The position numbers and the translations under genes were made by a program. From contig NZ_JIAC01000001.1 of the NCBI RefSeq assembly GCF_000687995.1, positions 1,116,001 through 1,180,000 of the forward strand: a DNA stretch of 64,000 bases. The letters are read 5' to 3'. Within the stretch, counting starts at the first letter, position 1; the number at the start of each line of letters is the position of its first letter. Below are positions 1-64,000 of the stretch, piece by piece. Origin of the DNA: Selenomonas ruminantium AC2024 (GTDB taxonomy: Bacteria; Bacillota; Negativicutes; Selenomonadales; Selenomonadaceae). Under the pieces are notes generated by a model that was given only the letters and a program-made list of their open reading frames with translations, was not told the DNA's origin and made no database searches.

Positions 1-867
1 ATATTAGCCGATTACGATAAAAACCGTCATATCGACAAGCTGGATGTATTCAATCAGCCGGATACCAAGGTCATCTATGAATTGATTGGGGAGCTCACGC
101 GAGTGGCCTATCCCGGTTATGTCAAAGACCCGCATTACCGCATCTATGATATCCGCAACAATTTGTCGATGGTGATTGAGGATATCGCCTTTCGCCTCAA
201 CAAGCAGATTGCCATTGCCCTGCGTTATGGCATGAAGCTCGACGAGGAGACACTGGACGCAACCCGGACGGAAGCACAGCGTATTACGCTGGCTTTTTTG
301 CGGCAGATTCCCAAGATTCGCGAATTTTTGGCTACGGATGTGGAGGCGCTCTTTGATGGTGACCCGGCAGCGGAAAGTGCTGATGAAATCATCTTTGCTT
401 ATCCCGGCCTCTATGCGGTGACGGTGTTCCGCTTTGCCCATGAGCTCTACAAACTCAACGTGCCAGTGATTCCCCGCATTATGACGGAGCTCGCGCACAG
501 CAAGACGGGCATTGACATCAATCCGGGCGCAACCATCGGCAAATACTTTATGATTGACCATGGCACGGGCATCGTTATCGGTGAGACCACGGAAATCGGT
601 GAGCATGTGAAAATCTATCAGGGCGTTACCTTGGGGGCCCTTTCGACCTCGGGCGGGCGGAAACTCTTCAACAAGAAGCGTCATCCGACCATTGAGGACA
701 ATGTGACCATTTACTCCGGGGCATCTATCTTAGGCGGCGATACGGTGATTGGCAAAGGCTCGGTCATCGGCGGCAATGTGTTCCTGACCCATTCGGTTCC
801 GCCGGAAACGAAAGTCAGCGTCAAGAATCAGGAATTGCGCTACAATATGGGAAGCTGTGATTTATAA
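1..867 (+). CDS. cysE: Serine O-acetyltransferase, 5'-partial
   Basis: Transfers acetyl from acetyl-CoA to L-serine, the first step of cysteine synthesis in the cytoplasm. The reading frame is open back to base 1, so the gene starts upstream of the window; 288 residues are visible. The C-terminal half is a left-handed beta-helix of hexapeptide repeats, including HGTGIVIGETTEIG near visible residue 187 with the catalytic histidine, and a typical SAT end (VIGGNVFLTHSVPPETKV). The alpha-helical N-terminal part is long, as in the EpsC/SatA group rather than the short CysE type. A TTG at base 82 is internal and should not be taken as the start. Family assignment is secure; the subtype is inferred from length. 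Confidence 0.93.
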   Translation: MLADYDKNRHIDKLDVFNQPDTKVIYELIGELTRVAYPGYVKDPHYRIYDIRNNLSMVIEDIAFRLNKQIAIALRYGMKLDEETLDATRTEAQRITLAFLRQIPKIREFLATDVEALFDGDPAAESADEIIFAYPGLYAVTVFRFAHELYKLNVPVIPRIMTELAHSKTGIDINPGATIGKYFMIDHGTGIVIGETTEIGEHVKIYQGVTLGALSTSGGRKLFNKKRHPTIEDNVTIYSGASILGGDTVIGKGSVIGGNVFLTHSVPPETKVSVKNQELRYNMGSCDL

Positions 868-907
868 CGTGTTTTTCCTTCATTCCTATATTTCTGTCAA
901 TTCACAC

Positions 908-935
908 TTGCGCTTTGAACTGTGCGTGTTATAAT
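908..935 (+). promoter_or_regulatory. Sigma-A type promoter upstream of dhaL
   Basis: TTGCGC at 908-913 and TATAAT at 930-935 are separated by 16 bases. A hairpin terminator lies directly downstream, so this promoter reads through a leader before dhaL. Confidence 0.6.
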
Positions 936-959
936 GGATAGGTATGTTTTTCCCCATAG

Positions 960-990
960 ACTCATTGTTTCCCCATCAATGAGTTTTTTC
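960..990 (+). terminator. Intrinsic terminator in the dhaL leader
   Basis: ACTCATTG (960-967) pairs with CAATGAGT (977-984), followed by a run of T. It can end cysE transcripts, but it also lies after the promoter at 908-935, so it could act as an attenuator for dhaL. Confidence 0.7.
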
Positions 991-1025
991 GTTTTTTACT
1001 TTACTGCAAAGCAAGGAGTTTTGAA

Positions 1026-1649
1026 ATGTCGAGAATTAAAGACGCTTTTGATGCCGTAGCTGCGGCCATCATTGCCCAGAAGGATTATCTGTCGGATATT
1101 GATGCCAAGGCCGGTGACGGTGACCATGGCTTCAATATGGCCCGCGGTTTTCGGGCTGCTCAGGAAAAAGTGGACGAGATGGACGATACCAGCCTGCCAG
1201 GCCCGGTGCTGATTAAAATCGGCAAGGCGCTGATTCAGAACGTGGGCGGTGCTGCAGGCCCGCTTTACGGTGCAGCTTTCGTCAAGGCTGGTGAGGCATG
1301 TGATGAAGAAACCCGCATGAACATCAAGAGTTTTGAAAAACTTTTGGCAGCTGCCATTGAAGCGATTCAGTCCCGTGGCCGTGCCGAACAGGGCGACAAG
1401 ACCATCTTGGATGCTCTGATTCCCATTCATGACTGCTTCCTGCCGGAAAATGTGGAAGACAAGAATCTCTTTGAGGTTCTGCAGGAAGCCTCCAAAGCCG
1501 CTGGTGACGGCGTAAATTACACCAAGGAAATCCCCGCGAAAAAAGGCCGCGCCAGCCTCGTAGGCGAGCGCAGCATCGGCGTGGAAGACCCCGGTGCTGT
1601 CAGCACGATGCTGATGTACCGTGCCTTGTATCAGTTCTTGAAACGCTAA
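1026..1649 (+). CDS. dhaL: DhaL-type dihydroxyacetone kinase subunit
   Basis: This is the ADP/ATP-binding DAK2 (DhaL) subunit of a dihydroxyacetone kinase. In the PTS-linked enzyme, DhaL carries ADP that DhaM rephosphorylates, and DhaK holds the substrate. The 207 residues match the family length. The magnesium-binding motif AKAGDGDHGFNM lies near residues 28-39, the segment GGAAGPLYG near residue 76, and RASLVGERSIGVEDPGA near the C-terminus. The start ATG is preceded by AAGGAG. No dhaK or dhaM is in the window, so the partner must be elsewhere or the protein has another role. The upstream leader contains a terminator hairpin. Confidence 0.9.
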   Translation: MSRIKDAFDAVAAAIIAQKDYLSDIDAKAGDGDHGFNMARGFRAAQEKVDEMDDTSLPGPVLIKIGKALIQNVGGAAGPLYGAAFVKAGEACDEETRMNIKSFEKLLAAAIEAIQSRGRAEQGDKTILDALIPIHDCFLPENVEDKNLFEVLQEASKAAGDGVNYTKEIPAKKGRASLVGERSIGVEDPGAVSTMLMYRALYQFLKR

Positions 1650-1684
1650 GCGTTTTTATTGTAAGTTTTTAGGAGGAAATTTCA

Positions 1685-3139
1685 TTGAGTCAGAAGGTTC
1701 GTACCCGTTTTGCTCCGAGCCCTACGGGTTATATGCATATTGGTAATCTGCGCACGGCGCTTTACGGTTATCTCTACGCCAAAGCACAGAAGGGTGATTT
1801 TATCCTGCGTATTGAGGATACCGACCGTACGCGTTATGTGGCCGATGCGGTGGATTTCATCAACCGCACGCTCGAAATGGCGCATATTGTGCCGGATGAA
1901 GGCCCCGATATCGGCGGTGACTGCGGCCCCTATGTGCAGAGTGAGCGCATGGACATCTACAAGAAGTACGCCGAAGAACTGGTAAAGACCGGTCATGCTT
2001 ATTACTGTTTCTGCGACCCGGACGAAGACCATTCTGCCGGTGAGTTTGGCGGCTATGACCGCACCTGCCGCGATTTGAATGCTGCAGTAATCGAAGAACA
2101 TCTGAAAAATGGCGACCCGTATGTCATCCGTCAGAAGATGCCGCTCGATGGTTCGACCACGTTCTTTGATGTGCTCCATGGCAATATCACCATTCCGAAC
2201 TCCGAATTGGAAGACCAGGTGCTCTTAAAGCGTGATGGCATGCCGACTTATAACTTTGCCAACGTAATCGATGACCATCTGATGGGTATCAGCCATATCA
2301 TGCGCGGTGCTGAGTTCATCACGTCCACGCCGAAGTACATCCTGCTCTATGAAGCATATGGCTGGGAAGTGCCGACCTTCATTCATCTGGCACCGGTTAT
2401 GGGTAAGAATGAAGACGGTTCTGTATCCAAGCTGTCCAAGCGTCATGGAGCAACGAGTTTTGACGATTTGGTGAAGCTGGGCTATCTGCCGGAAGCCATC
2501 ACGAACTATGTGGCACTTCTGGGCTGGAACCCCAAGACCACCAATCAGGAAATCTTCTCCATGGAAGAACTCATTGCGCACTTTGAGCTGGATGGTCTGT
2601 CCAAGTCCCCGGCTGTGTTCGACTATGACAAGCTGGGATGGATTAACGGCGAATACTTCAAGGCCATGAGCGACGAAGAATTTGCTAAGCGCGCCCATGA
2701 CTTTGTGGAGGACCTGCCGGATTATCTCGAAAAGAACTGGCAGATGGTGGCCGCACTCCTGAAGACCCGCGTACAGCGCTTCAGCGATGTCAAAGACGAA
2801 ATTGACTTCCTCGTGGAGATGCCGGCGTTTGATGCTGACCTCTACAACAACAAGCGCAACAAGGTCAATCCGGAAAAGGCCGCTGAACTCATGCCGAAAC
2901 TCGTGGAACTCTTGGAAGGTGTAAGCGAAGCAGACTGGCACAATGACAGCCTTTACGCTAAGCTCGAAGAATACATCGCAGCTCAGGAACTCAAGAAGGG
3001 CCTCGTGATGTGGGTGCTGCGTATCGGCGTTGCCGGCAAGTCTGTAACGCCGGGCGGCGCTACGGAAATCCTGTCCGTATTGGGCAAGGAAAATTCTCTG
3101 GCCCGTCTGCAAAAAAGCCTTGCCAACCTTACGGCGTAG
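1685..3139 (+). CDS. gltX: Glutamyl-tRNA synthetase
   Basis: Charges tRNA-Glu with glutamate in the cytoplasm. The 484-residue class I synthetase has the HIGH-type motif GYMHIGNLRTA near residues 15-25 and the KMSKS-type motif SKLSKRHGA near residue 250, followed by the anticodon-binding helical region. The start is TTG, 6 bases after AGGAGG-like AGGAGGAAAT. Two tRNA-Glu genes follow directly, with their own promoter inside the end of this gene, so enzyme and substrate RNAs are physically linked. Since a GlnRS is also encoded in the window, this GltX may be discriminating rather than non-discriminating; that is inference. Confidence 0.97.
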   Translation: MSQKVRTRFAPSPTGYMHIGNLRTALYGYLYAKAQKGDFILRIEDTDRTRYVADAVDFINRTLEMAHIVPDEGPDIGGDCGPYVQSERMDIYKKYAEELVKTGHAYYCFCDPDEDHSAGEFGGYDRTCRDLNAAVIEEHLKNGDPYVIRQKMPLDGSTTFFDVLHGNITIPNSELEDQVLLKRDGMPTYNFANVIDDHLMGISHIMRGAEFITSTPKYILLYEAYGWEVPTFIHLAPVMGKNEDGSVSKLSKRHGATSFDDLVKLGYLPEAITNYVALLGWNPKTTNQEIFSMEELIAHFELDGLSKSPAVFDYDKLGWINGEYFKAMSDEEFAKRAHDFVEDLPDYLEKNWQMVAALLKTRVQRFSDVKDEIDFLVEMPAFDADLYNNKRNKVNPEKAAELMPKLVELLEGVSEADWHNDSLYAKLEEYIAAQELKKGLVMWVLRIGVAGKSVTPGGATEILSVLGKENSLARLQKSLANLTA

Positions 3140-3148
3140 TGCTATAAT
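3120..3148 (+). promoter_or_regulatory. Promoter of the tRNA-Glu pair
   Basis: TTGCCA at 3120-3125 and TATAAT at 3143-3148 with a 17-base spacer. It overlaps the last codons of gltX and lies 31 bases before the first tRNA-Glu. Confidence 0.65.
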
Positions 3149-3179
3149 AGTTTGAGTCAGCAACAGTAGAGTTGCTTTT

Positions 3180-3254
3180 GGCGCCTTCGTCAAGCGGTTA
3201 AGACACTGGCCTCTCACGCCAGGTTCACGGGTTCGAATCCCGTAGGCGTCACCA
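3180..3254 (+). tRNA. tRNA-Glu (anticodon CTC)
   Basis: Acceptor GGCGCCT pairs with AGGCGTC, and CCA is encoded. The anticodon stem CTGGC/GCCAG encloses the loop CTCTCAC, giving CTC. The TPsiC arm contains GGTTCGAATCC. Length is 75 bases. Confidence 0.95.
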
Positions 3255-3257
3255 ATC

Positions 3258-3332
3258 GGCACCTTCGTCAAGCGGTTAAGACACCGGCCTCTCACGCCGG
3301 GTTCACGGGTTCGAATCCCGTAGGTGTCACCA
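3258..3332 (+). tRNA. tRNA-Glu (anticodon CTC), second copy
   Basis: Near-identical to the preceding tRNA, 3 bases downstream. The acceptor pair GGCACCT/AGGTGTC and anticodon stem CCGGC/GCCGG differ from the first copy by paired changes, so both copies look functional. CCA is encoded. Confidence 0.95.
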
Positions 3333-3343
3333 TATGAAAATAC

Positions 3344-3373
3344 AGGAGCTATGAATTTTCATAGCTCCTTTTT
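3344..3373 (+). terminator. Terminator after the tRNA-Glu pair
   Basis: AGGAGCTATGAA pairs with TTCATAGCTCCT across a very short loop, followed by TTTT. Confidence 0.85.
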
Positions 3374-3377
3374 AGTC

Positions 3378-3988
3378 TAAATTGCAGTTTGTTGGGGCGT
3401 TCGTGGTAAAGGTATCTTGTTCATACGTAGTTTGAGGCCAGACGGGGGAGTAATTTTTCTGTTTTCCGCTAAACGACCCCTTCGTAAAGTACAGCTGTCC
3501 AGTTATTCGCGCCGGGCAGGCCAACGGCGCTGCTTTCAGTGTATTTGCTTAGCCGGGGACTACATGGGGTCGGCCTTCACTTCGTTCAGGCAGTCGCTCC
3601 CTACAGAAAAATCACTCCCCCGTCCGACCCAAGCTACGGCCAATACTATTGCCACGAACTCGTTGCTCCCGTTACAAGAACATCGATGTGCTTGCTGCTT
3701 GTTTCCACGAAAATTACGTTTTATAGGGACGTCGCTTAGGGCGGAGGTGGTGATGCTTTTCGCCGTGGAACGACTGTCCGAACGCAGTGAGGACTGGCCC
3801 ACAAACGGTAGTTACTAAAAATCGAGCTGAACATACGCGCCGCCGGTCTTGCCCGGCGCAGGTAACTAAAAAGTCCATACATTTGCTTGTGGGTCATTTA
3901 GTGCAACGGCGAAAAGTATTACCACCTCTGCCCAAACTAAGCTGTAACAAAAATATTTCAGCACGCACTAACATACTGCAGCTTATAT
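3378..3988. repeat. Foldback repeat A, copy A1 (about 610 bp, non-coding)
   Basis: Fills the gap between the tRNA terminator and the AEC transporter. It is clearly homologous over its whole length to 49860-50468 at similar length. Ends are imperfect inverted repeats (TAAATTGCAGTTT against the complement of ATACTGCAGCTTA). Inside, CGGGGGAGTAATTTTTCTGT (3443-3462) pairs with 3603-3622. GGCGGAGGTGGTGATGCTTTT near 3742 pairs with a copy near 3920. Two GCGCCG-type hairpins are also present. Open frames inside are on both strands and not consistently kept in A2, so I do not call genes here. Confidence 0.8.
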
Positions 3989-4018
3989 GTGTGGATGTTC
4001 CTTTTCAATAGTAGCTGC

Positions 4019-4972
4019 TTAGTGCAAACAGAGGAACAGCAGTGGGAAGATTAGCAGGAGGTAAGCGGCTGTGGTGATGACGAAGGAAGAAACGGTTATA
4101 TCGTAATTGAGTTTGTAGATTTTGGCGGCTAGCACTGCGTTGATGGCGGTGGGGCAGAAGGTTAGAATGATGAGGGTTCCCCGCAGGATGGGGTCGCTTA
4201 CTACAAGATAGGTCAAGATGATAAAGAGGGCCGGGGTGATGACGAAGCGCAGCAATGTCAGGGTGCGTACTGTTCGGGCATATTCCCGCACCTTGCCGAA
4301 ATCGATTAAGAACCCCACTGGCAGCATGGCAATCCAAGCGCCGATGTGGACGAGGCTTTGGAAGATGGTGCCCAGTTCCTGGGGGCGTTCCACGCCGTTG
4401 GCATTGAGCAGCAGGCCGGTGGCCATGCCCAAAAGGCTTAACTGGTTGATGGAAAAGAACATTTCCCGGAAACTGTGGCCGGGGCTGGACTTGCGGACTG
4501 AGGAAGTATGCTTCAGATAATAGTACTGAGCCATGGGAAACACCACGACGCAGAGCAGAAAATTCTGGGTGGTGCCAATGAGCTGGGAATAGGCGTATCC
4601 CTGCTCGTTGTAAAGGATAAAGGCGCAGACCCCGCCCAGGGTGCCAAGATTGGCAAGCATGGCGCTGGCAATAAAGGCGCCTCTGTCCAACAGATTTTCA
4701 ATGCGCCGGGCAAAGAGGGCATAACCGATAGCTCCGGGCAGCAGTACCAGCATCATGCCAAACAGGGGCACGAGCAGCAGGTTCCAGGACAGGGGGAGTA
4801 CCCAGAAACTCAGCAAGGAGAGTGTGGTGTACACGCAGATAACGTTGAAGCGGATGACTTTGTTGATGGTATTATCGGAAATCCAATGGCGGTGGTGCAT
4901 AAAATACCCCATCACCAAGGGCATGATTAAATCCGTTACCACATAGAGAATTCGCAGGGAAGCGCCGTCCAA
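4019..4972 (-). CDS. AEC-family (auxin efflux carrier-like) permease
   Basis: Predicted inner-membrane transporter of 317 residues with about ten hydrophobic segments, of the Mem_trans/AEC family, some members of which carry malate or other organic acids. Visible family features are the N-terminal VTDLIMPLVMGY and repeated conserved N and P residues inside helices (for example LANLGTLGG, LTFCPTAINAVLA). The start is TTG, 7 bases after AAGGAG. The substrate cannot be told from sequence. It stands alone, read away from the methyltransferase-like gene on the other side of a 130-base divergent region. Confidence 0.8.
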   Translation of the reverse strand: MDGASLRILYVVTDLIMPLVMGYFMHHRHWISDNTINKVIRFNVICVYTTLSLLSFWVLPLSWNLLLVPLFGMMLVLLPGAIGYALFARRIENLLDRGAFIASAMLANLGTLGGVCAFILYNEQGYAYSQLIGTTQNFLLCVVVFPMAQYYYLKHTSSVRKSSPGHSFREMFFSINQLSLLGMATGLLLNANGVERPQELGTIFQSLVHIGAWIAMLPVGFLIDFGKVREYARTVRTLTLLRFVITPALFIILTYLVVSDPILRGTLIILTFCPTAINAVLAAKIYKLNYDITVSSFVITTAAYLLLIFPLLFLCLH

Positions 4973-5101
4973 AAAATCACTCCTTAAATTTATAGCTCAA
5001 AATTATAAAGTTATCCTATCACCTTTTGTGCGGACTGTAAATGGCATGGGGGCAGGAAAATATGTTATAATGATAGAATGTAAATTGGGGAGGTGGATGA
5101 T

Positions 5102-6046
5102 GTGCCGGAAAAAATCAAGCCGGAATTGTTGCAATTCTTACAACCGGGCGAATTATCCTTAAAGATTCTGGTGGTGGAAAGCCTCTGTTATCTGCCGGAT
5201 TTACGCCGGATGTTTCCCTGTGCCCAGCTCTATGCGGTGACCGCCGATAGGGATGCCATGCTGGATTATCAGGGACTTTCTGTGGAATTTACGGAGCTTA
5301 ATTATCTGGACGCACCCCTGCCTTACCCTAAGGAATTTTTTGATTACATCATTTCGGATTTGACTTTGGAACAGGCCGGACATCCCCAGGACATTGCGGC
5401 GGGATTTTCCCGCTTTCTCAAGGAGACGGGCAGTTTCCTCACCAGTTTCCGCAATATTCGCCATTGGTCGCAGCTTACGGATTTGCTCGCAGGCCACTAC
5501 TACAATGTGGTGGCCCGACTCTTTGCCCGGCAGGAATTTGAGCGCTTGCTCTACGCTTCCTATTATAAGATGGTCTTTATGGAACCGCAGAAGCGTCCCG
5601 CGGATGAAAAGACGCTGCAGAAACTTTTGGCAGCGGGCTTTGACAATGAAGGGGACGATATCAATACGGAATTCTATCTGGTGCGGGCAGACAGGTCCAT
5701 GCCGGAAATGGCGCTCTTGAAGTCCATGTACAGTAAAGCGGAACGGCGGCAGCTGTCAATATATTTGCATCGTATCGAATACGGTGTGGAGCCGGAGCAA
5801 AACTGCCGGGAGTTTTGGCAGTTCTATCGTAAGACGGGTTTGTTTGCCGATTATACGGCGGCGTTTATCAAGCAGGCGGTATTCCATCCAAAAAAATTTT
5901 ATCGTGAGCTGTTGGCTAATTCGCCCGCGGAGCGGGATGAAATTGGTCAGATGCTTCAAGGGGCATTGAATAATGCGACCACCGAGGAAGAAGCTGCTTA
6001 TTTGCAGGAACTTTGGCAGGAATGGCAGGGGATGCAGAATGAATAA
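5102..6046 (+). CDS. SAM-methyltransferase-like protein of a glycosylation cluster
   Basis: A 314-residue cytoplasmic protein. The N-terminal half looks like a class I methyltransferase fold (a strand LKILVVESL, acidic loop AVTADRD, and PKEFFDYIISDLTLEQAGHP, resembling the post-motif region of Methyltransf_11). The glycine-rich SAM motif is poor, with GxG replaced by VES, so activity is uncertain. The C-terminal half is helical without a recognised domain. I place the start at GTG 5102 because GGGGAGG at 5087-5093 sits 8 bases away; an earlier GTG at 5093 overlaps that ribosome site. The stop overlaps the next gene (ATGAATAA), so the genes are co-translated. Confidence 0.65.
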   Translation: MPEKIKPELLQFLQPGELSLKILVVESLCYLPDLRRMFPCAQLYAVTADRDAMLDYQGLSVEFTELNYLDAPLPYPKEFFDYIISDLTLEQAGHPQDIAAGFSRFLKETGSFLTSFRNIRHWSQLTDLLAGHYYNVVARLFARQEFERLLYASYYKMVFMEPQKRPADEKTLQKLLAAGFDNEGDDINTEFYLVRADRSMPEMALLKSMYSKAERRQLSIYLHRIEYGVEPEQNCREFWQFYRKTGLFADYTAAFIKQAVFHPKKFYRELLANSPAERDEIGQMLQGALNNATTEEEAAYLQELWQEWQGMQNE

Positions 6047-6731
6047 TCAAGTGGATGAACAAAAGATTGCCTTTATCACCTGTGTCAATAGTGAGGACTG
6101 GTACAGCGAGTGCCGTCTCTATTTGGAGAGTCTGCATATACCTGAGGACATGACGGCAGAGTTTATCCCGGTCCGGGGGGCCGCTTCCATGTGTGCAGGG
6201 TATAATGCGGGGATGGCCCGCACGGATGCCAAATACAAGGTCTATCTTCATCAGGATACGCTGGTGGTCAATAAAAATCTCGTGGCGGATTTACTGCATA
6301 TTTTTGCGGATAAAACGGTTGGGGCTGTGGGTGTCATCGGCTGCCGCAGTTTGCCACTTAGCGGGGTATGGTGGGATGGCCTGCGCACCTATGGCCGGGT
6401 GCTCCATGCCTGTGAACCGGAAAGTGTTGTGGATTCCCACTGCCGGGAGCCGGAAGGGGAGTATCAGGAAGTGGAAGCCGTGGACGGCCTCTTTATTGCG
6501 ACCCAGTATGATGTAAAATGGCGGGAGGATATCTTCACCGGCTGGCATCTTTACGATACATCTCTGTGCAAGGAGATGCAGCGGGCGGGTTACAAAGTGG
6601 TGGTGCCCAATCAGGAGGCGGACTTCTGGTGCATCCACTGCCCCAAGGAGAAGCCTTTGGCCTATGAGTACAAAGGTTATCAAAAAGCATTTATCCGGGA
6701 GTACGGCAAAGAACTCAACCCCGAGGTGTGA
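6039..6731 (+). CDS. Glycosyltransferase, GT2-like (StrF-type domain)
   Basis: A 230-residue protein resembling the Glyco_tranf_2_5/StrF family. The nucleotide-sugar region IAFITCVNSEDWYSECRLYL is at residues 10-29, RGAASMCAGYNAGMARTDAKY follows, and YLHQDTLVVN near residue 72 takes the position of the DxD metal site (HQD). Later, GLFIATQYDVKWRE and TGWHLYDTSLC match the acceptor side. It overlaps the upstream gene by eight bases and precedes a SPINDLY-type transferase, so the three probably build a glycan on a surface protein such as flagellin. The acceptor is inferred, not shown. Confidence 0.8.
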   Translation: MNNQVDEQKIAFITCVNSEDWYSECRLYLESLHIPEDMTAEFIPVRGAASMCAGYNAGMARTDAKYKVYLHQDTLVVNKNLVADLLHIFADKTVGAVGVIGCRSLPLSGVWWDGLRTYGRVLHACEPESVVDSHCREPEGEYQEVEAVDGLFIATQYDVKWREDIFTGWHLYDTSLCKEMQRAGYKVVVPNQEADFWCIHCPKEKPLAYEYKGYQKAFIREYGKELNPEV

Positions 6732-6848
6732 TAAATCATGTCTGCGCTCTTTTTAGGTCAAATAAAGGATAAGCGGGCAGTAACGTAGAATAAGTAGAAG
6801 CGACGGTTTTTAGGGATTTTCGATAAATTTTTGGGAGTTAGTCTGTTT

Positions 6849-8567
6849 ATGGAGCATGAAACGTTAAATTGGCTGAATCTGGCCGATAAGTTTGCGAGTG
6901 ATGGTGACCCGAAGGGCATGCGGGCCTGCGCACGGGAACTTTGGAATATTGATGCGGAGAGCATGGACGGGGCAGCGGTAATGGCTGAAGCGGCCCTTTA
7001 TACCGGCGACCACGAGGAAGCCCATGCGCTCTTGGATGAAATCCTGCGCAAGAAGCCCCAGCATCTGCGGGGGCGTTTGGTGGCAGCAGGTCTTGCTGCT
7101 GTGGAATTCCGTCTCGACGAGGAAATTCCGGAACTGAATAAACTGGTCAATGAACTGGAACGGAAACTCTGGGCGCTGACTCCTGATGAACCCTATTACA
7201 AAATCGTCATTTACCTGTTACAAAAAGCCAGAGCCTGGCTGGCGGATGCTTATTATTTGGCTGCTGAGCCGGATAAGGCGGCGGCCTTGATGCTGGCCCA
7301 TAGCAAAAATGGGGCTTCGGATGAGGAGAAGGCCTTATCTTACAGCAAGTTTCTCTTCATGCGCAATTATCGGGAACTGGGCGCATTGGAGGGTAAGGAA
7401 CTGGCAGAAAAATACGGCCCCATGTTGAATGTCACGCCCTATCTTCATGATAATGCGCAGAAACTTCCCGGCAAGAAACTCCGTATCGGTTATCTTTCGC
7501 CGGATTTCCGTCAGCATGCGGTGGCCAATTTCGTTGCGCCGCTGCTCAAGAATTTCGATGGCAGCCGGTTCAGTGTCTATGCTTATTCCACGGGGCAGAG
7601 GGATGAGGTAACGAAGCGGCTGATGGCTTCGCCGGTGACCTGGCGGGATTTGCGCGGACGCAGCCCCAGGACGGCGGCGCGGCTCATTGCCGAAGACCAG
7701 ATTGATATTCTGGTGGATTTATCCGGTCACAGCAACAACAACTGCCTGCCCATTATGGCCTTGCGCCCTGCACCGGTGCAGGTGGCAGGTATCGGCTATA
7801 TGAATACCACGGGGCTTTCTACCATTGATTACTTCCTGTCGGATGAAGTCTGTCTGCCTGCCGGTGAACAGGCAGCTCAGGGCTTTACGGAAAAAATCCT
7901 GCGTCTGCCGCATTCCCATCTTTGCTATGTGCCGGGTGCGGTGCGGGAAATTCCACCAGCGGGCACAGAAGCGCCCTGCCTTAAAAATGGTTTCGTGACT
8001 TTTGGCTCGTTTAATAATTTAGCGAAGGTCACGGATGAAACCTTACTCTTATGGCGGGGAATTCTGGATCAGGTGCATAGCTCCAAGCTGGTGCTGAAGG
8101 GCAAGATTTGCAGCATTGATTCTGGCCGGGCTATCCTGCGGGACAGACTGAAGCGGCTGAGCTTTGATTTGGCCCGGGTGGAGATGCGGCCTTACAGCCC
8201 TGATTATATGGAACAGTACCGGGATATTGATATTGCGCTGGATACTATGCCCTATAATGGGGGACTGACCACCTGCGAAGCTCTGTTCATGGGCGTGCCG
8301 GTCGTGAGCATCCGCGGGCGCCGCCATGGTTCCCGTTTTGGGGCTTCTATTCTGGTGAATGCCGGGGTTAAAGAGCTTGTGGTAGAAAATGACATCAATT
8401 ATGTGCGCCGAGCCGTGCAGCTGGGCAACAGTCCGGAACTTATCGGTGCATATCACTCGGGACTCAGGGCAAATCTCTTGAAATCTCCGCTGATGGATGT
8501 CAAAAATTATATGCGCGAGCTTGAAAGTGGATATTGTGCGATATGGCAAAATTTTTGCACAATATAA
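6849..8567 (+). CDS. SPINDLY-family O-GlcNAc transferase-like glycosyltransferase
   Basis: A 572-residue GT41-type protein. The first 190 residues form TPR-like helices (EEAHALLDEILRKKPQHLRG). The catalytic part begins at KLRIGYLSPDFRQHAVA, typical of bacterial SPY/OGT, and contains IDILVDLSGHSNNN, PVQVAGIGYMNTTGL, FNNLAKVTDETL and NGGLTTCEALFMGVPVVS. In related bacteria such proteins O-glycosylate flagellins or other secreted proteins in the cytoplasm. The start is set at ATG 6849, downstream of GGGAG; a TTG at 6831 is less likely. Last gene of the cluster; a gap of 117 bases separates it from the preceding glycosyltransferase. Confidence 0.88.
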   Translation: MEHETLNWLNLADKFASDGDPKGMRACARELWNIDAESMDGAAVMAEAALYTGDHEEAHALLDEILRKKPQHLRGRLVAAGLAAVEFRLDEEIPELNKLVNELERKLWALTPDEPYYKIVIYLLQKARAWLADAYYLAAEPDKAAALMLAHSKNGASDEEKALSYSKFLFMRNYRELGALEGKELAEKYGPMLNVTPYLHDNAQKLPGKKLRIGYLSPDFRQHAVANFVAPLLKNFDGSRFSVYAYSTGQRDEVTKRLMASPVTWRDLRGRSPRTAARLIAEDQIDILVDLSGHSNNNCLPIMALRPAPVQVAGIGYMNTTGLSTIDYFLSDEVCLPAGEQAAQGFTEKILRLPHSHLCYVPGAVREIPPAGTEAPCLKNGFVTFGSFNNLAKVTDETLLLWRGILDQVHSSKLVLKGKICSIDSGRAILRDRLKRLSFDLARVEMRPYSPDYMEQYRDIDIALDTMPYNGGLTTCEALFMGVPVVSIRGRRHGSRFGASILVNAGVKELVVENDINYVRRAVQLGNSPELIGAYHSGLRANLLKSPLMDVKNYMRELESGYCAIWQNFCTI

Positions 8568-8574
8568 AAAACAC

Positions 8575-8603
8575 TTGCATTTTTGAACTAAACAATATAT
8601 AAT
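8575..8603 (+). promoter_or_regulatory. Promoter of the zinc-ribbon gene
   Basis: TTGCAT (8575-8580) and TATAAT (8598-8603), 17-base spacer. It leaves an untranslated leader of about 100 bases. Confidence 0.7.
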
Positions 8604-8711
8604 AATAGGCATGGACGTTCTTTTTCTCGGCGTAATCTACGGAAAAACTAGGGGACTCAGGGATACAGGGACATCTAAATATTATTTCTTTTTAGGTAAG
8701 GGGATTATCGT

Positions 8712-9002
8712 ATGGCTTTTGAAGACAAAACACTGGTATGCAAAGAATGTGGGAAGGAATTTACGTTCACCGCTGGTGAGCAGGAATTCTACGCTGAGAA
8801 GGGGTTTGAAAACGAACCGGCACGTTGCCGCGATTGCCGTGACAAACGTCGTCGCAGTCGTGATGGCGGTGAAGCCCGTCAGATGTTCAAGGTAGTTTGC
8901 GCTGAATGTGGCAAGGAAACGGAAGTTCCGTTCGAACCGAAGAACGATCGTCCGGTATACTGCCGTGACTGCTTTAACAAAAAAAGAGGCGAAGCAATGT
9001 AA
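8712..9002 (+). CDS. Zinc-ribbon protein (CxxC-x17-CxxC type)
   Basis: A 96-residue cytoplasmic protein with two tandem zinc knuckles, CKECGKEF...CRDCRDKRRR and CAECGKETEVPF...CRDCFNKKRG, joined by a basic linker. Related short proteins are common in anaerobic Firmicutes and are thought to bind nucleic acid, but no function is established. It is a single-gene unit with its own promoter and a terminator at 9057-9093. Confidence 0.85.
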   Translation: MAFEDKTLVCKECGKEFTFTAGEQEFYAEKGFENEPARCRDCRDKRRRSRDGGEARQMFKVVCAECGKETEVPFEPKNDRPVYCRDCFNKKRGEAM

Positions 9003-9012
9003 TCATTAACAC

Positions 9013-9040
9013 TTGCAGTTTTTCTGTAGTGTGTTATACT
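9013..9040 (+). promoter_or_regulatory. Promoter upstream of the amino-acid binding protein gene
   Basis: TTGCAG (9013-9018) and TATACT (9035-9040), 16-base spacer. The strong hairpin at 9057-9093 lies between it and the gene, so only read-through transcripts would reach 9133. Confidence 0.5.
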
Positions 9041-9056
9041 TACATTGTGCGTGACG

Positions 9057-9093
9057 AGTGGAGTTTGAGCGAAACGCTCAAACTCCACTTTTG
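9057..9093 (+). terminator. Strong intrinsic terminator or attenuator
   Basis: AGTGGAGTTTGAGCG pairs perfectly with CGCTCAAACTCCACT around an AAA loop, then TTTT. It ends the zinc-ribbon transcript and also lies in the leader of the downstream binding-protein gene. Confidence 0.85.
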
Positions 9094-9132
9094 TTACATT
9101 GTAAAAATTTAATTTGAGAGTGGGGTTATTCT

Positions 9133-9912
9133 ATGAAGATGAAAAAAGTGTTATCCCTCCTGGCAGCAGGTGCATTTGCTGTCTTTGCTATGGCGGGCTG
9201 CGGCAATAGCGGTGCTCCTGCCGCTGATAAGCAGGCCAAGGTTCTGAAGGTTGGTTCCTCCATTGACTTCCCGCCGTTTGAATTCCAGGATGAAACCCAG
9301 AAGGAATATCAGGGCTTTGATATGGACCTCATCCGTGCCATCGGCAAGGAAATGGGCCGTGAAGTGGAAATTCAGAATCTGGGCTTTGATGGCCTGATTC
9401 CGGCTCTGCAGGGCAAGAGCATCGATGTGGCTATCTCCGGTATGACCATCAACGATGAACGCAAGGCAAATGTTCTGTTCTCTGACCCGTATTATCAGTC
9501 CGGTCTGACCATGGTGGTTCGTCAGGACGAAGAAGCCATCAAGAAGTTCTCTGACCTCAAGGGCAAGAAGGTAGCTGTGCAGATTGGTACCACCAGTGCT
9601 GCAGAAGTTAAGAAGCTCGAAGGCGTGACGGTTACGGAACTCAACACTCCGGCTGACTGCTTCATGGAACTCAAGGCCAAAGGCGTGGATGCCGTCGTAA
9701 ATGACCGTCCGGTAAATGATTACTTCATCACCAAGAATGCCGCACAGGGCGTCAAGGTGCTGGACGAAAAACTGACGGCTGAAGATTACGGCATTGCCAT
9801 CAATAAGGACAATGCAGAACTGCAGAAGGAAATTAACGCTGCGTTCAAGAAGCTCAAAGAAAACGGCGAATACGACAAGATTTTCGCAAAATGGTTCGGC
9901 GAGAAAAAATAA
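9133..9912 (+). CDS. Amino-acid ABC transporter, lipoprotein binding protein
   Basis: A 259-residue SBP_bac_3 protein. The N-terminus is a lipoprotein signal ending in FAMAGCGNSG, so the mature protein is anchored by Cys. The binding fold shows VGSSIDFPPFEF, GFDMDLIRAIGKEMG and VAISGMTINDERK, the pattern of the polar amino-acid (glutamine/histidine/arginine/cystine) group. The permease and ATPase follow. A terminator at 9924-9953 and a new promoter at 9958-9986 separate it from them, which would allow more binding protein than membrane subunits. Confidence 0.9.
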   Translation: MKMKKVLSLLAAGAFAVFAMAGCGNSGAPAADKQAKVLKVGSSIDFPPFEFQDETQKEYQGFDMDLIRAIGKEMGREVEIQNLGFDGLIPALQGKSIDVAISGMTINDERKANVLFSDPYYQSGLTMVVRQDEEAIKKFSDLKGKKVAVQIGTTSAAEVKKLEGVTVTELNTPADCFMELKAKGVDAVVNDRPVNDYFITKNAAQGVKVLDEKLTAEDYGIAINKDNAELQKEINAAFKKLKENGEYDKIFAKWFGEKK

Positions 9913-9923
9913 TAGTTTTTCCC

Positions 9924-9953
9924 ATAGCCTTCCCTTTCGGGAAGGCTATTTTA
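9924..9953 (+). terminator. Terminator after the binding-protein gene
   Basis: ATAGCCTTCCC pairs with GGGAAGGCTAT around TTTC, then TTT. Confidence 0.85.
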
Positions 9954-9957
9954 CAGG

Positions 9958-9986
9958 TTGACACTCTTAAAATATTGCTCTATAAT
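9958..9986 (+). promoter_or_regulatory. Promoter of the amino-acid permease genes
   Basis: Consensus TTGACA (9958-9963) and TATAAT (9981-9986), spacer 17. Confidence 0.8.
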
Positions 9987-10026
9987 TATACATGATTTAT
10001 GAATAAATATAAGCAGGGTGAAAGAT

Positions 10027-10692
10027 ATGGATTTTAATTTTGACTTGGTTGTACAGTCCTTTCCCTTGCTCCTGTTGGGAGCGGGGATAACCATCAAGAT
10101 AACGGCACTGTCTGTGGCCGTGGGTATTATTATCGGTCTCTTTATGGGCATTGCCCGCATTGGCCGTATCCGGATTTTCCGCTGGATTGCGGCGGTGTAT
10201 GTGGATTTCTTCCGAGGGACGCCGCTGCTCGTACAGATTTTCCTCGTATACTTCGCTCTGCCCTTGATGACAGGACAGAGAAGTGACCCCTATGTGGCAG
10301 CCATCAGCGCCTGCGGTTTGAACTCTGGCGCTTATGTGGCGGAGATTTTCCGCTCGGGGATTCAGTCCATTGACAAGGGGCAGATGGAAGCGGGACGTTC
10401 GCTGGGTATGACCTGGGTGCAGACCATGCGTTACATCGTTGTGCCGCAGGCCTTTAAGCGGGTTATTCCCCAGTTGGGCAATGAGTTTATCGCCCTCCTC
10501 AAAGATTCTTCGCTGGTATCGGTTATCGGCTTTGAGGAACTGACCCGCCGCGGCCAGCTCATCATTGCCAAGACCTATGCGTCGGTGGAAATCTGGACTT
10601 GTGTAGCCATCATTTACCTGATTATGACGCTGACTATTTCCCGCTTTGTGGCATTCTTGGAGTGGAGGTTTGCAAAAGATGATCGTCATTGA
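10027..10692 (+). CDS. Amino-acid ABC transporter permease
   Basis: A 221-residue inner-membrane permease of the HisM/GlnP type. Hydrophobic helices begin at [20 protein letters not shown], the [13 protein letters not shown] segment is diagnostic of polar amino-acid permeases, and the ATPase-contact EAA loop reads [25 protein letters not shown] 10027 is preferred over an in-frame GTG at 10018, because the AGGGTGAAAG region serves as ribosome site. It overlaps the ATPase gene by 14 bases. Confidence 0.93.
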
Positions 10693-11398
10693 AAATTTAC
10701 ATAAGGCCTTTGGCAAGGTGGAAGTCCTCAAAGGTGTCAATCTCCATATCAAACCAAAGGAAGTCGTGGCGCTTATCGGCCCGTCCGGTTCCGGCAAGAG
10801 CACCTTGCTGCGCTGCATGAACTATCTGGAAGAACCCACCAGCGGCAAGGTGACGGTGGACGGCACACCGCTCGACGGGGAAACCAACATCAATAAAGTC
10901 CGGGAAGAAGTCGGCATGGTGTTCCAGCGTTTCAATCTGTTCCCGCATATGACGGCACTGGAAAATATTATGCTGGCGCCCATGAAGGTCAAAAAAATCA
11001 GCCAGGCTGAGGCGAAGAAGAAAGCCGAGGAACTATTGGCACGGGTCGGCTTGGCAGATAAAGCCAATAATTATCCCAGTCAGCTTTCCGGCGGTCAGCA
11101 GCAGCGTGTGGCCATTGCCCGCGCATTGGCTATGGAACCCAAGGTCATGCTCTTTGATGAACCGACTTCAGCTCTTGACCCGGAAATGGTCGGCGAGGTT
11201 CTGGATGTTATGCGTTCTCTGGCCAAGGAAGGCATGACCATGGCCATTGTGACGCACGAAATGGGCTTTGCCCGGGAAGTGGCCGACCGGGTTCTCTTCA
11301 TTGACGGTGGCGGCATCTTAGAACAGGGTACACCGGAAGAACTCTTTGCACATCCTCAGCAGGAACGTACCAAGAGTTTCCTCTCCAAAGTGTTGTAA
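10679..11398 (+). CDS. Amino-acid ABC transporter ATP-binding protein
   Basis: A 239-residue GlnQ/HisP-type ATPase. It shows Walker [11 protein letters not shown]-loop [13 protein letters not shown], signature [15 protein letters not shown], Walker [15 protein letters not shown] and the switch histidine in IVTHEMGFA. The start ATG at 10679 follows GGAGG and begins [12 protein letters not shown]. It drives uptake together with the two preceding gene products; the substrate is probably a polar amino acid, not resolved further. Confidence 0.95.
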
Positions 11399-11439
11399 AA
11401 GTGTAAAAGGGTAAAACTGTATACACATATAAGAAAAGA

Positions 11440-11468
11440 TTGACAATTCAATAACTAACAATTATAAT
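11440..11468 (+). promoter_or_regulatory. Promoter of the cold-shock gene
   Basis: TTGACA (11440-11445) and TATAAT (11463-11468), spacer 17. The leader to the start codon is about 50 bases. Confidence 0.75.
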
Positions 11469-11527
11469 TGTTATTGGGTCGTCAAAGAATTGTAGGCGAC
11501 AGGTTTTAAGCAACAGGAGGAATCTCA

Positions 11528-11728
11528 ATGGTTGGTAAAGTTAAATGGTTCAGCGCTGAAAAAGGTTATGGCTTCATTGCCCGCGAGGATGGGGACGATG
11601 TATTCGTACATTTTTCCGCTATCAATGACGAAGGCTTCAAGACTCTGAACGAAGGTCAGGAAGTTGAATTTGACATCGTGGAAGGTGCCCGCGGTCCGCA
11701 GGCTTCCAATGTCAGCAAAACGGCATAA
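11528..11728 (+). CDS. Cold-shock domain protein (CspA family)
   Basis: A 66-residue single CSD protein that binds single-stranded RNA and DNA. RNP1 is KGYGFIARE and RNP2 is DVFVHFSAI; the start is [27 protein letters not shown] is the ribosome site. It is monocistronic, flanked by its own promoter and the terminator at 11747-11775. Confidence 0.97.
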
Positions 11729-11746
11729 TTAATTTTATAGCGAATT

Positions 11747-11775
11747 AAGCCTTCCCAAACGGGAGGGCTTTTTTA
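11747..11775 (+). terminator. Terminator after the cold-shock gene
   Basis: AAGCCTTCCC pairs with GGGAGGGCTT around AAAC, then TTTT. Confidence 0.85.
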
Positions 11776-11903
11776 TATTTTCTTTACAATAAAAGAAGGG
11801 TTTTGCATACAAGCGGCGAATACTGTATATAGAACCAAATAAGTTGTTGCTAGTTAATCCGCAGGCAACGTCCTGTGGCAGTATAAGAAAGGGGATGTGT
11901 CAT

Positions 11904-12446
11904 ATGGCAACATTCACTGTAAGAGGCAAGAACATCGAGATCACTCCTTCCCTGCGCGAGTATGTGGAAAAACGTGTAGGCAAAGTCACCAAGTATTTCG
12001 AAAACGTTGGTGATATTTCGGTTCTCTTAACCGTATCGAAGGGGCGTCACATCGTCGAGGTTACGGTGCCCGTACAGAATGGCATTTTGCTTCGCGGCGA
12101 AGAGGCCACGATGGATATGTACACGTCAATTGACTTAGTGGTGGAAAAACTGGAGCGCCAGATTCATAAACAGAAAACGAAACTGGCTCGCCGTTTCCGT
12201 GGCGGCGGCTTCAAGGCCGAAGCCCTCAAGACGCCCCCTGTTGAAGGGCCGGCAGATGATGAGGAATATCAGGTCGTGAAGACCAAACGCTTCGTGGTAA
12301 AACCCATGGACGTACAGGAAGCCATCATGCAGATGAATCTCCTGAACCACAACTTCTTCGTCTTCCGCAACTCCCAGACGGAAGATGTGCAGGTGGTCTA
12401 CAAGCGCACCGATGGCAATTACGGGCTGATTGAGTCCGGTAACTGA
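11904..12446 (+). CDS. hpf: Ribosome hibernation promoting factor, long form
   Basis: A 180-residue protein that pairs 70S ribosomes into inactive dimers in stationary phase. The N-terminal S30AE domain begins MATFTVRGKNIEITPSLREY. A basic linker (KQKTKLARRFRGG) leads to the C-terminal dimerisation domain (VVKTKRFVVKPMDVQEAIMQ...HNFFVFRNSQTEDVQVVYKR). ATG 11904 follows GAAAGGGG; an in-frame TTG at 11844 adds residues outside the family. A terminator is at 12459-12500. Confidence 0.96.
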   Translation: MATFTVRGKNIEITPSLREYVEKRVGKVTKYFENVGDISVLLTVSKGRHIVEVTVPVQNGILLRGEEATMDMYTSIDLVVEKLERQIHKQKTKLARRFRGGGFKAEALKTPPVEGPADDEEYQVVKTKRFVVKPMDVQEAIMQMNLLNHNFFVFRNSQTEDVQVVYKRTDGNYGLIESGN

Positions 12447-12458
12447 GCATTTACAAGG

Positions 12459-12500
12459 CTGTGAGCAAAATGAGCAATCGTTTTGCTCACAGTTTTTTTA
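12459..12500 (+). terminator. Terminator after hpf
   Basis: CTGTGAGCAAAA pairs perfectly with TTTTGCTCACAG, followed by seven T. From here to the chemoreceptor start (about 230 bases) the sequence is AT-rich, and I see no gene or clear promoter. Confidence 0.9.
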
Positions 12501-12730
12501 TTCTGCAAGCATGAAAAATAATTTTTTGTCGCGAAATAGTAAAACAAAAATTTACTGCCACAGCTTTTACGTCATCAGGAAGGACAGGCTTATTTTTGTG
12601 CGTTCTGCATCGCTTATTTTTAGAAAATTTTTAGTCTTTGAAAGGATTTGCGAATTGAGCGTAGAAGTATTAAGGCACGGGAAATTGTGATTTGAGAAAA
12701 TCCAATATAAGGAAGAGAGGATGGTCATGT

Positions 12731-14710
12731 ATGGGGATTAAACAAAAATTCACGGTACTAGCCGGAATTATCGGTGTGTTATTGGCGGTGGTTTCCATTA
12801 TTGGCTTTTACACAGCGGATAGCAATCTGGAGAAGGCTGTGGAGCAGGAATTAACCGCTACCATGGGAGATGCAGCTTCCCAAATGGATGGCTGGCTGCA
12901 GGCAAAAGGGAGATCCGCCCAGTATGCGGCAGATTTGCTGACGGAGTTCAATGGGGACGAAACCCGAACCAAGAGCATTGCTTCTCTGGCTATCGGTGCT
13001 TCGGATAAAGAAATTCTTGACATCAATGTGGGCATGGAGGATGGTTATTTTGCTTCCTACCGCACCCAGAACAAGAGCACAGGGACTCTTGATCCGCGTA
13101 CTCGTCCTTGGTACAACGATGCGAAGAAGGCTGGCAAGATGGTCTTTACCGATCCCTATGTAGACAAGAATACGGGGAAACTGGTGGTTTCAGCGGTGGC
13201 GCCTTTCAAGGCTAACGGCCAGTTTGCAGGAGCCATCTGTACGGATATTGACCTGGCTGTAGTGGATGCGCAGGTGGATAAGCTGAAATACCACGGCGAA
13301 GCTGGTATGGCAACTGTTGCGGATAAGACGGGCATGATTCTGGGAATTGGTACAGATGAGGCTATTGGCTCCAAGTTTCAGGATTTGCCAGGAATTGGCA
13401 GTCATTTTGAAGAAATGCTGAAAGCTGGCAAGGGTGTATTTGTCTTTGACAACCCCCGGGATGGCAAAATGATTTGTGGCTATACCGTGGTACCTAGCAC
13501 GGGCTGGCTCTTTGCCATGAGCGTCCCCTATGATTATGTATTTGCCGCTGTCAGCAGCTTGAAGATTGTCTATGCCGTGTTGACCTTGGTAGGTTTGGCG
13601 TTGGTACTGGTGGTTTGCTTTGCCTTTGCGGGCCGCATTACCAATCCGATTGTGGCGCTGGAAGCTAATGCCCGCGAACTGGCCAATGGCAATCTGTCCC
13701 AGAAGAATCTGGAGGTTACTTCCCGCGATGAAATCGGCTCTTTGACGCAGGCCTTTAATACCATGAGTGACAATCTGCGCAACCTTATCCGGCAGATGGC
13801 CACGACTTCGGAGCAGGTGGCTGCATCCTCCGAAGAACTTACGGCTAACGCCCAGCAGTCGGCAGATGCATCCGTGCATGTTGCCGAAACGGTGGGGGAT
13901 GTTGTGGGCAATGTGGCCCAGCAGCTCAGTGATATCGGCAGTGCCAAGGAAAGCGTGGATGGCGTTTATCACGATATTGCGGAAATGTCCGCCAAGGCTA
14001 AGCATGTAACGACCGCTTCCAACCAGACGGCAGAAGCTGCCAAGAAGGGCGCCGATTTGATGGAAGAAGCCATCAAGAAGATGGGCGCTATCGAGCAGAG
14101 TGTTCTTTCTTCCTCGGAAGTCGTCAGGACGCTGGGCGAAAGTTCTCAGCAGATTGGCCAGATTGTGGAGGCGATTTCCTCCATTGCTCAGCAGACGAAC
14201 CTCCTCTCCCTCAATGCAGCCATTGAAGCTGCTCGTGCCGGTGAGCAGGGACGCGGCTTTGCAGTCGTAGCAGAAGAAGTCCGCAAGCTGGCGGCTGAAT
14301 CCCAGGAATCGGCAGAACAGATTAAAGAACGCATTGCTTCCATTCAGAATGAAACGGCTCGGGCTGTGGAATCCATGCAGAGCGGTACCGAAGAGGTGAC
14401 TTTGGGAACCAAGGCCATTCGGGATGTAGGCGAGCAGTTCGAAGACATTATGAGCAAGGTGGATTCTATCAATGTGCAGATGGAAGAAATCAATGGTGCA
14501 GTATCGCAGGTTTCCACTGGTGCCGAGCAGATTGTGACGGCAGTGGATGCCATTGACAGCGTAAGCAACAAGACTTCCGACAGCATGCAGACCATTTCTT
14601 CGGCAACAGAAGAACAGTCTGCATCGAACGAAGAGATTGCAGCCGCTTCGCAGGCGTTGGCTAATCTGGCGAACAAGATGCAGGAGGCTGTCGGCAAGTT
14701 CCGGCTTTAA
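12731..14710 (+). CDS. Methyl-accepting chemotaxis protein with dCache sensor
   Basis: A 659-residue membrane chemoreceptor. A first transmembrane helix lies at about 9-29, a periplasmic dCache-type ligand domain at about 35-270 ([21 protein letters not shown] is typical), and a second helix near 278-302 ([20 protein letters not shown]). HAMP follows, then a long signalling coiled coil with the conserved tip [20 protein letters not shown] near residue 485. ATG 12731 sits 9 bases after AGAGAGG; an upstream in-frame start would add a charged tail ahead of the first helix. It converges on a cheB gene with a shared terminator. The ligand is unknown. Confidence 0.95.
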
Positions 14711-14733
14711 GAAATTCATAGGCACAATAAAGG

Positions 14734-14762
14734 AAGGCGGTGACCATGTGGTCACCGCCTTT
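14734..14762. terminator. Bidirectional terminator between the chemoreceptor and cheB genes
   Basis: AAGGCGGTGACC pairs with GGTCACCGCCTT, with T-rich sequence on both sides of the stem depending on strand. Confidence 0.85.
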
Positions 14763-14790
14763 AGTGTACGTTTTATTGATTTTTGACAAG

Positions 14791-15906
14791 TCAACGGACG
14801 AGTTTATAAATGGCCTGCGGGATGCTGGAAAGGGGCAGCTGCTGCTGTACGGCGCCCAACTCAAAAGCGGATTTAGGCATGCCGTAGACAACGGAGCTGG
14901 CGGCATCCTGTCCGATGGTGGGCGAACCCAGCTGACGCATTTTAAGCAGGCCGGCAGCACCGTCTTTGCCGATGCCGGTAAGGATGATGCCCATGGCATG
15001 GTTCCCTGCCACATCCGCCACGCTGTCGAAGAGTACATCTACCGATGGGCAGACACTGTGCACTGGCGGTCCGGGCTTGCATTCGAGCATATAGCGGGTG
15101 CCCATGCGGGAGATGGTCATATGCTTGGCTCCCGGCGCAATGTAGACGTGATTGGGCAGTACCACATCCCCGCTGACCGCTTCCTTTACGGAAAGATGAC
15201 ATTCCGTGTTCAGGCGCTCGGCAAAGAGGCGGGAGAACATGGGGGGAATGTGCTGGACAATGACAATGCCCGGCAGAGGCGGCTGCAGCTGGGTGAGAAT
15301 TGACGATAAGGCTTCTGTTCCGCCAGTAGAGGCGCCGATGGCAATGAGGTCAATCTGCGCCGCGTTGGGCGGTGGTGTTATGCTGCTGGTAATGGGGCAG
15401 GGCACTGGTTTCGGTGGTGCTGGCGGCTGTGCAGGCTTGGAGGCCTGCCAGATTTCTTTTGTCACTACAGCACCGCTGCCAATGTCAGACGGCCGGCTAT
15501 TGGCACGGTCCGCTTTCCCTTGAGAAACCAGCAGGGCACTGACCAGCTGCTCAAAGAAGGGTTCCATGGGCTGGCCCGTGGAAGGCTTTTTCAGGTACTG
15601 GGCAGCTCCCAGGAATTGGGCTGCCCTTTGGCCGCTTTCCAAGATTCCATAAGTCACAACGGGAGCCGCGGGAAAGGTTTTAATCAGCAGAGGCAGAAAC
15701 TTTTCCTGTTTTACCAATAAGGAAGATAAGGCAAAGTTCAGCACAATGATGGTGGGCTTGAAAACAGCCAGTTTGCTCAGTGCCTCAGCAGGCTGGCCGG
15801 CACGTTCCACCAGACTTCCGGCGGGCAGCCTTTTGGTCAGCTCCTGCAATAAGGTATTCTGAAACATTATGGAGTTGTCAATGACGAATACCCTCAAATT
15901 ATGCAT
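14791..15906 (-). CDS. cheB: CheB-type chemoreceptor methylesterase with degenerate receiver
   Basis: A 371-residue protein-glutamate methylesterase. The C-terminal domain has the catalytic triad in context: GASTGGTEAL (Ser), VQHIPPMF (His) and LTGIGKDGAAGLL (Asp). The N-terminal receiver-like domain is degenerate: the acidic pair reads VIDNS instead of DDS, and the phosphorylation site reads IIVLNFALS, with Asn for Asp. Conventional CheA phosphorylation is therefore unlikely. The linker is Pro-rich (SKPAQPPAPPKPVPCP). ATG 15906 follows GGAGGAG; an in-frame TTG at 15918 overlaps that site. It probably demethylates the adjacent convergent chemoreceptor among others. Confidence 0.9.
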   Translation of the reverse strand: MHNLRVFVIDNSIMFQNTLLQELTKRLPAGSLVERAGQPAEALSKLAVFKPTIIVLNFALSSLLVKQEKFLPLLIKTFPAAPVVTYGILESGQRAAQFLGAAQYLKKPSTGQPMEPFFEQLVSALLVSQGKADRANSRPSDIGSGAVVTKEIWQASKPAQPPAPPKPVPCPITSSITPPPNAAQIDLIAIGASTGGTEALSSILTQLQPPLPGIVIVQHIPPMFSRLFAERLNTECHLSVKEAVSGDVVLPNHVYIAPGAKHMTISRMGTRYMLECKPGPPVHSVCPSVDVLFDSVADVAGNHAMGIILTGIGKDGAAGLLKMRQLGSPTIGQDAASSVVYGMPKSAFELGAVQQQLPLSSIPQAIYKLVR

Positions 15907-16049
15907 AAGCTCCTCCAAGTCAGGCTTACGTACTTACAGTTATTACTTTACTATATAATTGTAACATAAAATCCTGCTCGCAGGTAGCAGAATATGGAGG
16001 AGAAGCGTTTTTTGCGGGCATTTTTTATGATTGCTAATTTTCTAACAAA

Positions 16050-16078
16050 TTGACATATGTCCTAATATTTGCTATGCT
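16050..16078 (+). promoter_or_regulatory. Promoter of the purine riboswitch-permease unit
   Basis: TTGACA (16050-16055) and TATGCT (16073-16078), spacer 17, ending 12 bases before the riboswitch P1 stem. Confidence 0.75.
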
Positions 16079-16090
16079 AGTACCGTTAAT

Positions 16091-16190
16091 TTCTTGTATA
16101 AGCCCGCTGATAGGGTGCGGGCGTTTCTACAGGCAGCCGTAAACTGTCACAGTCTACAAGAAGAAGCAGGGAGTTTTTTGCTTCTTTTTT
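16091..16190 (+). promoter_or_regulatory. Purine (guanine-type) riboswitch with terminator
   Basis: The P1 stem TTCTTGTA (16091-16098) pairs with TACAAGAA (16155-16162). P2 is GCCCGC/GCGGGC, the core GTTTCTAC is present, and P3 is GGCAG/CTGTC enclosing the diagnostic loop CCGTAAA. The ligand-reading segment is GTCTA, with C at the position that selects guanine or hypoxanthine. The terminator AAGAAGCA/TGCTTCTT plus T run (16161-16190) shares bases with the 3' side of P1, so ligand binding should change termination. It precedes a purine permease gene. Confidence 0.9.
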
Positions 16191-16248
16191 CTTGACTGGT
16201 GCAGAGTTTTTGTTTGACCTGTGGAGAAAGAGGAGGCTATTATTTTTT

Positions 16249-17580
16249 ATGCAAGCACAAGCAAGTCAGTCTTTCCTAGAGCGCTTCTTTAAGCTCTCGG
16301 AAAAGGGAACCACGGTACGCACGGAAGTCATCGCTGGTTTCACCACCTTTATCGCTTTGGCCTACATCATGTTCGTCAATCCGAACATTCTGGCCGATGC
16401 CGGTGTGCCCAAGGAAGCGGCCATTGCTTCCACCATTTGGATTGCAGCGCTGTCCACACTTATGATGGGCGTATTCGCCAACTATCCGGTAGCCTTGGCA
16501 CCGGGCATGGGCTTAAATGCGTTTTTTGCTTATTATGTCTGCGGCGTTTTAGGCCTGCATTGGACGGTTGCTCTGGGCGCCGTTTTCTTCTCTGGTTTGC
16601 TGTTTTTAATTCTGACCATCAGCCATGTGCGTCAGGCCATCATCAACGCTGTGCCGCAGAATCTGCGCGTGGCTATCGGCGTGGGTATCGGTCTGTTTAT
16701 CGCCTTTATCGGTCTTAAGGGCACGGGACTTATCGTCAGTGACCCGGCCACGTTCATCACGCTGGGCAGTGTAACGAAGCCGGAAACGGCCATGTCCCTG
16801 TTCGGCCTCGTACTCACCGGCGTATTGATGGCCCGTGATGTGCAGGGCTCCATTCTTATCGGTATCATTGCCACCACGGTTCTTTCCATGGTGCTGGGCT
16901 ACTCCCCGGTACCGGCAAGTTTTGCTGATGTAGTCAGCACCAGCCTGCCCCATATGGGTGAAACCTTCGGCAAGCTCGACATCATGGGGGCCTGGAACTA
17001 CGGCATCCTGTCCATTATCTTCACCTTTACGGTCGTGGAACTCTTCGATAACATGGGTACGCTGATTGGCCTGACCGCCAAAGCCAAGCTCGTGAAAGAA
17101 AATGGCGAGATTGAAAACCTCGACCGCGCGCTGAACACCGACGCTGTGGGTACGATTTTCTCCGCAGTATTCGGTACTTCCACGGTAACTTCCTACATTG
17201 AAAGTGCTGCTGGTATCGCCGCTGGCGGTAAGACGGGTCTGACGGCTGTAACGGTAGCTGTGCTGTTTTTGGTATCGCTGCTGTTTGCTCCGCTGATTGG
17301 TCTGGTGCCGGGTTATGCTACGGCTCCGCCGCTTATCCTCGTTGGTGCGCTGATGATGTCTGAAGTAGGCAAGGTAAACTTCGCTGACTTCACTGACGGT
17401 CTGCCCGCCTTCCTGACCATCATCATGATGCCCATGACTTCTTCCATCGCTAACGGTTTTGCCTTCGGTTTCATCAGCTATGCTTTCATGAAATCCCTGT
17501 CCGGCAAGGCCAAGGAAGTCAGCCCCATCATGTGGCTGGTAAGCATTGCCTTTATGGTGAATCTCTTTATGCGTTCTTAA
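16249..17580 (+). CDS. pbuG: Hypoxanthine/guanine permease, AzgA (PbuG) family
   Basis: A 443-residue inner-membrane nucleobase transporter of the NCS2/AzgA branch. Family marks are EVIAGFTTFIALAYIMFVNP, the pore segment APGMGLNAFFAY, and FTVVELFDNMGTLIGLTAKA. About 12-14 hydrophobic segments are present. The purine riboswitch immediately upstream supports purine as substrate and predicts repression when guanine or hypoxanthine is plentiful. ATG 16249 follows GAGGAGG. A terminator follows at 17593-17623. Confidence 0.93.
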   Translation: MQAQASQSFLERFFKLSEKGTTVRTEVIAGFTTFIALAYIMFVNPNILADAGVPKEAAIASTIWIAALSTLMMGVFANYPVALAPGMGLNAFFAYYVCGVLGLHWTVALGAVFFSGLLFLILTISHVRQAIINAVPQNLRVAIGVGIGLFIAFIGLKGTGLIVSDPATFITLGSVTKPETAMSLFGLVLTGVLMARDVQGSILIGIIATTVLSMVLGYSPVPASFADVVSTSLPHMGETFGKLDIMGAWNYGILSIIFTFTVVELFDNMGTLIGLTAKAKLVKENGEIENLDRALNTDAVGTIFSAVFGTSTVTSYIESAAGIAAGGKTGLTAVTVAVLFLVSLLFAPLIGLVPGYATAPPLILVGALMMSEVGKVNFADFTDGLPAFLTIIMMPMTSSIANGFAFGFISYAFMKSLSGKAKEVSPIMWLVSIAFMVNLFMRS

Positions 17581-17592
17581 TGGCAGTAACAG

Positions 17593-17623
17593 AGCCCTCC
17601 CGGGAAAGGGGAGGGCTTTTTCT
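17593..17623 (+). terminator. Terminator after the purine permease gene
   Basis: GCCCTCCC pairs with GGGAGGGC, followed by TTTTTC. Confidence 0.85.
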
Positions 17624-17629
17624 TTGCCC

Positions 17630-17658
17630 TTGCAATTTCATAAAAAAGACATTACAAT
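17630..17658 (+). promoter_or_regulatory. Promoter of the MetF-like/NfnAB genes
   Basis: TTGCAA (17630-17635) and TACAAT (17653-17658), spacer 17. Confidence 0.65.
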
Positions 17659-17711
17659 AGTATTCATGCAGCTTATGCTTTACAAATTAACAGATAGTCT
17701 GGAGGCAGCCT

Positions 17712-18455
17712 ATGAAACGAGTATCCGTGGAGCTGATTCCCCGTGACGAGGAGACTTTGCGCGGCGAGTTACAGCTTTTGAAGCAGTATGAGGGCAAGAT
17801 TGATGTCATCAATATCCCCGATTTACTGCGGTTTGACACCCGCAGCTGGGAAGGTTCGGCAATTGCCCAGGAGTATTTTGCCATGTCCATGCCTCATATC
17901 CGCGCCATGGATATCGACTTGGACAAGGAACTGCCCATGAAGGATTATCTGCGGGAAAAGGGCATCAAGGAAGTGCTGGTGGTGCAGGGCGACCCGCCGC
18001 AGCGCATGACCCATGAGGTTTATCCGACGGAATCCACGGACGTCATCCGCAAGTTCCGCGAGGAAATGCCGGAAGTGAAGGTCTATGCGGGCATTGACCA
18101 GTACAGAAGTTCCATGCGCCATGAGCTTTACCGTACCCGCCGCAAGGTGCAGGCCGGGGCCGCAGGTTTCTTCACGCAGCCGTTCTTCGACATGCGGATG
18201 CTGGAAATCTATATGGATATGCTCGATGGGCTGGATGTGTACTGGGGCGTATCGCCGGTGGTCACGGCGGCTTCGCAGAGCTATTGGGAGCGCAAGAACA
18301 ACGTCATTTTCCCGAAGCACTTTGCGCCGACCTTGGAGTGGAGTGTGGATTTCTCCCGTCAGGTCATGGAAATGGCGGACAAGAAGGATGCCAATGTGTA
18401 TCTGATGCCCATTAAGACCAATCTGGAAGAGTATTTAGCAGGTGTATTAGCCTGA
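17712..18455 (+). CDS. Methylenetetrahydrofolate reductase-like protein
   Basis: A 247-residue TIM-barrel protein of the MTHFR family, which reduces methylene-THF to methyl-THF using a bound flavin. Matches are VVQGDPPQR near residue 94, a short VYAGIDQYR region and the diagnostic AGAAGFFTQPFFD near residue 155. It is shorter than typical MetF (about 290). The N-terminus reads SVELIPRDEETL where many MetF proteins have a conserved PPK, so it may be a divergent branch. The NfnA/NfnB genes follow within 30 bases, suggesting it takes electrons from that flavoprotein. That link is inference. Confidence 0.75.
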   Translation: MKRVSVELIPRDEETLRGELQLLKQYEGKIDVINIPDLLRFDTRSWEGSAIAQEYFAMSMPHIRAMDIDLDKELPMKDYLREKGIKEVLVVQGDPPQRMTHEVYPTESTDVIRKFREEMPEVKVYAGIDQYRSSMRHELYRTRRKVQAGAAGFFTQPFFDMRMLEIYMDMLDGLDVYWGVSPVVTAASQSYWERKNNVIFPKHFAPTLEWSVDFSRQVMEMADKKDANVYLMPIKTNLEEYLAGVLA

Positions 18456-18485
18456 TTTTATTGTGTGTATTTAGGAGAGTGAATC

Positions 18486-19328
18486 ATGTTTAAGATTCTG
18501 AAAAAGGAAGAGCTGTCTCCCAGCGTCTTCTCCATGGATATCGAAGCCCCGCGTGTGGCCAAGAAATGTCTGGCTGGCCAGTTCATCATTCTGCGGGTGG
18601 ACGAGGAAGGTGAGCGCATTCCTCTGACCATCGCGAACTTTGACCGCGAAAAAGGCATCATCAACATCGTATTCCAGGTAATCGGTGCCTCCACGATGGC
18701 TCTGGCTGCAAAAGAAGCCGGCGACAGCATTGTGGACTTTGCCGGTCCCTTGGGCCAGCCGTCTGAAATCAAGAAGTTTGACGGCACGGTTGTTGTCGTG
18801 GGCGGCGGTATCGGTGTTGCTCCGACTTTCCCGATTGCCCGTGCGATGAAGGAAGCAGGCAACAAGGTTATCGCCATCATGGGTGCCAAGACCAAGGACA
18901 TTCTGATTATGGAAAAGGAAATGTCCGAAGTGACGGATGAAATCCTGATTACGACCGATGATGGTTCCCGCGGCATCAAGGGCTTTGTCACCTATGCGGT
19001 GCAGGAACTCGTGAACCGCGGCGAAAAGATTGCCCAGATTACGGCTATCGGTCCGGTTATCATGATGAAGAGCGTGGCTGATGCTACGCGTGAACTCGGC
19101 ATTCCGACGGTGGTCAGTCTGAATCCCATCATGGTAGACGGTACGGGCATGTGCGGCGGCTGCCGTGTAACCGTAGGCGACGAAACGAAGTTTGCCTGCG
19201 TAGATGGCCCGGAATTTGACGCACACAAGGTAGATTTCCCCGAACTCATGAGCCGCCAGCGTATGTACCGCGACATGGAGGCTGAGGAAAAGGACCATAT
19301 TTGCCGCATTGGTTTGGGGAGGAAATAA
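18486..19328 (+). CDS. nfnA: NADH-dependent ferredoxin:NADP oxidoreductase, small subunit
   Basis: A 280-residue FAD- and NAD-binding protein of the sulfide/dihydroorotate-dehydrogenase-like group. The FAD region includes RIPLTIANFDREKG, the NAD site is VVVVGGGIGVAPTFPIARA, and a [2Fe-2S] cluster site near residue 215 reads MCGGCRVTV...FACVDGPEF. With NfnB it forms the electron-bifurcating transhydrogenase that couples NADH, NADPH and ferredoxin. NfnB follows after 3 bases. AGGAGAGTGAATC precedes the start. Confidence 0.9.
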   Translation: MFKILKKEELSPSVFSMDIEAPRVAKKCLAGQFIILRVDEEGERIPLTIANFDREKGIINIVFQVIGASTMALAAKEAGDSIVDFAGPLGQPSEIKKFDGTVVVVGGGIGVAPTFPIARAMKEAGNKVIAIMGAKTKDILIMEKEMSEVTDEILITTDDGSRGIKGFVTYAVQELVNRGEKIAQITAIGPVIMMKSVADATRELGIPTVVSLNPIMVDGTGMCGGCRVTVGDETKFACVDGPEFDAHKVDFPELMSRQRMYRDMEAEEKDHICRIGLGRK

Positions 19329-19331
19329 ACG

Positions 19332-20732
19332 ATGGCTTTGTCTTTGAAGAAACATGAAATGCCGGTGCAGGACCCGCAGGTTCGCGCCCATAACTTTGAT
19401 GAAGTAGCTTTGGGCTACGATGAGGAAACGGCAGTAGCCGAAGCAGAACGCTGCCTGCACTGCAAAGTGCCGCAGTGCCGCAAAGGCTGCCCGGTGTCCG
19501 TAGATATCCCGGAATTTATCGGCAAGATTAAAGAGCGCGATTTTGACGGCGCCATTGAAAAAATCAAGGAAGCCAACGCGCTGCCAGCTGTCTGCGGCCG
19601 TGTCTGCCCGCAGGAAAACCAGTGCGAAAAATACTGCGTGCTGGCCAAGAAGGGCGAATCCGTCGGCATTGGCCGTCTGGAGCGCTATGTAGCGGACCGC
19701 TATATGGCCAAGAATGAAGAAGTAAAGCCCATTGAATACGCCGAAGATGCACAGAAGGTAGCCGTGATCGGCTCCGGCCCCTCCGGCTTGTCCTGTGCCG
19801 GCGATTTGGCCAAGAAGGGTTACAAGGTAACGGTATTTGAGGCCCTGCACAAGGCGGGCGGCGTGCTGTCCTACGGCATTCCTGAATTCCGTCTGCCGAA
19901 AGATGATGTCGTGAAGAAGGAAATCGACAACATCGCCAAACTCGGCGTGAAGTTTGAACTCAACTCCGTAGCCGGCCGCCTGTTCACGGTGGACGAGCTC
20001 ATGGAAGAAGAAGGCTTTGATGCGGTATTCATCGGCACGGGTGCTGGTCTGCCGCGTTTCCAGGGCATTCCGGGCGAAAGCCTCAGCGGCGTTTATTCTG
20101 CCAATGAATTCCTGACGCGCTGCAACCTCATGAAGGCGTACAAGTTCCCGGAATACGCTACGCCGATTAAGATTGGCAAGAAGGTCGCCGTTATCGGCGG
20201 CGGCAACGTGGCTATGGATGCTGCCCGCACGGCGCTGCGTCTGGGCGCGGAAAAGGTCTATATCGTCTATCGCCGCAGCGAGGCAGAACTGCCTGCTCGT
20301 AAGGAAGAAGTGGAACATGCCAAAGAGGAAGGGATTGAATTCAAGCTCCTCAATAACCCGGTGGAAATTCTTGGGGATGAAAACGGCTGGGTGAGTGGCA
20401 TGCGCTGCATCAAGATGGAACTCGGTGAGCCTGATGAATCCGGCCGCCGCCGTCCGGTAGCTGTGGCTGGTTCTGAGTTTGACCTGGATGTGGAAACGGT
20501 TATCGTATCCATCGGTACCGGCCCGAATCCGATTATTTCGCAGACCACGCCGGGCCTTGATACGACGAAGCGCGGCAATATCGCTGCTGACGAGGAAACT
20601 GGGGAAACGTCCAAGCCGGGCGTATTTGCCGGCGGCGATATCGTAACGGGTGCCGCTACGGTAATTCTCGCCATGGGCGCAGGCCGCAAGGCAGCTGCCG
20701 CCATTGACGAATATTTGAAAAGCAAGCGCTAA
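19332..20732 (+). CDS. nfnB: NfnB / glutamate synthase-like NADPH oxidoreductase, large subunit
   Basis: A 466-residue GltD-like flavoprotein. The N-terminal cysteine clusters CLHCKVPQCRKGCPV and VCGRVCPQENQCEKYC hold two [4Fe-4S] centres. The FAD motif VIGSGPSGLSCAGDLAKKG is near residue 147, the NADPH motif VIGGGNVAMDAARTALRLG near residue 288, and VFAGGDIVTGAATVILAMGAG near the C-terminus. Without a large GltB gene beside it and with NfnA directly upstream, NfnB is the better name than GltA/GltD. A terminator follows at 20757-20788. Confidence 0.9.
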   Translation: MALSLKKHEMPVQDPQVRAHNFDEVALGYDEETAVAEAERCLHCKVPQCRKGCPVSVDIPEFIGKIKERDFDGAIEKIKEANALPAVCGRVCPQENQCEKYCVLAKKGESVGIGRLERYVADRYMAKNEEVKPIEYAEDAQKVAVIGSGPSGLSCAGDLAKKGYKVTVFEALHKAGGVLSYGIPEFRLPKDDVVKKEIDNIAKLGVKFELNSVAGRLFTVDELMEEEGFDAVFIGTGAGLPRFQGIPGESLSGVYSANEFLTRCNLMKAYKFPEYATPIKIGKKVAVIGGGNVAMDAARTALRLGAEKVYIVYRRSEAELPARKEEVEHAKEEGIEFKLLNNPVEILGDENGWVSGMRCIKMELGEPDESGRRRPVAVAGSEFDLDVETVIVSIGTGPNPIISQTTPGLDTTKRGNIAADEETGETSKPGVFAGGDIVTGAATVILAMGAGRKAAAAIDEYLKSKR

Positions 20733-20756
20733 GCGTTAATTGAATAAACAATGGGG

Positions 20757-20788
20757 AATCCACCTGGGCCTACGCTCAGGTGGATTTG
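20757..20788 (+). terminator. Terminator after nfnB
   Basis: AATCCACCTGGGC pairs with GCTCAGGTGGATT (one wobble) around a CTAC-like loop, then TTG-rich sequence. Confidence 0.75.
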
Positions 20789-20848
20789 TCCGTTTGTAAT
20801 TCGATTGATGAAAGTTATATAAGCAAGAAAAGAAGGAACGATTGATTT

Positions 20849-21424
20849 ATGATGAACTTTGCGGCCATTGACTTTGAAACGGCCACGGGCTGCCGTAACT
20901 CAGCCTGCAGTGTGGCGGTGATGGCGGTGGAAGATGGCAGGATGAAGGATGTATACTACTCGCTAATTCAGCCGCCCATGAATAAGTACAATTACTTCAA
21001 TATACAGATTCATGGCATTACGCCCAATGACACAAAAAATGCGCCGACCTTTGCCGAAATCTGGCCGGAACTTAAAAGCCATCTCGAAGGGAAAATCGTG
21101 GTGGCGCATAATGCAAAATTTGATATGGGTGTTTTAAGTGCGTGTCTTGCGGATGAAGGACTGCCGACACCGGATTTTGCCTACTGCGATACGGTAGCCA
21201 TTGCCCGCAAGGCCTGGCCGTTTTTGGAGAATCACAAACTGGATACGGTGGGCACGCATCTGCATATTGATTTCCAGCATCATAATGCCATGGATGATGC
21301 CCGTACCTGTGCCGCAATTCCTTTGGCAGCCGGACAGGAATTAAAAGAGGATTCTTTGGAGTCCTTGGCGAAAAAACTGGGTATAAATGTGTGTGTGTTT
21401 GGGAGAAAGGGGTATCGAAGATGA
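20849..21424 (+). CDS. 3'-5' exonuclease, DnaQ/RNase T family
   Basis: A 191-residue DEDDh exonuclease resembling the epsilon subunit of DNA polymerase III. Exo I reads AAIDFETA, Exo II VVAHNAKFDMGVL and Exo III HHNAMDDARTCA, with the catalytic H and D. It is a stand-alone exonuclease, not fused to a polymerase or BRCT domain. The stop overlaps the start of the DUF523 gene (ATGA), indicating coupled translation. Confidence 0.92.
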   Translation: MMNFAAIDFETATGCRNSACSVAVMAVEDGRMKDVYYSLIQPPMNKYNYFNIQIHGITPNDTKNAPTFAEIWPELKSHLEGKIVVAHNAKFDMGVLSACLADEGLPTPDFAYCDTVAIARKAWPFLENHKLDTVGTHLHIDFQHHNAMDDARTCAAIPLAAGQELKEDSLESLAKKLGINVCVFGRKGYRR

Positions 21425-21918
21425 TTCTGGTTAGCGCCTGTCTGTTAGGGCATAAGGTAAAGTACAGCGGAGGGGCCAACACCCATGAGCTGCTGTTGAA
21501 ATACAATGAGCGGGGCCGCTTTATCGCCGTCTGCCCCGAATGCTTCGCCATGCTGCCTTGCCCAAGGCCGGCTATGGAGATTCAGGGTGGTACGGGCAAG
21601 AAAGTCCTTGCGGGCAAAGCGCGGGCTATGGACGAAAACGGCATGGATACCACCCAGTACCTGCTGACGGGGGCCGACAAGGTGCTCAAAATCGCCGAAG
21701 CCTATAATGCGAAAGTCGCCATTCTCAAAGAAGGCAGCCCCTCCTGCGGCGTCAAAAAAATCCATAGCGGCAACTTTGATGGCAAAAAAGTCAAAGGGCA
21801 GGGCGTAACCACCGCTCTTTTGCAAAAACACGGCATTACGGTCTATTCCGAAAAAGATATGACCGTGGGACGGCTTGAAGAACTTATTGCCGAAGATGTG
21901 AAACGGGATAGAATATGA
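21421..21918 (+). CDS. DUF523 family protein
   Basis: A 165-residue conserved protein of unknown function. Family features are MILVSACLLGHKVKYSGG at the start, a PECFAMLPCPRPAMEI cysteine pair and the C-terminal AILKEGSPSCGVKKI. The conserved Cys residues suggest metal or Fe-S binding, unproven. It overlaps the exonuclease gene by four bases. ATG 21421 is preferred over an upstream in-frame start, because GAGAAAGGGG precedes it and the family begins at this Met. Confidence 0.9.
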   Translation: MILVSACLLGHKVKYSGGANTHELLLKYNERGRFIAVCPECFAMLPCPRPAMEIQGGTGKKVLAGKARAMDENGMDTTQYLLTGADKVLKIAEAYNAKVAILKEGSPSCGVKKIHSGNFDGKKVKGQGVTTALLQKHGITVYSEKDMTVGRLEELIAEDVKRDRI

Positions 21919-21945
21919 TTACCACGTCTGGGTTCGTGGCACAAG

Positions 21946-22147
21946 GCGCAGGGCAGGCGGGGATAGCTGTCTTACGCTATGACGGGGAGCTGAACGGATT
22001 TTTTGCCTTTAATTAAGTATCGTGAAAAGCAAAAACTCGCTACGCTCAAACAGTATGCTTTTCACAATAAAACAGCGGTATGGCAAAAAATCCGTTCTTA
22101 ACGCTCACCGCCAACGCTTCAGCCAGCTATCCCCGCCTGCTCTGCGC
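21946..22147. repeat. Foldback repeat B, copy B1
   Basis: Three nested stems lie in gene-free DNA. The outer arms 21946-21969 and 22124-22147 pair over 24 positions with one mismatch (core GCAGGCGGGGATAGCTG). Middle arms GAACGGATTTTTTGCC (21992-22007) and 22082-22097 pair perfectly. Inner arms 22019-22031 and 22056-22068 also pair. Linkers such as TTTAATTAAGTATCG, AAAACTCGCT and ATAAAACAGCGGTA are shared with copy B2 at 47424-47623, while the stems differ. The remaining bases up to 22231 include a conserved TTTTTAGGC. Confidence 0.85.
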
Positions 22148-22231
22148 TGCTTTAGAGCTAATATTAATAATCTTTTTAGGCAAATAAGGGACTATGTTAC
22201 GGTATAATTCTTTGTGAATGAGGAGATTGTT

Positions 22232-22711
22232 ATGGTGTTATTTCATGGAAGCAATATTGTAGTTCGTGAACCTAAGATATTGAAATCGCAAAGATTTTTG
22301 GACTTTGGCGCTGGCTTTTATATGACCAGTGACTTTGAGCAGGCACGGAAGTGGGCGGTTAGGACGGCTGCCCGTCGTGAGGAAGGCGTAGCAACGATAT
22401 CTGTTTTTGAAATTAGCGATGATTATGTGGATAGAGTGAAGGTACTGGCTTTTGTCAGACCGGATAGAGATTGGCTGCGGTATATAACGGCTCATCGCAC
22501 TGGAAATCCACCTGCTGATGATTATGATATGGTGGTTGGGCCTGTGGCCAATGACCAAGCTATCCGCACGGTCAACAATTATTTGAAGGGTTATTTTCCC
22601 GAAGATGTGGCGATTAAACTGTTATTGCCACAGAAGTTAAAAGACCAATATTTGTTTCGTACAGAGAAAGCGTTGGATTTATTGGTCTTTAAGGAGGCGA
22701 AGCAGTTATGA
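22232..22711 (+). CDS. DUF3990 protein, ADP-ribosyltransferase-like, candidate toxin
   Basis: A 159-residue protein matching DUF3990, a family placed with ADP-ribosyltransferases. It begins MVLFHGSNIVV with the His-containing strand, followed by DFGAGFYMTSDFEQARKWA, the Tyr motif of the ART fold, and DYDMVVGPVAND near residue 97. No membrane or secretion signal is seen, so it would act in the cytoplasm. ATG 22232 lies 6 bases after AGGAG. Two DUF3791 genes follow, overlapping or within one base, so the three form one operon. A toxin role with DUF3791 as partner is inference from this arrangement. Confidence 0.8.
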   Translation: MVLFHGSNIVVREPKILKSQRFLDFGAGFYMTSDFEQARKWAVRTAARREEGVATISVFEISDDYVDRVKVLAFVRPDRDWLRYITAHRTGNPPADDYDMVVGPVANDQAIRTVNNYLKGYFPEDVAIKLLLPQKLKDQYLFRTEKALDLLVFKEAKQL

Positions 22712-22953
22712 AGCGGCTCGACCCCGATATTTTGGATTATTACAATGAAGCTGTGGTCAATATGCTGGTGGAGAAGTATGGCTATAGCTATATGGAGGCA
22801 TTGCAGAAGTTTGTGCAATCCAAGACCCATGAAATGTTAGAAAATGAGGCTTGCGGCATGACGGATTTTGGTGCCGGAGCAATTTTGGAAATTTGGGAAG
22901 CAGAGCAGATTACTGGTGACCCGCGCAAGTCTGTGTATATTCGAGGTGAGTGA
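22708..22953 (+). CDS. DUF3791 family small protein, first copy
   Basis: An 81-residue cytoplasmic protein: helical, acidic, with LDYYNEAVVNMLVEKYGYSY and a conserved ALQKFVQSKTHEML region. It overlaps the DUF3990 gene by four bases (ATGA), so synthesis is coupled. Function is unknown. Its position next to an ADP-ribosyltransferase-like gene suggests an antitoxin or substrate-adaptor role, which is inference. Confidence 0.75.
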   Translation: MKRLDPDILDYYNEAVVNMLVEKYGYSYMEALQKFVQSKTHEMLENEACGMTDFGAGAILEIWEAEQITGDPRKSVYIRGE

Positions 22954-22954
22954 T

Positions 22955-23164
22955 ATGCCGGAGGAAATGAAATTTTTTATGTACCTGCTGGAATTTTATG
23001 CGGCCTATAAGAATCGTAAGACCGGTGAAGTTTTGGCTGAATGGGAAAGCAAGGGACTTACCAAGAAGATATATGACAATTATTGGGTGTATCATACAGA
23101 AGCTATCGAGAATGCCTATGCTGATATTGATAACCTGTTGAATACTGGCAAGCATGCCTGGTGA
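22955..23164 (+). CDS. DUF3791 family small protein, second copy
   Basis: A 69-residue helical protein, starting one base after the previous stop, with a GAGGTGAG ribosome site inside that gene. It resembles DUF3791 (KFFMYLLEFYAAYKNRKTGE and YDNYWVYHTEAIENAY) but is distinct from the first copy. Its dedicated place in the three-gene operon suggests it works with the DUF3990 protein. The function is not known. Confidence 0.7.
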   Translation: MPEEMKFFMYLLEFYAAYKNRKTGEVLAEWESKGLTKKIYDNYWVYHTEAIENAYADIDNLLNTGKHAW

Positions 23165-23178
23165 TTTAAAAGGTTCCG

Positions 23179-23937
23179 TTAAACCTGCACGATTTCTACG
23201 CCCTGCTTTTGGGCGGCGGTGAGGAAGTCTTTATCGGCCTGCTTATCGGTGACCAGCATATCGATGTCTTTGAGAGTGCAGACCTGTATGAAGGACAGGT
23301 GATTGATTTTCGTATGGTCAAAGACCACGACTTTTTTGTTGGCGCGCTCCAGCAGGGCGAGCTTTACGGCTTGGTCGTCGAAGTCCGGGGACATGATGCC
23401 GCTGGCGTCGATGGAGCAGATGCCCAGAAAGGCGATGTCGATGCGGAAGTTTTTAATCATGCGGCAGGTCAGGTCGCCAAAAAATCCATGCGGGGAACTG
23501 CGGTAGAAGCCGGGCATGGCGATGAGTTGCAGTTTGTCATTGACAGAGAGAATATTGTGAATCGGCAATGAGTGGGAGAGTACCGCGATATTTTGCCGAT
23601 TTTTTAATTCCTCGGCGATTTCGATATTGGTCGAGCCAGTGTCGAGGTAAATGGCATTGCCTTCCTTAATGAGTCCGGCGCAGAATTCGGCAATGGCATT
23701 CTTCTCCTTGGCCATGCGCAATGAACGGGCGCTGACGTTGGCCAGGGCCGCGGTGCCTTCATTGAGGACAGCACCGCCATGAACGAGCGTGACGATATTC
23801 ATATCGGCCAGCCGGTGCAAATCCCGGCGGATGGTCATATCGGAAACTGCGAGCCGTTGGGCCAGCTCGCGGACATAGACGGCTTTAGCCTTCTGCAATT
23901 CCTGCAGGAGGAAGTGACGGCGTTCACGGGAATTCAT
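23179..23937 (-). CDS. DeoR-family transcriptional regulator
   Basis: A 252-residue sugar-metabolism type repressor. The N-terminal HTH reads VYVRELAQRLAVSDMTIRRDLHRL, followed by the DeoR signature end VTLVHGGAVL. The C-terminal DeoRC sensor domain includes AIYLDTGSTNIEIAEEL and FLGICSIDASGIMSPDF. ATG 23937 follows GGAGGTA; a longer in-frame reading from 24012 would run through the promoter. It diverges from the HAD phosphatase gene, and the palindrome TTGACATGTCAA at 23952-23963 lies in the shared region, a candidate operator. The effector is probably a sugar phosphate. Confidence 0.92.
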   Translation of the reverse strand: MNSRERRHFLLQELQKAKAVYVRELAQRLAVSDMTIRRDLHRLADMNIVTLVHGGAVLNEGTAALANVSARSLRMAKEKNAIAEFCAGLIKEGNAIYLDTGSTNIEIAEELKNRQNIAVLSHSLPIHNILSVNDKLQLIAMPGFYRSSPHGFFGDLTCRMIKNFRIDIAFLGICSIDASGIMSPDFDDQAVKLALLERANKKVVVFDHTKINHLSFIQVCTLKDIDMLVTDKQADKDFLTAAQKQGVEIVQV

Positions 23938-23951
23938 AATTACCTCCAGAT

Positions 23952-23963
23952 TTGACATGTCAA
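23952..23963. promoter_or_regulatory. Candidate operator between deoR-type and HAD genes
   Basis: Perfect 12-base palindrome TTGACATGTCAA, 14 bases before the DeoR start codon. Related TTGACAAGTCAA (24184-24195) and TGACATGTCA (24203-24212) lie inside the beginning of the divergent HAD gene. Confidence 0.45.
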
Positions 23964-24060
23964 AATGTTTGTTTTCTGTTATATTAACGATTATAACATG
24001 ATAATCGCACAAAAGAGGCGAAAAACTGTGAAAAACACACAGAAAACGAACAGAAATATC

Positions 24061-24089
24061 TTGTAGCGCTTCGGAGCACTGGCTATAAT
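24061..24089 (+). promoter_or_regulatory. Promoter of the HAD phosphatase gene
   Basis: TTGTAG (24061-24066) and TATAAT (24084-24089), spacer 17. Its position rules out translation from an in-frame ATG at 24088. Confidence 0.65.
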
Positions 24090-24129
24090 GAAAGCAACAA
24101 CAGGGGTTGACATGGGGAAAGAGGTAATG

Positions 24130-24948
24130 ATGATGACGGATTGCAGAACGAAAATCGTTTTTTCGGATATTGATGGCACTTTATTGACAAGTCAACATAA
24201 GGTGACATGTCAAAGCAAGGCGGCTGTGCAGAAACTGGCGCAGAAGGATATTCCTTTCGTGCTGGTGTCGGCGAGGATGCCGGCGGCCATTTATCCCATT
24301 ACGGACGAGCTGGACGTGAAGATGCCCATAATCAGCTATAGCGGAGCTTTGGTCTTAGACCGGGAAGGCAGGACCTTGGCCAGCACCAAGATGGAGGAAA
24401 AGCCCACGCGGCAGCTGCTGCAAGAACTGGCGGAGAAATTTCCCCAGATTACGGCCAACTTCTACACGGATAATAAGTGGTATGTAAAAGACAGGACGGA
24501 CAAGCGGGTGCAGCGGGAAATGGATATTACCTCGGCCACAGCCGAGAATGCAGATTTTGCGGAGCTGCTGGACGAGGGGATTTATCCCCACAAGATTCTC
24601 CTGATGGCTGAACCGGAGGACTGCGTGGCGGCAGAAAATTATTTCCGGGAAAATTATCCTGCGTTTCAGGTCGTGCGTTCCTCATCCATTCTGCTCGAAA
24701 TCATGTCCGGCTGCGTCTCCAAGGCAGGAGGAATTGCCGTGCTGTTAAAGCATTACGGCCTGACGGTGGAGGAGGCCCTTTCCTTTGGCGACAGCTACAA
24801 CGACATTCCCATGCTGGAATACACGGGCCAAAGCGTAGCCATGGGCAATGCTCCGGATGTGGTGAAAGAAGCGGCCAAAGATGTGACGCTGACGAGTGAT
24901 GAAGATGGCATCAGCGCCTATCTGAATGGCTATTTTGAGAGGTTCTAA
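24130..24948 (+). CDS. HAD superfamily (Cof-type) phosphatase
   Basis: A 272-residue cytoplasmic phosphatase of the Cof/YidA group acting on sugar phosphates or similar small molecules. Motif I is FSDIDGTLL, motif II VLVSAR, and motif IV SFGDSYNDIPML; the C2 cap lies between. Start choice: three ATGs in a row follow AAAGAGGT, and I take the middle one, with uncertainty of one codon. It is divergent to a DeoR regulator, which probably controls it. Confidence 0.9.
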   Translation: MMTDCRTKIVFSDIDGTLLTSQHKVTCQSKAAVQKLAQKDIPFVLVSARMPAAIYPITDELDVKMPIISYSGALVLDREGRTLASTKMEEKPTRQLLQELAEKFPQITANFYTDNKWYVKDRTDKRVQREMDITSATAENADFAELLDEGIYPHKILLMAEPEDCVAAENYFRENYPAFQVVRSSSILLEIMSGCVSKAGGIAVLLKHYGLTVEEALSFGDSYNDIPMLEYTGQSVAMGNAPDVVKEAAKDVTLTSDEDGISAYLNGYFERF

Positions 24949-24988
24949 AAAAATCCTAAAAAAAAATAAATTTTTTTCAAAAAAGGGG

Positions 24989-25017
24989 TTGCAATCTCTG
25001 AAAAGATGTCGTATAAT
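24989..25017 (+). promoter_or_regulatory. Promoter of the tRNA Asn-Glu-Val cluster
   Basis: TTGCAA (24989-24994) and TATAAT (25012-25017), spacer 17. Confidence 0.75.
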
Positions 25018-25047
25018 AATTTTCGTTGGTGAGACACACCACGGCAT

Positions 25048-25123
25048 TCCCCGATAGTTCAGCCGGTAGAACGGTGGACTGTTAATCCATATGTCGCAGG
25101 TTCGAATCCTGCTCGGGGAGCCA
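25048..25123 (+). tRNA. tRNA-Asn (anticodon GTT)
   Basis: Acceptor TCCCCGA/TCGGGGA, anticodon loop CTGTTAA giving GTT, TPsiC GGTTCGAATCC, encoded CCA, 76 bases. Confidence 0.95.
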
Positions 25124-25124
25124 T

Positions 25125-25199
25125 GGCGCGTTGGTCAAGTGGTTAAGACACCGCCCTTTCACGGCGGCTTCATGGGTTCGAATCCCATACGCGTCACCA
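25125..25199 (+). tRNA. tRNA-Glu (anticodon TTC)
   Basis: Acceptor GGCGCGT/ACGCGTC, anticodon stem CCGCC/GGCGG with loop CTTTCAC giving TTC, encoded CCA, 75 bases. It complements the two CTC tRNA-Glu genes at 3.2 kb. Confidence 0.95.
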
Positions 25200-25203
25200 T
25201 TTC

Positions 25204-25279
25204 GGGCGATTAGCTCAGCTGGGAGAGCGCCTGCCTTACAAGCAGGATGTCAGCAGTTCGATCCTGTTATCGCCCACCA
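25204..25279 (+). tRNA. tRNA-Val (anticodon TAC)
   Basis: Acceptor GGGCGAT/ATCGCCC, anticodon stem CCTGC/GCAGG with loop CTTACAA giving TAC, encoded CCA, 76 bases. Confidence 0.95.
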
Positions 25280-25289
25280 TTTGAAATTT

Positions 25290-25314
25290 AAGCTGCCGCA
25301 AGGCAGCTTTTTTT
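25290..25314 (+). terminator. Terminator after the tRNA cluster
   Basis: AAGCTGCC pairs with GGCAGCTT around GCAA, then seven T. Confidence 0.9.
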
Positions 25315-25339
25315 GTTATCCAAAAAGGAGGGGATTTCT

Positions 25340-25858
25340 ATGACCACAGAGGAACGGCGGGCGGAAGTCCTGCGCCGTTTGCAGGCAGCCACTTCGCCCC
25401 TGACCGGTACGCGCCTTTCCCGGGAACTCGGCGTCAGCCGTCAGATTATCGTCGGAGATGTAAGCATTCTGCGGGCGGAGGGCGCAAAGATTTTTGCGAC
25501 TCCCCGGGGCTATATTTTGCCCGAGGATGAACCCAGCCAGAAAAAGATTACACTCGTCTGCCAGCATTCGGCAGAGGATATGGAAGCGGAGCTCAATGCC
25601 ATCGTGGATAACGGCGGTGCCGTGCTGGATGTGATTGTGGAGCATCCGGTCTATGGCCCGATTAAGAGCGATTTGTTTCTGGAGAGCCGCCGGGATGTCA
25701 AGAATTTCCTCACCAAGATGAAAAAGTGCCAGGCCAATCCGCTGCTCGTCGTGACCGGCGGGATTCACATTCATACGGTGCGGGTGCCGGATGAGGAAGC
25801 GCTGGCTGATATCCGGCGGGAATTGCAGGCTTTGGGGATTTTGGTAAATATTGCGTGA
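25340..25858 (+). CDS. niaR: NiaR-type repressor of NAD precursor genes
   Basis: A 172-residue regulator: N-terminal HTH_11 (LTGTRLSRELGVSRQIIVGD near residues 21-40) and C-terminal 3H domain named for its three conserved histidines (CQHSAEDME, EHPVYGPI, GGIHIHTV). In Gram-positive relatives NiaR senses nicotinic acid and represses niacin uptake or de novo NAD genes. No such target gene is next to it, so the regulon lies elsewhere. AAGGAGGGG precedes ATG 25340. Confidence 0.92.
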   Translation: MTTEERRAEVLRRLQAATSPLTGTRLSRELGVSRQIIVGDVSILRAEGAKIFATPRGYILPEDEPSQKKITLVCQHSAEDMEAELNAIVDNGGAVLDVIVEHPVYGPIKSDLFLESRRDVKNFLTKMKKCQANPLLVVTGGIHIHTVRVPDEEALADIRRELQALGILVNIA

Positions 25859-25925
25859 GAAGTGCCTTCGTAGTATAATAAACTGTACTTTGTTATGAAG
25901 CAGAATTGTAAAGAAGGCTGTAATA

Positions 25926-26744
25926 TTGAAAGAATTACTGAAGAAAATGCACGCCTGGATGGATGGCTACATGAATCAGTTCGTCACCGATGACGAAGAG
26001 GTCATGCAGGGCATCCGCATCAAGATGAATCATACAGGCTACGTCACGGCCATTGCCCGCGAATTGGCACAGCATTTAGAGCTCAGTGAGCACGATGTGC
26101 AGCTGGCGGAAATCATGGGCCTGTTCCATGATGTGGGCCGTTTCCGGCAGTACAGCATCTACAAGACCTTTAACGATGCCCAGTCGGAAGACCACGCGGA
26201 TTTGGGGCTCAAAGTGTTGGCCGAGGAAATGCCCTATATGGCGGATTTATCGGCGGAAGATGCCGAGCTGGTTCGCTATGCCATAAAGTATCATAATAAG
26301 AAGAAAATTCCCGCCGAGGCGGCAGGGCGAAAACTCCTGTTTGCCAAGCTGCTGCGGGATGCGGATAAATTGGATATCTATCGGGTGCTGTTGCCTTATC
26401 TGGACCCCGAGAAGGCAGACGAGGCGCCGAAGTTTATCCGTTCCGATGCCAGCCAGTTCATCAGCCCGGATTTTATCGAGGCTTTTAAGCACGGTGAGCA
26501 GGCGGATTACCGTCAGCTGCGGACGCATGGTGACCGCAAGCTGGTGCGTCTGCTTTGGGTTTATGATGTGAACTTTGCCTGGACGCTCCAAAAGATGGTG
26601 GACCGTGGTTATATCCAGACGGTTATCGACCATCTGCCGGAGCAGGAAGGTGTCGATATCGGCGTGAAGCGCCTGTGGAAATATATAGAAGAGAAATGTG
26701 CAACACCAGATGATGTGTCTGCGTATATAAAGGAGAGAATGTAA
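25926..26744 (+). CDS. HD-domain phosphohydrolase
   Basis: A 272-residue protein with an HD metal site: the first His is in MNHTGYV, the HD pair in [14 protein letters not shown] near residue 74, and later YHNKK and RDADKLD. The substrate (nucleotide or cyclic nucleotide) cannot be told. The start is TTG, preceded by AGAAGG. Its stop overlaps the start of glnS (TAATG), so it is co-translated with glutaminyl-tRNA synthetase, an association of unknown meaning. Confidence 0.85.
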
Positions 26745-28420
26745 TGGCAGAAAACACGACAATCGCCACAAACTTTGTGCAGAATGCGATTGAGGAAGAC
26801 CAGAAGAACGGTAAGTACACCGAGGGAATCCATACTCGTTTTCCACCGGAACCGAACGGTTATCTGCATATCGGCCACGCCAAGTCCATTTGCTTGAACT
26901 TTGGTCTGGCTGAGTACAACCATGGTCTGTGCAATCTGCGTTTTGACGATACCAACCCCACCAAGGAAGATACGGAATATGTGGACTCCATTCAGGAGGA
27001 CATCCGCTGGCTCGGATTTAGCTGGCAGAACCGCATGTACTATGCTTCTGACTACTTCGATAAGCTCTACGATTACGCTGTGGAACTCATCAAGAAGGGC
27101 TTGGCTTACGTTGACGATTTGACGGCTGAGGAAATCAAGGAATACCGCGGCACGCTGACGGAACCGGGCAAGGAAAGCCCGTACCGCAACCGCAGTGTGG
27201 AGGAAAACCTCGACCTGTTCGCCCGCATGAAAGCCGGCGAGTTTGCCGATGGGGAAAAGGTACTGCGTGCCAAAATCGACATGGCTTCGCCGAACATGGT
27301 TATGCGCGACACGGTTATCTACCGCATTGCTCATGCTCATCATCACCGCACGGGCGACAAGTGGTGCATCTATCCGATGTACGACTTTGCGCATCCGCTG
27401 TCCGATGCCATTGAGGGCATTACCCATTCCGTCTGCACGCTGGAATTTGAGGAACATCGTCCGTTCTATGACTGGCTGCTCGAAAATCTCGGCTTTGACG
27501 TCAATACCCGTCCACGCCAGATTGAGTTTGCCCGCCTGAACCTCACGAACACCGTGACCAGCAAGCGCAAGCTGCGCCAGCTCGTGGAAGAAGGCCATGT
27601 GCGCGGCTGGGATGACCCGCGTATGCCGACCATTTCCGGCCTGCGCCGCCGTGGTTTTACGCCGGCTGCCCTGCGCAAATTCTGCGAGGAAATCGGTGTG
27701 GCCAAGGGCAATAGCCTCGTCGATGTGGCGATGCTCGAATCCTGCGTGCGCTCGGACCTCAACGAAAACGCTGACCGCATTATGGCAGTGCTGCGTCCGC
27801 TGAAGGTCGTGATTACGAACTATCCGGAAGATAAGGAAGAATGGCTGCTGGGGGACAATAACCCCATGCATGGCGGCCACCGCTTTATTCCGTTCTCCCG
27901 TGAACTTTACATCGAACAGGAAGACTTTATGGAAGAAGCGCCCAAGAAGTTCTTCCGCTTGAAACCGGGCGGAGAAGTCCGCCTCAAGCACGCCTATATC
28001 ATCAAATGTGATGAGGTCATCAAGGATGAGGCTGGCAATGTGGTGGAACTGCACTGCACGGCTGACCTCGAATCCAAGACCGGCGGTGCTACGGCCAGCC
28101 GCAAGATTAAGGGCACCATCCACTGGGTAGCTGCCAAGACGGCTGTGCCTGCCGAAGTACGGCTCTATGATTATTTGCTGGAAACCGATGAAAACGGGAA
28201 TTTGCCCGCTGACTTTATCGGTGCACTCAATAAAAATTCCTTGGAAGTTATCGACAACGCCTGGGTAGAACCCAGCGTGAAGCTCCAAGCCGCAGGCAAG
28301 CATTATCAGTTCCTGCGCACGGGGTACTTCGTAATCGATACGGATACCACGCCGGATAAGCTGGTGTTCAACCGTGTGGTTGGACTCCGTGACAGCTGGG
28401 CCAAGGAAAAGAACAAATAA
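26744..28420 (+). CDS. glnS: Glutaminyl-tRNA synthetase
   Basis: Charges tRNA-Gln directly with glutamine. The 558-residue protein has [20 protein letters not shown] near residue 30 with the HIGH motif, [11 protein letters not shown], a KMSKS equivalent in [14 protein letters not shown], and the two-barrel anticodon-binding C-terminal half. Most Firmicutes instead use GatCAB with misacylated tRNA-Gln, so this gene is likely of proteobacterial-type ancestry. That is established knowledge of the family, not shown here. It overlaps the HD gene by one base. Confidence 0.97.
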
Positions 28421-28450
28421 TCTACTCGTCAAGAAAGAAGTGAACGTACT

Positions 28451-29734
28451 TTGGAAAGCAGCACAATGATTGCTATTGTTATCTTTGTGGCGGCCTATGC
28501 CTTGATTATTTCCGAGAAGGTACACCGCACCATCGTGGGTATCTTCGGCGCCATGCTGATGATTCTCTTTGGCATCATCAACCAGGAAACCGCCATTCAC
28601 CACATTGACTTTAATACATTGGGCCTTCTCATGGGCATGATGATTATCGTCAATATTACCAGTGAGACAGGACTTTTTAACTTCCTGGCTATCTGGGCTG
28701 CGAAAAAGGTCAAGGCAAGGCCTGTGGCCCTGCTCGTAGCACTCTCGGCCATTACGGCTGTGTGCTCGGCCCTGCTCGATAACGTGACCACGGTGCTTTT
28801 GACTGTGCCCATCACCTTCAGCATTACTTCCCAGCTCAAAGTGGATGTAAAGCCTTACCTGATGGCACAGATTATCTCCTCCAATATCGGTGGTACGGCC
28901 ACCCTTATCGGTGACCCGCCCAATATCATGATTGGCAGCGCCGTGGGCCTGAGCTTTATGGACTTCATTCAGAACATGACGCTGGTATCGATTGTTATCT
29001 TCATCGTCGTGCAGGGCGTGCTCGTAGCGCTCTACGGCAGCAAGCTCAAGACCACGCCGGAATTGCAGGACAAGGTAATGCGTCTCAACGCCAAGAGTCA
29101 GATTGCCGACAAGGCACTGCTGAAAAAATGTCTGGCGGTTATCTTCATTACCATTACGCTGTTCACCCTGCATGGTGCTCTGGGGCTGGAAACGGCGACG
29201 GCGGCTCTGACTGGTGCAGGCCTCCTGCTGCTCATCACCTATACCCGCAATGAAGCCATGATTGCCAAGGTCCTTTCCAAGGTGGAATGGCTGGCTATCT
29301 TCTTCTTTGCCGGTCTGTTCGTTCTGGTCGGTGCGCTGGTGGAAACGGGCGTTATCAAGGCCATGGCAGCTGAAGCTCTGACGATTACCAACGGCAATGT
29401 GCCCATGACGGCCATGCTGATTCTTTGGATGAGTGCCTTTGCTTCTGCCTTTATCGATAACATTCCCTTTGTGGCTACGTTGATTCCTCTGATTCAGGAT
29501 ATGGGCCAGATGGGCCTTTCAAATCTGGAACCCATGTGGTGGAGCCTGGCCCTGGGGGCCTGCCTGGGAGGAAATGGTACCCTTATCGGTGCTTCTGCCA
29601 ACGTGGTTGTGGCCTCTTTGGCTGCTCAGCACGGCAAGCAGATTTCCTTCATCGGCTTTATGAAGGTGGCCTTCCCCGTGATGATTCTCACCATTATCAT
29701 GGCCAACATCTATATCTGGATTTGGCACCTTTAA
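28451..29734 (+). CDS. ArsB/NhaD-type ion transporter
   Basis: A 427-residue inner-membrane protein of the ion transporter (IT) superfamily, closest in style to the P-protein/YbiR or ArsB-NhaD group. Marks are LGLLMGMMIIVNITSETGLF, the repeat motifs LLDNVTTVLLTVPI and SAFIDNIPFVATLIPL, and SSNIGGTATLIGDPPNIMIG paired with GGNGTLIGASANVV. Around 11 hydrophobic segments. The substrate may be sodium/proton exchange, an anion or arsenite; no ars genes are near. The start is TTG. Confidence 0.85.
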   Translation: MESSTMIAIVIFVAAYALIISEKVHRTIVGIFGAMLMILFGIINQETAIHHIDFNTLGLLMGMMIIVNITSETGLFNFLAIWAAKKVKARPVALLVALSAITAVCSALLDNVTTVLLTVPITFSITSQLKVDVKPYLMAQIISSNIGGTATLIGDPPNIMIGSAVGLSFMDFIQNMTLVSIVIFIVVQGVLVALYGSKLKTTPELQDKVMRLNAKSQIADKALLKKCLAVIFITITLFTLHGALGLETATAALTGAGLLLLITYTRNEAMIAKVLSKVEWLAIFFFAGLFVLVGALVETGVIKAMAAEALTITNGNVPMTAMLILWMSAFASAFIDNIPFVATLIPLIQDMGQMGLSNLEPMWWSLALGACLGGNGTLIGASANVVVASLAAQHGKQISFIGFMKVAFPVMILTIIMANIYIWIWHL

Positions 29735-29746
29735 TCTTATAACTAC

Positions 29747-29782
29747 AAAAGCTGACAGGTCAATTTGACTTGTCAGCTTTTT
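29747..29782. terminator. Bidirectional terminator with TTGAC/GTCAA stem
   Basis: GCTGACAGGTCAA pairs with TTGACTTGTCAGC (one mismatch), with A-run upstream and T-run downstream, so it can serve both the transporter gene and the convergent small peptide gene. Confidence 0.8.
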
Positions 29783-29827
29783 GCAGGTATTAGGGTGTTT
29801 GCTGTTGAATTAGTATATTTGTATGGT

Positions 29828-30004
29828 TTACTTAGTAATGGGCTTATGGGGATTAGGTCCGCCTGCAGCGGCGAGATTATCCAGTTCATCCCAGGACAGT
29901 TCCCGCTTTTGAGCCCGTATCTCATGGAGGTGTTCCTTGAGATTGCCTTTGACTTTGCTGAAACGGGAAAAATCCGTTTCTTGAAGTTCGCGTTCAATAC
30001 CCAT
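29828..30004 (-). CDS. Small peptide gene, candidate export substrate (pepA)
   Basis: Predicted 58-residue peptide. The first 45 residues are charged and helical, followed by RELSWDELDNLAAAGG and a short tail PNPHKPITK. The LSxDELDxLAxxGG pattern resembles the end of double-glycine leaders cut by C39 peptidase-exporters. ATG 30004 has AGGAGTG 6 bases upstream. It lies on the opposite strand directly next to the export locus and has the promoter ATTACAA/ACATACGA (complement of TTGTAAT-N15-TCGTATGT) shared with the peptide gene at the far end. No homologue is recognised, so function is inferred from motif and position. Confidence 0.6.
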   Translation of the reverse strand: MGIERELQETDFSRFSKVKGNLKEHLHEIRAQKRELSWDELDNLAAAGGPNPHKPITK

Positions 30005-30040
30005 ATGTATCACTCCTATCTATATCTTAGTTCTATTATA

Positions 30041-30070
30041 ACATACGAGTGAGCAGGCTGGAAATTACAA
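30041..30070 (-). promoter_or_regulatory. ECF-type promoter of pepA
   Basis: Read on the minus strand: TTGTAAT (30064-30070), 15 bases, TCGTATGT (30041-30048). GCTCA precedes the second box, and a TTTGTAAA box (30074-30081) lies upstream. Same spacing and bases as the promoter at 37951-37980. Confidence 0.6.
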
Positions 30071-30108
30071 GGATTTACAAATTTTTTTGGGGAGTTTGGG
30101 GTTTTTAT

Positions 30109-31293
30109 ATGAAAATTTATTTTTATTTGGGTGTGGGCATTATCATCACGCTGATTGTGGGGCTTTTAGGTTACGGCGTGTATCTGAATCAGCGTGGGGA
30201 AAGTGAGATTGAGCAGCGTATGGAAAGTCTGCGCCTGCCGCTGAATGGTGCAGTCGTCACGGAAAGGGAGATACAGCCTTACGTGGAACTGGAACTGGTG
30301 AATCTCTACTGTGATGATATGACAGACGTGATAGCCAGGGAAAATGGCCGGGTCAATCAGGTGTTGGTGGAGAAACACGATATGGTGACGGCAGGCAAGC
30401 CGATCATGCAGCTGGTGGATGAGGATATTCCACTCAAAATCAAGCAGGCCGACAGCGATATACTGGAAGCGGAAGCCCAGCTCGTTAAGACGCGCAACTC
30501 CTATAACCGCTACAGTCAGCTCGTGGAATCCAATGCGATTTCGCTGGAAAAGTTTGATGAAGCGGCGGCGGCTTACAAGGCTGCCCAGGCAAGACTTGCC
30601 AACAACGAAGCCAAGCGGGAGCAGCTTTTGATGCGCCAGTCCCGGCAGATGGTGCTTTCCTCCATTGATGGGGAAGTCTTGCGCCTCTATCAGAGCGAAG
30701 GGGCTTATGTGACGGCGGGGACTCCCGTGGCTTTGGTGGGAGATTTCAGCAAACTTTATTTTTCGGCTCCTGTCGTAGATGAGGAGGCCAGACGCATGGA
30801 GCTGGGGAAGACCATCAACATGACTATCGCCGGTGGCGCTACCGCTGTGCTGGGGGGCGAAGCTCTGCCCAAGTCCTATGGAGCGAATTATTCCACGGGC
30901 AATCTGGGGGAAGACCAGGTTTTCTCCGCCATGGTAACGAGGATAACTCCGGGCCTTGGCGAACCGGCAACGGTGCGGCAGGTAATCTGGAAGGTGGATA
31001 ACCGCGTGGGCCTGTTGGAGCCGGGGGCCTATCGGAAACTGCGGCTGTATGCCGGGACGACTCGCAAGTGTCTGGCTGTGCCCGTAGCGGCTTTTACCGA
31101 TGAGAGCCATGACCGGGTGGCTGTGATGGAAGCAGATGGGCGCCTCGGATTCCGGGATGTGAAGACGGGCGTAACCGATGGTCACTATATTGAAATCATT
31201 TCCGGACTGCAGGCGGGCGATATCGTCATTACTTCGGATACCGCAGGGGTGACAACCGGTACGGAAATCGAACTCACGCTTGAAGAAAACTGA
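30109..31293 (+). CDS. HlyD-like membrane fusion protein of the export locus
   Basis: A 394-residue periplasmic adaptor. One N-terminal transmembrane helix (LGVGIIITLIVGLLGYGVYL) precedes a lipoyl half-motif (ENGRVNQVLVEKHDMVTAGKPI near residue 78), a coiled coil (about 105-175), a second lipoyl half (SSIDGEVLRLYQSEGAYVTAGTP) and beta-barrel domains. It probably links the ABC exporter to an outer-membrane channel. It is separated from the next gene by a hairpin (31308-31340), so it may be transcribed partly on its own. ATG 30109 chosen; TTTGGGG lies 7 bases upstream. Confidence 0.85.
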   Translation: MKIYFYLGVGIIITLIVGLLGYGVYLNQRGESEIEQRMESLRLPLNGAVVTEREIQPYVELELVNLYCDDMTDVIARENGRVNQVLVEKHDMVTAGKPIMQLVDEDIPLKIKQADSDILEAEAQLVKTRNSYNRYSQLVESNAISLEKFDEAAAAYKAAQARLANNEAKREQLLMRQSRQMVLSSIDGEVLRLYQSEGAYVTAGTPVALVGDFSKLYFSAPVVDEEARRMELGKTINMTIAGGATAVLGGEALPKSYGANYSTGNLGEDQVFSAMVTRITPGLGEPATVRQVIWKVDNRVGLLEPGAYRKLRLYAGTTRKCLAVPVAAFTDESHDRVAVMEADGRLGFRDVKTGVTDGHYIEIISGLQAGDIVITSDTAGVTTGTEIELTLEEN

Positions 31294-31307
31294 GTTTACA
31301 GGGATAG

Positions 31308-31340
31308 TACCTGCTGCTTGCTGGCAGGTATTTTCTTTTA
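31308..31340 (+). terminator. Hairpin terminator between the two adaptor genes
   Basis: TACCTGC pairs with GCAGGTA, followed by TTTTCTTTT. A moderate stem, so partial termination is likely. Confidence 0.6.
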
Positions 31341-31395
31341 TTCGTCGAATATTATAAATTGTATTGTGTTGGCTTATTGGGGAGGATAATTGGTT

Positions 31396-32355
31396 ATGGC
31401 AGATGGTAGCAATATTTTTAGCAGGGCGGCACTGGATAAGCTGCGCTCTCCTGACAGGCTGGATATGCTTCTGCCCATAACCACTCCTATTGGCTGGATG
31501 TCATTGGTAGCGGTGGGGCTGCTGCTCATTTCGGTGATTCTGTGGTCAATTTTTGGCTCCTTCACCGTGCGGGCTGATGGCAAGGGAATGATACTGGATG
31601 CCGGCGGGGTGGCCAGCGTTACCCACGTGGCTGGGGGAAAAATTGCCCATGTTTATGTGCGTCAGGGCTCTGTGGTGCAAAAGGGCGATTTAATCGCCGA
31701 GCTGGAACAACCGACGCAGTCTGCCGATACCAATATGGCCCAGTATGGGCCGCAACTGGCCAACAGCATGAAGGATACGGCGGACAGGGTTTACCAGTAC
31801 CGGGCTAAACTCTATCAGCAGGTGGTATCCCGGGATGTGGTCAGTGATTATGATGGCATCGTGGAAGATGTCATGGTGCGCAAGGGCAGTGTCATCAACA
31901 GCGGCAGTCCGCTGTGTACGGTGCGCCTGACCCAGAAGCGCAGCGATTTGATGGGCGTCATGTATGTTCCCGTGGACAAGGGCAAGCGCATTGAGCCGGG
32001 ACAGACCATTCAGCTTGTGCCCAACGGCGTAGATGTGCAGGAATCCGGCAGTCTTATCGGCGTAGTGCGGGCGGTGTCCAATTATCCAGTGGCCTTGAAA
32101 TCCATTGAGCGCCATGTCGGCAATCCGGAACTGGCGCAGTGGCTTATGGCCAGCGGGCAGGGCGCAGTGGTGGAAGTCAGCTTTGTGCTGGTGAAGGATG
32201 AGAACAATCCTTCGGGCTACCTTTGGACTTCCTTTGTGGGAGAGCATAAGCCCATTACGGCCGGGAGCTTCTGCACGGGTTCGGTGATTATCGAACGGCG
32301 CCCGCCGATTGAAAAGGTATTTTATAAACTCAGCCAGTGGCTGCGGAACAGGTGA
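31396..32355 (+). CDS. NHLM-type bacteriocin secretion adaptor (HlyD-like)
   Basis: A 319-residue protein resembling the NHLM system secretion protein. It starts with a cytoplasmic tail (FSRAALDKLRSPDRLDMLLP), one membrane helix (LVAVGLLLISVILWSIFGSF) and a lipoyl-like segment (ASVTHVAGGKIAHVYVRQGS). A second half with VVSDYDGIVEDVMVRKGSVI follows. The RSPDRLD start is typical of this group. It ends 6 bases before the C39 exporter gene. Either TTG 31390 or ATG 31396 could start it; GGGGAGG is 4 and 10 bases away respectively. Confidence 0.85.
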   Translation: MADGSNIFSRAALDKLRSPDRLDMLLPITTPIGWMSLVAVGLLLISVILWSIFGSFTVRADGKGMILDAGGVASVTHVAGGKIAHVYVRQGSVVQKGDLIAELEQPTQSADTNMAQYGPQLANSMKDTADRVYQYRAKLYQQVVSRDVVSDYDGIVEDVMVRKGSVINSGSPLCTVRLTQKRSDLMGVMYVPVDKGKRIEPGQTIQLVPNGVDVQESGSLIGVVRAVSNYPVALKSIERHVGNPELAQWLMASGQGAVVEVSFVLVKDENNPSGYLWTSFVGEHKPITAGSFCTGSVIIERRPPIEKVFYKLSQWLRNR

Positions 32356-32360
32356 GTCAT

Positions 32361-34556
32361 ATGGCGATGGATTTTTGGGAAAAGTTTTGGCATAAGTCCG
32401 GGGCAAGAGTCAAGGTGCCCACGGTGTTGCAGATGGAGGCCACGGAATGCGGTGCGGCCTCTTTAGCCATGGTGCTGGCGCATTATGGTCTTTGGGTTCC
32501 GCTGGAAAAATTGCGCTCCGAGTGCGGGGTCAACCGTGACGGCAGCAAGGCCAGCAATGTGATGCGAGCGGCCAAGGCACGGGGCTGTGAAGTGCACGGC
32601 TATCGCTGGGAGGCAGAGAGCCTGCGGGAGGAGCAGGATTATCCCCTGATTATTCACTGGGAATTCAATCACTTTCTGGTGCTCGAGGGAATTCGCGGCG
32701 ATAAAGTGTATTTGAACGATCCGGCCATGGGGCGGCGGACGGTGTACTGGGATGAATTTGTTACCTCTTATACGGGCATTGCCCTGACCATCCGCCCCGG
32801 GGCAGGCTTTCAGCCTGCCGGTCACCGTTATAACGTCTTTAAGGCTGTAGCGCAAAAACTTTGGCAGGATAAATGGGGCATGACTTTCCTGATTCTGCTG
32901 GGGCTCTGCATGATTGTGCCGGGGCTGGCGTCACCGATATTCAGTCAGGTTTTTCTGGATGATATTCTGACGGGCAAGCACCGGGACTGGATGGGCAATC
33001 TCTGCATTGCCATGACCGTGTCCTTTTTGGTGTCGGCAGTTTTGACCTGGCTGCGGGCGGTGCTTCTGACCCGCTGGCAGCGGAAGCTGACACTTGCCGA
33101 TTCCTCCACGTTCTTCTGGCATTTGCTGCGCCTGCCCATGCACTTCTTCCATCAGCGTTATGCGGCAGAAGTGGCAGGACGCATCTCCATGAATGAGTCT
33201 GTGGCCGGAGTCCTTTCGGGCAGTGCGGCTACGGCGGTTTTGGATGCGTTTATCGCATTGTTCTTCCTGCTTCTGCTCTTGCAGTACAATGTACTGTTGA
33301 CCTTTATCGGCATTGTCTTTATGATACTGAATATCGCGGTGCTGGTGCTGACCCGCCGCCATCTGACGGACCTGGCCATGCGGATTCAGCAGGATGCGGG
33401 CAAGGAATACGGGGCTTCCATCAATGGTCTCACCATGATTGACAGCATCAAGGCCAACGGCAACGAAGGGGATTTCTTCATGAAATGGGCCGGTTACCGG
33501 TCCAAGGTCTTAAACGGCATGCAGGAAACCCAGCTCTGGATGCTGTCGGTAACCATGCTGCCCACGTTGCTGACGGGGCTTAACGGGGCCTTGATTATGA
33601 CCTTTGGCGGCTTTTCTATTATGGATGGGGCCATGACGGCTGGTATGTTTGTGGCCTTTCAGCATTTGATGGGCAGCTTCCAGGCACCAGTGGCCAATCT
33701 CACGGGGCTTTATACCAGCCTGCAGACCACGGAAATGCAGATGCAGCGTCTCAATGATGTGCAGCGTTATGAAGTGGATGATTTGAATTATCCCGAGAAG
33801 GAAAATCAGACCTTCGGCAAGCAGCGCCTGTCCGGAGAAATGGAATTAAAGGCGGTCAGCTTTGGCTACAGTCCTTTGGAACCGCCTTTGCTGACGGATT
33901 TCAACCTGCATTTGAAGCCGGGGCATTGGGTGGCTATCGTAGGCCCATCCGGCAGCGGCAAGTCCACGGTGGCAAAAGTCATCACGGGCCTCTACGAGGA
34001 ATGGGGCGGGCAGGTGCTCTTTGATGGCACGTCCCGGCGGCAGGTGCCGCGCAGTGTCATCACCACTTCGCTGACGTCCGTGGACCAGGATGTGTTCCAG
34101 ATTACCGGCACCGTTGGCGAAAATATTGCCCTCTTTGACCATTCCCTGCGGCAGAGCGATATCATGCGGGCGGCTAAGGATGCCTGCATCCACGAAGATA
34201 TCCTGCAGCTCGAAGGCGGCTATGATGCTAAAGTTTCCGAAGGTGGCCTGAATTTTTCCGGCGGCCAGCGGCAGCGCATGGAAATCGCCCGGGCGTTGGC
34301 GGTGAATCCCTCCATTCTCGTATTGGATGAAGCCACTAGTGCGCTGGACCCCATTACGGAGGAAAAGGTGCTGGAAAACATCCGCCACCGCGGCTGTGCC
34401 TGTGTGATTATCGCCCATCGCCTGTCCACTATCCGGGATGCTGATGAGATAATCGTGTTAGAGCACGGACAAGTGGTGGAGCGGGGACGCCATCGCGATA
34501 TGATGAAGCATGATGGCCCCTACAAGCGGTTGATTGATGAATATAGCAGTAAGTGA
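32361..34556 (+). CDS. C39 peptidase/permease/ATPase exporter (NHLP bacteriocin type)
   Basis: A 731-residue exporter that cuts leader peptides after a double glycine and moves the product across the inner membrane. The C39 domain has Cys30 in MEATECGAASLAM, His104 in EFNHFLVLEG and Asp120 in YLNDPAMG. Six membrane segments follow (about 180-450). The nucleotide-binding domain has Walker [10 protein letters not shown] near 528, signature LNFSGGQRQRMEIARAL and Walker B ILVLDEATSALD. All catalytic residues are intact. It is the peptidase partner for the peptide genes at both ends of the locus. Confidence 0.93.
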   Translation: MAMDFWEKFWHKSGARVKVPTVLQMEATECGAASLAMVLAHYGLWVPLEKLRSECGVNRDGSKASNVMRAAKARGCEVHGYRWEAESLREEQDYPLIIHWEFNHFLVLEGIRGDKVYLNDPAMGRRTVYWDEFVTSYTGIALTIRPGAGFQPAGHRYNVFKAVAQKLWQDKWGMTFLILLGLCMIVPGLASPIFSQVFLDDILTGKHRDWMGNLCIAMTVSFLVSAVLTWLRAVLLTRWQRKLTLADSSTFFWHLLRLPMHFFHQRYAAEVAGRISMNESVAGVLSGSAATAVLDAFIALFFLLLLLQYNVLLTFIGIVFMILNIAVLVLTRRHLTDLAMRIQQDAGKEYGASINGLTMIDSIKANGNEGDFFMKWAGYRSKVLNGMQETQLWMLSVTMLPTLLTGLNGALIMTFGGFSIMDGAMTAGMFVAFQHLMGSFQAPVANLTGLYTSLQTTEMQMQRLNDVQRYEVDDLNYPEKENQTFGKQRLSGEMELKAVSFGYSPLEPPLLTDFNLHLKPGHWVAIVGPSGSGKSTVAKVITGLYEEWGGQVLFDGTSRRQVPRSVITTSLTSVDQDVFQITGTVGENIALFDHSLRQSDIMRAAKDACIHEDILQLEGGYDAKVSEGGLNFSGGQRQRMEIARALAVNPSILVLDEATSALDPITEEKVLENIRHRGCACVIIAHRLSTIRDADEIIVLEHGQVVERGRHRDMMKHDGPYKRLIDEYSSK

Positions 34557-34584
34557 TTTGCGATAGATTGTGAGTTGTGATGGT

Positions 34585-37299
34585 ATGGAATTACAGGCAG
34601 GCAAGCGCTGGCAACTGACAAAAGAAGATAGTTTCCTGATGCTGGCTTCCGGTCAGGTGGAGGTTTATGCTGTAACGCAGGATAAGGATGAATTCCGCCA
34701 GTCCTATCTGTTGACACTGGAAGCCGGGAAAGCCATTTTTCCGGCCATGGATGAATTCGAGGAAATCGATGTTCTTATCTATGCGGTAAAAGACAGTGTG
34801 CTGGAGGAAAAGTCCTTCCTGGATATGGACCCGCATGAGCTGCATCCCCTGATGCAGGAATGGTTCAAAGCGCTCGGGGAACTTCCTTGGCTCAAGCGGC
34901 TGGCCGCCTTGGGGGATGATATGCTCTCCCTCTGGGGAAGCCGGAAGTTATTTGCAGACAGCTTGGGCAGCAGCCATGAGCTGTTAGAGGCTTTTCGCAA
35001 GCATCAGCGCATCTTTTCGATGCTGCGGGGCATGCGCTTCCTGTCTGCCGACAGGCGGCTGGCCAGACGGCAGAAAATCATTGCCCGCCAGAAGAAATGG
35101 CTGATTAATGATGCCATTGGCAACCTGCTGGGAGAAGATGAAATCCTCTACGAGGAAAGCAGCACGGAACAGGCCGGCAAGGCGGTGGATGAGACAAGCT
35201 TTATCCTCAAGCTGGCTATGAAAGCTCTGTCCATGCCGGAGGCGGATATCAATATCTCGGCGGAGATTGCCAAGAAGCTCGATTCGCTGGCCTTGCTCCG
35301 GCGGCTGGCCCAAAAGGCAAACATTCAGCTGCGGCTCGTGAAGCTGGAAGGGAAAAAATGGTTTACCAAGGACAGCGGTGTGCTGATTGGCTGGTATGGG
35401 GAGAATAAGGAAATTGCGGCCATTATTCCCGAGAGCCCCGGCCGTTATAAAATCATCACCCGCAGGAATCCGGCGGGGCTTCCCCTGACACCGGAGGTTC
35501 TGGACAAGATTGATAAAGATGCTTTTGTCTGCTATGCGGGTTTCCCGCGGCGCAAGCTCAAAATTATGGACCTCTTGCGGTTCATGTTTCATCAGTGCTG
35601 GAAGGCAGATTACCGGACCATTATTCTGGTGAGTTTCTTTGCGGGACTTATTCCATTGGTCAGCCCGGTTATCACGGAGACCATCTTCCAGGATATCCTG
35701 CCCATCATGGACAGGGAAGGACTGGTGACGGTTACGCAGGTTGTCATGGTCACGAGTTTTACCATGGCGGCCCTGTCCATGATTCGGACGGTAGCGGTTG
35801 TGCGCATTAGTACCCGGCTGGACATGGCGGTGGAAGCAGCCCTTTGGGGCAGGCTTCTGTCCCTGCCGCAAAAATTCTTCAGCCGCTTTACCACCGGCGA
35901 ACTGGCCAGTCGTATGCAGGGCATGGAGGCGGTCAAAGAAGTCGTCAGCGGCAATTTCGTGACGGCCATCTTCAATACGGTGTTTTCCTTTTGGAGCCTC
36001 ATCCTCATGTGCTGGTACAGCCTCAAGCTCACGGTGGCAGCCATGGTGGTCTGGGGCATCTGGTGCCTGATTACGGCCTTTATCTATCGGCGGGTTCTGA
36101 GCTTCCAGCGCAAACTCATTACGGCCAAGAATGAGGAAGCGGGTCTTGTGCAACAGGTGTTCACAGGACTTTCCAAGTTCCGGGTGCATGGCGCCGAAGA
36201 ACGGGCCTACCATCTTTGGAGCAAGGTTTTCGGCGTAACCTGGAAATGGAATCTTGCTTTGCGCTGGCAGGGGAACTATAATACTATTATCGCGGCGGTA
36301 CAGCCCTTTGTGCTGAATATGCTGCTCTACTATATTGTTGTGTACGGCATGCAGGAAACCGTGCAGACGGGCAATGGCGGCAGCATGGTGCAGACAGGCA
36401 TTGGCTATGCCCAGTTCCTGGCCTTTGAAGCGGCCTTCAGTTCCTTTAATGGCACCTTGAATGCGGTGATTCCGCTCGTGGGTACGTTCTTCACCATCCA
36501 GCCGCATATTGAAAACCTGCGGCCTATTTTGGAAGAGGTACCGGAAACTACGGACGATAAACTGGAAGCCGACCCGCTGTCCGGGGCCATTGAGGTGAGT
36601 CATCTGACCTTTGCCTATGGGGAAGGGAAAAAAGATGTGATTCGTGATGTGAGCTTTCAGGTTGCGGCGGGCGAAAATGTGGCCATTGTAGGCCATTCCG
36701 GCTGCGGCAAGTCCACGCTGGTGCGGCTGCTTTTAGGCTTTGAACAGCCCAAAAGCGGGGCTGTCTATTATGACGGCCAGTCCTTGGCAGAACTTTCCCC
36801 GCCGTCGGTGCGCTCCCAGATGGGAGTGGTGCTGCAGAACGGTCAGCTCATGAGCGGTGACATCTTTACCAATATCGTGGGACAGTCGGCGCTTACCCAG
36901 GATGATGCCTGGGCAGCGGCAGAAGCTGCGGGCATTGCCGATGATATCCGTGAAATGCCCATGGGCATGCAGACTGTTATCAGTGAAGGCTCCAACAATA
37001 TTTCCGGGGGCCAGCGCCAGCGGATTATGATTGCCCGTGCACTCGCGGCGAAACCGGCTATTCTGATTTTTGACGAAGCCACCAGTGCTTTAGACAACCG
37101 CACGCAGGCCATTGTGACGGAAAGCCTCAATAAGCTCAACACCACAAGGCTTGTGATTGCCCACCGCCTGTCCACCATCAAGGAGTGCGACAGGATTCTG
37201 GTTATGGATAAAGGCAGTATTGTGGAAAGTGGTTCCTATGAGGAACTCCTTTCTCAAAATGGCGTTTTTGCCCAGTTGGTGAAACGACAGGTTGCATAG
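34585..37299 (+). CDS. NHLP-type ABC permease/ATPase with long N-terminal extension
   Basis: A 904-residue second exporter half. Residues 1-90 look like a cyclic-nucleotide-binding-type beta-barrel (LTKEDSFLMLASGQVEVYAV), and 90-330 are a helical linker with no peptidase residues. A six-helix ABC membrane domain begins near 335 (LLRFMFHQCWKADYRTIILV). The ATPase has Walker A GHSGCGKST near 703, signature NNISGGQRQRIMIARAL and Walker B ILIFDEATSALD. NHLP systems carry exactly this pair, a peptidase ABC and an extended ABC. GTG 34570 is an alternative start. Confidence 0.92.
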   Translation: MELQAGKRWQLTKEDSFLMLASGQVEVYAVTQDKDEFRQSYLLTLEAGKAIFPAMDEFEEIDVLIYAVKDSVLEEKSFLDMDPHELHPLMQEWFKALGELPWLKRLAALGDDMLSLWGSRKLFADSLGSSHELLEAFRKHQRIFSMLRGMRFLSADRRLARRQKIIARQKKWLINDAIGNLLGEDEILYEESSTEQAGKAVDETSFILKLAMKALSMPEADINISAEIAKKLDSLALLRRLAQKANIQLRLVKLEGKKWFTKDSGVLIGWYGENKEIAAIIPESPGRYKIITRRNPAGLPLTPEVLDKIDKDAFVCYAGFPRRKLKIMDLLRFMFHQCWKADYRTIILVSFFAGLIPLVSPVITETIFQDILPIMDREGLVTVTQVVMVTSFTMAALSMIRTVAVVRISTRLDMAVEAALWGRLLSLPQKFFSRFTTGELASRMQGMEAVKEVVSGNFVTAIFNTVFSFWSLILMCWYSLKLTVAAMVVWGIWCLITAFIYRRVLSFQRKLITAKNEEAGLVQQVFTGLSKFRVHGAEERAYHLWSKVFGVTWKWNLALRWQGNYNTIIAAVQPFVLNMLLYYIVVYGMQETVQTGNGGSMVQTGIGYAQFLAFEAAFSSFNGTLNAVIPLVGTFFTIQPHIENLRPILEEVPETTDDKLEADPLSGAIEVSHLTFAYGEGKKDVIRDVSFQVAAGENVAIVGHSGCGKSTLVRLLLGFEQPKSGAVYYDGQSLAELSPPSVRSQMGVVLQNGQLMSGDIFTNIVGQSALTQDDAWAAAEAAGIADDIREMPMGMQTVISEGSNNISGGQRQRIMIARALAAKPAILIFDEATSALDNRTQAIVTESLNKLNTTRLVIAHRLSTIKECDRILVMDKGSIVESGSYEELLSQNGVFAQLVKRQVA

Positions 37300-37308
37300 G
37301 AGAAAGAT

Positions 37309-37854
37309 ATGGAAGAGAAGGATTGGAACCTTATTGCCCAGCAGGCCGTGCTGGAGGATGAGGCGTTTGATGAATTATATGAGCATTTTTTTCCGCGGGT
37401 CTATAACTTGATTTATGCCCGGGTGAAGAATGTGGCCACGGCGGATGATATCGTCAGTGATGTATTCGAGAAGATGGTGCAGCATCTGGCAGAATTTGAC
37501 TGTCAGAAGGCATCTTTTGCCACCTGGCTTACCCGCATTGCTACCCGTACCCTGACGGATTACTACCGCTGGCAGAGCTACCGCCAAAACGTGGAGTGGG
37601 ATGATGTGTTCTCGCCCGCCATAGATGAAAAGGAACGTCCCGAAGGTCAGCTGTTGATTAAAGAAGGCAAGCGTGAACTGCTGCTCGCACTCGGAAAGCT
37701 GGGGGAGCGGGAACAGCGCATTATCGAGCTGAAATACTGGGGCGATATGAACAATAAGGAAATCGCGGAAGTTCTGGGTATCTCTCCGGCCAATGTAGGT
37801 GTCATACTCTTCCGGGCTATGGGCAGCCTGCGTAAGCTGATGGGCAAGGAATAA
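37309..37854 (+). CDS. ECF-type RNA polymerase sigma factor
   Basis: A 181-residue sigma-70 family factor with only regions 2 and 4. Region 2 includes YARVKNVATADDIVSDVFEK and ATWLTRIATRTLTDYYR; region 4 includes LGEREQRIIELKYWGDMNNK and EIAEVLGISPANVGVILFRA. AGGAGAAAGAT precedes the ATG, nine bases after the exporter gene. No anti-sigma gene with a membrane helix lies beside it. It probably recognises the repeated TTGTAAT-N15-TCGTATGT promoters in front of both peptide genes, which is inference from position and motif. Confidence 0.9.
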   Translation: MEEKDWNLIAQQAVLEDEAFDELYEHFFPRVYNLIYARVKNVATADDIVSDVFEKMVQHLAEFDCQKASFATWLTRIATRTLTDYYRWQSYRQNVEWDDVFSPAIDEKERPEGQLLIKEGKRELLLALGKLGEREQRIIELKYWGDMNNKEIAEVLGISPANVGVILFRAMGSLRKLMGKE

Positions 37855-37873
37855 TTTCATATTTTTGTGCAGG

Positions 37874-37903
37874 ATGTAATGCTAAAATCCCCTGTTCGTA
37901 TGT
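37874..37903 (+). promoter_or_regulatory. ECF-type promoter, distal copy upstream of pepB
   Basis: ATGTAAT (37874-37880), 15 bases, TCGTATGT (37896-37903). Same spacing as the two other copies; one base differs in the first box. Confidence 0.5.
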
Positions 37904-37950
37904 TTAGCTGGAAAGACCCGGCAGGCTTGCAAAAATTTTTTGTAAAAAGT

Positions 37951-37980
37951 TTGTAATAGAATGCAAGCTCATTCGTATGT
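37951..37980 (+). promoter_or_regulatory. ECF-type promoter, proximal copy upstream of pepB
   Basis: TTGTAAT (37951-37957), 15 bases, TCGTATGT (37973-37980), GCTCA before the second box and TTTGTAAA at 37939-37946. The second box ends 45 bases before the pepB start. Confidence 0.6.
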
Positions 37981-38025
37981 AAGAATGTAGGTCAAAAGGC
38001 AAACATGGGAAAGGGGATTTTTCTT

Positions 38026-38337
38026 GTGACGGAAGTGATGAAGAACATCATCGAAGCGCTGAATCAGCTGGGAACGGAAAAAATCCAGGAAGCCGGCAGC
38101 GTGGATGCTTTGACCGCAGCGATTAAGGGATACGGCGTAGAGGCCAGTCTGCAACAGGTACAGGCTGCTTTGGAAGCTGTGATGAATGCAGCTGATGGCA
38201 GACAGGAATTGGACGAGAAGGCCTTGGTAAAAGTCGCAGGCGGTATTTCACCGGCAATGGTAGTACCTAGGATTCCAGGCGTTTTGGATGGTGTGAAATG
38301 GGTAACCGACACCGTCGGCGTTTCCAAGGCAAGCTGA
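38026..38337 (+). CDS. Precursor peptide with double-glycine leader (pepB)
   Basis: Predicted 103-residue precursor. A helical leader of about 73 residues (for example VDALTAAIKGYGVEASLQQV) ends in LDEKALVKVAGG, a classic C39 cleavage motif. The remaining 30 residues form a hydrophobic core with three prolines and no cysteine (ISPAMVVPRIPGVL then DGVKWVTDTVGVSKAS). It follows the ECF sigma gene and carries the shared promoter. The start is uncertain: GTG 38026 has AAGGGG 9 bases upstream; ATG 38005 would add seven residues. No modifying enzyme is encoded nearby, so the core may be exported unmodified. Confidence 0.7.
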   Translation: MTEVMKNIIEALNQLGTEKIQEAGSVDALTAAIKGYGVEASLQQVQAALEAVMNAADGRQELDEKALVKVAGGISPAMVVPRIPGVLDGVKWVTDTVGVSKAS

Positions 38338-38542
38338 CAGTAAAGCGATAACAACGGCACAAAGCGCAAGGGAAAAACATGAGTGACAGGAAAACGTCAG
38401 AAAAGGGGACATTCATGTTGATGCTCAGTGCCACAGATAGGCTGCTGACAGGGATTGCGCAGCCAGACCTATGAGGGTAAGGAAAGGAATCATCAGAGAG
38501 ACCGATAGCAATATAAAGGGAAAAGCCTTAATACCTATGTCG

Positions 38543-38580
38543 AAGGCCTGCAAGTTGGGGAACTTGCAGGCCTTTCTATT
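38543..38580 (+). terminator. Terminator of the export locus
   Basis: AAGGCCTGCAAGTT pairs perfectly with AACTTGCAGGCCTT around GGGG, then T-rich sequence. Between pepB and this hairpin (38338-38542) I see only short open frames of 31 and 43 codons, too weak to call. Confidence 0.85.
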
Positions 38581-38634
38581 TACAGCAAAGCAAGCATGGA
38601 GTTCTTGAAAGAGCAAAAAAAATTAAAAAAAGCC

Positions 38635-38663
38635 TTTACAAGGTAAGGCTGTTGTAGTATTAT
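38635..38663 (+). promoter_or_regulatory. Promoter of tRNA-Pro
   Basis: TTTACA (38635-38640) and TATTAT (38658-38663), spacer 17. Confidence 0.6.
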
Positions 38664-38673
38664 ATTACTTGTT

Positions 38674-38750
38674 CGGGACGTAGCGCAGTTTGGTAGCGCG
38701 CTTCCTTGGGGTGGAAGAGGTCGTGGGTTCAAATCCCGTCGTTCCGACCA
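38674..38750 (+). tRNA. tRNA-Pro (anticodon GGG)
   Basis: Acceptor CGGGACG/CGTTCCG, anticodon stem CTTCC/GGAAG with loop TTGGGGT giving GGG, TPsiC GGTTCAAATCC, encoded CCA, 77 bases. Confidence 0.95.
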
Positions 38751-38762
38751 TTTAGTAAATTC

Positions 38763-38792
38763 AAGAGCTGTTCTTCGGAACGGCTCTTTTTT
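38763..38792 (+). terminator. Terminator after tRNA-Pro
   Basis: AAGAGCTGTTC pairs with GAACGGCTCTT around a TTCG tetraloop, followed by TTTT. Confidence 0.88.
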
Positions 38793-38822
38793 CGTAAAAA
38801 CGTAGTAAGGAGAATGTCAAAG

Positions 38823-40379
38823 ATGAGTATTTTGAACGTTTCCCATTTATCCCACAGCTATGGCGGCCGGGAGATTTTTGAGGACGTTAGTTTCCGTCTG
38901 TTGAAGGGGGAGCATGTGGCGCTCGTCGGGGCCAATGGTGAGGGCAAGTCCACGTTCCTGTCCATCATCACCGGGCAGCTTACGCCCGATGCGGGCACAG
39001 TGGAATGGGCACGGCGCGTGAAGGTGGGCTATCTTGACCAGCATGCGGTGTTAAAGCCCGGCATGACCATCCGCGACACTTTGCGCACGGCCTTTGATGA
39101 TATGGTGAAAGCGGAGCAGGAAATGCTTGCCGCCTATGACAAGATGGGCGATGCCAGCCCAGAGGAAATGGACGCGCTGATGCGGGATGTGGGCGATATT
39201 CAGGATATGCTCGAAGCGGGCAGCTACTATACCATTGATGCGCGTATTGAGGAAGTGGCTGGCGGTCTTGGCCTTAGGGATATCGGCCTTGACAAGAAGG
39301 TCGATGAACTCTCCGGCGGTCAGCGCACAAAAGTCCTGCTCACAAAACTTCTCTTGCAGAATCCGGAAATCCTTATCTTAGACGAGCCGACCAACTACCT
39401 CGATGTTGAGCATATCAACTGGCTCAAAAATTATCTGACGAACTACGAGAATGCCTTTATCCTCGTATCCCATGATGTGCCGTTCCTCAATGTCGTAACC
39501 AACGTGATTTATCATGTGGACAATCTCCACCTCGACCGCTACACGGGCAGTTATGAGAAGTTCGAGGAAATGGCGGCCTTAAAGCGCAAGCAGGAAGAAG
39601 CAGCTTACGAGCGTCAGCAGGCCGAAATCAAGAAGGAGCAGGACTTTATCCAGCGCAACAAGGCCCGTGTGGCTACCCGCGGCATGGCCAACAGCCGTCA
39701 GAAGAAGCTTGACAAGATGGAAGTCTTAACCAAGCGGCAGGAAAAGCCGAAACCGCATTTTAACTTCCAGTCTGACCGCACGCCGTCCCGCTTTGTGATT
39801 GAGGCTAAGCGTCTTGTGCTCGGCTACGATACGGCCCTTACGAGCCCCGTGGATATTCAGGTGGAACGCGGCAAGAAAATTGCCATCCGCGGTACGAATG
39901 GTCTGGGTAAATCTACGCTCTTAAAGACTTTGCTGGGAATGATTAAGCCCATCAGCGGCAATATCGAGCATGGCGAGTTTGTCAGCGTGGGCTACTTCGA
40001 GCAGGAGAGTGCCGCAGGCAATCAGAACACGGCGCTCGAAGAAGTCTGGCAGGAATATCCCGGCATGACCAATTTCGAGGTGCGGGCGGCTTTGGCTTCC
40101 TGTGGCCTCACCAATGACCACATCACCACCAAGATGCTGGCACTTTCCGGCGGCGAGGCGGCGAAGGTGCGCCTCTGCAAAATCATGCAGAAGCCGGTAA
40201 ATCTTCTAGTACTCGACGAGCCGACCAACCATTTGGACGTTGAAGCGAAGAAGGAACTCAAGCGGGCCATCAAGGAATACAAGGGCACGGTGCTTTTGGT
40301 ATCCCATGAGCCGGAATTCTATGAGGACTTTGTGGATTCCGTCTGGAACATCGAACGCTGGACCACAAAAATCATTTAA
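38823..40379 (+). CDS. ABC-F family ATPase
   Basis: A 518-residue soluble protein with two ATP-binding cassettes and no membrane part. The first has VGANGEGKST, LSGGQRTKVLL and ILDEPTNYLD; the second has RGTNGLGKST, LSGGEAAKVRL and VLDEPTNHLD. The linker between them (about 240-310) is charged and helical, as in ribosome-binding EttA/YbiT/YkpA proteins. It likely acts on the ribosome during translation, not in transport. ATG 38823 is chosen because AAGGAG (38807-38812) is 10 bases upstream; ATG 38814 is too close. Confidence 0.93.
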   Translation: MSILNVSHLSHSYGGREIFEDVSFRLLKGEHVALVGANGEGKSTFLSIITGQLTPDAGTVEWARRVKVGYLDQHAVLKPGMTIRDTLRTAFDDMVKAEQEMLAAYDKMGDASPEEMDALMRDVGDIQDMLEAGSYYTIDARIEEVAGGLGLRDIGLDKKVDELSGGQRTKVLLTKLLLQNPEILILDEPTNYLDVEHINWLKNYLTNYENAFILVSHDVPFLNVVTNVIYHVDNLHLDRYTGSYEKFEEMAALKRKQEEAAYERQQAEIKKEQDFIQRNKARVATRGMANSRQKKLDKMEVLTKRQEKPKPHFNFQSDRTPSRFVIEAKRLVLGYDTALTSPVDIQVERGKKIAIRGTNGLGKSTLLKTLLGMIKPISGNIEHGEFVSVGYFEQESAAGNQNTALEEVWQEYPGMTNFEVRAALASCGLTNDHITTKMLALSGGEAAKVRLCKIMQKPVNLLVLDEPTNHLDVEAKKELKRAIKEYKGTVLLVSHEPEFYEDFVDSVWNIERWTTKII

Positions 40380-40414
40380 GAAAATCGAATTTGACCTGCT
40401 CCAGAGCAGGAAAT

Positions 40415-40466
40415 AAACCGCTGATAGAGAATTTACACAGTAGAGATTCCTGTCAGCGGTTTTTTA
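40415..40466 (+). terminator. Terminator after the ABC-F gene
   Basis: AAACCGCTGA pairs with TCAGCGGTTT across a 28-base loop, followed by TTTTT. An earlier CCTGCT/AGCAGG hairpin is at 40395-40410. Confidence 0.65.
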
Positions 40467-40492
40467 TGCCCAAAACAAGGATGGTGAAAAAG

Positions 40493-43400
40493 ATGCATCA
40501 GGGGAGAAGGGAAAGTTTCACTATATTTTTCAGATTATGGCTGCTATTCTTAGTGGCTTTTTTCTTCTGCTTTGCACCGGCAGAAGCCGGTGATGATACG
40601 CTGCATCTCTATCCGCAGAGGCAGACGGTACGGGTGGGCTTCTATCAGATGTCCGGCTATCATATGATAGGCCGTGACGGGCACCGTTATGGCTATGGTT
40701 ATGATTATCTGCACCTGATTTCGCGCTATACCGATTGGAATTATGACTATATAGGCTATAATATGGGCTGGATGGATATGTTCGGCATGCTGGAGCGGGG
40801 CGAAATTGACCTGATGACCGGTGTGCAGAAAACTCCGGAGCGTGAGGCCAAGTTTGTTTATACGGAAAAGCCCATGGCCTACAGTTCCATGATGCTGGCT
40901 GCGCTGAAAGAGAATGACAAATTCGAGCCCCGCAATCCTGCCACTTATAATGGTATGCGGGTTGGTCTTTTAGAAGGTAATATGCGCAGCTTGGAATTTG
41001 CGGATTTTGCGGTCAAAAATAATTTTACCTATACGCCGGTCTTTTATCGTAGCGTGGCTATGGCGGAAGATGGGCTGAAAAGTGGCGAGGTGGATGCCAT
41101 TGTCACTAGCAGCAAGCGGGTCCTGAATGGCGAGAAGATTTTGGAACTGCGCAATCCCCTGCCGCTTTATGCCATCACCACACCGGATAAAAAGGACATC
41201 ATCACGTCAATTAATCTTGCTCAGTACAAGCTGTCCAGTCTTGACCCGGGCTGGGAAGTGGCGCTTTCCGGCCGCTATTATGCGGAAGTAAACGGCCGCA
41301 TGATGGCCCTGTCGCCGGAAAGTCAGGCTTTTTTGCAGGAACTGCGGGCTTCGGATAAAGTCTTTCGCGTGGTGATGATGCCCAATGCCAACCCCTATGC
41401 TTACTTTGACAAGGAGGGCAAGGCCCAGGGCATTCTGCCAGATATTTTTAGACTTATCGCGGCCAATGCAGGCATTCGTTATGAAATTGTACCAGTGGCC
41501 AATCAGGCTGAATACGAGCAGGTGCTGACGGATGAGAATACGGACATCGTGCTTGGCATGAGCTCCAATTTCTACGAAGCGGAAAAGGTAGGGTGTGAGC
41601 TTACGCAGGCCATTTTACGTTCCTCTATTGTACAGCTTTCCCTGAAAAATGAAAGCCCCGAAGGTGCCGTGGCCATGACTGCTAATCTGAAACGCAAGCT
41701 GGCCATGGTGGGACGTTTGCCGGATAATGTGGTGAAACAGAATTACGATACCCCGGAGGAGGCTGTGGCAGCCTTGAAGGCCGGCAAATGCTCCAGCATT
41801 TACATGCAGGGGCTTATTGGGCAGAAATACGTGGATATGGACCCCCATAATGATTTGCGCATTACCATCGTGCCCAATCAGAGTCTTGATTTGCGGCTGG
41901 GCATCCGCAGTACGCTGGACCATCGGCTCTTTGAAGTGCTGAGCGCAGCGATTATGCCGCAGACAGCACCGGAAGTACAGGAAATCATCCAGCGCCATAC
42001 GCAGGTGAAGAACCGGGAAATGAGCTGGGAGGAAATGCTCTACACCTATCCTTTGCAGTTTATTTTGCTGGCGGTATTGATGATGCTGCTGGCGGGGGTA
42101 GCACTTGTTACCGTAGTCCGCAATAATGCGGCCCGTCAGGATGAAAAGCGCCGTCAGGAAGTTGACGCCGTGATGAGTTATGTCTGCCGTCTCAATGAAA
42201 TCGTGGTGAAGGTGGATTTGCGCAAGCAAACTGCGACGGAATACCATATTGATGAAAACAATCATGTCTTTGTGGAAACTTTGCCGCATAGCATTGAACG
42301 CTATACAAACTATCTTCATGCGGAAGAAAAAGAAAAATTCCAGCCCGGCGGGCAGTATTGGGATGAAATGCATGAGGCGTTTGCGCAAAAGCGCAGTTAT
42401 TACTGCGAAGTGCGCAAGCAGTCCGAAGGAAATACCTATCGCTTTTTCGCATGTCAGTTCCAGCCATTCTTTCAGGATGGAGAACTGGCCGGGTTCTATT
42501 TCTACCGGCAGGATATTGATGATGTGCGCCGCAAGGATATCCGTCAGAGGGAAGCCTTGACGGACGCACTGGAAACGGCGCAGCACGCCAGCAAGGCCAA
42601 GGGAAATTTCCTGTCGAGCATGAGCCATGAGATTCGCACGCCGCTCAATGCCATTATCGGCTATCTGACCATTGGTGCGCAGCCCGGCAATCAGGAAGAC
42701 GATTTGCGTCAGGCCATTGATAAGAGCCAGATTGCGGCACATCATCTGTTGGGGCTCATTAACAACATTTTGGATTTGTCCTCGATTGAACAGGGCAAAT
42801 TGCAGTTGGCGTTGGAAGATTTTTCCTTGAACGACCTGATAGCGGAGATTCAGACCATCTTCAACGGCCAGATTCAGCAGAAAAATATTGACCTGCGAAT
42901 CGACATGGATGGGGTACAGCATACTGCCCTGAAGGGAGATGCCATGCGCATCAAGCAGGTGCTCATGAACATCTTCTCCAATGCGGTGAAATTCACGCCG
43001 GAAAAGGGAAAAATTTCTGTAGTGGTCCGGCAGGTCGCCCATCCCAACAATATTTACATCACCACCTTTGAGATTACCGATTCCGGCATCGGCATGGGCA
43101 AGGAGTATCTGGAAAAAATCTTCAAGCCCTTTGAACAGGAAAGTGCGCAGGTGGCACAGAAATATGGCGGCAGCGGGCTGGGCATGGCCATCAGTCAAAA
43201 TCTCGTGCATATGATGCAGGGTTCAATTGAAGTGCGCAGCAGCTTAGGGCAAGGTACCAGCTTTTATGTTTCCCTTCCGTTGCAGGGGGCCGATAATGTT
43301 GGCGGGGAAGCGGATGAGTCTAAAGAAACAGCGGAGATTTCCTTTGCTGGTATACGGCTCTTGCTGGTGGAAGACAATGAAATGAACCGCGAGATTGCCG

Positions 43401-43732
43401 AGACGCTTTTGGAACAACAGGGGTTCGTTATCGATACTGCCGTAGATGGACAGGAGGCTGTCGATATATTCACTGCGTCGGAACCTGGCACCTACAAGGC
43501 CATTCTCATGGATGTGCAAATGCCAAGATTGGATGGTTATGGTGCAACGCAAGCCATTCGCCGCAGCAGCCACCCCGAGGCAGCCACCATTCCCATCATC
43601 GCCGCTACGGCGGATGTGTTCACGGATGATGTGGCACGCGCCATGGCCTGTGGGATGAATGATTACATGAGCAAGCCCATTGACTTTGAAAAGCTCATGG
43701 AAAAGCTGCGGAAATATGTGGGAAAGAGATAA
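40493..43732 (+). CDS. Hybrid sensor histidine kinase with tandem SBP_bac_3 sensors
   Basis: A 1079-residue membrane sensor. A signal/anchor (LWLLFLVAFFFCFAPAEAG) leads to two periplasmic solute-binding-like domains (about 35-265 starting VRVGFYQMSGY, and 275-505 starting FRVVMMPNANPYAYF). A membrane helix follows near 519-542, then a PAS-like region, HisKA with SSMSHEIRTPLNAIIGY near 708, HATPase_c with DSGIGMG and GGSGLGMAIS, and a C-terminal receiver (LLLVEDNEMNREI, phospho-Asp in ILMDVQMPRLDG). It is BvgS/EvgS-like in architecture. No separate output regulator adjoins it. ATG 40493 is preferred because ATG 40466 lies in the preceding terminator. Confidence 0.92.
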   Translation: MHQGRRESFTIFFRLWLLFLVAFFFCFAPAEAGDDTLHLYPQRQTVRVGFYQMSGYHMIGRDGHRYGYGYDYLHLISRYTDWNYDYIGYNMGWMDMFGMLERGEIDLMTGVQKTPEREAKFVYTEKPMAYSSMMLAALKENDKFEPRNPATYNGMRVGLLEGNMRSLEFADFAVKNNFTYTPVFYRSVAMAEDGLKSGEVDAIVTSSKRVLNGEKILELRNPLPLYAITTPDKKDIITSINLAQYKLSSLDPGWEVALSGRYYAEVNGRMMALSPESQAFLQELRASDKVFRVVMMPNANPYAYFDKEGKAQGILPDIFRLIAANAGIRYEIVPVANQAEYEQVLTDENTDIVLGMSSNFYEAEKVGCELTQAILRSSIVQLSLKNESPEGAVAMTANLKRKLAMVGRLPDNVVKQNYDTPEEAVAALKAGKCSSIYMQGLIGQKYVDMDPHNDLRITIVPNQSLDLRLGIRSTLDHRLFEVLSAAIMPQTAPEVQEIIQRHTQVKNREMSWEEMLYTYPLQFILLAVLMMLLAGVALVTVVRNNAARQDEKRRQEVDAVMSYVCRLNEIVVKVDLRKQTATEYHIDENNHVFVETLPHSIERYTNYLHAEEKEKFQPGGQYWDEMHEAFAQKRSYYCEVRKQSEGNTYRFFACQFQPFFQDGELAGFYFYRQDIDDVRRKDIRQREALTDALETAQHASKAKGNFLSSMSHEIRTPLNAIIGYLTIGAQPGNQEDDLRQAIDKSQIAAHHLLGLINNILDLSSIEQGKLQLALEDFSLNDLIAEIQTIFNGQIQQKNIDLRIDMDGVQHTALKGDAMRIKQVLMNIFSNAVKFTPEKGKISVVVRQVAHPNNIYITTFEITDSGIGMGKEYLEKIFKPFEQESAQVAQKYGGSGLGMAISQNLVHMMQGSIEVRSSLGQGTSFYVSLPLQGADNVGGEADESKETAEISFAGIRLLLVEDNEMNREIAETLLEQQGFVIDTAVDGQEAVDIFTASEPGTYKAILMDVQMPRLDGYGATQAIRRSSHPEAATIPIIAATADVFTDDVARAMACGMNDYMSKPIDFEKLMEKLRKYVGKR

Positions 43733-43738
43733 ATAAAA

Positions 43739-43770
43739 AAGTTGACCGGTCAATTTTGACCGGTCAACTT
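43739..43770. terminator. Bidirectional terminator with TTGACCGGTCAA repeats
   Basis: AAGTTGACCGGTCAA pairs perfectly with TTGACCGGTCAACTT. Each arm is itself a palindrome. It separates the convergent sensor kinase and rubrerythrin genes. Confidence 0.85.
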
Positions 43771-43795
43771 ATAAAGTCATTTGTTTATTTGTTGC

Positions 43796-44341
43796 TTATT
43801 TGCCGAAATATCTGTCCAAGAGACCCTTGAAGCCGCGGCCGTGGCGGGCTTCATCCTTGCACATTTCGTGTACGGTATCATGAACGGCATCCAGATTGAG
43901 CTGTTTAGCCAGGGTTGCCAGTTCTTTCTTGCCAGCGCAGGCGCCATGTTCAGCATCTACACGCATGGTCAGGTTCTTCTTGGTGTCGTTCGTGAGGACT
44001 TCGCCCAAGAGTTCTGCGAACTTAGCAGCATGTTCTGCTTCTTCCCAAGCGTAACGCTTGAAGGCTTCGGCAATTTCCGGATAACCTTCACGGTCTGCCT
44101 GACGGCTCATGGCCAGGTACATGCCGACTTCGGAGCATTCGCCCGTGAAGTTCTGGCGCAGACCTTCGATAATGCGGGGGTCAACATCCTTGGCCGTACC
44201 CACATGATGTTCATCGGCGTAATTCATCTCGCCGCTCTGCTCAACGAATTTGGAGGCCGGTGCCTTACAGATGGGGCATACGTCCGGAGCTGCTTCGCCT
44301 TCATGTACATAACCGCAAACCGTGCAAACAAATTTCTTCAT
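43796..44341 (-). CDS. Reverse rubrerythrin
   Basis: A 181-residue peroxide-reducing protein of anaerobes. An N-terminal rubredoxin-type Fe site ([20 protein letters not shown], then ICK) precedes a ferritin-like diiron domain with Glu/His ligands ([41 protein letters not shown]). The rubredoxin-first order defines the reverse type. It uses NAD(P)H-derived electrons to reduce hydrogen peroxide. AGGAGGTAGTAAGATT precedes ATG. The AT-rich upstream region contains TATAAT on this strand at 44460-44465. Confidence 0.95.
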
Positions 44342-44646
44342 AATCTTACTACCTCCTAAAATATATTACACATTCATAAAATTCAACGTTATGGTGTGCT
44401 CATCACCATGGCTTAATTATAAGGGGCACAGAATAAAAGATAAATAGCTAAAAATAACGATTATAGGAAAATAAATTACAAATACGTCCGTTTTCTCTAC
44501 GAAACTCAAAATATCATAATTTATCAATATAATTATTAATGGATAATAATTATTATTTAGTGTGGGCAAAATAAGGTGGCAAAATGGAATCAATGGTGTT
44601 ACAATAAAAAAGATAATGTTTAATTGTTTATAGGAGAAAGGAAAAT
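44342..44646. promoter_or_regulatory. AT-rich divergent region between rubrerythrin and tsaE
   Basis: No gene is present. A minus-strand TATAAT at 44460-44465 suits rubrerythrin, and TGGCAA (44577-44582) with TACAAT (44600-44605), spacer 17, suits tsaE. Near 44529-44560 the sequence TATAATTATTAAT and TAATAATTATTA resembles PerR/Fur-type operators, only a weak match. Confidence 0.45.
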
Positions 44647-45129
44647 ATGTTTACCTGTATGACAAGTTCTCCCGAGGAAACTGGTCACCTAGCCGAGCTG
44701 GTGGGGCAAAAGATTCGGGAAGGAACCGTGCTTTGCCTGGAGGGCGACCTGGGGGCTGGCAAGACTTTGTTCGTGCAAAGTCTTGCGCATACGCTGGGCG
44801 TCGAGGGAGATGTGACCAGTCCGACATTCAATCTGATGAATGTTTATGAAGGGATTTGCCGCATTTACCATTTTGACCTCTACCGGCTGGAAACAGAAGA
44901 AGAACTGGAAGATATCGGCTTTTATGAGTACACGGAGGAGCCGGAGGGAATCGTGGTCATTGAGTGGCCCAACAAGTTCCCGGAGTCACTGCCTGAGGAT
45001 TATATTGAAGTGCGTATTCGCAAATTGGGCGAGAACAGCAATGAACGGCAGATTGATTTTTCCAGTATAGGTGCCAAGAATCAGGAGTTTATAAAGGAGT
45101 TGGAGGAATTTGTCAATACTGGCCATTGA
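44647..45129 (+). CDS. tsaE: tRNA threonylcarbamoyladenosine biosynthesis ATPase TsaE
   Basis: A 160-residue P-loop ATPase that works with TsaB and TsaD to form t6A37 in ANN-reading tRNAs. Walker A is LEGDLGAGKTLFVQSLA near residue 32, followed by SPTFNLMNVYEG and HFDLYRLETEEELEDIGFYE. First gene of the tsaE-tsaB-rimI-tsaD operon; its end overlaps tsaB by 20 bases. Confidence 0.96.
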   Translation: MFTCMTSSPEETGHLAELVGQKIREGTVLCLEGDLGAGKTLFVQSLAHTLGVEGDVTSPTFNLMNVYEGICRIYHFDLYRLETEEELEDIGFYEYTEEPEGIVVIEWPNKFPESLPEDYIEVRIRKLGENSNERQIDFSSIGAKNQEFIKELEEFVNTGH

Positions 45130-45844
45130 TACGGCAACCCAGGTTTCCAGCGTGGCGGTGTTAAAGGAAGGCCGGCTTTTGGCCGAGCTCACCATGCAGG
45201 GAAAGCTGACTCATTCGGAAACCCTGCTGCCGCATATTGAGCAGGTGTTGAAGATGGCGGCTGTGGCGAAGGAGGAACTGACGGGCATTGCCGTCAGCAA
45301 CGGCCCAGGTTCCTTTACGGGATTGCGTATTGGACTGGCGGCAGCCAAGGCCATGAGTTATGTGCTGGGGATTCCCCTGGTGGGTGTTTCCACTTTGCAG
45401 GCGCTGGCTTATCAGCTGCCGGCACCGGGCGTGCGCGTAATGTGCCTGCTCGATGCGCAAAAAGGCAATGCCTATGTGGAAAGTTACCGCTGGGAAAATA
45501 ATTCCCTGCAGATAGTGGATTCCGTGCAGGTGGCAAAGATTACGGATATTGTGGCAGCCTGTGCCAATATGAGCGAGCAGGTTATCCTGCTGGGCGATGC
45601 GGTGCAGAAGAAAGTGGCAGGCAAGCTCGAACTGCCCGCTAATGTCAGCGTTGCGCCGCCGCATATCGTTATGCCGCGGGCGGCCTGTGTAGCCATGCTA
45701 GGTCAGGAGAAACTGATGGCTGGCGAGACGGATAACGTGATGGATTTGGAACCGGTGTACATTCGCCGCAGTGAAGCGGAAGTGCTCTGGGAGAAACGTC
45801 ATCCCGAAGAAGCCAAAGCCACGAAGCCGACTGAGGAAATGTAA
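45110..45844 (+). CDS. tsaB: tRNA threonylcarbamoyladenosine biosynthesis protein TsaB
   Basis: A 244-residue ASKHA-fold partner of TsaD. It begins MSILAIDTATQVSSVAVLKE and has SETLLPHIEQVL and VSNGPGSFTGLRIGLAAAKA. The start is TTG at 45110 inside the end of tsaE, so the genes are translationally coupled. Confidence 0.96.
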   Translation: MSILAIDTATQVSSVAVLKEGRLLAELTMQGKLTHSETLLPHIEQVLKMAAVAKEELTGIAVSNGPGSFTGLRIGLAAAKAMSYVLGIPLVGVSTLQALAYQLPAPGVRVMCLLDAQKGNAYVESYRWENNSLQIVDSVQVAKITDIVAACANMSEQVILLGDAVQKKVAGKLELPANVSVAPPHIVMPRAACVAMLGQEKLMAGETDNVMDLEPVYIRRSEAEVLWEKRHPEEAKATKPTEEM

Positions 45845-45865
45845 TTGCAAGAAAGAGGAGATGTA

Positions 45866-46342
45866 ATGGACGCTGTTCCTTTAGATAGTATAGATGTAAA
45901 CAATCTGGAATTTCGGGAGATGGCTCCCGAGGATGCGGACGCGGTAGAAATCGTGGAAAAGGCCTGCTTTGCCATTCCTTGGTCGCGGGAGTCCTTCTGG
46001 AAGGAAGCGCAGAACGAAAACACCTTGTATCTGCTGGCTCTCGATGGCGAGCGCGTGATTGGTTATGTGGGCTGCTGGATTTCCTATGAGGAAGCGCAGA
46101 TTACCAATGTGGCTATTTTGCCTGAGTATCGGGGCAAACGCATTGGCACGCGGATGTTTGGCGAGATTATCGACCGGGTGAAGGAAAAGGGCGTAACGGC
46201 CATGACCCTGGAGGTACGGCCCACCAATGTTCCGGCGCTGGCGCTTTACAAGGGCTATGGCTTCAAGGAAGCCGGCCGCCGTCCGAAATACTATCAGGAT
46301 AACGGTGAAGATGCCATTATCATGTGGAATACGAAACTCTGA
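45866..46342 (+). CDS. rimI: Ribosomal-protein alanine N-acetyltransferase RimI
   Basis: A 158-residue GNAT acetyltransferase, in the family that acetylates the N-terminus of ribosomal protein S18. The acetyl-CoA loop reads VAILPEYRGKRIGTRMF, and the C-terminal part TLEVRPTNVPALALYKGYGF is diagnostic of RimI. Its position between tsaB and tsaD is conserved in many bacteria. AGAGGAG precedes ATG 45866. Confidence 0.95.
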   Translation: MDAVPLDSIDVNNLEFREMAPEDADAVEIVEKACFAIPWSRESFWKEAQNENTLYLLALDGERVIGYVGCWISYEEAQITNVAILPEYRGKRIGTRMFGEIIDRVKEKGVTAMTLEVRPTNVPALALYKGYGFKEAGRRPKYYQDNGEDAIIMWNTKL

Positions 46343-46370
46343 TTGTATAGATAAGGTGACGGAAGTTTTT

Positions 46371-47402
46371 ATGGAAAAGAAAAAGGAAGAACTGCTGACG
46401 CTGGCAATAGAGTCCAGTTGTGATGAGACTTCGGCGGCAGTTTTGCGGGGCGGACGGGAGATTCTTGCCAATATCATCTCCACACAGATTCCCATTCATC
46501 AGAAATTTGGCGGGGTGGTGCCGGAAATCGCCTCCCGCAAACATATCGTAAATATCATGCCAGTAATTGATGAGTGCCTGCGCACGGCTGGCGTGGAACT
46601 TAAAGATATCGACCAGGTGGCGGTAACGTATGGCCCGGGGCTCGTGGGTGCGCTTTTGGTCGGTGTGTCGGCGGCAAAGTCTTTGGCGTTTTCACTGGGC
46701 AAGCCATTAATCGGCGTCAATCATCTGGAAGGACATATCTTTGCCAATTTCCTGGCGGCACCGGATTTGGAACCGCCGTTTATGGCGCTCGTGGTGTCTG
46801 GCGGTCATACGGCGCTTGTCGATGTGCAGGGCTATAACCGCTTCCGTATGATGGGGCAGACCCGTGATGATGCGGCTGGCGAAGCCTTTGACAAGATTGC
46901 CCGCGTGATGGGCCTGCCTTATCCCGGCGGCCCGCGCATTGATGCACTGGCCAAAGAGGGCGACCCCATGGCCATTGATTTTCCGCAGGCGCTTACGGAA
47001 AAGGGCAATTACGAGTTCAGTTTCAGCGGCTTGAAGTCGGCGGTGCTCAACTACATCAACAGTGAGAAGATGAAGGGGCACGAGCTCAATAAGGCCGATA
47101 TTGCAGCGTCCTTCCAGCGTTCGGTTATCGAGGTGTTGGTGGGTAAGGCGTTCCAGGCAGTCAAAGAAGCCGGGCGCGATACCTTGGTGCTGGCTGGCGG
47201 TGTAGCAGCCAACAGCGGTTTGGAAGCCCGCCTGCGCGAAGAAGCGGAGAAGCGGGGCGTAAGGTTCCTTTATCCGAGCAAGATTTTGTGTACCGATAAT
47301 GCGGCTATGATTGGGTGCCGTGGGTACTATCAGGCGCTTGAGGGCGGGTATAGTGATTTGTACCTGAATGCGGTGCCGGGGCTTAGTCTCACAGATAAAT
47401 AA
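46371..47402 (+). CDS. tsaD: tRNA N6-adenosine threonylcarbamoyltransferase TsaD
   Basis: A 343-residue catalytic subunit for t6A. It begins LTLAIESSCDETSAAVL. The metal-binding HxxxH is in NHLEGHIFANF near residue 115, with SGGHTALVDV, RTDDAA-type TRDDAAGEAFDKIARVMG and the end motif CTDNAAMIG. A GTG at 46353 is an alternative start six codons earlier. Last gene of the tsa operon. Confidence 0.96.
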   Translation: MEKKKEELLTLAIESSCDETSAAVLRGGREILANIISTQIPIHQKFGGVVPEIASRKHIVNIMPVIDECLRTAGVELKDIDQVAVTYGPGLVGALLVGVSAAKSLAFSLGKPLIGVNHLEGHIFANFLAAPDLEPPFMALVVSGGHTALVDVQGYNRFRMMGQTRDDAAGEAFDKIARVMGLPYPGGPRIDALAKEGDPMAIDFPQALTEKGNYEFSFSGLKSAVLNYINSEKMKGHELNKADIAASFQRSVIEVLVGKAFQAVKEAGRDTLVLAGGVAANSGLEARLREEAEKRGVRFLYPSKILCTDNAAMIGCRGYYQALEGGYSDLYLNAVPGLSLTDK

Positions 47403-47423
47403 GTTTATAAGATACGTTCCAAT

Positions 47424-47623
47424 GGCGGAACAGATATGGTTTTCACGCTGCGCTATGCCGCAGGGCTAAAACTATTTTTTGCCTTTTAATTAAGTATCGC
47501 GAAGCGTCAAAACTCGCTTCGCTCAGACAGTAGACGCTTCACGATAAAACAGCGGTAGGCAAAAAATAGTTTCTTAACGCCCTGCGCCAAACGCTTCGCT
47601 TAGAGAACCATATCTGTTCCGCC
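47424..47623. repeat. Foldback repeat B, copy B2
   Basis: Outer arms GGCGGAACAGATATGGTT (47424-47441) and 47606-47623 are perfectly complementary over 18 bases. A CGCAGGGC (47459-47466)/GCCCTGCG (47579-47586) stem comes next. AAACTATTTTTTGCC (47469-47483) pairs perfectly with 47558-47572. The inner ATCGCGAAGCGTC (47496-47508) pairs with 47533-47545. Linkers match copy B1, stems do not. No gene is visible between tsaD and the sensor kinase; TTTTTAGGC follows the element as in B1. Confidence 0.85.
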
Positions 47624-47661
47624 AAGTTACGTTTTTAGGCTATTTTTACAGGGAGGATGGC

Positions 47662-49146
47662 ATGAAAAGCCTTCCCCTCTGGGGAAGGTGCCCCCGCAGG
47701 GGGCGGATGAGGTGGAAAATGCGCAATACCAATAATAATTTAACAACCAAACAATTAAATATCTTGGACCGCCTAAAGCAAATTCTCCCTTTCGTGGCTG
47801 ACCTCGCTCATGGCCATGCCGCTATCTACATTCAGGCGGAAACAGCGGGGAAGTTGCGCATAACGGCCACCGCCATGCCGCATACGGTCTATATGCAGGA
47901 CGCTGCGGAAGCAGCGGCAGGCTTGGTGGATACGTTATCGGAACCGCTGGTTACGGAAGTTTTCCAATCCGCCCAGTTCGTGCATGGCAAGCGGGAGCAG
48001 GATTATGGGCATTTTGTGGATATGTATGTGTTCCCTGTTGTTGATGGAACAAATGTGATTGCGGTTATCAGCATTGAGGTGGATAAGGAGCATTTAAATA
48101 TTGATGATTTCTCCTATCTTATCAAGACCACGCAGGATGTGTTGAATTTTGCGGCCCGCGATGTGGATTTGGCGCCGTTTACGCCACTTTCGGCCAGTGA
48201 CGGGCTGTTGATTACCGACCAGTTCAGCCGGATTGTGTTTGCCAATGCGGCGGCACAGCGGATTTATCGGGTTTTGGGCGTCGGGAGTCTCAAGGGCTGT
48301 CATTTGTTTGACCGGCAGTTGACGCGTCATGTCACGCGGGAATCTTTTGAGCGGGAGCGGCCCTGGCAGAAGGAGCTTTCGGCGGGCGGTTTGCAGCTTA
48401 TCCGCCGGCAGATTGATTTGCAGGCGGGGGGCACGCTCCTGCGGCGGCTTGTCGTGCTCTCGGATGTGACGGAAATCCGGGCCAAGGAGCAGGAAATCCG
48501 CATTAAGTCGGCGGTGATTCAGGAGATTCACCACCGGGTCAAGAATAATCTGCAGACGGTGGCAAGTCTCCTGCGGCTGCAGGCGCGGCGCAGTGGTTCG
48601 GATGAGGTCAAGTCGGCGCTTTCCGAAAGCGTCAACCGCGTGCTGTCCATTGCGGCGGTGCACGATTTTCTTTCGCGGCAGGGGCGGGAGAGCATGGAAC
48701 TGGGGCAGATTATGGCGGAGATTTTTGCCCAGGTCAAGGCAAGTATGGTCGCGGCGGATTTTGATTTGCGGCAGGAGTATATGGGCGAGACGGTAAGTTT
48801 GCCGCCGAAATACGCCAGCTCGTTGGCACTGGTGCTCAATGAGCTGATAATAAACGCCGTAGAACACGCCTTTACCGGACGGCAGGCGGGGCTTGTGGGC
48901 TTAACGGTGGAACTCGATGAAGAATTGCGGCTGGATTTCTATGATGATGGCTGCGGACTGCCCGCAGATTTTCAGCCGAACAAATCCCGGTCGCTGGGAT
49001 TATCCATAATCCGCACCTTGATTGAGGGCGATTTGGAGGGCAGTTTCCGGCTGGAAAATGACAGCAGCGGTCGGGGAACACATGCGTATATTGTCCTGCC
49101 CAAGCCGCAGGCGCAGGGACAGGTTGTGGCAAGTTTGGAGGAATGA
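47662..49146 (+). CDS. HisKA_2-type sensor histidine kinase (PdtaS/EutW-like)
   Basis: A 494-residue cytoplasmic kinase, no membrane helix. It has a GAF-like domain (about 40-165), a PAS domain (about 175-285, DGLLITDQFSRIVFANAAAQ) and the HisKA_2 phospho-acceptor IQEIHHRVKNNLQTVASLLR near residue 290. HATPase_c follows (LNELIINAVEHAF, DDGCGLP, SLGLSIIRTLIEGDLEG). It is paired with an ANTAR regulator overlapping its stop. GGGAGG is 5 bases before ATG 47662, but the first codons coincide with a REP-like palindrome; ATG 47719 (MRNTNNNLTTKQ) is an alternative. Confidence 0.9.
   Translation: MKSLPLWGRCPRRGRMRWKMRNTNNNLTTKQLNILDRLKQILPFVADLAHGHAAIYIQAETAGKLRITATAMPHTVYMQDAAEAAAGLVDTLSEPLVTEVFQSAQFVHGKREQDYGHFVDMYVFPVVDGTNVIAVISIEVDKEHLNIDDFSYLIKTTQDVLNFAARDVDLAPFTPLSASDGLLITDQFSRIVFANAAAQRIYRVLGVGSLKGCHLFDRQLTRHVTRESFERERPWQKELSAGGLQLIRRQIDLQAGGTLLRRLVVLSDVTEIRAKEQEIRIKSAVIQEIHHRVKNNLQTVASLLRLQARRSGSDEVKSALSESVNRVLSIAAVHDFLSRQGRESMELGQIMAEIFAQVKASMVAADFDLRQEYMGETVSLPPKYASSLALVLNELIINAVEHAFTGRQAGLVGLTVELDEELRLDFYDDGCGLPADFQPNKSRSLGLSIIRTLIEGDLEGSFRLENDSSGRGTHAYIVLPKPQAQGQVVASLEE
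47670..47715. repeat. REP-like double hairpin inside the kinase 5' end
   Basis: CCTTCCCC (47670-47677) pairs with GGGGAAGG (47681-47688) and GCCCCC (47690-47695) pairs with GGGGGC (47699-47704), followed by GGATGAGGTGG. This pattern resembles short repeats scattered in gut Firmicutes genomes; recalled, not searched. Confidence 0.6.
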
Positions 49147-49148
49147 AT

Positions 49149-49742
49149 ATGCAGGAAAACAGGAAATCACTACGGATTGTCATTGCCGATAACGAATCCC
49201 TTATCCGTCTGGATATTCGGGAAATGCTCGAAGATGCGGGCCACGAAGTCGTGGGCGAAGCGGTAAATGGCCGACGGGCGGTGGAACTTACCCGCCAGCA
49301 TCGCCCGGATTTGGTGCTGATGGATATTAAGATGCCGGAAATGGATGGCATTACCGCGGCAGGAAAAATCTATGCGGATAAAATTGCGCCGGTTATTCTG
49401 CTGACGGCTTTCAGCCAGCCTGATATTGTGGATAAGGCCAAGGACTCCGGCGTGCTGGGGTATCTCGTAAAGCCGGTACAGGAAAGCCAGCTTTTTCCTG
49501 CGATTGAAATCGCGCTCTCCCGCTGGCAGGAAATGCAGGGGCTGGAGGATGAACTAGAAAAGCTCAAAGACTCTTTGGAAACGCGCAAAATGGTCGATAG
49601 GGCCAAGGGTATTATCATGGCGGCGCATAAACTGGGGGAACAGGAAGCGTATCGCCGGATGCAGCAGTATGCCATGCAGAAGCGGGTGCCGCTGAAGGAT
49701 GTGGCACAGAGCATTATCCGTGCGGCAGGCGGCAAGGCTTAA
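49149..49742 (+). CDS. ANTAR-domain response regulator (RNA-binding antiterminator)
   Basis: A 197-residue regulator. The receiver (RIVIADNESLIRLDIREML, phospho-Asp in LVLMDIKMPEMDG, Lys in GYLVKPVQ) is joined by a coiled coil to an ANTAR domain (VDRAKGIIMAAHKLGEQEAY, then RRMQQYAMQKRVPLKDVAQS). Such proteins bind paired hairpins in leader RNA and prevent termination, often of nitrogen or ethanolamine genes. The kinase directly upstream should phosphorylate it. ATG 49149 is 8 bases after GGAGG; ATG 49143 is too close. Targets are not in this window as far as I can see. Confidence 0.92.
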   Translation: MQENRKSLRIVIADNESLIRLDIREMLEDAGHEVVGEAVNGRRAVELTRQHRPDLVLMDIKMPEMDGITAAGKIYADKIAPVILLTAFSQPDIVDKAKDSGVLGYLVKPVQESQLFPAIEIALSRWQEMQGLEDELEKLKDSLETRKMVDRAKGIIMAAHKLGEQEAYRRMQQYAMQKRVPLKDVAQSIIRAAGGKA

Positions 49743-49752
49743 ACATCATAAC

Positions 49753-49848
49753 AATAAGACGCCCGAGGGGGCTGGCAGTATTTTTCCTCTGCTGAGACAG
49801 GATTGTCAAGCGCTACGGAAAAACACCGCCAGCCTCCTCGGGCTTATT
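49753..49848. repeat. Hairpin repeat C, copy C1
   Basis: The 5' arm, with AATAAG and GCCCGAGGGGGCTGGC (49761-49776), pairs with GCCAGCCTCCTCGGGC then TTATT (49828-49848). TTTTTCC and GGAAAAA extend the stem. The loop CTCTGCTGAGACAGG and the tail TGCGTA are shared with copy C2. It lies just after the ANTAR gene and runs almost directly into repeat A2. Confidence 0.8.
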
Positions 49849-49859
49849 GCGTAATTTTG

Positions 49860-50468
49860 TAAATTGCAGTTTGCCGGGGAGTTCGGTTCGTGATAAAAAT
49901 ATCATGTTCATACGTAGTCAGGGGCAAACGGGGAGTGCTTTTTCTGTCTCCCGCTAAACGACCCCCTCGGAAAATTGAGCTGTCCAGGTACCCGCGCCGG
50001 GCAGGCCAACGGCGCTGTTTTCAGCGTATTTGCTTAGCGGCTTCCTATAGGGGCCGGCCTTCACTGCGTTCAGGCAGTCGCTCCTAACAGAAAAAGCACT
50101 CCCCGTCCGCCCCAAGCTTCGCCCTGTACAATTGCTACGAACTCGTCTCTCCCGTAACAAGAACATCGATGTACTTGTTGCTTGTCACTACGAAAATGTC
50201 GTCTTATACGGACATCGCTTAGGGCGGAGGTGGTGATGCTTTTCGCCGTGGAACGACTGTCCGAACGCAGTGAGGACTGGCCCACAAACGGCACAGACTA
50301 AATACTGGGCTGAATATACGCGCCGACGGTCTTGCCCGGCGCAGGTACCTAAAAAGCCCATAAATTTCCTTGTGGGTCATTCAGTGCAACGGCAAAAAGT
50401 ATTACCACCTCCGCCCCCATTGAGTTGTAACAATAATATTTCAGTACGCACTAACAAACTGCAATTTA
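49860..50468. repeat. Foldback repeat A, copy A2 (609 bp, non-coding)
   Basis: Perfect 14-base terminal inverted repeats TAAATTGCAGTTTG (49860-49873) and CAAACTGCAATTTA (50455-50468). CGGGGAGTGCTTTTTCTGT (49929-49947) pairs perfectly with 50087-50105. A 28-base arm at 50222-50249 (GGGCGGAGGTGGTGATGC onward) pairs with 50389-50416. The block 50052-50084 is an inverted copy of 50250-50282. It matches A1 (3378-3988) throughout. No target-site duplication is evident. It fills the gap before the mannitol regulator gene. Confidence 0.82.
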
Positions 50469-50551
50469 TACGTGTGGGGAAATCTTTTTAGGTCTGAATG
50501 ATTCTTTATTTTTGTCCTGCTCGTTATTGGACAAGATTGAATGTCTTTAAC

Positions 50552-50580
50552 TTGTATAAAATCGGAATAACCCGTATAAT
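50552..50580 (+). promoter_or_regulatory. Promoter of the mannitol genes
   Basis: TTGTAT (50552-50557) and TATAAT (50575-50580), spacer 17. Confidence 0.65.
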
Positions 50581-50653
50581 AAAACCATCGAAACACGAAT
50601 TACTTAAATCGGTTTTGATACGCTTCTGAGTGATCATAGGAGGCAAAGTGAAA

Positions 50654-52759
50654 ATGAATCTGCGTGAGCGAACCACAGCAATCTTAAAAATTTTGACGGA
50701 AGGGGAAAATCCTTTCCAGAGTGCAGGCGAGCTGGCCGAAAGGCTGGGTGTCAGCACGAAAACCGTATCAAGAGAACTGCCAGCCGTGGCAGAGGCGCTA
50801 AAGCCTTATGGACTTGACCTTTCCCGCAAAAAAGGGGCGGGCTTTTCCATAGACGGCGGTGCCGAAGCGATGGCTTCGCTCAAGGAATTTCTGGGGCAGG
50901 TGAATGATAAGACTTTTACTCCGGAGGAGCGGCGGTCGATTATCGTCAGCCAGCTGCTTCCCAATCAAGAGCCGGTAAAACTCTTTACTCTTGCATCGCT
51001 CTTAGGCGTAACCGATGGCACCATCAGCAAGGATTTGGACAGGCTGGAAAGCTGGTTTAAGGGACATGGGCTGAAACTTGTCCGAAAACCCGGTCTGGGT
51101 GTCTATATCGAAGGTAAGGAAGCAAGTATCCGGCAGGCAATCGTAGCGTATATTTATGAAAATGTAGGTGAGCAGGAGCTGTTGTCGCTTGTGCAGGCCA
51201 ATCTGGCCGAGGATGGACAGGCAGTGAGCATGGCTTCCTCCCACCTGCTGGATTTAGTCGATAAAGAAATCATTCAGCGTTTGGAACGCTTAATCCGGCA
51301 AACGGAAAAATCGTTGGATGGGCGGCTGTCCGACCAGGCCTTTGTGGGGCTGCTGGTGCATTTGGCATTGGCAGTACAGAGGATTCGGCGCCATGAACCC
51401 ATCAAACTGGCACCTGAGGTGCTGGCGGATTTACAGTCGAAACCTGAGTTTAAGCTGGCGGCAGATTTGGGCGCAAAAATCGCTAACGAATTTGCCATCA
51501 CGATAAACGAGGCGGAGACAGGCTATATCGCCATGCATATCTTAGGCGCCCGCAGCCGCTACCAGCCACAGGGTATGCCGGCGTCACTGGATAACTTTCA
51601 TCTGGTGCGCATGGCTAAAGCCGTGATGGGGGCGGCGGAAAAAATCAGTGGTCAGAAATTATATCGCAATTCGGCACTGCTGACGGGGCTGGTCAATCAT
51701 TTGGGGCCGTCCATCAGCAGGTTAAAAATGGGGATGCCGATACGCAATCCGCTGCTCGGGGAGATGAACAGCAATTATCCGGAGCTTATGCAGCTGGCGG
51801 CAGCCAGTGTCAAGGATATCGAAGGGGAACTGGAAATCGTTTTTCCCGAGGAGGAAATCGCCTATATTGCCATGCATCTGGGCGCGGCGCTCAACGACAA
51901 TCAGACGCTCAAGAAATTGCAGCGCCGTGTGATTGTGGCGTGTCCCACGGGGATGGGCACGAGCCGTCTTTTGGCAAGCCGCCTGCGCCAGCAGTATGAC
52001 AATATTATCGTTCACGATATGGTTTCCACTATGCAGCTTACCCCCGCTTACTTTCGTGAGCACGAGGCTGATTTTATCATCGCGACGGTGCCGATACCGC
52101 ATGTACCGCTGCCGGTGGTGGTCGTAAGTGCCCTGCTCACACCTGCCGACCAGGAAAAAATTGACGGCCTGCTCGACAAGCAGCTGCCCGCCGAACGGGC
52201 AGAGGTTCCAGCAGCCGCCGCCAAGCCGGATTTTGTAAGCGCCCTTAAAATCATGGGCGCTTACGAACAGGCAATCCTGACACTTATCGAGGGCTTTTTC
52301 TTCGCGGAGGATGCAAAGTCCATGACGGTGCAGGAAATTTCCCAGCTGGCTGGCAGGCTCATAAGCGCGGATAAGCAGGTAGCGGAGAACGTGGCCAAGG
52401 AACTTTTAGCCAGGGAAGACAAGGGCAGCACAGCAGTCAGCGGCAATCATATGATTCTGCTGCACTGCCGCAGCAGCTATGTACAGGAAATTCATTTTGG
52501 CATTGTCCATGTCGGTGACTTTTTCTTCTATCCCGCTGAACCTACAGAGAAAATCCGTACGGCGGCGGTGATGGTGGCACCGAAGGAATGCAGTCAGTAT
52601 GAACTGGAAACAATAGGTTATATATCCGCCATTCTACTCGAACGGTGGGGCTTTATCGAAGTGTTGCATGAAGGGGATAAGCGGCTTATCCATGATGAGT
52701 TAATCCGCATTTTCCGCCAGTTTCATGCCAAGAAATACAAGGAATTGATGGAGGGATAA
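50654..52759 (+). CDS. mtlR: BglG/MtlR-family PTS-regulated transcriptional activator
   Basis: A 701-residue multidomain regulator. Two N-terminal HTH domains (NPFQSAGELAERLGVSTKTV near 20-40 and FTLASLLGVTDGTISKDL) are followed by two PRD domains with phosphorylatable His (VGLLVHLALAVQRI, GYIAMHILGA, TGLVNHLGPSI, AYIAMHLGAAL), an EIIB-like domain (VIVACPTGMGTSRLLASRL) and a C-terminal EIIA-like domain (VQEIHFGIVHVG). It likely activates the mannitol genes when mannitol is transported and HPr phosphorylates the PRDs. GTG 50648 is an alternative start; AGGAGG lies at 50638-50643. Confidence 0.92.
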   Translation: MNLRERTTAILKILTEGENPFQSAGELAERLGVSTKTVSRELPAVAEALKPYGLDLSRKKGAGFSIDGGAEAMASLKEFLGQVNDKTFTPEERRSIIVSQLLPNQEPVKLFTLASLLGVTDGTISKDLDRLESWFKGHGLKLVRKPGLGVYIEGKEASIRQAIVAYIYENVGEQELLSLVQANLAEDGQAVSMASSHLLDLVDKEIIQRLERLIRQTEKSLDGRLSDQAFVGLLVHLALAVQRIRRHEPIKLAPEVLADLQSKPEFKLAADLGAKIANEFAITINEAETGYIAMHILGARSRYQPQGMPASLDNFHLVRMAKAVMGAAEKISGQKLYRNSALLTGLVNHLGPSISRLKMGMPIRNPLLGEMNSNYPELMQLAAASVKDIEGELEIVFPEEEIAYIAMHLGAALNDNQTLKKLQRRVIVACPTGMGTSRLLASRLRQQYDNIIVHDMVSTMQLTPAYFREHEADFIIATVPIPHVPLPVVVVSALLTPADQEKIDGLLDKQLPAERAEVPAAAAKPDFVSALKIMGAYEQAILTLIEGFFFAEDAKSMTVQEISQLAGRLISADKQVAENVAKELLAREDKGSTAVSGNHMILLHCRSSYVQEIHFGIVHVGDFFFYPAEPTEKIRTAAVMVAPKECSQYELETIGYISAILLERWGFIEVLHEGDKRLIHDELIRIFRQFHAKKYKELMEG

Positions 52760-52762
52760 TCC

Positions 52763-54661
52763 ATGAGTACAGCGACGAGTTCTGCACAGAGCTTGGGTTT
52801 TCAGGAAGCAATGCAGAAATTTGGCCGGTTTTTGTCCGGTATGGTTTTGCCGAACATTGGGGCATTTATCGCCTGGGGCTTTTTGACGGCGCTCTTTATT
52901 CCCACGGGCTGGCTGCCCAATGAATACTTAGCGCAGGTGGGCGGCCCCATGAGCAAATGGCTCATTCCCCTGCTCTTAGGTTATAGCGGCGGTGCGGCTG
53001 TTTACAAACATCGCGGCGGCGTGGTCGGTACCATTGCTACGGCGGGTGTTATCGCCGGTGCCGATATTCCCATGTTCCTGGGCGCCATGATTATGGGCCC
53101 GCTGGCTGGCTACCTGATGAAGAAATTCGATGCCGCCATCGAGGACAAGATTCCCACGGGCTTTGAAATGCTCGTCAATAACTTCTCGGCAGGTATCTTA
53201 GGCGGTGTTTTGGCCGTGCTCGCTTTTGTCGGCGTTGGCCCCGTGGTGCTGGCTGCTAATGGCGTGCTGCGCTCTGGCGTGGAAGGCATTGTGGCAGCAG
53301 GTCTTTTACCGCTGGCATCTGTTATCATCGAACCAGCGAAGATACTCTTCCTCAACAACGCCATCAACCATGGCGTGCTCTCGCCGCTGGGCATTCAGCA
53401 GGCCGAAGAATTTGGTAAGTCCATGTTCTTCCTGCTCGAAGCAAACCCCGGCCCCGGCCTTGGCGTACTGCTGGCTTACTGGTTCTTTGGCAAAGGCATG
53501 GCTAAAGATTCCACTCCCGGTGCGATGATTATTCACCTCTTGGGTGGTATCCATGAAATTTACTTCCCCTATGTCCTCATGAAGCCGGTACTCCTGATTG
53601 CCGTTATCGCTGGTGGTATGGCTGGTGTAGCAACGCTGCAGCTCTTAGGCGGCGGCCTTATCGCTCCGTCCTCTCCGGGTTCCATTATCGCGGTGCTCGC
53701 CATGACCCCGAAAGGCGCTTTCATCGCCAACATGGCAGACTTCCTCGTAGCCACGGTGGTTTCCTGTGCCGTAGCATCGGTATTCATTAAAGTTTCCGCT
53801 AGCGAGGAAAGCGGCGAATCCCTCGAAGAAGCAAAAGCAGCTATGCAGGAACGCAAACAGCGCGGTCAGGTCACTGTAAGTGCTGTACGCATCAGCGGCA
53901 GCGAACTGGAACGCATCGTTTATGCTTGTGATGCCGGCATGGGCTCCAGCGCCCTCGGTGCTGCCAGCCTGCGCAAGAAACTGCGCAATGCAGGTTACAC
54001 GCATATCTCTGTAACCAACGCCGCCATTGGCAATATCCCCAAGGATGCGCAGATTGTTGTCACCCATGAAAAACTGGCACAGCGTGCTATGGAAGATTCC
54101 CCGCAGGCTGAACATATCCTCGTGCGCAATTTCACGCAGAATGATGTGTTTGAGCAGATTATCGCCCGCCTTTCCGAAAACAAGATGGATGGCGTAATGG
54201 CTGCCGGTCAGTCCGGTTCCCGCGAAAAACACGTTTTGGACCTCACGAATATCCAGCTCGGCCTTAAAAGTGTGAGCAAGGAAGAAGCCATCACCGCCGC
54301 CGGTAAAGCTCTGGTTAAAGCAGGTTTTGTGGATGAAGGTTACATCGAAGGCATGCTCAAACGCGAAGCCGATATCAGCACCTATGTGGGCAAAGGCATT
54401 GCCATTCCCCATGGCGAAGCCGCTGTCAAAGATACCATCCGTCAGTCTGGCATCGTGGTGCTCCAGTACCCCGAAGGCATCAAGTTCGGCAACGACACCG
54501 CCCATATCCTCGTGGGCATTGCCGGCAAAGACAACGACCATCTCTCCATCCTCGCCAACATCGCCGCAACGATGGATGAATGCAGTGACGAGGAATTGGA
54601 AAAACTCTACAACACCAAAGACGCCAACGTGCTCTATGAACGTTTCGCATTGGCAAACTAA
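52763..54661 (+). CDS. mtlA: Mannitol PTS transporter, EIICBA
   Basis: A 632-residue inner-membrane sugar phosphotransferase carrying C, B and A domains in one chain, as in enterobacterial MtlA. EIIC has MQKFGRFLSGMVLPNIGAFI and the substrate motif LLGGIHEIYFPYVLMKP. EIIB has the phosphocysteine in VYACDAGMGSSALGAASLRK near residue 395. EIIA has the active His in GKGIAIPHGEA near residue 553. It takes up mannitol as mannitol-1-phosphate, using PEP through HPr. It starts 3 bases after the activator gene. Confidence 0.96.
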   Translation: MSTATSSAQSLGFQEAMQKFGRFLSGMVLPNIGAFIAWGFLTALFIPTGWLPNEYLAQVGGPMSKWLIPLLLGYSGGAAVYKHRGGVVGTIATAGVIAGADIPMFLGAMIMGPLAGYLMKKFDAAIEDKIPTGFEMLVNNFSAGILGGVLAVLAFVGVGPVVLAANGVLRSGVEGIVAAGLLPLASVIIEPAKILFLNNAINHGVLSPLGIQQAEEFGKSMFFLLEANPGPGLGVLLAYWFFGKGMAKDSTPGAMIIHLLGGIHEIYFPYVLMKPVLLIAVIAGGMAGVATLQLLGGGLIAPSSPGSIIAVLAMTPKGAFIANMADFLVATVVSCAVASVFIKVSASEESGESLEEAKAAMQERKQRGQVTVSAVRISGSELERIVYACDAGMGSSALGAASLRKKLRNAGYTHISVTNAAIGNIPKDAQIVVTHEKLAQRAMEDSPQAEHILVRNFTQNDVFEQIIARLSENKMDGVMAAGQSGSREKHVLDLTNIQLGLKSVSKEEAITAAGKALVKAGFVDEGYIEGMLKREADISTYVGKGIAIPHGEAAVKDTIRQSGIVVLQYPEGIKFGNDTAHILVGIAGKDNDHLSILANIAATMDECSDEELEKLYNTKDANVLYERFALAN

Positions 54662-54680
54662 TCAAATCTGAATAGTACAT

Positions 54681-54728
54681 GTCCCTTTTCCGCGCAGGCG
54701 TATACCCTGCGGAAAAGGGACTATTTTA
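54681..54728 (+). terminator. Hairpin between mtlA and mtlD
   Basis: GTCCCTTTTCC with GCAGG pairs with CCTGC and GGAAAAGGGAC, followed by TATTTTATT. It probably lowers mtlD expression relative to mtlA, since mtlD has no obvious own promoter. Confidence 0.8.
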
Positions 54729-54753
54729 TTGATAAATTTTGGAGGTAATGAAA

Positions 54754-55899
54754 ATGAAAAAGGCAATCCATTTCGGTGCAGGCAATATCGGCAGAGGCTT
54801 TATCGGAGAACTCCTGGTGCGCTCCGGCTACGAAGTGACGTTCGTGGACGTCAATGCAGAACTTGTCGATTTAATCAATGAGCGCCGCGCTTACGATATT
54901 AAAATCGTCGGGGATAAGCCCGAAATCATTCATGTGGAACATGTGCGCGCCATCAACAGCGCCGCCCATCCCGAAGAACTCATCAGGGCCATTTGCGAAG
55001 CCGATATCATCACGACGGCTATCGGCCCGAATATCCTGAAATTCATTGCGCCAAATCTGGCGGCAGGCCTTGCAGAACGCGTGAAGGTGAATCAGCAGCC
55101 CTTGAACGTCATCGCCTGTGAAAACATGGTGGGCGGCTCCACGGTGCTCAAAGGTTTTGTCGAAGAAAACCTGCCGGAAGAAGCCAAAGAAGACGTGGCT
55201 AAATATATCGGCTTCCCCGATGCCGCTGTGGACAGAATAGTACCCCTGCAGAAAAATGACGACCCCCTGCTCGTGCAGGTTGAACCCTATGCCGAATGGG
55301 ATGCCAATGTGACGCAGGCCAAAGGCGAACCGCCGCAGATTGAGGGCCTGACCTGGGTGGAAAACCTCGAAGCCTATATCGAGCGCAAACTCTTTACCGT
55401 AAACACCGGTCATGCCTCCATTGCGTACCTTGCTTATCGCAAAGGCATCAAGGATATTTACAGCGCCATGCAGGATAAAAACATCGTGGATATGGCGCGC
55501 AAGGTTTGGCAGGAAACCGGTGACTTGCTCGTGCGTAAGTTTGGCTTTGACCCCAAAAAGCACGAAGAATACGTTAAGACCACCGAAAACCGATTCCGCA
55601 ACCCGCATCTTAGCGATGAAGTGACAAGAGTAGCCCGCGGCCCCAAACGCAAACTTGGCGCAAAGGATAGACTGGTAAGCCCCGCCACCCAGCTTTTGGC
55701 ACAGGGCCAGAAACCCTCGGCGCTGGCCACCGTAATCGGAGCTGCCTTCCACTTCGACTATGACGGCGATAAAGAAGCGCAGGAAGTGCAGGGCGCTATT
55801 CAGGAAAAAGGCCTGCATAAGGCAATCCTGAACTATACCCAAATCCCCGAAGAATCCGAACTCTTCCGCATGGTGGAGAATAAGACGGCGGGATTCTGA
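54754..55899 (+). CDS. mtlD: Mannitol-1-phosphate 5-dehydrogenase
   Basis: A 381-residue NAD-dependent enzyme converting mannitol-1-phosphate to fructose-6-phosphate. It begins MKKAIHFGAGNIGRGFIGEL (Rossmann GxGxxGRG) and has VNTGHASIAYLAYRKG, with the catalytic region of the polyol dehydrogenases, and ACENMVGGSTVLK. GGAGG is 8 bases before ATG 54754. With mtlR and mtlA it completes mannitol use. Confidence 0.96.
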   Translation: MKKAIHFGAGNIGRGFIGELLVRSGYEVTFVDVNAELVDLINERRAYDIKIVGDKPEIIHVEHVRAINSAAHPEELIRAICEADIITTAIGPNILKFIAPNLAAGLAERVKVNQQPLNVIACENMVGGSTVLKGFVEENLPEEAKEDVAKYIGFPDAAVDRIVPLQKNDDPLLVQVEPYAEWDANVTQAKGEPPQIEGLTWVENLEAYIERKLFTVNTGHASIAYLAYRKGIKDIYSAMQDKNIVDMARKVWQETGDLLVRKFGFDPKKHEEYVKTTENRFRNPHLSDEVTRVARGPKRKLGAKDRLVSPATQLLAQGQKPSALATVIGAAFHFDYDGDKEAQEVQGAIQEKGLHKAILNYTQIPEESELFRMVENKTAGF

Positions 55900-55921
55900 T
55901 AATTTCAGACCCAAATAATCG

Positions 55922-56004
55922 GCTTGACATGTCAATTTTGACAAGTCAAAAGAAAGCGTGTATCTGACAAGTCAATTTGACAGTCAGATACACGCTTTCT
56001 TTGT
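55922..56004. terminator. Complex bidirectional terminator with TTGAC/GTCAA palindromes
   Basis: A 20-bp perfect stem, AAAGAAAGCGTGTATCTGAC (55949-55968) with 55983-56002, follows a TTGACATGTCAA...TTGACAAGTCAA double palindrome (55924-55947). It lies between the convergent mtlD and cNMP-domain genes. Confidence 0.85.
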
Positions 56005-56009
56005 GATAT

Positions 56010-58130
56010 TTAGAGCTTCAAATATTCGGCCTCAATCTGTACTTCCTCGGGCAGTTCCTTTGTCTGGGTCAAAATCCTGCGGGAGAATAGTTCAAGGGTG
56101 CGGGCCCGGTCATCCCTGCCGACAAGCCAGCGTTCAATGAGTGGTTTGTACTGGGGATTAATCAGCAGTTTGTCCCGGTATGCTTGCGAGAAGGTGCAGT
56201 ATTTGAACAGGATTTCCCGGGAAACTTTGTTGAGGCGGGGCAGGCCTTCGGATTCCGCCTTGAGGAACATTTCGTATTCGGAGGCAAAGACATTGCTGTA
56301 GCTGTTGCTGTTGCGCTTGAGGGCGGTTTTGACTTTTTCCTTCATATCGGCGGATAGGCTGGAATTTTTCTTGTAAAACTGCAGGTAGTTGCAGTATTCG
56401 GAGGTCAGGGACGGCTCGGAGATATCGCTGTAGTGTACGCCCTGAATGCGCTTGCACATTTCCCAACGGAATTGGGCACACATTTTGATAAAGGTGTCAA
56501 AGAGGTCTTCGGAATGAAGGATGGACACCACCATGTGGGCAGGCGTGGTGCGTTTGCGCCCTTCGATTTCCTGCCACATGACGCCGCGGCTGCCGTAGTT
56601 GGGCATCAGGACGATGTAGGGCAGAATTTCCTGATTGTAGTCGAAGCGATTGATTTTGAGCTGCGGATAGGTGGCGTAAGCCGGACGGTAGAAGCAGCCA
56701 AAGTCAATGCTGCGTACATGGTTGAGTTCATCGGTGGCCCGCTGGGCGGTTACGAGACAGTTTTCGAGCGGACGGCTGACCGACTGGGCGTAGAAGGCCG
56801 GGATAAAGGAGAAGATACTGCCGTAGGTCATCTTGTTGGCGCCGGTGACCATATTGTGCAGTTCAAAGGAAGCCATGGCTTTGGTATCGTCCAGCATGGC
56901 ATCGGCCTGGGCCTGTGTCAGGTTGCCTTGACGTACTTCTTCCTTGAGATGGTCGGGCCAGTCATTGTCAAATTCATCTTTGGAGGGAGGTACTTCACCG
57001 TGATAGATTTTTTTGAGCCATTTATAAGCAGGCAGGACGCGTTTGTTGGGGTCATCTTCCCAAAGTACCGCATACTTATAGAGTTCGGCGGTGTTTTCTT
57101 CTCCGGCCAGTTCTTCATCGACGAAGCCGAAGAGCAGGAACATCTTGACCTCGGCGGGAATGTCGTCGGTGGTCAGGCTCTTGAAGAACGCCGCTTCATA
57201 TATGGTATAGAAGTTCGTGGTGATGTCACCGCGCAGACGGCGCATTTCGGCCGATTTTTCTGCTTTGTCCGGGGCCTTCATAAAGGCGCGGATATCCCGG
57301 CCAAAGGCATCCCCAATATCCCGGTTGGTTTCGGCAAAGGCCAGAATGGTGGTCAGGGCGTTCTTGATTTGGGGCAGACTGCCGCTGCCGGACTCCAATG
57401 CTTCCTGACGCGCGGCATCATCGAATTTGGATTTTTGCGAGTGGTATTCCCGCATGAACTCGTCGGTATCGTTCTTTATCTGTTGAATAAACGTCTGGGA
57501 TTTATCAATTTCCTGCTGTATAATCCGCGCCATCTGGGCAGAGAGCATAATGACACCTACACAGAAATGGATGTCGGCAGGGTAGCATTCCTTGCGCAGC
57601 AGGTCATTTTTATCCAAGGCAGCACGGCAGAGCGACATTTGCCAGCTATCGAGAATATCCGGTTTTTCAGGCGGCACAAGCACGTTGATGCCCTCGAACA
57701 TTTGGGGAGGGACCATCAGCCGGGCACAGATATTCTTGTAATCGCTGTAGTTGGCTTTGGCGTCCTTACATAGCTTGCAGCCTGCTTCGTAGAGTTCGGA
57801 GAGGGTATCGGCCAGCTGATTGAGGAAATTTACACTAGCGGATACCATCACAGGAGCAATCGTAGGCGTAGCGGTGATGGCGGCTGCTAAATCGTCCTCA
57901 TCCGTGTAATCGTAGACAAAGAGGGTGCTGTCCTCGGCGGCCTGGAAGTTGTAGCGATACGTTCCACCGGCGGGATGGAAGGCGCCTAAAATCGTGCCGT
58001 TGCCAACCGGCAGGTTGATATCTGCGCCGTCACTGATGGTAAAACTGCCTTTGAGGATGATGGCTATATCATTTACGGTATCATCTTTGCGGTGGAGAAA
58101 CTGACCTTTGGCAATATCGAGTTTTCCCAT
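56010..58130 (-). CDS. Cyclic nucleotide-binding-like domain protein, function unknown
   Basis: A 706-residue protein. Residues 1-90 look like a cNMP-binding beta-roll (IAKGQFLHRKDDTVNDIAII, then LKGSFTISDG), though the phosphate-binding cassette (GNGTILGAFHPAGGTYRY) is unusual. The rest is largely helical and acidic-basic mixed, with no domain I recognise and no membrane helix or HTH at the end, so it is not a CRP/FNR regulator. Trp, Tyr and Cys are frequent in the last 300 residues. AAGGAGGCATGAAGC precedes ATG. It is divergent from the glyQS T-box. Possibly a large cytoplasmic signalling or scaffold protein. Confidence 0.75.
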   Translation of the reverse strand: MGKLDIAKGQFLHRKDDTVNDIAIILKGSFTISDGADINLPVGNGTILGAFHPAGGTYRYNFQAAEDSTLFVYDYTDEDDLAAAITATPTIAPVMVSASVNFLNQLADTLSELYEAGCKLCKDAKANYSDYKNICARLMVPPQMFEGINVLVPPEKPDILDSWQMSLCRAALDKNDLLRKECYPADIHFCVGVIMLSAQMARIIQQEIDKSQTFIQQIKNDTDEFMREYHSQKSKFDDAARQEALESGSGSLPQIKNALTTILAFAETNRDIGDAFGRDIRAFMKAPDKAEKSAEMRRLRGDITTNFYTIYEAAFFKSLTTDDIPAEVKMFLLFGFVDEELAGEENTAELYKYAVLWEDDPNKRVLPAYKWLKKIYHGEVPPSKDEFDNDWPDHLKEEVRQGNLTQAQADAMLDDTKAMASFELHNMVTGANKMTYGSIFSFIPAFYAQSVSRPLENCLVTAQRATDELNHVRSIDFGCFYRPAYATYPQLKINRFDYNQEILPYIVLMPNYGSRGVMWQEIEGRKRTTPAHMVVSILHSEDLFDTFIKMCAQFRWEMCKRIQGVHYSDISEPSLTSEYCNYLQFYKKNSSLSADMKEKVKTALKRNSNSYSNVFASEYEMFLKAESEGLPRLNKVSREILFKYCTFSQAYRDKLLINPQYKPLIERWLVGRDDRARTLELFSRRILTQTKELPEEVQIEAEYLKL

Positions 58131-58223
58131 GATGCTTCATGCCTCCTTGAAAATTCGGAAAATAATCTTGCTACCCTATAATTCGCTTTTGGTGAGTTTT
58201 TTCCTTCAAGGAAGTGCTGAGGA

Positions 58224-58252
58224 TTGACAGCTTTTCCCAAGTTTGCTAAAAT
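58224..58252 (+). promoter_or_regulatory. Promoter of glyQS
   Basis: TTGACA (58224-58229) and TAAAAT (58247-58252), spacer 17, just ahead of the T-box leader. Confidence 0.75.
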
Positions 58253-58257
58253 TGACC

Positions 58258-58470
58258 TCAGCGATGAAAAAGAGGAGTAGCGCGCACTTAGCGAGGCCGG
58301 GACGGTGCAAGCCGGTCAGAGCGTGAAGGGCACTTTGGAGCAAAAGACAAGAGAAAACTTTGAGGTGGGCTTCTATTATATAGTAGAAACCAATCAGGGT
58401 GGAACCGCGGGAATATAGAAATATAGTCTCGTCCCTGTAACGAGTGCGTTACGGGGGCGGGACTTTTTAG
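58258..58470 (+). promoter_or_regulatory. Glycine T-box leader
   Basis: A long structured leader begins near GCGATGAAAAAGAGGAGTA. The T-box sequence AGGGTGGAACCGCGG is at 58396-58410. Its TGGA bulge pairs with UCCA, the 3' end expected of uncharged tRNA-Gly. A GGC at 58329-58331 in the Stem I region is a plausible specifier codon. The terminator AGTCTCGTCCCTGTAAC (58425-58441) pairs fully, allowing G-U, with 58448-58464, then T5. Uncharged tRNA-Gly should release transcription of glyQS. Confidence 0.93.
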
Positions 58471-58514
58471 TATATGAACTGTCAGCCGTAACAGGAGAAA
58501 AAGGAGTTGTACCT

Positions 58515-59396
58515 ATGAAATTTCAGGAAATCATCCTGGCTCTGCAGAAATTCTGGTCAGAGCAGGGCTGTATCTTAGCACAGCCTTATGATGTCGAAAA
58601 AGGTGCGGGCACGATGAACCCCTCGACCTTTTTGCGTGTACTTGGCCCGGAGCCGTGGAATGTGGCTTATGTAGAGCCGTCCCGTCGTCCTGCCGATGGC
58701 CGCTATGGCGATAACCCGAACCGTCTGTATCAGCATCATCAGTTCCAGGTTATCATGAAGCCGTCCCCGGACAACATTCAGGAACTTTACCTCGAAAGCT
58801 TGGAACGCCTCGGCATTGACCCGAAACAGCACGATATCCGCTTCGTAGAGGATAACTGGGAATCTCCGACGCTCGGCGCTTGGGGCCTGGGCTGGGAAGT
58901 ATGGCTCGACGGCATGGAAATCACCCAGTTCACCTACTTCCAGCAGGTGGGCAGCCAGGACGTTAAGCCTGTCGCTTCGGAAATCACCTACGGTCTGGAA
59001 CGCCTTGCCATGTACATTCAGGGTGTCGAAAATGTTTACGACATTCAGTGGACGGATGACTACACCTACGGTGATGTATTCCATCAGAACGAGTACGAGC
59101 AGTCCGCTTATGCCTTCGACCTCTCCGACGAAAAACTGCTGTTCGAGATGTTTGACAAGTACGAAGCCGAAGCAGTGCGCGTAATCGCTGAAGGTTATGT
59201 ACATCCGGCTTATGACTATGTGCTCAAGTGCTCCCATACCTTCAACCTGCTGGATGCGCGCGGTGCTATCTCCGTGTCCCAGCGTACGGCGTTTATCGGC
59301 CGCGTGCGTAAATTGGCACGTCTCTGCGCTGAATGTTATCTGAAACAGCGTGAGGAATTAGGATACCCAATGCTGCATAGAGGGGAGAAGAAATAA
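58515..59396 (+). CDS. glyQ: Glycyl-tRNA synthetase alpha subunit
   Basis: A 293-residue catalytic subunit of the bacterial alpha2beta2 GlyRS. It begins [20 protein letters not shown] and has [40 protein letters not shown] and [20 protein letters not shown]. Ribosome site AGGAGTTGTACCT. It is controlled by the T-box leader and overlaps glyS by one base. Confidence 0.98.
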
Positions 59397-61447
59397 TGAG
59401 CAAGGATTTACTGTTAGAAATCGGCACGGAAGAAGTACCGGCACATGTCATGCCGGGCATCCTTGCCCAGTTAAAGGAAAATGCCGCTAAGGCTTTTGCT
59501 GACAGCCGCATTGCCTGCGGGGAAATCCGCACCATCGGTACGCCGCGCCGCACGGCTCTCTTGGTCAAAGACCTCGCGGAAAAGCAGGAAGATGTGGAAA
59601 GCGAAAACCGTGGCCCGTCCGCAGCTATCGCTTTTGATGCTGACGGCAACCCGACCAAGGCTGCTCAGGGCTTTGCCCGTGGTCAGGGCATTGACCCGAA
59701 AGACCTTGTGGAAAAAGACGGCTATGTTTATGCCATGGTACATGAAAAGGGCAAGGAAACGGCGGAGCTTCTGCAGACCATTCTGCCGGAACTCATCTGC
59801 GGCCTGAACTTCCCGAACAACATGCGCTGGCGCGACCTGGACTTCAAGTTCATTCGTCCGTTGCGCTGGATTGTTGCCCTCTATGATGCAGAAGTTGTGC
59901 CCTTCGAAGTGGCCGAGGTTAAATCCGGCAAGGTTTCCCGTGGCCACCGTTTCCTGTCCCAGGGCGATTTCACCATCAACAGTGCTGCTGAATACGAAAA
60001 GGCTTGCGAAGAAAACTTTGTCATCGTTGACCAGGAAAAGCGCAAGGCCATGATTCGTGAGCAGATTGCCGAAGTTGCCGAAAAGAACGGCGGCAAGGCT
60101 GAAATCACCGAAGACCTGCTCGAAGAAGTGCTCTACCTCGTCGAATATCCGACGGCACTGTGCGGCAAGTTCGAAGAAAAATATCTGGAACTGCCGCCGG
60201 AAACGGTTATCACGCCGATGCGCGACCATCAGCGTTACTTCCCGGTTAAGACTGCAGACGGCAAGCTCCTGCCGCTCTTTATCACGGTGCGCAATGGTGG
60301 CAGTGAACACCTCGAAACGGTACAGCACGGCAACGAGCGCGTACTGCGTGCCCGCCTGGCTGATGCGCAGTTCTTCTTTGACGAAGACCGCAAGAAGAGT
60401 CTCGAAGAACACCGTGAAAAACTCAAGACCGTTGTCTTCCAGCAGGGCCTTGGCACGATGTACGAAAAATCCGAGCGCCTCGTGGAACTGGCCGGCTTTA
60501 TCGCCGACGAAATCGGTGCAGACGAAAAGGCACATAAGCATGCCAAGCGTGCAGCCCTTCTGTCCAAGGCTGACCTCGTAACCGGCATGGTAACGGAATT
60601 CACGGAACTGCAGGGCATTATGGGCCGTGAATATGCTAAACTTGATGGCGAGTGCGAAAACGTGGCCATTGCCATTGACGAGCACTATATGCCGCGCTTT
60701 GCCGGCGACAACCAGCCGCAGACGGATGCTGGCCGCATCGTGAGCATGGCCGATAAGATTGATACCATCGTAGGTACCTTCTCCCGCGGCAAGATTCCGA
60801 CGGGCTCTCAGGACCCGTTTGCTCTGCGCCGTCAGGCTCTCGGCCTTGTGAATATGCTGATTGAAGCCAAATGGAACGTAAGCCTGTCCAAGGTTGTAGC
60901 AAAATCCATGGACCTCTACGGTTTGACGGATGAGGCTGTTCGCACGAAGATGCAGTCGGATGTAGCTGACTTCATGCGCCTGCGCCTCAAGAACGTGCTC
61001 GAAGCTGTCCGCTATGATGTGGTGGATGCGGTGCTTGAAAACGTAGACGATATCTACGCTGTCAGCCTGCGCGCTGCTGCTGTGGCTAAGTTTGTGGAAA
61101 CGGCAGATGCCGCCGCCAACATTCAGGCCTTTGTCCGTGCTTCCAATCTGGCGAAAAAAGCCGAAGCAACGGAAATCAAGGAAAACGTCTTTGTGGCTGA
61201 TGAAGAAAAAGCCCTCTATGATGTTTACAAATCCACCAACAGTGCTGTTGCCAGCCTCGTAGATGGTGAGGATTATGTCGGTGCCATTGACGCATTGAAG
61301 GAACTGGCTAAGCCCATCGATGCCTTCTTCGATGCGGTTATGGTTATGGACAAGGATGAAGCGGTTAAGAATAATCGTCTGGCCCTGCTCCATGCCATCG
61401 ATGCTCTGGTTAACAAAGTGGCTGATTTTAGCAAAATCGTGCTGTAA
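59396..61447 (+). CDS. glyS: Glycyl-tRNA synthetase beta subunit
   Basis: A 683-residue tRNA-binding subunit. It begins [20 protein letters not shown] and contains NMRWRDLDFKFIRPLRWIVA, MRDHQRYFPV and the HD-like region (HAKRAALLSKADLVTGMVTE), with a C-terminal anticodon-binding domain. It forms a translationally coupled pair with glyQ (TAATG overlap). A terminator follows at 61466-61508. Confidence 0.98.
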   Translation: MSKDLLLEIGTEEVPAHVMPGILAQLKENAAKAFADSRIACGEIRTIGTPRRTALLVKDLAEKQEDVESENRGPSAAIAFDADGNPTKAAQGFARGQGIDPKDLVEKDGYVYAMVHEKGKETAELLQTILPELICGLNFPNNMRWRDLDFKFIRPLRWIVALYDAEVVPFEVAEVKSGKVSRGHRFLSQGDFTINSAAEYEKACEENFVIVDQEKRKAMIREQIAEVAEKNGGKAEITEDLLEEVLYLVEYPTALCGKFEEKYLELPPETVITPMRDHQRYFPVKTADGKLLPLFITVRNGGSEHLETVQHGNERVLRARLADAQFFFDEDRKKSLEEHREKLKTVVFQQGLGTMYEKSERLVELAGFIADEIGADEKAHKHAKRAALLSKADLVTGMVTEFTELQGIMGREYAKLDGECENVAIAIDEHYMPRFAGDNQPQTDAGRIVSMADKIDTIVGTFSRGKIPTGSQDPFALRRQALGLVNMLIEAKWNVSLSKVVAKSMDLYGLTDEAVRTKMQSDVADFMRLRLKNVLEAVRYDVVDAVLENVDDIYAVSLRAAAVAKFVETADAAANIQAFVRASNLAKKAEATEIKENVFVADEEKALYDVYKSTNSAVASLVDGEDYVGAIDALKELAKPIDAFFDAVMVMDKDEAVKNNRLALLHAIDALVNKVADFSKIVL

Positions 61448-61465
61448 TTCCATAATATGTCTTCT

Positions 61466-61508
61466 CACCGCATACACATTAAAGAAATGTGTACGCGGTG
61501 ATTTTTTA
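61466..61508 (+). terminator. Terminator after glyS
   Basis: CACCGCATACACATT pairs with AATGTGTACGCGGTG (one mismatch), followed by a T run. Confidence 0.88.
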
Positions 61509-61554
61509 TTATCGGTAATCGTTCACTGAGAAAAAACATTTTTACATTTTACCC

Positions 61555-61583
61555 TTGCAAAAGTGTAAAGTATAGTATATACT
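61555..61583 (+). promoter_or_regulatory. Promoter of sstT
   Basis: TTGCAA (61555-61560) and TATACT (61578-61583), spacer 17. Confidence 0.7.
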
Positions 61584-61652
61584 AACAGATGTATCATAAG
61601 GGTGAACGCACTTATCGTAATACAAGATTTTTAATGAAGGAGGATGATTAGC

Positions 61653-62900
61653 ATGTTTAGGAAAGTCGGCAAAAAGTATATGGAAACTGCCCTCATCAAG
61701 CTAATCGCAGTCGGTTTAGTAGTTGGTATTATCATCGCTTTGACGGCGCCGGGGATGGTGCCCCTGGTGTCCATCTTTGGTGATTTGTTTGTCCGGGCCT
61801 TGAAAGGTGTGGCACCGGTGCTGGTGTTCGTGCTTGTTATGAATGCCATGGCACAGAAAAATGCGGATGCCAGCGCATCTATGCGGCCCATTGTACGGCT
61901 TTATATCTTTGCCACCTTCTTTGCTTCGTTGGTGGCGGTGGCTTATTCCTTTGCTTTCCCCACGACGCTGCACTTGCAGCTGGCGGATGCAAAGCTCACG
62001 CCGCCCAGCGGTATTCTGGAAGTTCTGCACAATCTTGTGCTCAATGTGGTGGATAACCCCATTCATGCCATTGCTAGTGCCAATTACATCGGCATCCTGG
62101 CTTGGGGTGTGCTGACAGGTGTGGCTCTGCATAGTGCTTCTGACAGCACGAAGCAGACGCTGAACGATTTTGCCAAGGCTGTGACGAAGCTCGTGCAGTG
62201 GGTTATCCGTCTGGCTCCTTTCGGTATCATGGGGCTGGTAGCGGATGCTATCGGCACGAATGGCGCAGAGGCCATTATGGGTTACTTCCATCTGCTGGCC
62301 GTTCTGCTGGGCGCGTTCTTCTCCGTAGCGCTCATCATGAACCCGCTGATTGTGTATATGCATATTCATCGCAATCCCTATCCGCTGGTACTTACGACTT
62401 TGCGGGAAAGCGGCATTTATGCTTTCTTTACGAGAAGCTCGGCAGCCAACATTCCGGTAAATATGGATTTGTGCGAGCGCCTGGGTCTCAATAAGGATAC
62501 CTATTCGATTTCCATTCCTCTGGGTGCTACTATCAACATGAGCGGTGCGGCTATCACCATTGCGGTGCTGTCCTTGGCTTGTGCTCATACGCTGGGCATT
62601 GATGTGGACCTGCCCACGGCCCTGCTGCTCTGCATTATCGCCACCGTTGGTGCCTGCGGTGCTTCCGGCGTGGCGGGCGGTTCTCTGCTGCTTATCCCGG
62701 TGGCCTGCTCCTCGTTCGGTATCAGCAATGATATTGCTATGCAGGTCGTTGGTGTTGGCTTTATCATCGGCGTACTGCAGGATTCCTGCGAAACAGCTCT
62801 GAACAGCTCCAGTGATGTGCTCTTTACGGCTACGGCGGAATTGACGCAGAAGGCCAAAGAAGGGACGCTGACGGAAGCGGATTTGGTCGCTAAGAACTAA
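61653..62900 (+). CDS. sstT: Serine/threonine:sodium symporter SstT
   Basis: A 415-residue inner-membrane transporter of the DAACS (SLC1) family. Family marks are the serine-rich loop [14 protein letters not shown], the NMSG motif [19 protein letters not shown], and [20 protein letters not shown] at the C-terminal part, all matching SstT. It imports serine and threonine with sodium. AGGAGG (61638-61643) is 9 bases before ATG 61653; ATG 61644 is too close. Confidence 0.94.
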
Positions 62901-62925
62901 ATTCGGTTTTGTTTACATCGATATG

Positions 62926-63015
62926 CTAAGACGCCCGGCGGCTGATAATACTTTCCCTCTGCTTATGCAGGCTTGCCTAACGCGACGGGAAAGCATTATC
63001 AGCCGCCGGGCTTAG
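62926..63015. repeat. Hairpin repeat C, copy C2
   Basis: The 5' arm CTAAGACGCCCGGCGGCTGA (62926-62945), continuing to CTTTCCC at 62957, pairs with GGGAAAGCATTATCAGCCGC (62987-63006) continuing to CTTAG at 63015. The loop CTCTGCTTATGCAGG and the tail TGCGTA match C1, while the stem bases differ and stay complementary. Confidence 0.82.
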
Positions 63016-63036
63016 TGCGTACATTACATCTGCTTA

Positions 63037-63095
63037 TTAAGGCGCCGTGGGAACAGATAATATTTTTCCTCCGACCTTGTGCCACGAACAGGGCT
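63037..63095. repeat. Hairpin repeat C, truncated copy C3
   Basis: ATTAAGGCGCCGTGGGAACA followed by ATATTTTTCCTCC resembles the 5' arm of C1, but no matching 3' arm follows. It is probably a decayed half element directly after C2. No gene is seen between 62901 and 63184. Confidence 0.5.
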
Positions 63096-63184
63096 CAAAT
63101 CTGAATTAAAAGCTGGCAAAAACTTCCTGCAGGATGTATAATAAAATAAAACTTCCACGATGTATGGACAGAGAAGGCGAAAGT

Positions 63185-63724
63185 ATGGAGCTTGAGCGAA
63201 AAATGAAGCGTAAGCTGCTTGCTGGAGTGGGGATTTTTATTTTATTGGCGTTAGCAGGGACTTGGTATGCCGATGAGGCAGAGAAGCCTCCTCTTGTGTT
63301 GCAGGCAAAGCAGGAATCTGCGGAGAAACAGGCAGGGATGACAGAGGTTATCGGTCTGCAGCAGGCGATAGCCGGCAACGAATTGCGCAATCCTTTTTCA
63401 TTTGTCCATGAGCGGGAAGGGGAGCCAGTTCAGGGGATGCTACCGGCCTCTAAAAATGAATTGCCATCTGCCACCCCGCCTGCTGCAGTGGCAGCGGAAA
63501 AGCAGAGCAATGTTCCCGCGGCTCCGGCGATTTCCCTTTGCGGCATCGTGGAAGGCAATGGCCAGCGGCTGGCGCTGCTGCGTGTGGGCAGCAATACGGT
63601 GACAGCAGCTGTTGGGGAATGGGCAGATGGCTGGCAGGTGACGGGCATAGGCACGGCTACGGTTACGGTGGAGCGTTCCGGGCAAGTGCTTAGCCTGAAT
63701 ATGTCAGAGACGGGGGCGAAGTGA
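63185..63724 (+). CDS. Pilus assembly protein, PilP/GspC-like
   Basis: A 179-residue protein with one N-terminal membrane helix (LLAGVGIFILLALAGTWYAD), a Pro/Ala-rich linker (SATPPAAVAAEKQSNVPAAP) and a C-terminal beta domain (SLCGIVEGNGQRLALLRVGS, then VGEWADGWQVTGIGTATVTV). The layout and the segment ELRNPFSFV suggest a PilP or GspC HR-type domain that contacts the secretin. The secretin gene starts one base after the stop. Sequence identity to named families is weak. ATG 63185 is preferred over 63134, since the extra residues are not membrane-like. Confidence 0.65.
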   Translation: MELERKMKRKLLAGVGIFILLALAGTWYADEAEKPPLVLQAKQESAEKQAGMTEVIGLQQAIAGNELRNPFSFVHEREGEPVQGMLPASKNELPSATPPAAVAAEKQSNVPAAPAISLCGIVEGNGQRLALLRVGSNTVTAAVGEWADGWQVTGIGTATVTVERSGQVLSLNMSETGAK

Positions 63725-63725
63725 T

Positions 63726-64000
63726 ATGGGGGGAAAGAAGTTTTGCCTGTTTGGTTTGCTTTTGTTGTTGTGGCTGAATCCGATAAAGGTGCTGGCTTCT
63801 CCAGTGCATTTACAGGTGCAGAATGCGCCCACAGGGACGGTGCTCATGTCTGTGGCCCGGCTGGGTGGCTTCAATATTTTGCTGGCGGATAACATCGGAG
63901 GAACGGTGACCGTCAATGTGGAAGAAGAGCCGGCAAATATTTTGGAACTCATAGCGGCTTCCCAGGGACTGCTATTGGAAAAATATGGCAACATCTATGT
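63726..64000 (+). CDS. pilQ: Pilus/type II secretion secretin, 3'-partial
   Basis: The first 91 codons are visible. A signal peptide (FCLFGLLLLLWLNPIKVLAS) precedes a secretin/TonB short N-terminal (STN)-like domain: PVHLQVQNAPTGTVLMSVAR, LGGFNILLADNIGGTVTVNV and ILELIAASQGLLLEKYGNIY. This is the usual start of PilQ-type outer-membrane secretins, consistent with a diderm cell. The gene runs out of the window; the name rests on the N-terminus and the preceding PilP-like gene. Confidence 0.75.
   Translation, partial: MGGKKFCLFGLLLLLWLNPIKVLASPVHLQVQNAPTGTVLMSVARLGGFNILLADNIGGTVTVNVEEEPANILELIAASQGLLLEKYGNIY

Follow-up and report, generated by a model that had tools for sequence, protein, structure and literature searches.

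A family of long nested hairpins with changing stems and conserved linkers behind genes of Selenomonas ruminantium

Short imperfect intergenic palindromes such as ERIC/IRU, Correia and BOX are non-autonomous and presumed mobile, and their copies share stem sequence; we know of no wholesale stem change with kept loops in repeats of this kind. Integron attC sites, located behind genes, are read as folded single-stranded DNA, with structure kept over sequence. IS1272 belongs to the IS1182 family. It replaces inverted-repeat target stem-loops, some of them behind genes, without target duplication (PMC5678879). REP/BIME repeats of the GTAG and CGTC super-families are reported as many intergenic palindromes per genome, close to ORF ends, between convergent genes and often dimeric; REPs measure 20-40 bp, and the CGTC type is reported without a dedicated transposase (PMC3733652). 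Surveys of bacterial stem-loop families describe genome-wide repeated intergenic palindromes, and Selenomonas is not mentioned in the main text of either (PMC2267715, PMC12306157).

The element described here, from the chromosome of Selenomonas ruminantium, is like REP/BIME in standing close behind stop codons (29 of 35 copies) and between convergent genes. In some copies GTAG or CGTC is present next to the apical part, which may be chance. Unlike REP/BIME, it is about 200 bp long rather than 20-40 bp, has four nested stems of free sequence with conserved linkers and a direction fixed to the gene, and occurs in a genome in which no Y1 transposase was found. Stem-loop replacement of the IS1272 kind would match its swapped cores and missing terminators, although IS1272 carries a transposase and conserved ends, whereas the Selenomonas element has no gene and its ends differ between lineages. 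It resembles ERIC/IRU, Correia and BOX repeats in being a presumably mobile intergenic palindrome but not in their shared stem sequence, and attC sites in its presumed folding as DNA, its preference for structure over sequence and its gene-end placement but not in its conserved marks. Of what has been described, IS1272 comes closest in behaviour and REP/BIME repeats come closest in position. The family of long nested DNA hairpins behind ordinary genes of rumen bacteria is apparently new to the literature, and no such repeats in Selenomonas were described in the open-licence literature searched.

Two copies, B1 and B2, lie in the window, the whole 64,000-nucleotide stretch of DNA analysed (Table 1). 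An initial annotation had observed that they share linkers, and this is borne out: linker AATTAAGTATCG, searched with at most one mismatch, has two matches in the window, B1 and B2 only (shuffle mean 0.19). It had also counted three nested stems; the nesting stands, the number does not, as four stems were found. The outer stems, which it called perfectly self-complementary, are complementary, although "perfect" is slightly too strong (21/22 pairs in B2, whose 22-nt arms are 95% complementary, and 23/24 in B1). As RNA, the + strand of B2 folds into one long hairpin of -101.2 kcal/mol, an energy reached by none of 200 shuffles (mean -49.65, z -11.35). Motif CGCTNCGCT is present three times in B2, always in the same direction, and the counterpart of the apical loop in other genera reads, by eye, AAACGCGCTNCGCTTGRACGA. 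Another family of long inverted repeats that seems unrelated also lies in the window (3436-3629, 3736-3936 and 49921-50416), with arms GGGCGGAGGTGGTGATGCTTTTCGCC and GGGGGAGTAATTTTTCTGT, and a purine riboswitch aptamer at 16074-16176 (Rfam RF00167, 60 bits).

Table 1. Parts of hairpin copies B1 and B2 and the gene preceding B2 (positions in the window)
Feature	Position	Strand	Evidence
B2, whole hairpin	47423-47624	+	Inverted repeat and RNA fold
B2 outer stem S1, left arm	47423..47444	+	Inverted repeat with 47603-47624; BLAST homology to other copies mostly ends here
B2 outer stem S1, right arm	47603..47624	+	Pairs with 47423-47444
B2 left linker ACGCTGCGCTATG, holds motif CGCTNCGCT	47445..47457	+	Sequence; partial conservation in alignments A1 and A2
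B2 stem S2, left arm, differs among copies	47458..47466	+	Alignment, covariation
B2 stem S2, right arm	47579..47587	+	Alignment, covariation
B2 stem S3, left arm, A+T-rich, partly conserved	47469..47484	+	16 nt, 100% complementary to 47557-47572
B2 stem S3, right arm	47557..47572	+	Pairs with 47469-47484
B2 linker AATTAAGTATCG, 3' end joins S4	47488..47499	+	Motif search, alignment
B2 stem S4, left arm, variable	47496..47508	+	Alignment, covariation
B2 apical loop AAAACTCGCTTCGCTCAGACAGTA, most conserved part of the family	47509..47532	+	Near-invariant columns in 28 own-genome copies
B2 stem S4, right arm	47533..47545	+	Alignment, covariation
B2 linker ACAGCGGTA	47549..47557	+	Sequence, alignment
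B2 linker TTCTTAACGC	47571..47580	+	TTC invariant, other positions mostly at least 90% (alignment)
B2 right linker AACGCTTCGCTTA, holds motif CGCTNCGCT	47590..47602	+	Alignment
tsaD, gene with B2 at its 3' end	46227..47402	+	NCBIfam TIGR03723, 445 bits (cut-off 296)
B1, whole hairpin	21946-22147	+	
B1 outer stem, left arm	21946..21969	+	Inverted repeat
B1 core	21972..22123	+	Covariance model, 148.4 bits
B1 outer stem, right arm	22124..22147	+	Inverted repeat

Below, G000 is the window's own genome, other G numbers are genomes of relatives and L numbers individual loci. BLAST within the same chromosome found many homologous places, mostly of the core only, with homology ending near the start of the outer stem. 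A covariance model, as the initial annotation had proposed, was built from an alignment of 28 own-genome copies and recognises 35 clear copies in the chromosome (76 to 166 bits), B1 and B2 included. It gave 21 further hits, of which 20 are these palindromes read in reverse at lower scores and one is a 23-bit hit elsewhere. The element, about 200 bp, consists of a core of 150 nt and the flanking outer stem S1 of about 20-25 bp. Read from the outside in the 28-copy alignment, S1 (free sequence) is followed by a linker with CGCTNCGCT, S2 (free), CTAAAA, the A+T-rich S3, linker TTTAATTAAGTATC, S4 (free) and the near-invariant apical loop AAAACTCGCTNCGCTCARACAGTA; the return strand carries the linkers GATAnnACAGCGGTA, TTTCTTAACGC and AACGCTTCGCTTAG.

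Further copies with non-complementary outer arms were sought, and complementary arms are kept in 34 of the 35. The covariance model does not include the outer stems; an automatic measure of the arms outside the core finds the outer stem in 33/35 copies at a score of at least 27 and in 30/35 at 28 or more. Copy 197785 has an outer stem of 21/22 pairs and has lost the right linker, so that the arm falls inside the model's core; copy 891114 has lost its right outer arm. When the left arm of one copy was crossed with the right arm of another, a score of 28 was reached in 13 of 1,188 crosses, and with 35 copies found by the model a chance likeness of B1 and B2 is ruled out. S1 sequences are locus-specific. 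S1 looks like part of the element, since it ends 1-5 nt from the core in all 33 measured copies and is 19-26 bp long in 31 of them.

With the exception of one identical pair, the closest unlinked paralogs in G000 are about 12% apart, and so show no sign of recent movement there. Two copies (G000 2181-2332 and 2817247-2817398) have equal scores and the same sequence, each behind a MATE transporter gene, a recent duplication. A 1.3-Mb stretch of the chromosome (1.21-2.52 Mb) holds one of the 35 copies (1741067), the others lying in the rest. Pairs of copies in opposite directions also occur in the chromosome.

In the 29 copies close behind genes, a same-strand stop codon lies 28-87 nt before the core (45 nt between tsaD and the B2 core), and in 7 copies, all within the 29, a convergent frame ends at most 100 nt beyond the far side. 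By a simple frame call, 22 copies are sense-only, none antisense-only and 6 neither. Upstream frames were scanned in 29 of 30 cases, one spurious 24-aa frame being excluded. Fourteen of the 29 proteins reach NCBIfam cut-offs (tsaD, dnaB, uvrA, pyrG, nagA, alr, proC, nrdG, rnfB, nirJ2, diaminopimelate dehydrogenase, flavodoxin, rubrerythrin and a MATE transporter); the others score below cut-off or have no match.

Intrinsic terminators were found at 1/35 element loci, compared with 10/29 window 3' ends with room for one and, for the same genes, 11/22 element-free ends in relatives, the stretches scanned being 120 to about 200 nt and unequal between groups. The scan was home-made and finds terminators at 6/29 window ends with loops of at most 10 nt, and at 10/29 with loops of up to 24 nt; the stricter of these scans is positive in 2/12 tsaD relatives. 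The 22 element-free ends comprise 15 from five loci and seven tsaD relatives (L046-L052), more distant tsaD relatives being excluded, and several of them lack a terminator because the next gene starts immediately. For replacement of the IS1272 type, the contrast of 1/35 with 11/22 is to be read with flanks too diverged for exact junctions, and in G018 the terminator stays. No T-run stands directly 3' of the right arms in the copies inspected; B2 has five T 8 nt farther on. That the element stands in place of an ordinary intrinsic terminator belongs to the account we favour, held as a whole with moderate confidence, and the element may act as the gene's 3' end.

Pairing was assessed in an alignment (A3) of 121 copies, 116 of them distinct, from six genomes; they were taken from among the matches listed, hence not every copy per relative is included. 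Standard pairs make up 95.4% of 4,511 cells. Double changes occur in 34 of 39 pairs, 1,147 cells in total, against a shuffle mean of 324, with 0/500 shuffles as high. Sliding the partner by 1-3 columns lowers pairing to 34-51%; A3 was fitted to the structure, which biases pairing upward, yet the excess is far above these controls. The inner stems S2 and S4 are as variable as S1. Pairing constraint and conserved linkers are found in the six close genomes as well as in more lineages and other genera of the family.

Such covariation would fit a structured RNA, namely a hairpin in the 3'-untranslated region that terminates or protects the upstream mRNA and whose stems covary because the RNA must fold. 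The same-direction position, the distance behind genes and the near absence of ordinary terminators at element loci all agree with this, as do two loci with inverted cores (described below), both between convergent genes, so that whichever way the core points it is in sense to one gene. In RNA under selection, G-U is expected to be tolerated and A-C not, or the reverse if the other strand is the one that folds. After removal of row L177 as a duplicate of L176, which also applies to the ortholog and recent-change counts, the A3 cells hold 4247 Watson-Crick, 57 G-U, 81 A-C and 126 other states. With one copy per lineage (n=80) the G-U and A-C counts are 36 and 55 (binomial p 0.06), in 17 clusters from other lineages and genera 5 and 10, in outer stems 13 and 19, and in the 17 own copies that lie apart from convergent or paired sites (context assigned by hand) 7 and 10. 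A preference for G-U over A-C is thus absent in all five sets counted, whereas 32 distinct tRNAs from several genera have G-U in 70 of 733 pairs (9.5%); the tRNA program marks accepted pairs only, so the zero A-C there carries no weight as evidence. A function needed on both strands could mask a wobble preference, but the counts in those 17 copies speak against this. Nor is there an Rfam match at B1 or B2 at gathering level, permissive thresholds giving sub-threshold hits in five loci, all outside the element; the missing T-runs also count against an RNA. A structured RNA is therefore possible but doubtful. Since G-U is no commoner than A-C despite overwhelming covariation, it is apparently as DNA, not RNA, that the pairing is kept. 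The expression check proposed in the initial annotation looks towards an RNA, whereas the pair counts favour DNA. Covariation alone is usually taken as proof of structured RNA; it is not so here, and the balance of G-U and A-C separates the two.

We also investigated how copies differ between orthologs. In 101 ortholog pairs, which are mutually non-independent and have at least 250 matched flank bases on both sides, coupled core changes number zero in 47, one to six in 32 and at least seven in 22. Unchanged copies can be near-identical: behind tsaD, five genomes show 0-2 loop differences per 75 columns, with 500-bp flanks up to 10% apart. The most-changed pairs have common flanks, 7-14 coupled stem changes and 11-24 loop differences. 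By eye, the core is swapped within a kept outer S1 at tsaD in G003, at 1741k in G003 and G009 and at 197k in G011; flanks and outer S1 are common there, and the inside differs on both arms at similar height. This symmetry is claimed from reading by eye for these three loci only, with 229k a less clear case; when breakpoints were searched automatically for symmetry, the many indels in the intergenic flanks made the result too noisy. Among the copies compared, which include part of those in G003, no donor less than 20% different was found for its swapped tsaD core.

Cores are also inverted in place. G011 has the 1204k core inverted relative to G000 and G016, the crossover lying within S1, and G005 has the 891k core inverted relative to five others. 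Misassembly of a draft genome could mimic such an inversion, though the two cases come from different assemblies. Locus 788k was discounted as a clean inversion, as its two genomes differ by rearrangement of an apparent former pair. Deletion derivatives occur at tsaD in L044 and L066, at 1043k in G011 and at 1137k in G005. The tsaD locus of L066 and a similar place in G020 initially resembled empty sites; L066 reads as a deletion between short repeats. In L202 (G016, element at 1262-1412), tandem GTTCGAGGTA repeats just 5' of the outer stem suggest slippage duplication of the left border motif.

The initial annotation had offered strong structural selection or, alternatively, a mechanism that writes inverted copies of flanking DNA. 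The strong pairing constraint with conserved linkers holds up, but the copying of flanks finds no support: 47 of the 101 ortholog pairs show no coupled core change, arms are often inherited unchanged, and S1, as shown by its spacing and length, looks like part of the element. The changes seen instead occur in place, as core inversion (1204k, 891k) and core replacement within an unchanged stem base.

Arms might instead rewrite each other, with template switching or cruciform exchange copying arm onto arm and the stems drifting without structural selection. The crossover inside the stem at 1204k, a one-base difference swapped between arms at 833k (by eye) and the missing G-U preference are consistent with this. 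Close orthologs, however, show mainly one-sided changes (among 975 pair columns, 7 coupled changes compared with 55 non-Watson-Crick states, namely 14 G-U, 13 A-C and 28 others), so arms are not mended quickly, and the conserved linkers are left without explanation. We regard this rewriting as improbable. In the same orthologs, 89 of 1,821 unpaired columns vary. The recent one-sided changes appear unfiltered, so resident copies may now be under weak selection, and the near-perfect pairing of the stems probably dates from the installation of each copy.

It is less probable still that only the outer stem is foreign, the core having been inserted into the loops of existing terminators so that each S1 is an old terminator stem. 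Element-free relatives often have a terminator at the same place, S1 is locus-specific, and stem bases outlast core swaps, all as this would predict; against it, the length of S1 and its distance to the core are nearly constant, no T-run directly follows S1 in the copies inspected, and S2 and S4 are equally variable.

Outside G000, 33 of 60 relatives have a match at E 0.01, the strongest in the genus and family and weak ones in distant families, and matches drop to 0-3 in the same-genus genomes G008, G002 and G015. Copy counts in relatives are lower bounds, as the genomes are partly fragmented and some contigs end at hairpins. No plasmid matched B2 or the two-hairpin unit of G018 described next, and no phage matched B2; in viral contigs the loop motif occurs in 18 stretches, four of them with weak model hits of 34-46 bits.

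G018 and G019, of the same genus, carry many copies of a unit of about 550 bp, composed of one + and one - hairpin within AATTACAGTTT inverted ends. Two copies are 84-97% alike to others by BLAST, and the unit is recently amplified in this lineage. Terminal inverted repeats with closely similar dispersed copies, as in MITEs, were found in the G018/G019 lineage only and not in G000. Of the seven G024 loci read, at least three (L267, L272, L284) carry a single hairpin flanked by GGGGCTGTAACGAAATA-like inverted ends, and 7/19 matches in this genome start at a contig end, as expected for young repeats; the unit ends thus differ by lineage, AATTACAGTTT in G018 and GGGGCTGTAACGAAATA in G024. A binding site at which a chromosomal protein (nucleoid, gyrase or repair factor) recognises cruciform loops, kept at gene ends like REP/BIME, would suit the near-invariant apical loop, the threefold CGCTNCGCT of B2 and the gene-end position, as reported for REPs (PMC3733652), but is very improbable given the recent amplification in G018/G019 and the 0-3 matches in three same-genus genomes, by which the element is not essential.

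At six of 20 G018 loci (L291, L293, L296, L299, L301, L304), one unit end follows, by eye, the T-run of an intrinsic terminator at 3-8 nt, and the terminator persists beside the unit and is not replaced. Empty sites with both flanks joined without the unit were found for the L298 locus in G010, G012 and G014 and for the L299 locus in G012, the latter with its terminator intact. For the L301 locus, the terminator is present in G019 with no unit behind it (left flank only), and G010 carries the unit. The G018 insertions, read by eye, show no recognisable target duplication. At L300, L312 and L314 (G018, G019), an outer inverted repeat, GGGRCTRTGA ... TCACAGTCC(C), with a T-run after it encloses, by eye, both the two-hairpin unit and a terminator, an arrangement of hairpins nested inside a terminator.

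No transposase was linked to the hairpin family among the Y1 and IS1182-type DDE enzymes examined. Y1 transposases (PF01797) are absent from G000, G010, G011, G018 and G002. Of ten further genomes, six have one, including the element-free G008, and four lack it, including the copy-rich G010, G011 and G018; a Y1 transposase (RAYT) was accordingly rejected as partner. The IS1182-type DDE domain has one copy in G000, partial ones in G019 and none in G011, G018, G024 or G047, and this transposase was rejected for its patchy presence and because 0/5 loci examined carry a hairpin of the family. No parent element with a transposase and the same ends was found; the IS1182-type gene of G000 has GGGGCTGT hairpin ends and no family hairpin near. 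This gene (G000 1869289-1869687, L339) is a single transposase frame of 544 aa, flanked by terminator-like hairpins that start with GGGGCTGT; a near-identical hairpin stands alone behind a gene in G019 (L387).

With moderate confidence, we favour an old multi-copy family of palindromic mobile DNA elements at gene 3' ends, which trade hairpins and stand near REP/BIME and IS1272. The element would move as folded DNA, either a cruciform or a single-stranded hairpin, with the conserved linkers as putative recognition marks and the stems presumably any sequence that pairs, which would explain changing stems, constant linkers and unfavoured G-U. By analogy with what is proposed for IS1272, movement would probably swap one hairpin for another (stem-loop replacement), through a putative enzyme supplied in trans; resident copies would then decay slowly and may serve the gene as its 3' end. 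The enzyme, the folded intermediate and any host benefit are what we infer from the pattern of copies. Against a mobile palindrome stand the lineage-specific ends, the terminator retained in G018, the lack of a recognised target duplication and of a linked transposase, and the strong direction bias, which is unusual for a mere DNA passenger.

More tentatively, the element might be a gene-less one whose heritable identity lies solely in its unpaired linkers and its fold. The stems would be free text, replaced as a whole and turned around at their site. A recombination or transposition system that recognises structure would maintain their complementarity as DNA and trade hairpins at gene ends, replacing terminators.

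If the mobile-palindrome account is true, the family offers an extensive natural collection of sequences that conserve complementarity as DNA but not the sequence itself, and the question of a folded DNA versus an RNA role for long bacterial palindromes would become directly testable. Stem-loop replacement would then extend from one insertion sequence to a genome-wide rewriting of gene 3' ends.
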